Shown here one piece after another: positions 1 to 37,417 of a DNA stretch of 37,417 bases (its first letter is position 1; each line of letters begins with the position of its first letter). Source of the stretch: an uncultured Blautia sp. (GTDB lineage: Bacteria > Bacillota > Clostridia > Lachnospirales > Lachnospiraceae); NCBI GenBank assembly GCA_946538475.1, contig CAMNGN010000002.1:1-37417 (forward strand), given 5' to 3'. A program made the position numbers and the translations under genes. The notes beneath the pieces are model-generated. The model worked only from the letters and a program-made list of their open reading frames with translations. It was not told the origin of the DNA and made no database searches.

Positions 1-108
1 AGGAGCGCGAGCCCTCTCGCGAAAAAAAGGAGCGCGAGCCCTCTCGCGAAAAAAAGGAGCGCGAGCCCTCTCGCGAAAAAAAAGGAGTTTGAGCCCCTCT
101 CAAATTAC
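1..108. repeat. Tandem ~27-bp hairpin repeats: three copies of AGGAGCGCGAGCCCTCTCGCGAAAAAA(A) plus a diverged fourth copy
   Basis: Units start at 1, 28, 55 and 83. Stem is CGCGAG-CCCT-CTCGCG in copies 1-3 and TTTGAG-CCCCT-CTCAAA in copy 4. The array may continue left of the window. Confidence 0.9.
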
Positions 109-110
109 CC

Positions 111-139
111 TTTAATATTGAAAAATACTATGCTATAAT
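111..139 (+). promoter_or_regulatory. Putative sigma-A promoter for uppP (weak -35 TTTAAT, 17-nt spacer, extended -10 TGCTATAAT)
   Basis: -10 TATAAT at 134-139 preceded by TGC; -35 is a poor match. Confidence 0.45.
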
Positions 140-181
140 ACACCTTGTGTTTTTATGTAAATCACAGAGAGGAATGAATCT

Positions 182-1075
182 ATGCTGCTTCTCTACACCA
201 TATTCTTAGGCGTTATCCAGGGCGTCCTCGAATTCCTCCCGGTCAGCAGCCTCGGCCACCTCAGCCTCATCGAGACCATGATGGCCCTGCCGAAAGACAC
301 GGGACTCTTTTTCGAGGCCATGCTTCACCTGGGAACCATGCTGGCGCTCATCGTCGTTATGTTCAAGGATGTAAAGCGCCTTACCATCGAATTCGGAGGC
401 ATCTGTTCGGATCTTTCGGGCAACTATGGAAAATACCTCCGCAAGCGCCGCCTGGCCGGCAAAACAGGAAATGACAATATCCGCTACTCCAAGCTGATCA
501 CAAACGTATACCGCAAGATCGTCGTCATGATCCTGGTCACGCTCATTCCGACCGCGCTCCTTGGTTTTGTGTGCAGAAACCTTGCGGTCATGGCCCACAA
601 AGCCCCGTCCTTCCCGGGATTCGGCTTTTTGATCATGGGCGTGTTCCTGCTTGTTGTGGACGTGAGCGGGGTGGGCGGAGACTACGGACCGAACACCAGC
701 CGCTATGATCAGGCACTGTGGATCGGTATCCTGCAGGGAATATCGGTCTTTCCGGGGCTTTCGCGCTGCGGGCTGACGATCGGAACCGGTCTCATGTGCG
801 GTTTCGAACGCAAATTTGCCGTCAAGTATTCCTACCTTTGCGGCATACCGGCCATCTTTGGCGCATTGCTGGTAGAAATACCGTACTTCCGTGCGGCTGC
901 CGTCACTCCGTTTCAGATGTTCGCATTTATCTGCGGCGCGCTTGCGGCATTTACCACGGCCTATTTTGTGGCAAGATTTCTGATGAAACTTATGGAAAGT
1001 GTCAAACTCAAATATTTTGCGGGTTATTGCTTTGTTCTGGGGGCTCTTGCCCTTATCATGAGCACACCGACATAA
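182..1075 (+). CDS. uppP: Undecaprenyl-diphosphatase UppP/BacA
   Basis: 297 aa multi-spanning protein; GVIQGVLEFLPVSSLGHL and LQGISVFPGLSRCGLTI motifs match the BacA family; RBS GAGAGGA upstream. Confidence 0.95.
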   Translation: MLLLYTIFLGVIQGVLEFLPVSSLGHLSLIETMMALPKDTGLFFEAMLHLGTMLALIVVMFKDVKRLTIEFGGICSDLSGNYGKYLRKRRLAGKTGNDNIRYSKLITNVYRKIVVMILVTLIPTALLGFVCRNLAVMAHKAPSFPGFGFLIMGVFLLVVDVSGVGGDYGPNTSRYDQALWIGILQGISVFPGLSRCGLTIGTGLMCGFERKFAVKYSYLCGIPAIFGALLVEIPYFRAAAVTPFQMFAFICGALAAFTTAYFVARFLMKLMESVKLKYFAGYCFVLGALALIMSTPT

Positions 1076-1115
1076 AACAGCACATGCCTTTTAAGAAAAG
1101 AGGGGAGAGCCATTC

Positions 1116-4100
1116 ATGGCAGAAAGTAACAAAAAGACAAAATCACGCTCCGCACGGACGGGAAATCAGCGCCAGAGCACAAAACGAAAAAGTCCGTCCT
1201 CAGGTGCTTCGCGAAAAAACTCTCAGGTGAGAAAACGTGCAGCGGCCGCACAGCGCGGCGGTTCGGGCTTTCAGCGGGATATTCTTATGCTGATCGTCAT
1301 AGCGGCTGCGGTCATCCTGATGATGAGTGCACTTGGCTTTGGCGGTGTGGTAGGCGTAGCGATCAATCAGGTGATGTTCGGTGCGATGGGCGTCCTTTTT
1401 TACGGATTTCCTGCGCTGCTTCTGGTGTTGGTATATCTGCTGGCAGCGCGGCGATTCAGAGGACGCAGGTTCGGCAAAGTACTTGCGCTGCTCATCCTGT
1501 TCGCATTCCTCGGCGGATTTATCCAGGCGATCACACAGGAATATATTGTCACAAATACACCGCTTGACTACTATACTCTGAGCTCGCTGTACAAGACAGG
1601 CGGCGGCCTGATCGGCGGAGCCATAAGTTCTACAGCCATCAAGGCGTTCGGCGAGATCGGCGGCATCATCATGATGGGCTTTGTCATTGTGGTATGCGTT
1701 ATCGAGATCACCTTCGCATCCTTCATGGAATTCGCCTACATGGTCGTGGAAGGCATCGCAAACTTTGTGGAGAACAGCAGAGAGATGTACGATGAGGGCG
1801 AAGAAGAGCGTGCGCTGAAGCGCGAGATCAGAGATACCGAAAAGCAGATGATCCGCGAAGAGCGCAGAGCAGCCCGCATGGAGCAGCTGGAAAAGAGAAA
1901 AGCGCAGCTGTATGAAGTATACGACGAAGAATTTGACGACGATGATGAGTTCGAAGAAGGCCCGGTGATCGGAGACAGGAAAAGACCTGCCCGCAGGAAA
2001 AATCCGAAGGTCGATAAATTCCCCGGAAACAAGCCAAAGCTGGATGTCCCGATCTATGAGGACAGCTTTGAGGATGAAAAGTCCGGCAAGATCAGAAAAG
2101 CCATCAAAAAGTCCAAAAAGACAGGCTTCCTCGACGGTACATGGCTCAAAGAAGACAAGGCCAAGATGCCTGATATACCGGATGACAGTCCGGAGATGCG
2201 CGAAATCACGGATACGGATATCGATGAAGGCTTCGAGCCGGAAGACGGCACCGCTTCGCGCACCGAGGTTGGTGATTTTACCATAGAACGGGGCGAAGAA
2301 CCGTCTGATGACACAGCGGAAGAAGTCCCCGAGGCAGCTGCTTCTAAAGCGCCTAAACGCAAGATGCGAACTCCGGAGCGCAAAACACGAAAACCCGCAT
2401 CCGGCGGCATAGCTGTGGACGAATGGGACGAGCGCAGTGAGGATGACGGCAGCTGGGATGAGGACGATGCGCTTTATGCCATGGAAAAATCGGTGTCAAG
2501 AGCAAATAACAGGAGAAAAGCATCACCGTCTGTTGAAGAACCTTTACGTACGGAAGATTCTTCAGGTGCAGAAGAACCTCCGCGCACACAGGAAGTAAAG
2601 GCGTCTAAGGGCCCGCAGAAGAACCCACGTTCGTCCGCAGCCGAAAAAGAAGCCGGCATCATAGATGTAGCGAACGAGATAGCAGACGCTGCGGAGGTGC
2701 CCGAGAAGAAATATGTGTTCCCGCCGCTCAAGCTCCTGAAGAAGGGCTCGGGGCGTACACAGGGGGATTCGGACGCCTACCTCAGAGCGACGGCGCAAAA
2801 GCTGCAGGACACACTGTATAACTTTGGCGTCAACGCGACGGTAACCAATGTAAGCTGCGGCCCGACCGTCACCAGATTTGAACTGACCCCCGAGATGGGC
2901 GTCAAGGTGAGCAAGATCGTGGGCCTTGCCGATGATATCAAACTGAACCTCGCCTGTGCGGACATCCGTATAGAAGCGCCCATCCCCGGAAAATCCGCGG
3001 TAGGCATAGAGGTTCCCAACAAAGAAAACAGCCCTGTCATGCTGCGCGACCTGCTGCAGTCCGACGAATTTCAGAATGCTTCTTCAAAGCTTTCTTTTGC
3101 GGTCGGTAAGGACATCGGCGGCAAGCCTGTCGTGACAGACATCGCCAAGATGCCCCATGTGCTGATCGCAGGTGCCACGGGATCGGGTAAATCAGTGTGC
3201 ATCAATACATTGATCATGAGTATCCTGTACAAGGCAAAGCCGGACGAAGTAAAGATGATCATGATCGACCCCAAGGTCGTCGAGCTCAGCGTGTACAACG
3301 GTATTCCGCATCTGTTCATTCCGGTTGTCACCGACCCGAAGAAAGCCGCAGGAGCGCTCAACTGGGCGGTGAGTGAGATGAGCAGCCGTTACAATACCTT
3401 TGCGGAGTATGGCGTCAGAAACCTCAAGGAATATAACCACAAGGTGGAGAACCTGAGGCTGGCCGAGGGCGACACCAGACCGCCTAAAATGCCCCGGATC
3501 GTCATTATCGTGGACGAGCTGGCCGACCTTATGATGGTTGCGCCCGGAGACGTAGAAGACGCGATATGCCGTCTTGCACAGCTTGCCAGAGCGGCGGGCA
3601 TACATCTGGTCATCGCAACACAGAGGCCGTCCGTAAACGTCATCACGGGCCTGATCAAAGCGAATATGCCCTCACGTATCGCTTTTGCGGTGGCATCGGG
3701 CGTCGACTCAAGAACCATTCTGGATATGAACGGTGCCGAAAAGCTTCTGGGCAAAGGCGACATGTTGTTCTATCCACAGGGATATCCTAAGCCTGCACGT
3801 CTTCAGGGCTCGTTCGTCTCGGACGAGGAAGTCAGCGCGGTGGTGGAATATCTGACAGATAAGAACCCGAAAACCGACTATGATCCGAATATTCAGCAGC
3901 AGATGAATTCGGCCCAGCCGGGCGGCTCCTTCGGCTCGGGAGGAGATGACCGCGATGCCTACTTTGCCGAAGCCGGCAAGCTGATCATCGACAAAGACAA
4001 AGCTTCGATCGGTATGCTGCAGAGAATGTTCAAGATCGGATTTAACAGAGCGGCGCGTATCATGGACCAGCTGGCCGATGCCGGAGTGGTCGGTCCCGAA

Positions 4101-4169
4101 GAAGGAACCAAGCCGCGTAAGGTGCTGATGTCTCCGGAGCAGTTTGAGAATTATCTGGAAGAGAACTGA
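1116..4169 (+). CDS. ftsK: DNA translocase FtsK/SpoIIIE
   Basis: N-terminal TM segments, long charged linker, Walker A GATGSGKSV, Walker B IVIIVDELADLMM, C-terminal gamma winged-helix domain. Confidence 0.95.
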   Translation: MAESNKKTKSRSARTGNQRQSTKRKSPSSGASRKNSQVRKRAAAAQRGGSGFQRDILMLIVIAAAVILMMSALGFGGVVGVAINQVMFGAMGVLFYGFPALLLVLVYLLAARRFRGRRFGKVLALLILFAFLGGFIQAITQEYIVTNTPLDYYTLSSLYKTGGGLIGGAISSTAIKAFGEIGGIIMMGFVIVVCVIEITFASFMEFAYMVVEGIANFVENSREMYDEGEEERALKREIRDTEKQMIREERRAARMEQLEKRKAQLYEVYDEEFDDDDEFEEGPVIGDRKRPARRKNPKVDKFPGNKPKLDVPIYEDSFEDEKSGKIRKAIKKSKKTGFLDGTWLKEDKAKMPDIPDDSPEMREITDTDIDEGFEPEDGTASRTEVGDFTIERGEEPSDDTAEEVPEAAASKAPKRKMRTPERKTRKPASGGIAVDEWDERSEDDGSWDEDDALYAMEKSVSRANNRRKASPSVEEPLRTEDSSGAEEPPRTQEVKASKGPQKNPRSSAAEKEAGIIDVANEIADAAEVPEKKYVFPPLKLLKKGSGRTQGDSDAYLRATAQKLQDTLYNFGVNATVTNVSCGPTVTRFELTPEMGVKVSKIVGLADDIKLNLACADIRIEAPIPGKSAVGIEVPNKENSPVMLRDLLQSDEFQNASSKLSFAVGKDIGGKPVVTDIAKMPHVLIAGATGSGKSVCINTLIMSILYKAKPDEVKMIMIDPKVVELSVYNGIPHLFIPVVTDPKKAAGALNWAVSEMSSRYNTFAEYGVRNLKEYNHKVENLRLAEGDTRPPKMPRIVIIVDELADLMMVAPGDVEDAICRLAQLARAAGIHLVIATQRPSVNVITGLIKANMPSRIAFAVASGVDSRTILDMNGAEKLLGKGDMLFYPQGYPKPARLQGSFVSDEEVSAVVEYLTDKNPKTDYDPNIQQQMNSAQPGGSFGSGGDDRDAYFAEAGKLIIDKDKASIGMLQRMFKIGFNRAARIMDQLADAGVVGPEEGTKPRKVLMSPEQFENYLEEN

Positions 4170-4202
4170 TAAGGCTGCCGGACGCCCGACAGGAGAGTAA
4201 TA

Positions 4203-4685
4203 TTGATAGAGATTAGAATCCTGTCGGTAGGCAGGAGCAAAGAAAAATACTGGAACGCAGCGGTCGCTGAATACGCAAAGAGGCTCGGCAGATACTGTAA
4301 GCTGTCATTTGCGGAGGTTCAGGACGAAAAGACGCCCGATCAGGCCTCCGCGGCAGAGTGTCGGCAGATCAAGGAGCTGGAGGGCTCCCGCCTGATGAAA
4401 CAGATCCGCGAAAAGGACTATGTGATCGCCCTGGCCATAGAGGGAAAGATGCTCGACTCGGTTGAACTATCGGAAGAGCTCTCACGGCTCATGGTGCGGG
4501 GGAGCAGCAGCATCGCTTTTGTGATAGGCGGCTCGCTTGGCCTTTCGGATGAAGTGCTAAAACGGGCCGATCAAAAGCTCAGCTTCTCACGAATGACATT
4601 CCCTCATCAGATGATGCGGGTGATCCTGCTTGAACAGCTGTACCGGAGCTTCCGGATCATGAACAATGAGCCTTACCACAAGTAG
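4203..4685 (+). CDS. rlmH: 23S rRNA (pseudouridine1915-N3)-methyltransferase RlmH
   Basis: 160 aa; FVIGGSLGLSDEVLKRAD and C-terminal EQLYRSFRIMNNEPYHK are RlmH signatures. Confidence 0.95.
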   Translation: MIEIRILSVGRSKEKYWNAAVAEYAKRLGRYCKLSFAEVQDEKTPDQASAAECRQIKELEGSRLMKQIREKDYVIALAIEGKMLDSVELSEELSRLMVRGSSSIAFVIGGSLGLSDEVLKRADQKLSFSRMTFPHQMMRVILLEQLYRSFRIMNNEPYHK

Positions 4686-4851
4686 ATCCTACAAGTCATG
4701 GCGCAAACCCGGCCCGAACCTTAAAAAGAATATTAGTTTACATAATTCTGTTTATAATTGACATAATTCGTTTACATAACTTCGGCAATTCCGCTCAAAG
4801 GAATAATGTAAAATACGACTTTGAATGCAAAGAAAGGATACAATCTCGTAA

Positions 4852-5877
4852 ATGGCAGGCAGCATAATTGAACTGAAGGCCGATATTCCCGTGAATCATC
4901 AGGCCAATGTGTTCGGCCGTTTTGACGAACATCTGAAACAGATAGAAAAAACGCTCAACGTAACTCTGATCCTGAGGAACGGAGAGCTGAAGATACTCGG
5001 AAACGAGCAGGCGGCTTCTGCGGCCCGCGACCTCATCGCAAACCTTGTGGCGCTTTCCGAAAAAGGCAACGCGATCACTTCGCAGAATGTCAACTACGGA
5101 CTCGCGCTGGCATTGGAATCAAAGAGCGGCATGCTCACCGAGATAGACAAGGACTTTATCTGCAATACCATACAGGGAAGACCGATCAGGCCCAAGACGC
5201 TGGGGCAGAAAGATTATGTGGATATGATCCGCAAAAAGATGATCGTTTTTGGCGTAGGACCGGCCGGAACCGGAAAGACTTACCTGGCCATGGCCATGGC
5301 GGTTACCGCGTTCAGAAATGAAGAAGTAAGCCGCATCATTCTGACCAGACCGGCCATCGAAGCAGGAGAAAAACTGGGCTTTCTTCCCGGCGATCTGCAG
5401 TCAAAAGTCGACCCTTACCTGCGCCCGCTGTATGACGCTCTGTATCAGATCATGGGTGCAGACAGCTTCCAGAAAAACATGGAAAGAGGGCTTATCGAAG
5501 TGGCGCCGCTCGCCTATATGAGAGGCCGGACACTCGACAATGCCTTTATCATTCTGGATGAAGCGCAGAACACCACACCGGCTCAGATGAAGATGTTCCT
5601 CACGCGAATCGGCTTTGGCTCAAAGGTGATCGTGACCGGCGATGCCTCGCAGAAAGACCTTCCGAGAGACGCGGTTTCGGGCCTCGATGTGGCGATGAAA
5701 GTGCTGAAAAAGATAGACGATATCGGCTTCTGCGAGCTGACGAGCAAGGACGTTGTCCGCCATCCGCTGGTCCAGCAGATCGTACAGGCCTACGAGAATT
5801 ACGAGAAAAAACAGCCGAAGAAAGAGCAGGCGGATATGCAGAGATCACGGTATGAACGGAGGAGGAATTTCAGATGA
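4852..5877 (+). CDS. PhoH family ATPase
   Basis: GPAGTGKTYLAMAMAV Walker A, FIILDEAQNTTPAQMKMFLTRIGFGSKVIVTGD; located upstream of ybeY. Confidence 0.94.
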   Translation: MAGSIIELKADIPVNHQANVFGRFDEHLKQIEKTLNVTLILRNGELKILGNEQAASAARDLIANLVALSEKGNAITSQNVNYGLALALESKSGMLTEIDKDFICNTIQGRPIRPKTLGQKDYVDMIRKKMIVFGVGPAGTGKTYLAMAMAVTAFRNEEVSRIILTRPAIEAGEKLGFLPGDLQSKVDPYLRPLYDALYQIMGADSFQKNMERGLIEVAPLAYMRGRTLDNAFIILDEAQNTTPAQMKMFLTRIGFGSKVIVTGDASQKDLPRDAVSGLDVAMKVLKKIDDIGFCELTSKDVVRHPLVQQIVQAYENYEKKQPKKEQADMQRSRYERRRNFR

Positions 5878-6368
5878 CCATTCTGACCGACTTTGAGACA
5901 GAAAAAACTCTGGACATAGATTATGAAAAGACGGCTCTGGCTGTGGCAGAAAAAGCGCTGGAACTCGAAAACTGCCCCTACGAGGCACAGATCAGCCTCA
6001 TTCTGACCGACGATGAAGGGATCCGGCAGGTAAACAGCGAGTTCAGGGATATCGACAGATCGACCGACGTTCTTTCTTTTCCGATGATCCCGTTCGAATC
6101 ACCGGCCGCTTACGATATTCTCGAAGAAGATGAGTCTTACTTTGACATGGATACCGGGGAGCTTCTGCTGGGTGACATCATGATCTCTGTCGACCATGTA
6201 TATGCGCAGGCCGAAGAATACGGGCATTCCGTGACGAGAGAATTCGCATTTCTGGTGGCTCACAGCATCATGCATCTTCTGGGGTATGATCACATGGAAA
6301 AAGAAGAGGCGGCTGTGATGGAGGCACATCAGGAGGCAGTGCTTTCCGCACTCGGCATCGTTCGCTGA
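5874..6368 (+). CDS. ybeY: Endoribonuclease YbeY
   Basis: STDVLSFPM and HSIMHLLGYDHM zinc-binding motif; 4-nt ATGA overlap with phoH. Confidence 0.95.
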   Translation: MTILTDFETEKTLDIDYEKTALAVAEKALELENCPYEAQISLILTDDEGIRQVNSEFRDIDRSTDVLSFPMIPFESPAAYDILEEDESYFDMDTGELLLGDIMISVDHVYAQAEEYGHSVTREFAFLVAHSIMHLLGYDHMEKEEAAVMEAHQEAVLSALGIVR

Positions 6369-6379
6369 AGGAGGATATA

Positions 6380-6601
6380 ATGGAAAAATCGCGCATTAAC
6401 CGCATAAATGAACTGGCAAGAAAAGCAAAGACCGTCGGCCTTACTCCCGACGAAAAGAAAGAGCAGCAGAGGCTGAGAAAAGAGTTTCTGGCAGTGTTCC
6501 GCATGAATCTCCGCGCACAGCTCGACAATATCGATATTGAGGAGGAAGACGGGACCATCGTGAATCTCGGCGAAAAATATGGCGACAAAACAACACATTA
6601 G
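6380..6601 (+). CDS. DUF896 (YnzC-like) small protein
   Basis: INRINELARKAKTVGLTPDEKKEQQRLRKEFL is characteristic of DUF896. Confidence 0.9.
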   Translation: MEKSRINRINELARKAKTVGLTPDEKKEQQRLRKEFLAVFRMNLRAQLDNIDIEEEDGTIVNLGEKYGDKTTH

Positions 6602-7133
6602 AAAAGAGGCGCTGGCCAGACGCGCAGGGATCTCCAAAGAGGAGGCTGCCGAAAAAAGCCGTGCCATCACAGACAGGATCCTGGCTCTTCCGGCGTACAG
6701 AAATGCAGAATGTATTCTTCTTTATATCGATGTTAAAGGAGAGGTTCGGACCCGCGATCTGCTTGAGAGAGCATGGAAGGACGGGAGAAGAACAGCCGTT
6801 CCCAGATGCAGGGATAAAAGGATGGACTTCGTGGAAATCACCGGTTACTCCGACCTGAAACCGGGGAGTTTTGGCATTCCCGAGCCTGCTTCGGGCGATC
6901 CGATCGATCCCGGAAATGCCCTGATGATCATGCCCGGAGCGGCTTTTGACAGAAACCTTTCCCGCATAGGTTACGGCGGAGGCTATTATGACCGCTACCT
7001 CTGCGAAAATCCGGATGTACAGACTGTGGCGGTATCATACGCCTGCCAGGTGTTCGATTCCATTCCAAGCGAAGAACATGATGTACGCCCACGGATCCTG
7101 GTGACAGAGAACGAAATCCTGTATCGCAGGTAA
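6579..7133 (+). CDS. 5-formyltetrahydrofolate cyclo-ligase
   Basis: RKEALARRAGIS N-terminus and GGGYYDRYL motif; overlaps the DUF896 gene by 23 nt. Confidence 0.92.
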   Translation: MATKQHIRKEALARRAGISKEEAAEKSRAITDRILALPAYRNAECILLYIDVKGEVRTRDLLERAWKDGRRTAVPRCRDKRMDFVEITGYSDLKPGSFGIPEPASGDPIDPGNALMIMPGAAFDRNLSRIGYGGGYYDRYLCENPDVQTVAVSYACQVFDSIPSEEHDVRPRILVTENEILYRR

Positions 7134-7207
7134 ACATAAGTTTTTAAGTAAACATAATTTTTTACTTTTTTGTAAAAAAATTATTTTAAATATCTTACAG
7201 AATGGAA

Positions 7208-7236
7208 TTGCTTTATGATTTGAACTGTGCTATATT
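7208..7236 (+). promoter_or_regulatory. Putative promoter of the 1442-aa surface protein gene (TTGCTT-N17-TATATT, extended TGC -10)
   Basis: -35 at 7208-7213, -10 at 7231-7236, 17-nt spacing. Confidence 0.5.
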
Positions 7237-7291
7237 TAAGTTTGGATTGGTTTCTGTATTATTTAGGAACACAGATTCCACATATATTCCA

Positions 7292-7312
7292 ACAAACGCA
7301 GACAGCGTTTGT
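7292..7312 (+). other. 5' UTR hairpin ACAAACGC-AGACA-GCGTTTGT
   Basis: Perfect 8-bp stem with 5-nt loop, between the putative promoter and the start codon at 7362. Confidence 0.65.
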
Positions 7313-7361
7313 GCATCCGCGTAACAGGGGGCGCGGCTGACATCTGAGGGAGGAATTTAGA

Positions 7362-10300
7362 ATGAGAAGGAAACAACTGTTTGCCCTTGCACTTGCCGGT
7401 GTTCTTAGTTTCAGCGTGACACCGACAAGTCTTTTAGCAGACGATATGTCCGATGCTCCGGCAGTAGCTGCATCTGCAGAGCCCGGTGCGGAAGAAGCTG
7501 CACAGGAACAGCCTGCACAGTCCGGAACGCCTGCGGCAGAAACACCTGCGGCTGAAGCTGCAGCAGATACACCTGCACCCGAAGCGCCGACCGAGGCTCC
7601 GACGGAAGCACCTGCAGAGGCGCCGACCCAGGCTCCGACAGAAGCACCGACCGAGGCTCCGACGGAAGCACCTGCGGAACCGGAACAGGTACCGGTCGAT
7701 ATCGGCAGTGACGAAACACCCGCAGCTGCGGCAACGGCCGCACCGACGGCAACCGCAGTTCCCGCGTCTACGGCAACGCCCGAGCCGACGGCAACACCTG
7801 CCGTGGCTCCGACCGAGACACCGACACCTGCGCCTGAGGATACAAAAACAAAGGCCGTGACAAATGAAGCAGAGCTTATTGCGGCTATCGCAGAAGCGGA
7901 CGGCAGTGACACAGCTGTGATCGATATCGCCAATGATATCGAACTGACGCAGACTGTCAACATACCGGAAGGCAAGAAGATCTGCCTGGTGACAATGGCA
8001 TCCGCTGCAGAGATAAGCCGTGCCGCCGGTTTTACCGGAGACATGTTCGAAGTCGACGGAACACTCAGCTTCCTTAAGGCAAACAAAGCAGGCGACATTA
8101 ACGAGACCGGCGGATCTCTCACGATCGACGGTGCGCTGATCGACGGAACCGCTGCAGGTTCTATCGTACATGTGAATGACGATGCTATTTTTGCTATCGA
8201 TGACAGTGCCGAACTGACAGGAAACCGCACTACCGCAAAAGGCGGTGCTGTATACAGCGACGGTCTTGTCCTTCTGCTTGGCGGAAGCATCTGGGGCAAC
8301 ACAGCAGAGGATGGCGGTGCAATCTACGCCAACAATCTGGTTTCCATAGAAAAATCGGCCGATGCGACAGGAAACTATGCATCGGACGGTGTAAAAGAGA
8401 ATAATATCGCACTTGCCGGATCGGCAATGCTGGTCGTGGATGGTGCGATCACCATAGGACGCGCAGGCGTACATGCGGTAGAGCCGGCCGAAGGTAAAAC
8501 TATCGTTCAGCTGAGCGAGACCGCAGCAGCCGAGACCACACTGGCCGAGGCACTGAGTTCCATCGAGCTGGATGACGAAAGCGATTATAAGCTGAATGCA
8601 GCAGGCAGCCTTGTTGCAGCAGAAGCTGTTTCAATCGATGAGCCTGACGCAACGCCGACTCCGATACCGTCCATCACTCCGGAACTCGGACGTGTGAGCG
8701 GTCCCGAATGGATCGATGAGACCACAGCTGCCATCACCTGTACCGCAGATATGGACGGCTGGTACTATGCGGCAGCTGCCCGCGAGAGCGATGAAGTGCC
8801 GGAGTTCGAAGTAAACGAAGACGGAATACCGGTCAAAGCCGGCGAGGATTTCACCATTACCGTAACAGTTCCCGAAGACGAAGATCAGTATTGCATCTAC
8901 GTTCTGATCAAAGGCGAGAATAATACCCTTTCTTCCAAGAAGAAAGCTCCTCTTGATTCCACCACAAGACCGGGACATGAGGCTGCGGCGGAAGAAGAGA
9001 CCGAAACCGAGGCAGTCGAAGAAGCAGTAGAAGCGATCGGAGCAGCCGAAGAAGAAACAACCGAAGAGACCGAGGCAGTCGAAGAAGAAGCAACGGAAGA
9101 AGCTGAGGCTGAGGAGACCGAAGAATCCGAAGAGGAGATAACCGAGGAGACTGAGGAAGAAGAGACCGAGGAGACCGAAGAGGAAACAACCGAAGAGACC
9201 GAGGAAGAAGAGGCCTCTGAAGAAGAGACCGAGGAGAAACCCGAGGCAGTAGGTGAAGGCGAAACGGTTACCGAAGTACAGATGACGGCAGCCAAGCTTA
9301 CAGATGCGGACATTCTTATTAAGAAGAATCGTGCAATTCCGTTCACGCTTTCCTTTGCAGACGAAGGCGATAAAGATATCTGGACCATCGATACGGTATC
9401 CGTTGTAGATAATGACTACGAGACAGTATCGACGCTCAGTGTGGAAAAAGGCAAAACGGAAGGCTATCAGATTGTACCTTCCGAAGATATTACCAAAGCC
9501 GGAGAATATATCCTTGTCGTAAACCTGACAACCGAAAGCGAAGAAGCGGCAACCAAGACAGCTACGGCTGAGATACCGTTTAAGAATTCCGCCTATACGG
9601 TTGCGGACGTAAAAGATACAAAGATCACAGGCCTCGAAGGATCATATCACTTCTTCCCGGGCTATTCATATGATTTCAGCGCAACAGGCGCAGGCCCCGA
9701 AACAGCAAGTAATATAGGCGATACACGCCTCGTGCCCCGTTCCTTTGCCCTGGTAGGAGAAAAGCAGGTAACCAAGTTCGAGAATACTTCAAGCGACCTT
9801 ACCAAGAGCGCGAAAGTTTATTCGACGAACGGTATTGCCAAAGCAAAAGATAATTCCTTCAGAGTGTACTTCCAGGTATGGGAGTGGAACGGAACAGAGT
9901 GGGTAGCTCAGAATGATCTGGCTTATAAGACCATCAAGGTTAAATCGCTTGCTCTGCCCGAAAAAGAAACTGTAACCATGGATATGGCTGAGCCGTCCGC
10001 TACAAAGACATTTACTGTCACCGGTTTTTCATCCGATCTTAAGATCAAGACATCCAATAAGGATGTTGCGACCGCAAGTATCAAGAAGACAAGCGGATCA
10101 TCTTCAAGTGACGGTACATACGAAGTCACAGTTACTGCCGGGAAAGCACAGACTGCCACTCTGACGGCTTATTTTGAGCAGGATGGCAAAGAAATACCTG
10201 TAAAAGAATTTGAAGTACAGGTAAGTCAGACCATCAACATCAGCAAGGGTAATTCCTTCAGTACAAGTGTAAAACTGGCTGACGGTCAAAAAGCAAAAGC

Positions 10301-11690
10301 TGTAGTTGCGATGACCTCCGTTGCCACAGCTGCTGTCGCTGATGATGGAACAGTGACTGTTACAGGCTTAAATCGCGGCAGTACTACTGTATCTGTGGTT
10401 GATGCGGCAGATTCTTCCTCCGAGCTGATGCGCTTTACCGTAAATGTCTTTACAGCTGAAAGGAATGTGACTGTAGGTGTCGGAAAGACATATACTTTCG
10501 GATTTACTTCCAGCAAGCCCGTTGATGTAACCGTTAAGAGCGCAGATGAATCAATTGCCACCACCGAAGTAAACATCAACCTGGAGTCTGACGGTAAATA
10601 TCATATTGATGGAACTATAACCGGTGTTAAAGAAGGTAAGACGGTAGTCTATCTGAATAACAATCATTACATCTATAATGTTACTGTTGTTAGTCAGGAA
10701 GAACCTTCACCGGATCCTGACAAGCCTGTAACAACCGAAAATATAACTGTTACCGCCGGAGACACTGTTTCGTCACCTGACGTTCTTGGGTTTAACACCG
10801 AACCTGATATTACGTTTACGCCTGATGTTCCCGGAATTGCCACTGCAACCGTTACCCGCAGAGACGGCGGTGCGGGAGACGCATATAAGTATTTGCTGAC
10901 CGTGAACATAAGCGGACTCAAGGCCGGAACCACCACGCTCAATATGTATGATAACGGTGTGCTGATAAGAAAGTACAATGTCACTGTTACTGCAAAAGAA
11001 GAGCATGTACCGGTCGTACCGAGCGTTTCTTCAGGATATGTCAATATTGACAACAAAAGAGTTGGGAACAATGACAGTGTTTCACTTCTCATGACTCCCG
11101 AAACAAGGTACACGATGAATGCGGTAGGTGCAGGTACAGACAACACATCGCCCGGAGAAGGTGATGTCAGATTTGTTCCTAAATTCTGGTGGCAGGAAGG
11201 CTCTTACGATGATAACGGTAAGCCGAGATATCAGACAAGCTGGGAATTCTATTCAAGCAAGGGTATATCTTCTGCAAAAGATATTCCGTTCAGAATTTAC
11301 TATGTGAGACAGACCTACACCAACGGAAGATGGGAACCGAGCACGATGTCCAACGATGCTACATATGCTGCAGGATATTACACCAAGCATACCATCAAAA
11401 CGATTGCTTACGATCCTTCCACAGGAACACCGACAAACTCCGGCAGCGGTACTTCTACCTACAGCGGTTCTTCAACAAGCAGCGGCTCTACGTCCACGAG
11501 CAGCAGAACAACAGCCTCGGGACACACTCCGACCGTTACAGGCGGAGCAACAGGATCCACTCAGGTGGGCAATGCCCGTACAGGCGACAGCGCTCCGGTA
11601 GGAACGATGCTTCTTCTGGGTATGATGTCACTTCTCACCGGCGGATACGTAGTCTCACGTAAACGTAAAGAAGATGAGTACGATATCTGA
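7362..11690 (+). CDS. Large cell-surface protein: signal peptide, Ala/Pro/Thr/Glu-rich repeats, beta-helix-like region, Glu/Thr-rich spacer, Ig-like repeats, duplicated unknown domain, C-terminal TGD-type anchor
   Basis: 1442 aa; MRRKQLFALALAGVLSFSVTPTSLLA signal peptide; NARTGDSAPVGTMLLLGMMSLLTGGYVVSRKRKEDEYDI anchor; GGAGG RBS. Confidence 0.9.
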   Translation: MRRKQLFALALAGVLSFSVTPTSLLADDMSDAPAVAASAEPGAEEAAQEQPAQSGTPAAETPAAEAAADTPAPEAPTEAPTEAPAEAPTQAPTEAPTEAPTEAPAEPEQVPVDIGSDETPAAAATAAPTATAVPASTATPEPTATPAVAPTETPTPAPEDTKTKAVTNEAELIAAIAEADGSDTAVIDIANDIELTQTVNIPEGKKICLVTMASAAEISRAAGFTGDMFEVDGTLSFLKANKAGDINETGGSLTIDGALIDGTAAGSIVHVNDDAIFAIDDSAELTGNRTTAKGGAVYSDGLVLLLGGSIWGNTAEDGGAIYANNLVSIEKSADATGNYASDGVKENNIALAGSAMLVVDGAITIGRAGVHAVEPAEGKTIVQLSETAAAETTLAEALSSIELDDESDYKLNAAGSLVAAEAVSIDEPDATPTPIPSITPELGRVSGPEWIDETTAAITCTADMDGWYYAAAARESDEVPEFEVNEDGIPVKAGEDFTITVTVPEDEDQYCIYVLIKGENNTLSSKKKAPLDSTTRPGHEAAAEEETETEAVEEAVEAIGAAEEETTEETEAVEEEATEEAEAEETEESEEEITEETEEEETEETEEETTEETEEEEASEEETEEKPEAVGEGETVTEVQMTAAKLTDADILIKKNRAIPFTLSFADEGDKDIWTIDTVSVVDNDYETVSTLSVEKGKTEGYQIVPSEDITKAGEYILVVNLTTESEEAATKTATAEIPFKNSAYTVADVKDTKITGLEGSYHFFPGYSYDFSATGAGPETASNIGDTRLVPRSFALVGEKQVTKFENTSSDLTKSAKVYSTNGIAKAKDNSFRVYFQVWEWNGTEWVAQNDLAYKTIKVKSLALPEKETVTMDMAEPSATKTFTVTGFSSDLKIKTSNKDVATASIKKTSGSSSSDGTYEVTVTAGKAQTATLTAYFEQDGKEIPVKEFEVQVSQTINISKGNSFSTSVKLADGQKAKAVVAMTSVATAAVADDGTVTVTGLNRGSTTVSVVDAADSSSELMRFTVNVFTAERNVTVGVGKTYTFGFTSSKPVDVTVKSADESIATTEVNINLESDGKYHIDGTITGVKEGKTVVYLNNNHYIYNVTVVSQEEPSPDPDKPVTTENITVTAGDTVSSPDVLGFNTEPDITFTPDVPGIATATVTRRDGGAGDAYKYLLTVNISGLKAGTTTLNMYDNGVLIRKYNVTVTAKEEHVPVVPSVSSGYVNIDNKRVGNNDSVSLLMTPETRYTMNAVGAGTDNTSPGEGDVRFVPKFWWQEGSYDDNGKPRYQTSWEFYSSKGISSAKDIPFRIYYVRQTYTNGRWEPSTMSNDATYAAGYYTKHTIKTIAYDPSTGTPTNSGSGTSTYSGSSTSSGSTSTSSRTTASGHTPTVTGGATGSTQVGNARTGDSAPVGTMLLLGMMSLLTGGYVVSRKRKEDEYDI
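7560..7690 (+). repeat. Degenerate APTEAPTEAPAEAPTQ repeat within the surface protein
   Basis: 29-nt segment CCGACCGAGGCTCCGACGGAAGCACCTGC is identical at 7587-7615 and 7647-7675 (60-nt offset). Confidence 0.85.
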
Positions 11691-11726
11691 TCAACACATA
11701 CAATGGTATAATTAATTAATCGATTT

Positions 11727-11758
11727 AAGGGGCTGTTCACAATTGTGGACAGCCCTTT
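11727..11758 (+). terminator. Rho-independent-type hairpin after the 1442-aa surface protein gene
   Basis: AAGGGGCTGTTCACAA / TTGTGGACAGCCCTTT: near-perfect palindrome with two G-U positions; short T-run only. Confidence 0.75.
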
Positions 11759-11807
11759 GTTAACATAATAATCTTATGTCATGGCGGAATAAGTCGACCG
11801 TTTTTAT

Positions 11808-11836
11808 TTGACTAAGCCCGCAAAGAGCACTATAAT
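11808..11836 (+). promoter_or_regulatory. Sigma-A promoter for the SipW/TasA-like operon (TTGACT-N17-TATAAT)
   Basis: -35 TTGACT 11808-11813, -10 TATAAT 11831-11836, exactly 17-nt spacer. Confidence 0.8.
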
Positions 11837-12139
11837 ACAAGTATATCCGGAACCGATTCACCAAGCTGACCAAGTCACCAACCAATAACCAAAACTCTTA
11901 AGGCATAAGCCTGAAGAACATATCCCGCCGGCAGAAAGCAATCTAATCTTATCTACGGGCTGTAAAAGCCCCTTCAAATCACAGCCTGCGCACAATTCCG
12001 CGCCCCCGATGGCTGTCATGTACTTTTTCTTCTATGAAAGGCCTGCAGACCGCAAGCCATCCCGAACAAATCCTATATTTCACGTACGAAAGATATTCAG
12101 GCAACTCTATCGTTTTATTGTGTATCCGGAGGTATAACT

Positions 12140-12211
12140 ATGTCCGGAAAAAGCAAGACAGGAGGCAGGGATCCGCCGAAGAACAAAAATGAATATCTAA
12201 AACTGTTCTGA
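12140..12211 (+). CDS. Putative 23-aa leader ORF (MSGKSKTGGRDPPKNKNEYLKLF)
   Basis: ATG at 12140 with GGAGG at 12128-12132 (7-nt spacing); stop TGA 12209-12211. Not in the supplied ORF track because of its length. Confidence 0.4.
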   Translation: MSGKSKTGGRDPPKNKNEYLKLF

Positions 12212-12399
12212 ATAAAACGAATCTAAACACACCAACAGCTTTTGTCTATATCTAAAGCAGCGGTGCTCATACAAATCAACTTCTACTCTATACCAAAGGA
12301 TCCGGAAAGGCGCAAAGAGCGTGAATGACCGGATATCAAAAAACGCTTCTTACGCCTTTCGGCTCTCCAAAAATATTTTATATCAGGAGACAGAAAACA

Positions 12400-12936
12400 A
12401 TGCGGAAAAACCTGCTGCGGGTTGCGCTCTGCCTTGCCGTCCTTCTCTTTGTTGTTTTTACGGCAAAGGCGGTGCGCGGACTGCGGATATATATTGTGAT
12501 GTCCGGCTCCATGGAGCCTGTGATTAAGACCGGGAGCCTGATCATATTGGATACCATGAAAACAAAACCGGAACCCGGCGAGATCATCACATTCGACATG
12601 GGTGATACCCTTGTGACCCATCGTGTGCTGCGGATCCATGATGGAATTTACGTCACTAAAGGAGACAACAATCCGTCGGAGGATCAGTCTCCGGTTTTCG
12701 GAGAGCAGATCAGAGGGACGGTTATCCTTACGGTACCGATGGCCGGATCAGTCATTCTTATGCTTCGCAGGCCTTCCGCCATCTGTCTTCTTGTCCCGAT
12801 GATACTGCTTATCACAGCAATCAAACATGCGAAAGAGAGGAATTTACATGAAAAAGATCACAAAAGCCGGCTTCTTCATTGCAGCGGCAACGGCAGCGAC
12901 AGTTATGATCGGCGGAACAATGGCGTATCTGACTGA
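12400..12936 (+). CDS. Signal peptidase I, SipW/ER-type (Ser-His)
   Basis: VMSGSMEP catalytic Ser box, TLVTHRVLRI His box, TKGDNNPSED box; RBS AGGAGA. The track ORF begins at 12325 but ATG 12400 is the better start. Confidence 0.88.
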   Translation: MRKNLLRVALCLAVLLFVVFTAKAVRGLRIYIVMSGSMEPVIKTGSLIILDTMKTKPEPGEIITFDMGDTLVTHRVLRIHDGIYVTKGDNNPSEDQSPVFGEQIRGTVILTVPMAGSVILMLRRPSAICLLVPMILLITAIKHAKERNLHEKDHKSRLLHCSGNGSDSYDRRNNGVSD

Positions 12937-13483
12937 CTATGATACGGTTACCAATCAGTTTACCGTCGGCAAAGTTGATATAGAACTCACAGAGCCCAAC
13001 TGGAAACCCGAGGAGAACACGTCCATTGAACCTGCAGGAGAGATAAAAAAGGATCCGCAGGTCACAAACACCGGAAAAAATGATGCCTATGTATATCTGG
13101 AAGTCTCTGTACCCATGAGAAAGCTGGTGACGGCAGATGCGAACGGAAACAGGATCGATCCGGCGCTCATCCAGCTGTTTACCTTCACACCGCAGGCAGG
13201 CTGGACCCTCATGGATTCGTTTACGGAGGAAAACAATAAAGTCTACAGGTATTCCTTCGACAAGATCCTGCCTCCCGGCGAAAAGACAAACGAACTGTTC
13301 AAGACCATGCAGTTTGCCAATGTTGTGGAGGGTCAGATCGACGGACAGACCTTTGATGTGCCGGTGCATGCATATGCCATCCAGTCGGCCAACACCGGCG
13401 GGGATAAGAATACTGTACCCGAACAGGCAAAGAATGCCTTCGAAAAATATCTGAACCAGAATAAAAAATCAGGAAAAGAATAA
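12848..13483 (+). CDS. TasA/camelysin-like SipW-dependent protein
   Basis: MKKITKAGFFIAAATAATVMIGGTMAYLTDYDTVTNQFTVGKVDIELTEP is a SipW-cognate signal peptide and mature N-terminus; directly downstream of the peptidase; RBS AGAGAGGA. Confidence 0.85.
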   Translation: MKKITKAGFFIAAATAATVMIGGTMAYLTDYDTVTNQFTVGKVDIELTEPNWKPEENTSIEPAGEIKKDPQVTNTGKNDAYVYLEVSVPMRKLVTADANGNRIDPALIQLFTFTPQAGWTLMDSFTEENNKVYRYSFDKILPPGEKTNELFKTMQFANVVEGQIDGQTFDVPVHAYAIQSANTGGDKNTVPEQAKNAFEKYLNQNKKSGKE

Positions 13484-13521
13484 AATGCTCCGGGCAGGCA
13501 TTGTTAAAGGAGGGATAGAAT

Positions 13522-14076
13522 TTGAGAACGACCATAAGATATATTCTATTCGCGGCAGTGCTCTTAATAACGGCGGTATTCGGCGCGGGAAAGACTTACA
13601 GCTTTCTCAGCGATTCCGAATCCGCAGTCAACCCGGTGACTCCCGGGAGTAACGAGTCGGTGATCGTCGAAGAATTTCCGGATTCTCCGCCTAAGGACCC
13701 GAAGGATAATCCGGTTTACGATAAAACAGTACAGATATCTGCCCCTCAGATCGGCGGATACAATGTGGACTGTTATATCCGGGCCCGCATCCTCTATTCA
13801 AACAGTGATATCGGAAATGCCGCTGTGCTTGAAGGGACCGATGCGGGGTGGGTAAAAGGCAGCGATGAGTATTATTATTACACAGGACTTATATCGGAGG
13901 GGCAGATGACCGCCCCTTTGTTTACCAAAGTGCGCCTGGATTCCTCAAAAATCCCGGCAGATGTCTCCGGGTATATACAGGATTTCCGCGTTTCTGTCTA
14001 CGAGGAATCTGTTCAGGCAGGAGACAGCAAGGATTACAAAGAAGCCTGGAGCAGGTTTGTTCCTGCAGCTATTTGA
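13522..14076 (+). CDS. TasA-like secreted protein (paralog 2; TTG start)
   Basis: 184 aa; N-terminal hydrophobic segment then GKTYSFLSDSESAVNPVTPG; CYIRARI...GWVKGSDEYYYY resembles the neighbouring 414-aa protein. Confidence 0.7.
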   Translation: MRTTIRYILFAAVLLITAVFGAGKTYSFLSDSESAVNPVTPGSNESVIVEEFPDSPPKDPKDNPVYDKTVQISAPQIGGYNVDCYIRARILYSNSDIGNAAVLEGTDAGWVKGSDEYYYYTGLISEGQMTAPLFTKVRLDSSKIPADVSGYIQDFRVSVYEESVQAGDSKDYKEAWSRFVPAAI

Positions 14077-14095
14077 GGGGAGGTGATGACGATTT

Positions 14096-15340
14096 ATGAA
14101 GAAAATGCGCTATTGTCTGATAGCCGCAGCATCGGCTTTTACCCTTGCAGGCGCGATCTACGCGGCGTACACAAGCACTGTCAGCGTTGTCAACCATGTG
14201 GAGACAGGCGACGTGAATATAGGTATCAGCGAATATATGATCCGCGGAGGAAAAGAGACCGCATACGCGGAACCTGCGTCTGTGATGCCGGGAGATGTTA
14301 TCTCCAAGATCCCGAGGATCATATGCTATGCCGATCCATGCTGGGTAAGAGCCAGGATCACCCTTCAAAAAAGCGGTGAGGGAGAAGATTATCCGGCTAT
14401 CGGAGGAATTCCCGAAGGATGGAAAAAAGCAGGAGATTATTATTACTACAAAAAACCTTTGAAAAAAGGAGAATCCGTGGACATTTTCCGCACAGTTACC
14501 ATCCCTGCGGATTGGGGAGACGAGCATTTTGAGGAAAGCCTGTCTGTCACGATCAGGGCGGACGCCGTACAGTCAAAGAATTTCAAGCCGGAATTCAGTT
14601 CGATGTCCCCCTGGAAAAACCAGGAAATCGAACAATGTGTTCATGAGACGGACAATTCCGAGCCTCAGACGACCGAGCACATAATAAACACCGTGGAATA
14701 CAGCGGAGATGCCCACAAACTTGTGGCGGCACCCAATGACTTCTTTAAAAATATCGGACGTCTGATGCCCGGTGATTCGACAGGCGATTCTGTCGAGATC
14801 AGGAACACTACAGACAGAGAGGCCGAGCTCTTTTTCTTTGCCGGATACGAAAACCAGACCGACACACAGATCGAGCTCCTGAAAGCCCTGGACATGCAGA
14901 TCAGTCTGAACGGGAGAGAGATCTACAAAGGTAAGCTGACCCAGGAAGGCATGGAAAAAGGCGTTTCGCTGGGCAAATATGCTCCCGGCGCAGGCGGGAA
15001 GATGGATTTTACCATCACCATGCCGGAGAATCTGGGAAATGATTACGCAAGACGAAATGCAGACGTCAAATGGATCTTTGCCGTGGCAGAGGAAGAGTTA
15101 TCACCTACACCTGCAAAGACGGCCGTTCCCTCGGGCGGAACATCCGGCGGAGAAAGCGGTGTGACTTCATATTCAGGCCCTGCAGGAGGAAAGGTGGCTC
15201 CCGAGGGTTCCACTGTCTCAGCCCCGATCAAGACGGGCGACGACACGCCTGTACGTACTCTGGCTGTGCTGCTGTTGTTCTCGGCGTCACTGATTTTGAT
15301 ACTGTTTTTTGCAAAGAGGAGGATGGATCATGAAAAATAG
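14096..15340 (+). CDS. Two-domain TasA-like protein with C-terminal TGD-type anchor (paralog 3)
   Basis: MKKMRYCLIAAASAFTLAGAIYAAYTSTVSVVNHVETGDVNIGISEY N-terminus; second domain with NDFFKNIGRLMPGDSTGDSVEIRNTTDREAELFFFA; C-terminus APIKTGDDTPVRTLAVLLLFSASLILILFFAKRRMDHEK. Confidence 0.82.
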   Translation: MKKMRYCLIAAASAFTLAGAIYAAYTSTVSVVNHVETGDVNIGISEYMIRGGKETAYAEPASVMPGDVISKIPRIICYADPCWVRARITLQKSGEGEDYPAIGGIPEGWKKAGDYYYYKKPLKKGESVDIFRTVTIPADWGDEHFEESLSVTIRADAVQSKNFKPEFSSMSPWKNQEIEQCVHETDNSEPQTTEHIINTVEYSGDAHKLVAAPNDFFKNIGRLMPGDSTGDSVEIRNTTDREAELFFFAGYENQTDTQIELLKALDMQISLNGREIYKGKLTQEGMEKGVSLGKYAPGAGGKMDFTITMPENLGNDYARRNADVKWIFAVAEEELSPTPAKTAVPSGGTSGGESGVTSYSGPAGGKVAPEGSTVSAPIKTGDDTPVRTLAVLLLFSASLILILFFAKRRMDHEK

Positions 15341-18300
15341 AATATGCAGCATCATTCTTGCCTCCTGTCTGATCGCGGGGATGCTCTCGCAGACTGTGTG
15401 CGGCGCCGGCCTTTCTCTGAATTTGCTTTCCGCTGTATTGTCCTCGATCGAAGAAAATGAGGACAGTCTTTTCGATGAGATATTGGAGGAGCCTGCAGAA
15501 GAAGTTCTCCCTGATGTAAACGTTCCGGTCATAGAAGAAGAGAGCAGCAATATTGAAGAGCCGGATTTCGGTCAGATCCCTTCGGATGCAGGACTCATTC
15601 TTCCGGATGCAGGACTTCTTCTGCCGGATGAAGGAGAAGTCCCTCCGGAAGAAGAAATACAGGAAGAAGTTATGCCGGGGGAAGATTTTTTGGACGTCCC
15701 GCCTGAAGATGCTTTAAGCGGAGATGAACCGATCGAATCCTTTGCAGAAGAATTTCCCGGTGCCATTGAAGAAGAACTTGCAGAGGAATTGCCTCCGACG
15801 GAAGATGCAGAAGAAGAGAATATCGTCGAAGATTCCGTCATTGAACCTGACAAGATCGAAGTAGATGATGATGCCGATGCTGATAAAGAAGGCCGTTACG
15901 TGTTTGACGGCTATCTGGAAGACGGGATCCCCAACTATGTCTGGGAAGGTGAAGGAAGGCCATCGGTGCTCGGGGACGAGATCATCCTGCCTAAGGAGAA
16001 TTTCCCGGAACTGTCAACGCCAGAAGAGGATACCCCGGATCTTTCAACTTTAGAAGAGGATATCCCGAAACTGACGACGCTCAAGGAGGATATCTTTGAA
16101 ACGGTGATACCGCAAATGAGAATGCAGAACATTTGGCTCACAGGTATCTCTCCGACGTCGGAGGGCGGCAATTATCTCGCGGATCCGGTCAAAAGAAAGA
16201 TATATCACAGCAACAAATCATTTTCAGAAAAAGCAGAAAGTGAAATGAAGGATGGTCTCCATACGATCGGCCCCGGCATGGTCAGAGCGTATAAAGGAGG
16301 AAAATACTTTATCGACGGTGGCTTTGCCCTGGACGGCAAAAAATATTATGCTGACGAAAGCGGGCTGCTGATAGGAGGATGGCTGAAAACTGTCGGGGAT
16401 TCATCTGTAGAAGACCCAAACTCGGTGGCCAACGATAAAAAGTTTTCCTTTCGCTATTTTGACAGAGAGTCCTATGTGATGCAGACAGGCCGAATAAATG
16501 TCGATGGACTGTGGCATTACTTTAGCAGCGACGGAAAACTGCTCAAAGACTCGGCAGTGACACTTGAAGGGAATTATTACTATTCGGATCATTATGGTAT
16601 CTGCGAGCAGGTAAAACTTCGCTACGGAAATACATTAATATCCGAAGAAAACCAGAATAATGACACATATAAAGCGAATAAAAGTGTCAATGCGGTGGAT
16701 ATCAATACATTTACGGGGCAAAAAGGCGAATACAGTTTCAGACCAAGGTGGTATCCGGGTGTATCTTCACTGGAATTATTCGGATTTCCCGAAATGATAG
16801 AGGATCTGTACGGGTGGTACTGTCCGCTTTCGGACAATTCGCTTCAGGGCAGTATCGGCTGTATATATCGCAAGGTCGGCAGATATAAAGGCAGGGAGAT
16901 GGATCTGAAGGTGATCGTGACCGGATATGATCTTTTTTCACTCTGCGGAGATACAGAAATAGGATATTTTTATGTCTATAAAAAGAATATAGGCCTGAAC
17001 ACGGTAAACACCAAAAATCTTACCGCCGATCTGATCTTCCTGGATCACGAAACAGGCCGGGAAGTATCGGTGAAAGGATATGCAACGTTCACGGATATTG
17101 ATATCGGCCAGACTGTTTCCGTATTGAGTCCCGTAGACGAAATATTTGTGGACAAGGACTGTGTTCTCTACAAAGATCCCGCAAGCAACACGTTTACATC
17201 ACCGTTTATTGCTAAAAGAATCGGAAGCGTCGTGAACGATAACGACCGTGAATACTGGGTGCAGGTAAACTTTACCGGAAGTCGTCTGAGTATTCGGATA
17301 GGGAGTGCCTACGAACAGTATGTCTTTGCGGAGAGCGGTCTTGACATCGCAGGAGAAAGCCGGAATATATGGCGGGATAATTACACGGGGGACCCTCACA
17401 GCTATTCCCTTTTCGATTCTACAGGGGCTCTGCTGCGTGGCTGGCAGGGAATCTATTACAAGAAACTGGGCCGTGTATCTATTCCTCCGGTCGCCAAGAC
17501 CGTCTCTGACGAGGACGAGATCGATGTAACAAAAAATCGTCTTCGCGACGATGAGCTTCGCTACAATTATACTTTGAGCCACAATGTCCCGGGAGAGAAC
17601 GAAGAATTCTTCTATGATTCTTACATGGTCAGTGATGATTTTGAGGAAGGCCTTGTCATTGATAAGGACGGAATTTTCGTCACCACCGACAATGAGGACG
17701 ATGTGACCGGCCTATTTGACATAAGCGTCGTAGACCGGAGAGTAGAATTCAGGGCTCATCCCGACATATTGAAAGACGCTTCTTTCTATGACAACAATTA
17801 CAACTACCACATACCGGTAGTGATAAGGGAGGTGGAAGGCCTTAAGAACAAAGACAAGAATGACTATATTATATATAATGAATGTTCGGCAGAATTCAGC
17901 CGGCTCGGTTCTTCCGAAAGCACCCGGAGCAATATGACCGAGACACGTATCCGCATTCCGGTTTCCTTTGGTTCTATTACGATCACCAAAAGAATAAAGG
18001 AGGCGGACATCGTGTGGGCTCATGGAAATCCTGCTTTTTTGTTCCGCGCGGAGGGCGAGGATGAAAAGGGTAAATTCCACAGATACGAAGAGTTTCTCTG
18101 CTTCCGCAAAGGCGGCTATTCGTTGACGGGAGACGGTTTTGCCGAAATTTCGGTTACGATCGCTCATGTCCCCTGCGGAACGTATCGTGTCACGGAGCTT
18201 CCCGTCATGGATTACTATCTGACAGGAGCCGAAGCGGCGACCGGAAACATGCTGATCACAACCGTCGGCGAACCGGGAAAAGGCAAGGATCCCTCACTTA

Positions 18301-18434
18301 CCGCTTATGGAACAGGTACACTTTCGAGGGAAGAACCCGACGCCGGAATCATATTCTACGATACCAAAGGCAATTACAGCGGATATCGCCACACCGACGT
18401 TGTGTGCAATTCGCTGCCTCTTACACTTGATTGA
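15330..18434 (+). CDS. Large adhesin-like protein: acidic N-terminal region, cell-wall-binding-type repeats, C-terminal prealbumin/Cna-B-like domain; no membrane anchor
   Basis: Start ATG 15330 with GAGGAGG RBS (track ORF begins 15309); signal peptide MKNRICSIILASCLIAGMLSQTVCG; GKYFIDGGFALDGKKYYADESGLLIGGW repeats; ITITKRIKEAD...VPCGTYRVTELPVMDYYLTG. Confidence 0.8.
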   Translation: MKNRICSIILASCLIAGMLSQTVCGAGLSLNLLSAVLSSIEENEDSLFDEILEEPAEEVLPDVNVPVIEEESSNIEEPDFGQIPSDAGLILPDAGLLLPDEGEVPPEEEIQEEVMPGEDFLDVPPEDALSGDEPIESFAEEFPGAIEEELAEELPPTEDAEEENIVEDSVIEPDKIEVDDDADADKEGRYVFDGYLEDGIPNYVWEGEGRPSVLGDEIILPKENFPELSTPEEDTPDLSTLEEDIPKLTTLKEDIFETVIPQMRMQNIWLTGISPTSEGGNYLADPVKRKIYHSNKSFSEKAESEMKDGLHTIGPGMVRAYKGGKYFIDGGFALDGKKYYADESGLLIGGWLKTVGDSSVEDPNSVANDKKFSFRYFDRESYVMQTGRINVDGLWHYFSSDGKLLKDSAVTLEGNYYYSDHYGICEQVKLRYGNTLISEENQNNDTYKANKSVNAVDINTFTGQKGEYSFRPRWYPGVSSLELFGFPEMIEDLYGWYCPLSDNSLQGSIGCIYRKVGRYKGREMDLKVIVTGYDLFSLCGDTEIGYFYVYKKNIGLNTVNTKNLTADLIFLDHETGREVSVKGYATFTDIDIGQTVSVLSPVDEIFVDKDCVLYKDPASNTFTSPFIAKRIGSVVNDNDREYWVQVNFTGSRLSIRIGSAYEQYVFAESGLDIAGESRNIWRDNYTGDPHSYSLFDSTGALLRGWQGIYYKKLGRVSIPPVAKTVSDEDEIDVTKNRLRDDELRYNYTLSHNVPGENEEFFYDSYMVSDDFEEGLVIDKDGIFVTTDNEDDVTGLFDISVVDRRVEFRAHPDILKDASFYDNNYNYHIPVVIREVEGLKNKDKNDYIIYNECSAEFSRLGSSESTRSNMTETRIRIPVSFGSITITKRIKEADIVWAHGNPAFLFRAEGEDEKGKFHRYEEFLCFRKGGYSLTGDGFAEISVTIAHVPCGTYRVTELPVMDYYLTGAEAATGNMLITTVGEPGKGKDPSLTAYGTGTLSREEPDAGIIFYDTKGNYSGYRHTDVVCNSLPLTLD
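16260..16620 (+). other. Cell-wall/glucan-binding-like repeats within the adhesin
   Basis: YKGGKYFIDGGFALDGKKYYADESGLLIGGWLKT and GRINVDGLWHYFSSDGKLLKDSAVTLEGNYYYSDHYGIC have the aromatic/Gly pattern of CW-binding repeats. Confidence 0.6.
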
Positions 18435-18460
18435 CGCGCTGTATTACTTGAATACTGACA

Positions 18461-18489
18461 TTGACACCAAAAGCCAAATTGGATATAGT
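18461..18489 (+). promoter_or_regulatory. Sigma-A promoter for the miaB-mutS-mutL-miaA operon (TTGACA-N17-TATAGT)
   Basis: -35 TTGACA 18461-18466, -10 TATAGT 18484-18489, 17-nt spacer. Confidence 0.8.
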
Positions 18490-18542
18490 ATATAAGATTA
18501 CAGTGCCGATAGTACACTCTATGCAATGAGTGGAAGATCATT

Positions 18543-20009
18543 ATGCCAAGAAAGAGGTTTTATCGCTTGGAGACGAACAAAAGAGACGGGGCAGCAAAGA
18601 TCCCCGCAGCGAACGAAAGAGAGACAGAACTGCAACTGAAATATATAGAAGACTGTGCTTCACTTATCAGGCAGAAATACCCTGAAGGGATGACCTGCTT
18701 TATACAGAACGAAGGATGCCAGATGAACAATCTGCAGACCGAGACCGTCGCGGGAATGATCCGCGATATGGGCTGCATTCCGGCAGACAGCGAAGAGAAT
18801 GCGGATGTGGTGATCTTTAACACCTGCACCGTGCGTGAGAATGCCAATCAGAAGATCTACGGGAGGCTCGGACGGCTGAAAAGCGTCAAGAGATCCCATC
18901 CGGATATGAAGATCGTTCTGTTCGGCTGCATGATGCAGGAAGAACACGTGGTTAATAAGATCCGTCAGAGCTACCGCTTTGTAGATCTGGTGTTCGGGAC
19001 CCACAATATGCACAAATTCCCCGAACTGTTCTTTCATTCCCTTCAGTCGGACAGTCAGATCATCGACATATGGACCGACTCGGATCAGATCATCGAAGGA
19101 CTGCCCGTAGAACGCAAATATTCCTTCAAGACAGGCGTGAATATCATGTTTGGCTGCAACAATTTCTGCAGCTACTGCATCGTCCCTTACGTCAGGGGCC
19201 GCGAGAAAAGCCGCGAGCCGCAGGCTATCCTGCGAGAGATCGAAGACCTTGCCGCGCATGGTGTGACCGAGGTCATGCTCCTGGGACAGAATGTCAATTC
19301 CTACGGTAAAACCCTGGAAACCCCTGTGACATTCGCATCCCTGCTCCGCGAAGTCGAAAAGATCGATGGTATAAAAAGAATACGGTTTATGACCTCGCAC
19401 CCCAAGGACCTTTCGGACGAGCTGATCGAAGTGATGAGCCAAAGCAGCAAAATCTGTCATCACCTGCATCTGCCGATGCAGTCGGGAAGCAGCCGGATCC
19501 TCAAACTGATGAACCGGCATTACGACAAAGAAAAATATCTTAACCTGGTATCAAAGATCCGTGCGGCGGTTCCGGATATATCACTGACCACGGATATCAT
19601 TGTCGGCTTTCCCGGTGAGACGGAGGAGGATTTTGCCGAGACGCTCGAAGTGGTGGAGAAGAGCAATTTTGACACCGCGTTCACGTTTATCTATTCCAAA
19701 CGGACCGGCACCCCCGCGGCAAGAATGGAGGACCAGGTTCCCGAAGATGTGGTGAAGGAAAGGTTCGGCCGCCTTCTCAGCCTTGTGCAGGAGAAGGGGC
19801 GGGAGAATTCCGCACGGTTTACAGGCACCGTGCAGGAAGTCCTGGTGGAAGAGGAGAACCGGGAACAGGGACTGCTGACCGGACGTACGGAGTACAATCT
19901 GCTGGTACATTTTCCGGGAGACAAGTCTCTCATCGGTTCCTATGTAAAAGTCAGGATGGATGAATGCAAAGGCTTCTATTATTTCGGAAGTATTCTCGAG
20001 GAGAACTAA
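18543..20009 (+). CDS. miaB: tRNA-2-methylthio-N6-dimethylallyladenosine synthase MiaB
   Basis: NEGCQMNNLQTE, FNTCTVRENA, FGCMMQEE, radical-SAM CNNFCSYCIVPYVRGREKSR, C-terminal TRAM domain. Confidence 0.96.
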   Translation: MPRKRFYRLETNKRDGAAKIPAANERETELQLKYIEDCASLIRQKYPEGMTCFIQNEGCQMNNLQTETVAGMIRDMGCIPADSEENADVVIFNTCTVRENANQKIYGRLGRLKSVKRSHPDMKIVLFGCMMQEEHVVNKIRQSYRFVDLVFGTHNMHKFPELFFHSLQSDSQIIDIWTDSDQIIEGLPVERKYSFKTGVNIMFGCNNFCSYCIVPYVRGREKSREPQAILREIEDLAAHGVTEVMLLGQNVNSYGKTLETPVTFASLLREVEKIDGIKRIRFMTSHPKDLSDELIEVMSQSSKICHHLHLPMQSGSSRILKLMNRHYDKEKYLNLVSKIRAAVPDISLTTDIIVGFPGETEEDFAETLEVVEKSNFDTAFTFIYSKRTGTPAARMEDQVPEDVVKERFGRLLSLVQEKGRENSARFTGTVQEVLVEEENREQGLLTGRTEYNLLVHFPGDKSLIGSYVKVRMDECKGFYYFGSILEEN

Positions 20010-20012
20010 AGA

Positions 20013-22646
<2,634 letters not shown>

Positions 22647-22651
22647 AGTAA

Positions 22652-24739
22652 ATGAACGATATACAGGTATTAGATAAAAATACGATAGACAAGATCGCTG
22701 CGGGGGAGGTCGTCGAACGTCCTTCCTCTGTGGTAAAAGAACTGGTAGAGAACGCGATAGACGCAGGAGCCACTGCCGTGACGGTGGAGATAACGGATGG
22801 CGGAAGAAAGCTCATCCGCATTACCGACAACGGCGCAGGCATTGATGCCGGACAGGTGCCTGCGGCTTTTCTGCGCCATGCGACCAGCAAAATACGTAAG
22901 GTGGAGGATCTGGAACACATCGCGTCGCTCGGATTCAGAGGGGAGGCTCTTTCGAGCATTGCGGCTGTGTCACAGGTCGAACTGATCACAAAGACGACCA
23001 CCGCCATGGCGGGTACCCGGTACCTGATCAGCGGGGGAGTCGAGGAGCGGATTGAAGAGACCGGCGCACCCGACGGAACGACATTCCTAGTGCGGAATCT
23101 CTTTTACAATACTCCGGCAAGAGCAAAATTTTTAAAATCGGATACAACGGAAGCCGGGTACATCAGCACGCTCATGGAGCAGCTTGCGATGTCACACCCG
23201 GAAATTTCATTTAAATATATACAGAACAGGCAGGTTCGCCTGCATACATCGGGCAATTACAGCCCAAAAGAAGTGATCTACAGCATCTATGGACGCAATA
23301 TAGCCGGATCGCTCATCGAGGTTTCCTGCAGCACCGACTTTATGGAGATCAAAGGCTTTGTGGGAAAGCCGGAAATTGCCAGGGGGAACCGTTCTTTCGA
23401 GAATTATTACATCAACGGAAGATTTGTCCGCGATAAGATCATCGCCAAGGCGATCGAGGACGGCTATAAAGGTTTTCTGATGCAGCACAAATTTCCGTTT
23501 GTCTCATTGAACATCGAGATGAAGGGAAACGAGCTTGATGTCAACGTGCATCCGTCCAAGATGGAGGTACGTTTTGCCAGAGGCCCCGAGGTGTACGAAG
23601 CGATATGCCGGATGGTGCAGGACGCGCTCTCGGGCAGAAGCCTTATCCCTACGGTACAGGCAGGGAAGGACGAACGCATACCTGCACAGACACTGAGGGA
23701 AAAGCCGGCGGCAGTGCCGGAGCCTTTTGAAGTCAGGCGGCTGAAGGAATCGAGGCCGCAGAGCTTTGCGCAGGATAGAGCGCAGAGGCCGGCGTTGGGA
23801 GATATCTCCGAGAAAGAAATGTTGAAAGGCCCGGGGGCACTCACAGGTGCAGAAGAGCGTTTGTTTACAGGTACTTTGAATTCCTCCTCTCCCGAAAGTA
23901 CTACAGGAGGTTCTGCAATCAGGCAAGATTCTTCGGCTGTAATGCGAAATACATTCGCAGACAGTGCCGAAACATCCAGAAAGATGAAACCTTCTCAGGA
24001 TGAGACAACATTTGTTCCGAATGGAACAAAATCAGTGCAGGATGAAACGAACTCTTTACCGGATGAGCAGAAATCCGCACCGGAAGCAGTAACTTCTCCA
24101 CAGAGAGAAGCGAAGCCCGAGCAGCTCACCCTCTTCTCCGAATCTTTCCTGAAGCCGGAGTCCCGCAGCCGAATCCGCGTGATCGGCCAGCTTTTTGAGA
24201 CCTACTGGCTCACGGAGTACGACAACAGCTTCTTCATCATCGACCAGCACGCCGCGCACGAAAAGGTGTACTATGAACGTTTTCTCAAAAAATTCCGTGA
24301 GCGGACGATAGAATCGCAGAATCTCTGCCCGCCAATGATCGTCACCCTTTCCATGGAGGAAGAGCAGGTGCTGCTCGCCAATCAGGAAAGATTTCTCGAG
24401 GCAGGTTTTGAGGTCGAGCCTTTCGGCGGAAGAGAATATGCGGTCCGTACGGTTCCGACCGAGCTTTACCGCATGACGGAACAGGAACTCTTTAAAGAGA
24501 TGCTCGACAGCCTCTCGGACCTCTCCGGAAATATCGAAGAGATCTTCAGTTCACGCCTGGCGACGATGGCCTGCAAGGCGGCAGTCAAAGGTAATAACCG
24601 GCTGTCTGTCTCCGAGGCCGAAGCGCTCATCGACGAGATGATGAAACTCGATAATCCTTACCATTGTCCGCACGGCCGTCCAACGGTCATCGAGATGACA
24701 AAACAGGAGCTGGAACATAAATTCAAACGTATCGTATGA
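22652..24739 (+). CDS. mutL: DNA mismatch repair endonuclease MutL
   Basis: GHKL motifs (ENAIDAGAT, DNGAGI, RHATSKI, LGFRGEALSSIAAV) and C-terminal DQHAAHEKVYYE endonuclease motif, ACKAAVK and CPHGRP. Confidence 0.97.
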   Translation: MNDIQVLDKNTIDKIAAGEVVERPSSVVKELVENAIDAGATAVTVEITDGGRKLIRITDNGAGIDAGQVPAAFLRHATSKIRKVEDLEHIASLGFRGEALSSIAAVSQVELITKTTTAMAGTRYLISGGVEERIEETGAPDGTTFLVRNLFYNTPARAKFLKSDTTEAGYISTLMEQLAMSHPEISFKYIQNRQVRLHTSGNYSPKEVIYSIYGRNIAGSLIEVSCSTDFMEIKGFVGKPEIARGNRSFENYYINGRFVRDKIIAKAIEDGYKGFLMQHKFPFVSLNIEMKGNELDVNVHPSKMEVRFARGPEVYEAICRMVQDALSGRSLIPTVQAGKDERIPAQTLREKPAAVPEPFEVRRLKESRPQSFAQDRAQRPALGDISEKEMLKGPGALTGAEERLFTGTLNSSSPESTTGGSAIRQDSSAVMRNTFADSAETSRKMKPSQDETTFVPNGTKSVQDETNSLPDEQKSAPEAVTSPQREAKPEQLTLFSESFLKPESRSRIRVIGQLFETYWLTEYDNSFFIIDQHAAHEKVYYERFLKKFRERTIESQNLCPPMIVTLSMEEEQVLLANQERFLEAGFEVEPFGGREYAVRTVPTELYRMTEQELFKEMLDSLSDLSGNIEEIFSSRLATMACKAAVKGNNRLSVSEAEALIDEMMKLDNPYHCPHGRPTVIEMTKQELEHKFKRIV

Positions 24740-24772
24740 CACGTGCAGAATGATAATAAAAGCGAGGACATT

Positions 24773-25741
24773 ATGATTTCTGGATCACAAACGGAAAAGG
24801 ACCCTCTGATCGTGATCGCAGGGCCCACTGCCTCGGGCAAATCGGCTCTGGGTGTCGCTCTTGCCAAAAAGGTGGGAGGCGAGATCGTTTCGGCCGACTC
24901 GATGCAGGTCTATCGTCACATGGATATCGGCTCCGCAAAGGTGACCGAGGAAGAGATGGACGGAGTACCGCACCACCTCATCGATATACTGGATCCCACG
25001 GAGGACTTCAATATCCTGCTTTTCCAGAAGTATGCGCTTGCCGCGATCGAAGAGATCAGATCCCGCGGCCACATTCCGATACTGGTCGGAGGAACCGGGT
25101 TTTATATTCAGGCGGTCACCCGAAAGATCGATTTTACCAAAGCAGAAGAGGACTCGCATATCCGGGAGCGTCTGGAGAAGATCGCGGAAGAGCAGGGAAA
25201 CATCGTTCTGCACGAAATGCTGAAGAAAGTCGATCCCGCAAGTGCGGAGAGCATACATCCGAACAATGTGAAAAGGGTGATCAGAGCGCTGGAATTCTAC
25301 GAGCAGAATCAGTCGCCTATCTCGGCACATAATGCAGAGGAGAAGGAGAAAGAGACGCCGTTTAATCTGGCTTATTTTGTGCTGAATCTTCCCCGTGAAG
25401 AGCTCTACCGGCGGATCGACCTGCGCGTCGACAAGATGCTGGATGAAGGGCTCGTCTCCGAAGTGGAAGCACTAAGAGAAATGGGATGCCGGCGCGGCAT
25501 GACTTCGATGCAGGGCCTCGGATATAAAGAAATCCTCGACTATCTTTGCGGAGATCTTGATTATGACGAGGCTGTGCGCGTGCTGAAGCGCGATACGCGG
25601 CATTTTGCCAAGAGGCAGCTGACCTGGTTCAGAAGAGAGCCCGGGACGATATGGATAGACAAAGAACAGTTTGATTACAACGATGAACGGATCCTTGCTT
25701 TCCTTCTGCAGACCCTGAAGGAGAAAGGAATACCAGATTGA
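24773..25741 (+). CDS. miaA: tRNA dimethylallyltransferase MiaA
   Basis: IAGPTASGKSALG, SADSMQVYRHMDIGSAK, VGGTGFYIQA. ATG 24773 with GAGG RBS preferred; GTG 24743 also possible. Confidence 0.95.
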   Translation: MISGSQTEKDPLIVIAGPTASGKSALGVALAKKVGGEIVSADSMQVYRHMDIGSAKVTEEEMDGVPHHLIDILDPTEDFNILLFQKYALAAIEEIRSRGHIPILVGGTGFYIQAVTRKIDFTKAEEDSHIRERLEKIAEEQGNIVLHEMLKKVDPASAESIHPNNVKRVIRALEFYEQNQSPISAHNAEEKEKETPFNLAYFVLNLPREELYRRIDLRVDKMLDEGLVSEVEALREMGCRRGMTSMQGLGYKEILDYLCGDLDYDEAVRVLKRDTRHFAKRQLTWFRREPGTIWIDKEQFDYNDERILAFLLQTLKEKGIPD

Positions 25742-25752
25742 CAGGTGAATAA

Positions 25753-27069
25753 ATGGAAACAGAGACAATAACAGCAGACCGCGGACATATGGTAAAGAAG
25801 ATGTACGCGGAACTTGGAATATCCGAAGAAGTCCTCTCCTTTGCGGAGGAGACCGAAAAGACGCTCACGGAGCAGTACAGGAATTTTGACCATACCGCCG
25901 AATACAACCAGCTTAAGGTGCTTTCGGCCATGCAGAAAAACAAGGTGAGCGAAGAGTGCTTCGGATCGACCACGGGATACGGATATAACGATTACGGACG
26001 GGAAACGCTCGAAAAGGTCTATGCGGACACATTCCACACCGAGGCATGTCTGGTCCGCCCGCAGATCGCATGCGGCACACATGCGCTGGCAATCGCACTT
26101 TTCGGGAACCTTCGCCCGGGCGACGAGATCCTTTCTCCCGTCGGAAAGCCGTATGACACCCTGGAGGAGGTCATCGGCATCCGTCCGTCCAGGGGTTCAC
26201 TGGCCGAGTACGGCGTTACTTACCGACAGGTCGAACTGAAAAAAGACGGTTCTTTCGATTACGAAGGAATAAAAGAAGCTTTGAATCCGCGTACTAAACT
26301 TGTCGAGATACAAAGATCCCGCGGGTACCTCACCCGTCCTTCTTTTTCGGTCGCGCAGATCGGTGAGCTGATTAAGTTTATTAAGGGCATTCGTCCCGAT
26401 GTGATCTGCATGGTGGACAACTGCTACGGCGAATTTGTCGACGTCATCGAGCCCTCCGATGTGGGAGCGGATATGATCGTCGGCTCGCTCATCAAAAATC
26501 CCGGCGGCGGACTTGCCCCGATCGGCGGATACATCGCAGGGACAAAGGAATGTATTGAAAACTCGGCCTCCCGGATGACCTGTCCGGGTCTGGGCAGCGA
26601 GGTCGGAGCCACTCTGGGAGTCAACCGTTCTTTCTACCAGGGCTTTTTTCTCGCACCGACCGTCACGGCCGCTGCGCTGAAAGGCGCTGTGTTTGCCTCG
26701 GCACTTTACGAGAGACTTGGTTTTCCGGTAACACCGGGGAGCCGTGAGCAGAGGAACGATATCATCCAGGCGGTCACTCTGGGAGCGCCCGAAAAGCTGA
26801 TCTCTTTCTGCAAAGGCATCCAGGCAGGCGCACCTGTCGACAGCTACGTCGATCCGGAGCCCTGGGATATGCCGGGGTATGACAGTCAGGTGATCATGGC
26901 CGCCGGCGCTTTCATCCAGGGGGCCAGCATCGAGCTGTCCGCTGATGGTCCGATGAAACCGCCGTACAATGTCTATTTCCAGGGAGGGCTGACCTTCCCT
27001 CATGCCAGATACGGAATACTGAAATCTCTCCAGCGTCTTGTCGATGACGGACACGTAAAACTGTCGTAA
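25753..27069 (+). CDS. Methionine gamma-lyase family / aluminium resistance (YnbB-like) PLP-dependent protein
   Basis: FGSTTGYGYNDYGRETLEKVYADTF, GSLIKNPGGGLAPIGGYIAG PLP-lysine region. Confidence 0.9.
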   Translation: METETITADRGHMVKKMYAELGISEEVLSFAEETEKTLTEQYRNFDHTAEYNQLKVLSAMQKNKVSEECFGSTTGYGYNDYGRETLEKVYADTFHTEACLVRPQIACGTHALAIALFGNLRPGDEILSPVGKPYDTLEEVIGIRPSRGSLAEYGVTYRQVELKKDGSFDYEGIKEALNPRTKLVEIQRSRGYLTRPSFSVAQIGELIKFIKGIRPDVICMVDNCYGEFVDVIEPSDVGADMIVGSLIKNPGGGLAPIGGYIAGTKECIENSASRMTCPGLGSEVGATLGVNRSFYQGFFLAPTVTAAALKGAVFASALYERLGFPVTPGSREQRNDIIQAVTLGAPEKLISFCKGIQAGAPVDSYVDPEPWDMPGYDSQVIMAAGAFIQGASIELSADGPMKPPYNVYFQGGLTFPHARYGILKSLQRLVDDGHVKLS

Positions 27070-27115
27070 AGGATGATGCTTTGCCCAAAAGGGCATTCCG
27101 CGGAAGGATAAAAAT

Positions 27116-28702
27116 ATGATCAGGATCAGTCAGCTGAAGCTGCCGATATATCACACCTCCGAAGAACTCACTGAGGCGGTGCGAAAAGCCCTGAGATGCG
27201 GTGACACGCCTTTTACGTTCCGCATCCGCAGGCAGTCTTTGGATGCCAGAGACAAAACACAGTTAAAATATGTATATACGATCGATGCGGATGTCCGGGG
27301 GGAAAAAGCTCTGCTTCGCCGCAGCGGCAAAAGCCTCGAGGCCGTGACAGAAAAAAAGTACCGTTTTCCGAAATCGGGGACAGAACTGCTGCCGCATCGG
27401 CCGATCGTCGTCGGCAGCGGACCTGCGGGGCTTTTCTGCGCATGGTATCTGGCCAACGCGGGGTATAACCCCATTCTGTTAGAGCGCGGTGAGGATGTCG
27501 ATGCACGAAAGAAGACCGTAGAAGCTTTCTGGGCGGGAGGATCACTCGATCCTGAGTCGAACGTGCAGTTCGGCGAAGGAGGAGCAGGAACTTTTTCGGA
27601 CGGAAAGCTCAATACGCTGGTCAAAGATCCCGCCGGAAGGAACCGGGAAGTGCTTCAGCGTTTTGTGAAAGCCGGAGCGCCGGAGGAGATCCTTTATCTT
27701 CAAAAGCCGCATCTCGGCACCGATATGCTGACGGGTATCGTAAAAAACCTTCGCGCCCAGATCATCTCCATGGGAGGAGAAGTCAGATTCCGCAGCAGAC
27801 TCACCGACCTTGAGATCGGGAACGGCGCTCTTACCGGAGTTGTCGTGAACGATGATGAGCTTATCCCGGCTGAGGTTTGTGTGCTGGCCATAGGTCACAG
27901 CGCAAGAGATACCTTCGCTATGCTGGATGAGCGTAAAGTCATGATGACTCCCAAAGCTTTTGCCGCGGGCGTGCGAATCGAACATCCGCAGACGATGGTC
28001 AATCTGGGTATTTACGGGCAGGAAAAGATAGATATCCTCGGTCCTGCTGCCTACAAAATGACGCACAAGTGCGACAACGGGAGAGGTGTATACACGTTCT
28101 GCATGTGCCCGGGCGGCTATGTCGTCAATGCCTCATCGGAAGAGGGGCGGCTTGCCGTGAACGGCATGAGCTATCACGACAGGGCTTCCGCCAACGCGAA
28201 TAGTGCCGTCATCGTCACGGTGACACCCGATGATTTTGGCGGAGAGGGTCCGCTTGCCGGGATTGCCTTCCAGAGAGGGCTCGAAGAAGCAGCATTCCGG
28301 GAAGGAAGAGGAAACGTTCCGGTGCAGCAGTTCGGTGACTTTGAAAAGAACATGCCGAGCGAAGGTCCCGGAGAAGTCATCCCCTGTATAAAAGGCGGAT
28401 ACCGCTGGGGAAATGTAAGAGAATGTCTTCCCGCTCCGGTTGCGGAGGCTGTCTGTGAAGGGGTTCATGCATTTGCAGATGTGATTCCCGGCTATGACCG
28501 CAGTGATGCGGTGATCGCAGGCGTAGAGAGCCGTACTTCGTCCCCCGTAAGGATCACCAGAGACGATTCTCTCGAGGCAAACTATGGCGGGATCTACCCT
28601 TGCGGAGAAGGCGCGGGATACGCGGGCGGCATCACTTCGGCAGCCATGGATGGCCTGAAAACGGCAGAAGCGATTGCCAAAAAATACGCCTCGCTCAAGT
28701 GA
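27116..28702 (+). CDS. NAD(P)/FAD-dependent oxidoreductase
   Basis: IVVGSGPAGLFCAWYLANAGYNPILLERG Rossmann motif; C-terminal YPCGEGAGYAGGITSAAMDGLKTAEAI FAD motif. Confidence 0.92.
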   Translation: MIRISQLKLPIYHTSEELTEAVRKALRCGDTPFTFRIRRQSLDARDKTQLKYVYTIDADVRGEKALLRRSGKSLEAVTEKKYRFPKSGTELLPHRPIVVGSGPAGLFCAWYLANAGYNPILLERGEDVDARKKTVEAFWAGGSLDPESNVQFGEGGAGTFSDGKLNTLVKDPAGRNREVLQRFVKAGAPEEILYLQKPHLGTDMLTGIVKNLRAQIISMGGEVRFRSRLTDLEIGNGALTGVVVNDDELIPAEVCVLAIGHSARDTFAMLDERKVMMTPKAFAAGVRIEHPQTMVNLGIYGQEKIDILGPAAYKMTHKCDNGRGVYTFCMCPGGYVVNASSEEGRLAVNGMSYHDRASANANSAVIVTVTPDDFGGEGPLAGIAFQRGLEEAAFREGRGNVPVQQFGDFEKNMPSEGPGEVIPCIKGGYRWGNVRECLPAPVAEAVCEGVHAFADVIPGYDRSDAVIAGVESRTSSPVRITRDDSLEANYGGIYPCGEGAGYAGGITSAAMDGLKTAEAIAKKYASLK

Positions 28703-28705
28703 GGT

Positions 28706-28734
28706 TTACATTGTATCCGATTTATGGTAAACTA
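28706..28734 (+). promoter_or_regulatory. Possible promoter for radC-mre operon (TTTACA-N17-TAAACT)
   Basis: 17-nt spacing; -10 is a moderate match; an adjacent TATAAT at about +8 is an alternative. Confidence 0.35.
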
Positions 28735-28818
28735 TTATAATGAATTCATTCAGGAACTGTATGTGTAAGATTTCCATGCAGGCAGCATTCCTAAGAGCCT
28801 CCCTTGTAAAGAGGGCTT

Positions 28819-29532
28819 ATGAATCATATCAAAATAAAAGAACTTCCCGCCGAGCAGCGCCCCTACGAAAAATGTATTTCCATGGGTGCTTCGGCGCTTA
28901 CCGACAATGAGCTGCTGGCGATCATACTGCGCAGCGGCACGAAAGATCTCAATTCGCTTCATCTGGCGGACATTGTCCTTTCCGCAACCGGAAAGACTGC
29001 ATTTCCGGGACTGCAGGGGCTCTATCACATGTCTGTCAGGCAGCTTATGGAACTGCCGGGCATCGGCAAGGTCAAAGCGGTGCAGCTGCTTTGCATAGGA
29101 GAACTGTCGCGCAGAATGGCGTCATCCTCTGCAAAGAATGCCTTGTGTATGGCCGATGCGGCATCGATCGCAGAATATTTTATGGAGCGCCTGCGCCATG
29201 AGGAGCAGGAGCATCTTTACAGTCTTATGCTGGATGCCAAAAACCGTTATCTCGGTGAGCAGCTTATCACAAGAGGAACGGGAAATTCCACGCTGGTCTC
29301 TCCTCGCGAGATATATATCGAGGCACTTCGCAGGCAGGCACTGGGGGTGGTTCTCATTCATAACCATCCGAGCGGAGACCCTTCTCCCAGCGATTATGAC
29401 ATTGATGTTACCGAAAGGATGTTCGTTTCGGGTGAGATGATCGGCATCCCTTTGATGGATCATATTATTATCGGAGATCAGGAATATTTCAGCTTCCGTG
29501 AACAGGGGTTGTTAAACACAGATGATTTTTGA
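28819..29532 (+). CDS. radC: RadC family JAB-domain protein
   Basis: ELPAEQRPYEK..ALTDNELLAIILRSGT, HhH ELPGIGKVKA, HNHPSGDPSPSDYD metal-binding motif. Confidence 0.96.
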   Translation: MNHIKIKELPAEQRPYEKCISMGASALTDNELLAIILRSGTKDLNSLHLADIVLSATGKTAFPGLQGLYHMSVRQLMELPGIGKVKAVQLLCIGELSRRMASSSAKNALCMADAASIAEYFMERLRHEEQEHLYSLMLDAKNRYLGEQLITRGTGNSTLVSPREIYIEALRRQALGVVLIHNHPSGDPSPSDYDIDVTERMFVSGEMIGIPLMDHIIIGDQEYFSFREQGLLNTDDF

Positions 29533-30535
29533 AAAAGTGTACGGGATAGATCTCGGCAACAGCTCGGTAAAGATCATAACGGGCACGCCGGGGTCTGTCT
29601 ATACCGAAAAGAATATCATCGCGTCGAAAGGGCGCGAGATCATAGCCGTGGGTGACGAGGCATACGCGATGTTGGGCAAACAGCCCATGGATATCCGTGT
29701 CAAATCGCCGATGGCTTTTGGCATGATAGCAGAACTTGAGCTGCAGGAGATCGTCCTTTACACGATGCTTACCCGTATGGGAAATACCCAGGGACTTCGC
29801 TCGGTCATTTATTTTACCGCGCCGCCCGACATGTCTCCGATAGAAAAAAGAGCGTATTATTATGTGGCAAACGGACACTGGATGCGGCAGAACCGGGTAT
29901 TTCTGGTGGAAAGTCCCATGGCAGAAGCCATTGCACTGGGCATAAATCCCGATGACAATACCGGAAATATGATCGTCAACATCGGTTCCGAGAGTACCTC
30001 CTTTGCGATCATTGCGGACGGCCGCATAATCATCAGCCGAAAACTGCAGACCGGCGGCAAGCAGATCACCGAGGCGATCTGTGCGGAGATACGCAGCACG
30101 CATCATCTGCAGATCGGGTACATGACCGGCCGTAAGCTGAAAAACGAACTCGGTTCCCTCAGCGATGATGAGAAAAAAGGAATAAAAGTGATCGGGATCG
30201 ACAGTGTTTCCGGTCTGCCACGCGAGGAGATGATCACCTCAGATGTGGTAAAGGCCGGTATTCTGAACAGTCTGTCGGGTCTCGCTTCAGAGATGAAAAC
30301 TTTTCTGGAGAGGATCCCTCCTCAGATAGCCATGCACATAAAAAAAGAAGGCGTATATCTGACCGGAGGCACGGCCAGACTCCCGGAGCTTCATCAGTAT
30401 CTGGCAGATTATACGGGATTTGCCTTTAACCTTCCCAACATGTACGAAAAGTCCTGCATCAGAGGACTCGGCAAAATCATCGAAGACAAAGAACTCCGCC
30501 GCTTTGCGCTGCCCGTGACGGAGCGCAGATTATAA
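29522..30535 (+). CDS. Rod shape-determining protein, MreB-like (divergent)
   Basis: YGIDLGNSSVKI actin-fold phosphate-1 motif, VESPMAEAIALGI, VYLTGGTARLPELHQYL; position directly upstream of mreC/mreD. Confidence 0.85.
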   Translation: MIFEKVYGIDLGNSSVKIITGTPGSVYTEKNIIASKGREIIAVGDEAYAMLGKQPMDIRVKSPMAFGMIAELELQEIVLYTMLTRMGNTQGLRSVIYFTAPPDMSPIEKRAYYYVANGHWMRQNRVFLVESPMAEAIALGINPDDNTGNMIVNIGSESTSFAIIADGRIIISRKLQTGGKQITEAICAEIRSTHHLQIGYMTGRKLKNELGSLSDDEKKGIKVIGIDSVSGLPREEMITSDVVKAGILNSLSGLASEMKTFLERIPPQIAMHIKKEGVYLTGGTARLPELHQYLADYTGFAFNLPNMYEKSCIRGLGKIIEDKELRRFALPVTERRL

Positions 30536-30562
30536 AAGACTCCCCTTTGAGGTGTTCAAAGA

Positions 30563-31615
30563 ATGAAAAACAGACTTCATTTTCGATTCAATATAAAAAG
30601 CAGGCATCTGCTGGTCATCATGACCCTTTTCTGCCTGGCCTGCATCGTCGGTACGTTTGCTTCCGGCATTGGACCGGGACCGCTGAGAGAAGCGGCGGCT
30701 GCCATTGTTGTTCCCTTTCAGAACAGCATCGAAGCAGTGAGCGGACTGTTTCACGGCGCCCGCGAGAATATGCGTGCCAAGGAAGAACTGATCGCCGAGA
30801 ACGAGGATCTGAAGCTGCAGGTCGAAAGTCTCACGGGGCAGATCAACACGCTTGTCCAGGACCAGCAGGAGCTCAGAAGGCTGCAGGCTCTTTACGATCT
30901 CGATCAGGAATACACGGATTATCCCAAGATAGCAGCGCGCATCATCTCAAAAGATCCGGGTAACTGGTATGATACTTTTATGATCAATAAAGGAAGCCTT
31001 GACGGCATCCGCATCGACAATAATGTCATCGCCGGAAAAGGGCTTGTCGGTATCGTGACGGAAGTAGGTGCCACCTGGGCAACCGTCCGTTCCATCATCG
31101 ATGACAGCAGCAGCGTGAGCGCCATGACGGTCAGCACTTCTGACAACTTTATCGTGCAAGGGGACCTGGAGCTTATCGACGAAGGAAAACTTCGGTTTGT
31201 CGAGCTTTACGATCAGGAAGGAAAAGTGACGACAGGAGAGCAGATCGTCACATCGAACATCAGTGAAAAATATGTCGAAGGTCTGTTTATCGGGTATGTG
31301 AGCGAGGTCGAACAGGATACCAACAATCTGACCAAGACCGGCACCATCGTGACCCCGGTCGACTTCGGACATCTGAGAGACGTCTTTGTCATCACCCGCA
31401 ACAAGGCTGACGCTTACCTTGAGGATGCACCGAAAGCAGCGGACGATTTCCCGGGGGATGAAAACGAAACAGCTGCGGAAGGTACACCTGCGGAGGAAAC
31501 AGCCGCAGAGGATACTTCTTCAGACGAGGTCACGGAAGAAGAGGTTCCCGCCGAAGAAACGCAGACGGAAGAAGAAAGCGGAGACACAGCTTCCGGGAAT
31601 GAGGGAGAAGAGTGA
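30563..31615 (+). CDS. mreC: Rod shape-determining protein MreC with acidic C-terminal tail
   Basis: TM plus coiled coil, ARIISKDPGNWYDTFMINKGSLDGIRIDNNVIAGKGLVGIV. Confidence 0.94.
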   Translation: MKNRLHFRFNIKSRHLLVIMTLFCLACIVGTFASGIGPGPLREAAAAIVVPFQNSIEAVSGLFHGARENMRAKEELIAENEDLKLQVESLTGQINTLVQDQQELRRLQALYDLDQEYTDYPKIAARIISKDPGNWYDTFMINKGSLDGIRIDNNVIAGKGLVGIVTEVGATWATVRSIIDDSSSVSAMTVSTSDNFIVQGDLELIDEGKLRFVELYDQEGKVTTGEQIVTSNISEKYVEGLFIGYVSEVEQDTNNLTKTGTIVTPVDFGHLRDVFVITRNKADAYLEDAPKAADDFPGDENETAAEGTPAEETAAEDTSSDEVTEEEVPAEETQTEEESGDTASGNEGEE

Positions 31616-32139
31616 AAAGCAAGATCATCCATGTTGCAGTGATCCTGGGCTGTTTTTTGCTACAGAGCACTGTCATCAAGAAAATCGCGATCGGATCCAT
31701 AAGTCCTAATCTTATATTGATCCTGTGCGTCTCCATGGGTCTTATGCGAGGCCGCAAGAGCGGAATGTGGACCGGATTTTTCCTGGGCATTCTGACAGAT
31801 ATGTTCTACGGGTCGGTGTTCGGCTTTTATGCGCTTATCTACATGTACGTGGGATTCCTGGCAGGATATGCGCATCGTATCTGCTACGACGATGATCTGA
31901 AGGTGCCCGTGCTTCTTGCCGCAGCGACCGATCTTTTATACGGTCTTTCGGTCTATGCGCTGCAGTTTCTTCTGCGCGGCAGGCTTTCGCTGGGCGTTTA
32001 TTTTGTGCGTATCATCATACCCGAAGTGATATACACGGTAATTCTGACAGTCATCGTCTACAGGATATTCCACTATATCAATTATCATTTTATGTCGCCG
32101 ATCCGGCAGGAGAGAGATTCCATATGGGTAATAAGATAA
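31612..32139 (+). CDS. mreD: Rod shape-determining protein MreD (GTG start)
   Basis: Small multi-TM protein with PNLILILCVSMGLMRGRKSGMWTGFFLGILTDMFYG, between mreC and the PBP2 gene. Confidence 0.92.
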   Translation: MKSKIIHVAVILGCFLLQSTVIKKIAIGSISPNLILILCVSMGLMRGRKSGMWTGFFLGILTDMFYGSVFGFYALIYMYVGFLAGYAHRICYDDDLKVPVLLAAATDLLYGLSVYALQFLLRGRLSLGVYFVRIIIPEVIYTVILTVIVYRIFHYINYHFMSPIRQERDSIWVIR

Positions 32140-35021
32140 AGGGACTTCTGAAAAAGATACGGCTGCAAAGAACGACCGTTCTGCTGCTGTTGTTCTGTTT
32201 CATGTCCTCCGTCCTGATCAGGCAGCTATTTGATCTCCAGATCATTCAGGGACAGGATTACATCCACAAATTTCAGACCAGGACCACCAAGACGCGTGTC
32301 ATCAAAAGTACCAGAGGCAACATTTTCGACCGCAACGGTGTGATGCTGGCCTCCAACATTCTTTCATATACACTGACATTTGAGGACAACGGTTCATACG
32401 ATACGTCCAGGCAGAAAAACCTTACACTCAACGGTACCGCGTACCGTGTTCTGCAGATCCTGGCTTCGAACGGCGATTCTCTGAGCCACAGTTTTCATGT
32501 GATCGTAGGCGAGGACGGTTCGTATGTCTACGATGTCGATGAGGGCTTTACCCTCAACCGTTTTAAAGCCGATGTCTACGGCTGTGCGCTGATCGACGAC
32601 ATGACAGAAGAGCAGAAAGAGTCCACAGCCGAAGAGATGATCGATTACCTGAGCGGTCCTCACAGATTCTCCGTGGTGCTCACGGGCGAGAATGCCTACA
32701 CCCCCGAGGAGCTCGAAAAGTACGGTCTTCCCGAACAGCTTACCAAGCAGGAGATCCTGGACATTTCGATCATGAGATACCTGCTGAATACCAACAGTTT
32801 CAAAAAATACATGCCCGTCACGATCGCGACCAACGTCAGCGAGCAGTCCATAGCGGCCATCATGGAAAATCAGAACGAGCTGCAGGGCATCGATGTCGTC
32901 GAAGATTCCATGCGTCAGTACATCGACGAAGAGAGTATGGCCCCGATCCTTGGGTACATCGGTAAAGCCTCCGCCGAGGAGCTGGAAAATCTGCGGGCTC
33001 AGAACCCCGACTACCCGAATGACGCCGTGGTAGGAAAAGCCGGCATAGAGCAGTACATGGAGCTCACCCTGCAGGGTACCGACGGCGAAGAGACCGTCAC
33101 TGTGGATAACCTCGGAAAAGTCCTGAGGATCGACAATGACACCATCGTAAAGCCGACCGCCGGAAACGACGTGTACCTCACCGTTAACTCCGACTGGCAG
33201 AGCGCCATCTACGAGATCCTCAAACAGAGGGTCGCGGGTATTCTGCTTTCCCGAATAGAGGCGATAGAAGAGTACGATTACGAACTGTACAACAGCGCGG
33301 CCATGATCAAGATCCCTATCTTTGACGTGTACAATGCGCTTGTAGCCAACAGCGTGATCGATATCACAAGATTTGATGATGAAGAAGCCTCCACCGTCGA
33401 GAAAACCCTGCAGTCCAAGTTTGAGAAAAAGCAGGATCAGGTGTTCCGTGTGATCAAAGACCGTCTGACCGGCAGCAATCCTCCGGCCTATAAAGACGAG
33501 GATGAGCAGTATCAGGAATATTTTGATTACATCTGCACCGATCTGCTTCAGAATACGCTGGGCATAATCGAAAAAGCATCGGTGGATACTTCCGACAAGA
33601 CATATATTGCCTATCAGGATGAAGGCGAGATCAGCCTCAGAGAGTATCTGACCTACGCGGCAAGCCAGAACTGGATCGACATCTCACGCATCTCTTCGGA
33701 TGCGGAATATCTTGATTCTCAGGAGGTGTATACCTCCCTCACAGATTATATTCTGGAATATCTGCGGACCGACACAGCTTTCTCCAAGAAACTGTATTAT
33801 TACATGCTGCATGAGCATACCATCACAGGCCAGGAGCTGTGCCTTGTGCTTTTTGAGCAGGGAATCCTCTCCAAGGAGGACAGCGATTATCAGGGCCTTG
33901 CAGCGGGAACCATGAGTGCTTACGATTTCATGATCCAAAAGCTCTGGAACCTCCAGATCGAGCCCGCTCAGCTTGCGCTTACCCCCTGTTCGGCATCGGC
34001 CGTGCTGACCGACGTCAATACCGGCGAAGTAATAGCGTGTGTCTCCTATCCGGGATATGACAACAACCGTCTGACCAACAACATGGATGTTTCGTATTAC
34101 TCCAAGCTGGCCATGGACCTTTCCAGTCCTTTCTTCAACAAGGCCACGCAGCAGCAGACAGCACCCGGCTCGACAATGAAACTTTTGTCTACCATCGCCG
34201 GTATGCTGGAGGGGGTTATCGACGACCAGACCTATTTCAACTGTACCGGTCTTTTCGAGTTCGTCGAACCGCCGATCAGGTGCTGGAACGAGCTGGGACA
34301 CGGTTCTCTCGAAATCAGAGAGGCCATTCAGGAATCATGCAACTATTTCTTCAACATGGTCGGTTTCCAGATCGGCAAGACCGGCGACAATCGCTTTTCC
34401 GAACAGCAGAGTCTGGAAAAACTGCAGTACTATGCTTCGGTCATCGGTCTTGACAAGAAGACGGGCATAGAGCTCACCGAAGCTGCGCCGAAGGTCTCTG
34501 ACAGTCTGGCAGTGCCGTCCTACATCGGACAGGGTACTCATCTGTATACGACCACCGAGCTTTGCCGCTATGCTTCGACGCTGGCAAACTCCGGTACGGT
34601 GTATAACCTGAGCCTTCTCGACAAAGTGGTTACGCCCGACGGCGAAACCGTGACCGATTATCAGCCGGAGATCCTTACAAAAGCCGAGGTGCCTCAGAAC
34701 GTCTGGGACGACATCCACGACGGTATGAGAAGAGTGGTAGAGACCCACGAACAGTTTGACGACCTTCGTATGGAAGTATCGGGAAAGACAGGAACCGCCG
34801 AGGTGGATATCTATCATCCCAACCACGGTCTGTTCATCGGATATGCTCCCTCCGATACTCCGCAGTATGCGATCGCGGTACGTATAGCCAACGGGTATTC
34901 TTCAGGTAATGCGTGTCTGATCGCGAATGACATTTTTAAATACATCTTTGAGCTGGACGATCCGGAAAACATCATCACCGGATACGCCGCGGCCGATACG
35001 AGCGAGACTTCAAATGATTAA
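32124..35021 (+). CDS. Penicillin-binding protein 2 (elongasome transpeptidase), unusually large
   Basis: 965 aa; RGNIFDRNGVMLASN, APGSTMKLLST (SxxK), ESCNYFF (SxN), SGKTGTAE (KTG). Confidence 0.94.
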   Translation: MGNKIKGLLKKIRLQRTTVLLLLFCFMSSVLIRQLFDLQIIQGQDYIHKFQTRTTKTRVIKSTRGNIFDRNGVMLASNILSYTLTFEDNGSYDTSRQKNLTLNGTAYRVLQILASNGDSLSHSFHVIVGEDGSYVYDVDEGFTLNRFKADVYGCALIDDMTEEQKESTAEEMIDYLSGPHRFSVVLTGENAYTPEELEKYGLPEQLTKQEILDISIMRYLLNTNSFKKYMPVTIATNVSEQSIAAIMENQNELQGIDVVEDSMRQYIDEESMAPILGYIGKASAEELENLRAQNPDYPNDAVVGKAGIEQYMELTLQGTDGEETVTVDNLGKVLRIDNDTIVKPTAGNDVYLTVNSDWQSAIYEILKQRVAGILLSRIEAIEEYDYELYNSAAMIKIPIFDVYNALVANSVIDITRFDDEEASTVEKTLQSKFEKKQDQVFRVIKDRLTGSNPPAYKDEDEQYQEYFDYICTDLLQNTLGIIEKASVDTSDKTYIAYQDEGEISLREYLTYAASQNWIDISRISSDAEYLDSQEVYTSLTDYILEYLRTDTAFSKKLYYYMLHEHTITGQELCLVLFEQGILSKEDSDYQGLAAGTMSAYDFMIQKLWNLQIEPAQLALTPCSASAVLTDVNTGEVIACVSYPGYDNNRLTNNMDVSYYSKLAMDLSSPFFNKATQQQTAPGSTMKLLSTIAGMLEGVIDDQTYFNCTGLFEFVEPPIRCWNELGHGSLEIREAIQESCNYFFNMVGFQIGKTGDNRFSEQQSLEKLQYYASVIGLDKKTGIELTEAAPKVSDSLAVPSYIGQGTHLYTTTELCRYASTLANSGTVYNLSLLDKVVTPDGETVTDYQPEILTKAEVPQNVWDDIHDGMRRVVETHEQFDDLRMEVSGKTGTAEVDIYHPNHGLFIGYAPSDTPQYAIAVRIANGYSSGNACLIANDIFKYIFELDDPENIITGYAAADTSETSND

Positions 35022-36180
35022 ACAGTACAAATTGAGATTTTACAATTTCAGACTGGTTTTTCTGCTTTTGTCTATCTGCGGAATAGGCATTGCCCTTGTG
35101 GGGATGGCCATGTCATCCCTGCGTTCGAGGCAGATCATGGGTGTGGCCATGGGCGTGATCATCATGATAGTGCTTTCCCTGATCGACTATTCCTGGCTGC
35201 TCAATTTTCAATGGTCCATGTATGTGGCGAACATCTTGATGCTTCTGGCCGTGCGTCTTTTCGGCGACAGTGCCAACGGTGCCGCGAGATGGATCGACCT
35301 TGGATTCATCCGTTTTCAGCCGACAGAGCTTTCCAAAGTACTGATCATCCTGTTCTTTGCCAAATTCCTGATGGATCATGAGGAGACGATCAATACCTTC
35401 AGAACTCTGGGAGAAGCAGTGCTGCTGCTGATCGTGCCTCTTCTCATGATCTACGTGCAGCCCGATATGAAAAACACCATCACGATCCTGGTACTGTTTT
35501 TCATTCTTCTCTATATATCGGGCCTCAGCTATAAGATCATCGGAGGAGGTCTGCTTATCGCCATACCGCTTCTGGTCATCTTTCTTTCGATCGTCGTTCA
35601 GCCCGACCAGAAGCTGATCAAGGATTATCAGAGAGAACGTATCATGTCTTTCCTATATCCGGAGGACGAAGAATACACCGATGACATTGAGCAGCAGAAC
35701 AACTCCAAGACGGCCATCGCATCGGGCGAGCTGGTCGGGAAGAAGATCACGGGGGATGACAATGTCTCTTCGGTAAACGACGGAAACTTTGTGTCGGAAA
35801 ACCAGACAGACTTTATCTTTGCCGTGGCGGGAGAGGAGTTCGGCTTTATCGGATGCTCGATCATCGTGCTCCTGCTGCTGGGAATATCGTTTGAATGCAT
35901 CAGGATGAGTCTCAGGGCAAAAGACCTTGCCGGCAAAGTAATATGCTGCGGGATCGGCAGTATCGTGGCGCTGCAGAGCTTTCTGAACATCTGCGTAGCG
36001 ACAGGGATCGCACCGAACACCGGTACGCCGCTTCCCTTTGTAAGTTATGGTCTGACTTCGATCGTCAGTCTTTTTATCGGCATGGGTTTTGTGCTGAACA
36101 TCGGCCTGCAGAGCAGTGCCTATAATAAAGAGATCATGAAATCTCACGACTTGGCGGAAAGGCAGGAAGAGTATCTATGA
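35014..36180 (+). CDS. rodA: Rod shape-determining glycosyltransferase RodA (SEDS family)
   Basis: GAARWIDLGFIRFQPTELSKV, TDFIFAVAGEEFGFIG, GIAPNTGTPLPFVSYGLTS. ATG 35014 overlaps the PBP2 stop (track ORF begins 34927). Confidence 0.94.
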   Translation: MIKQYKLRFYNFRLVFLLLSICGIGIALVGMAMSSLRSRQIMGVAMGVIIMIVLSLIDYSWLLNFQWSMYVANILMLLAVRLFGDSANGAARWIDLGFIRFQPTELSKVLIILFFAKFLMDHEETINTFRTLGEAVLLLIVPLLMIYVQPDMKNTITILVLFFILLYISGLSYKIIGGGLLIAIPLLVIFLSIVVQPDQKLIKDYQRERIMSFLYPEDEEYTDDIEQQNNSKTAIASGELVGKKITGDDNVSSVNDGNFVSENQTDFIFAVAGEEFGFIGCSIIVLLLLGISFECIRMSLRAKDLAGKVICCGIGSIVALQSFLNICVATGIAPNTGTPLPFVSYGLTSIVSLFIGMGFVLNIGLQSSAYNKEIMKSHDLAERQEEYL

Positions 36181-37394
36181 GCATAAAAAACGCACCCGTC
36201 CGCAGGACGAACGCTAAGCCAAAGGCTGCAAGGCCGCAGGCAAGACCTTCTTCCCTCGACATTGATGCACTTGAGAGCAAAGAGCAAAAAGCTCCAAAAA
36301 CAGAGAAGGACGTGAGAAGGGAGTACCCGGCTGCTCCTCCGAAAGTGCGTAAGTCCTTGTCTCCCAAACAGAAGGCCCGAAGGAAAAGAGCGCTGATGAG
36401 GAGGATCCGTACAACGTTTCTCCTCCTGCTTCTCCTGGCAGTCTGCGGAGCAGCGGGATTTGCGGCTGTGTATTTTCTGCGGGACGGAAATTTCAGTGAG
36501 CTGAATAAACCATATTCTCTCAGCACGGAATTTGCCAACAAACTGACGCAAAAGGAAGAGCTTCGCGCTGTTCCGTTTGCATCGGATCTTTGCGTTGTAA
36601 CCGAAGATGTGCCCCTCGAGACGGCGTCCCTGGGAAACGATCAGAACGGATTGCTGGTCGATATGGACAGAAAAGAAGTCCTGTATTCCCTCGGTGCCCT
36701 GGACAGAGTCTACCCTGCCAGTATCACCAAGATCATGACCGCTTTGCTTGTGCTGAAATACGGCGATCTGGATGAAACGATCACGATCACGCAGGAGGAT
36801 CTGAATCTGGAAGAAGGAGCCCAGGTATGCGGCTTTATCGCAGGAGATCAGCTCACTGTCGAGCAGCTTCTGTATTGCCTTCTTGTCTATTCGGGAAATG
36901 ACGCGGCAGCTGCACTTTCCCGGAACATTGCCGGAAACGAGGCCGATTTTGTCAGTATGATGAACACCTATGCCGGGCAGCTGGGCTGCACAGGCACACA
37001 TTTTACCAATCCGCACGGCCTGCAGGATCCGGATCATTACACCACCTGCTATGATATCTATCTGATGCTGAATGAAGCCTACAAGTATCCTGTATTCACG
37101 CAGATCTCACAGCTTCCCGGTTATACCGTCAATTATACCAGAGCGGATGGGACGGTCATGTCAACATACCTTGAAGCGACCGATCATTATCTTACGGGTG
37201 ATTCCACAGCCCCAAAAGATGTGACGATCCTCGGCGGAAAGACAGGTACCACCAAAGATGCCGGCAACTGTCTGGCTCTTTTAAGCCAGAATGCATACGG
37301 GCATCCTTTCTGCTCAATTGTCATGGGGGCCACAACGAAGGACGTTCTGTATCAGGAGATGAATTCGCTTCTTCAGGTCATCAATGAGGCATGA
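36177..37394 (+). CDS. D-alanyl-D-alanine carboxypeptidase (DacF/PBP5-like)
   Basis: YPASITKIMTALLVL (SxxK), VYSGNDAAAA (SxN), GGKTGTTKDAGNC (KTG); N-terminal signal anchor. Confidence 0.93.
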   Translation: MSIKNAPVRRTNAKPKAARPQARPSSLDIDALESKEQKAPKTEKDVRREYPAAPPKVRKSLSPKQKARRKRALMRRIRTTFLLLLLLAVCGAAGFAAVYFLRDGNFSELNKPYSLSTEFANKLTQKEELRAVPFASDLCVVTEDVPLETASLGNDQNGLLVDMDRKEVLYSLGALDRVYPASITKIMTALLVLKYGDLDETITITQEDLNLEEGAQVCGFIAGDQLTVEQLLYCLLVYSGNDAAAALSRNIAGNEADFVSMMNTYAGQLGCTGTHFTNPHGLQDPDHYTTCYDIYLMLNEAYKYPVFTQISQLPGYTVNYTRADGTVMSTYLEATDHYLTGDSTAPKDVTILGGKTGTTKDAGNCLALLSQNAYGHPFCSIVMGATTKDVLYQEMNSLLQVINEA

Positions 37395-37417
37395 GATATT
37401 GACGAAAATGCCAAAAT

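Follow-up and report, generated by a model that had tools for sequence, protein, structure and literature searches.

A predicted TasA-type adhesive pilus with a wall-anchored base and an unanchored tip adhesin in Blautia and other Clostridia

How might a bacterium retain a giant secreted adhesin that carries no wall anchor of its own? The question is raised by a locus in an uncultured Blautia sp. (Lachnospiraceae), found in a stretch of 37,417 nucleotides (contig CAMNGN010000002.1, positions 1 to 37,417; hereafter the window). At window positions 11808–18434 lies a set of five genes for a SipW-type signal peptidase, two small TasA-family proteins (C and D), a predicted wall-anchored protein (E) and a large adhesin (F). 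Taking together the gene content, its recurrence in other genomes and a short conserved tail on F, we think it probable that the locus builds a thin TasA-type adhesive pilus, fixed to the wall, with F as the tip that starts the fibre by means of a C-terminal strand mimic.

The five genes were located where a first-pass annotation of the sequence had placed them, all on the plus strand (ORF coordinates and sequence reading; Table 1). The spacings between consecutive genes, in the order SipW, C, D, E and F, are −89, +38, +19 and −11 bp. That annotation had read the genes as one unit, and a single transcription unit is indeed likely in view of the tight spacings, the promoter ahead of them, both hexamers of which are identical in a rumen relative (L033), and the preceding terminator-like hairpin. 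The hairpin is retained in L033 with its letters changed, and it was absent from the output of a terminator scan. The long leader matched no family in an Rfam search; it may carry regulation. Within it, at 12140–12211, a short reading frame (23 aa) served by a good ribosome site (GGAGG) was observed; its start and first codons are shared with L033, after which the frame diverges. Upstream of the locus, positions 7362–11690 encode, as a separate unit, a surface protein of 1442 aa that contains long repeats rich in Pro, Thr, Ala and Glu and carries a TGD-type sorting signal (NARTGDSAP, followed by a helix and RKRK), and its gene likewise lies upstream of the locus in L033.

Table 1. Coordinates of the features of the locus within the window, with the basis of each assignment.
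Feature	Position	Strand	Basis and remarks
Terminator-like hairpin ending the upstream gene	11729..11755	+	GGGGCTGTTCACAATTGTGGACAGCCC, then T-rich; spotted by eye
Sigma-70-type promoter	11808..11836	+	TTGACT-17-TATAAT; 11/12 consensus matches, a type of site no commoner in the region than chance
Long 5' leader upstream of sipW, ~560 nt	11843..12399	+	Well conserved in L033
SipW-type signal peptidase, 178 aa	12400..12936	+	Start ATG 12400; TIGR02228 3.7e-25, NF046067 9e-23
C, TasA/camelysin-family protein, presumed major subunit, 211 aa	12848..13483	+	PF12389 1.7e-07, TIGR04090 1.5e-10, TIGR04088 1.6e-08
Predicted donor strand of mature C	12926..12967	+	YLTDYDTVTNQFTV; alignment and position relative to TasA residues 28-38 (PMC9674648)
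D, small BsaA/TasA-family protein, presumed minor subunit, 184 aa	13522..14076	+	TTG start; TIGR04090 4.6e-05; hhalign to C
E, predicted wall-anchored base, 414 aa	14096..15340	+	TasA-like domain 14165-14650, second domain 14663-15130, linker, sorting signal
Sorting signal of E	15221..15337	+	APIKTGDD + membrane helix + KRR; sequence and homologue C-termini
F, unanchored secreted tip adhesin (predicted), 1034 aa	15330..18434	+	Signal peptide present, no anchor
Choline/glucan-binding-like repeat in F	16485..16586	+	PF19127 2.4e-05, TIGR04035 2.1e-05, both below cut-off
Isopeptide-type adhesin/pilin domain in F	17493..17846	+	PF17998 AgI/II C2 3.4e-06 (above cut-off); TIGR04226 8.4e-06
Conserved CnaB-like docking domain of F	17958..18383	+	Family alignment
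C-terminal tail of F	18384..18431	+	YRHTDVVCNSLPLTLD; resembles the subunit donor strand, clearly across the family and weakly in this sequence

The first gene encodes a signal peptidase of the Ser-His, SipW type, as had been proposed: the protein scored 88.6 bits against TIGR02228, above the cut-off of 51.85, and carries the serine motif SGSMEP and the histidine motif THR. Against the Bacillus SipW model NF046067 it scored 80.8 bits, below the cut-off of 190. The reading frames of SipW and C overlap by 89 bp, and the same overlap is found in L033.

The proposal that C is a TasA/camelysin-like candidate major subunit was borne out by scores above the cut-offs for the camelysin family PF12389 (31.7 bits; cut-off 22.5) and for the SipW-cognate signal TIGR04088 (34.5 bits; cut-off 19). 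Its score against the Bacillus TasA model NF046066 was far under the cut-off (14.5 bits; cut-off 450), and both C (41.2 bits) and D (23.3 bits) remained below the cut-off of 60 for the BsaA family model TIGR04090. Among the homologues, PF12389 was matched by 12 of 15 C proteins and TIGR04090 by all 14 D proteins. Profile comparison with hhalign related C to D (E 2e-25), in keeping with the earlier description of D as a second small TasA-like protein, and related the first domain of E to both C (E 6e-18) and D (E 3e-30); by this comparison all three belong to a single family. Neither C nor D has a C-terminal sorting signal or anchor. Among solved structures, a search by sequence gave no relatives of C, of E or of the F docking domain. 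Structure prediction was too poor to bear out the TasA-like jelly-roll expected of the subunits: a single-sequence model of C was of low confidence (pLDDT 44), and the fold search with it returned noise, with no significant match; a model of D built from four alignment rows (pLDDT 62) gave only non-significant fold matches, among them the DraE/AfaE adhesins at a TM of about 0.33. Another locus, L098, is expanded, with six consecutive C-type subunit genes at 11411–16279 flanked by two sipW genes.

Mature C begins with YLTDYDTVTNQFTVG. When C was aligned to TasA by F39 and G42, its strand corresponded to residues 27–37, and in an alignment by eye TasA has Ala at the position of the Asn in C, D and F. 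The donor strand of TasA comprises residues 28–38, and F29, I32 and F39 contact its neighbours (PMC9674648). Asn36 of C is invariant in the C homologue alignment, and the donor-strand Asn is conserved in 15/15 C, 14/14 D and 9/14 E proteins.

E had been described as a two-domain TasA-like protein with a membrane or wall anchor. The TasA-like first domain and the sorting signal stood up to analysis, and the TasA-likeness of the second domain proved only moderate (comparison with the first domain: probability 83.5, E 8e-6). PF12389 and TIGR04090 were each matched by 6 of 14 E homologues. An xKTG or related xTGD motif precedes the helix in 12 of the 14, and no sorting motif was recognisable in the other two. 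Since the two parts of E are neighbouring separate genes, for a pilin and an anchor protein, in four loci (L038, L050, L097 and L100), E in the window looks like a fusion. The earlier remark that the locus has no sortase was upheld: a profile search of the genome, which is 82% complete, gave three sortases (PF04203 matches), all on other contigs. The base E would most likely need a sortase encoded elsewhere in the genome.

F agrees with its earlier description as an adhesin of roughly 1034 aa without an anchor; it has a signal peptide, and a wall signal is absent from it as from all 27 F-like proteins. These proteins can be aligned over one C-terminal domain only, which we refer to as the docking domain. 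The variable parts ahead of it in relatives include thioester (TED) and von Willebrand A (VWA) domains, SpaA repeats and a GBS104-like domain; a domain search of the window F gave no TED or VWA match. The docking domain contains an invariant Lys, an invariant Glu and a usual Asn (TITK, VxE, FxNxK), which we infer to be those of a CnaB isopeptide domain. It has no curated name in these loci and is distantly like DUF7601. F-like proteins from L045, L099 and L094 run on for 219–553 aa past this domain, which the remaining 24 of the 27 do not.

To what extent do these components belong together? A search with C among 250 genomes of the family gave matches in 35. With profiles of the five components, 32 loci were mapped, 27 of them with the F docking domain, and these 27 contained a D-type subunit in every case and SipW in 26. 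Because the mapped loci had partly been selected through C or the docking domain, a search of the 250 genomes with the docking domain alone is the fairer, less biased test: all 24 matches, spread over 22 genomes, had a TasA-like gene within about 5 kb. Outside the family, the domain was matched three times in the class, each time in a TasA-type locus. The set of components is constant across loci while gene order varies, being SipW-C-D-E-F in the window and in L033–L036, C-D-E-SipW-F in L039, L040 and L043, and F-C-D-E-SipW in L042, with further orders elsewhere. All five components occur together across Lachnospiraceae and two other families of Clostridia, with L092, L093 and L094 representing the other families of the class. 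Conserved synteny had been set beforehand as a point on which the proposal could fail, and the proposal passed this test: the components co-occur in many loci, other families included, in varying order. Recurrence of the set in so many diverged genomes excludes a chance association. The roles suggested by the first-pass annotation, namely maturase, shaft, minor subunit, anchored base and tip adhesin, gain support as predictions from this recurrence and from the sortase-pilus tip domains in relatives of F.

The feature that, in our reading of the sequences, accounts best for the possible retention of an adhesin without an anchor is the tail of F, which the first-pass annotation had missed. The family consensus of the tail, [YFL][ST][HD]xDVVxNxF (for example FTDTDLCVNHFG, LTDTDVVKNSLVI and YSHRDVAVNQFTL), was set against the mature subunit strand LTDxDxVxNxFTV (YLTDxDxVxNxFTV in C). 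A profile of 23 tails scored 2.68 against the profile of C and D strands, a value reached in 0 of 4000 column permutations (−18.4 ± 4.2), and the match persisted with the Asn held fixed (p 0.0003); this Asn is present in 23/23 aligned tails. The tail was by a wide margin the top window among about 130 in the docking domain, and in 13 of 24 proteins it was the top-scoring site of the entire available stretch (about 640 aa). Tails also scored above 194 control C-termini (Mann–Whitney 8e-12, for related tails whose rows are not independent). The claim rests on the family, because the tail of the F in the window, YRHTDVVCNSLPL, is a poor fit to the strand profile; the near-identical tail of L033 scored −3.3, within the controls. 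Tails did not match the strands of their own locus better than those of other loci (C, p 0.12; D, p 0.31). Among the subunits, the N-terminus of E is the least tail-like and has lost the Asn in 5/14 proteins, a loss expected if E only receives a strand.

A TasA-type subunit extends its own strand only once it has been complemented (PMC9674648). In Bacillus, TapA, whose fold is complete and whose N-terminus resembles that of TasA, starts TasA filaments and is confined to the start position (PMC10151520). In the mechanism we propose, SipW would remove the signal peptides from C and D, and probably from E, and so release their N-terminal strands, and F would be exported by the general route and act as the first subunit. 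With its C-terminal tail, F would occupy the groove of one small subunit; this subunit would in turn extend its own strand into the next, so that a fibre with a shaft of C and D would grow at the cell-proximal end, starting at F and ending at E. The TasA-like domain of E would accept the last strand, and a sortase encoded outside the locus would fix E to the wall, leaving the variable front part of F to bind its target. F fits the place of the starter, having a complete CnaB-like domain with a strand; a counter-point is that the strand of F is C-terminal, whereas known donor strands are N-terminal. We infer the fold, the docking, the polarity, the filament, the target and the place of D. On the broader proposal our judgement is nearly balanced, leaning slightly to doubt: that these loci represent a distinct and widespread pilus class of Clostridia, in which TasA-family subunits joined by donor strands form the shaft, a TasA-fold protein anchored to the wall forms the base, and giant, exchangeable tip adhesins initiate the fibre by a C-terminal mimic of the N-terminal donor strand, possibly with a lock formed without a sortase by isopeptide bonds at the invariant Asn.

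The nearest studied systems are biofilm-matrix fibres (C. perfringens BsaA, mostly extracellular, PMC7395162; TasA, PMC9674648), and C and D are members of BsaA/TasA-type families. The two might simply polymerise and be shed to the matrix, with E and F merely co-secreted as surface or matrix proteins and F no tip at all. We consider this unlikely, since it leaves unexplained the confinement of the F docking domain to these loci, the donor-strand-like tail, the lack of an anchor on F and the presence of a TasA-like domain on the wall signal of E. A classic sortase pilus that has lost the sortase from its locus, with C and D as accessories, would account for the tip-type domains in relatives of F, the wall signal on E and the three sortases in the genome. 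This we regard as very improbable, as the F domain is consistently found together with SipW and TasA-family subunits, and a pilin sortase could not polymerise C and D because neither has a sorting signal. Both readings are ranked below a tipped TasA-type pilus.

Other doubts concern the details of such a pilus. Convergence could account for the resemblance between tail and donor strand if the tail were just where the CnaB fold finishes, or a tag recognised by some other partner; the tail directly follows the last CnaB strand (FxNxK), shows no own-locus matching and in some proteins extends further. This nevertheless seems improbable to us, given that tail and strand agree in order, one position after another, more than composition explains, and that the domain is found only beside TasA-type subunits. 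An addition to the pilus reading rather than its opposite is a shaft covalently locked without a sortase, through an isopeptide bond between the donor Asn (N36 of C, N37 of D and that of the F tail) and Lys K68 of C and D. The Asn and Lys are invariant in 29/29 C and D proteins, and the tail Asn is invariant. BsaA polymers resist SDS and formic acid, by a mechanism that the authors left open, assemble in E. coli and are independent of SrtB (PMC7395162), and archaeal threads pair strand complementation with proposed isopeptide bonds (PMC9715654). However, Asn stands at the same place in other BsaA-family proteins too, the geometry of such a bond is hypothetical, and the Lys may be structural. 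We consider the lock improbable. As candidates for the catalytic Glu of such a bond, the Glu of C and the Glu of D were rejected, their positions not being equivalent.

Comparison with known systems suggests a known kind of polymer in a new architecture. The tapA-sipW-tasA operon of B. subtilis shares with this locus SipW, SipW-type signal peptides, a camelysin-family subunit and a separate starter that copies the subunit strand (AFHDI in TapA, AFNDI in TasA; PMC10151520); unlike this locus, it has neither a wall-anchored base nor a giant adhesin, and the strand of TapA is N-terminal whereas the copy in F is C-terminal. The sipW-bsaABCRSD operon of C. perfringens shares SipW and BsaA-family subunits, with a polymer independent of the SrtB tested (PMC7395162), and differs in that it also contains a two-component system, while neither a wall-anchored base nor a tip adhesin has been described for it. 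The TasA/CalY/CapP system of B. cereus (PMC13082335) has sortase-independent camelysin heterofilaments and a chaperone-like assembly factor at the cell wall, CapP, which modulates polymerisation; its published abstract and outline mention no tip adhesin with a donor-strand-like tail. Sortase-built pili (with RrgA, GBS104 or Cpa as the tip) follow the same plan of a TED/VWA/CnaB tip adhesin, a shaft and a wall-anchored base, but here the shaft subunits are of the TasA family and lack sorting signals, the locus has no sortase and the tip has no sorting signal. The tip domains of sortase pili (TED, VWA, CnaB) are found in F homologues, and the window F has an isopeptide domain and a repeat instead. 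In the F-ENA of B. thuringiensis, which also has an anchored base, F-BclA forms the tip and docks by a copy of the subunit hook motif (PMC11952670); there, unlike here, the subunits are unrelated, the structure belongs to the spore, the tip is collagen-like and the hook is N-terminal. In the literature covered, which was mostly open papers, neither a TasA-type pilus that combines an anchored base with a tip adhesin nor a SipW system from Lachnospiraceae turned up, so the novelty is provisional.

These observations suggest a role for a docking domain that lacks a curated name, and the invariant Asn offers a concrete test of how the BsaA polymer of C. perfringens survives SDS and formic acid. 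If the proposed pilus is real, it would explain how a giant unanchored adhesin is retained on the cell, and the TasA matrix fibre would be one member of a class of adhesive pili rather than a scaffold. Many gut and rumen bacteria would then have a second route to tipped, wall-anchored pili, one that does without a pilin sortase.
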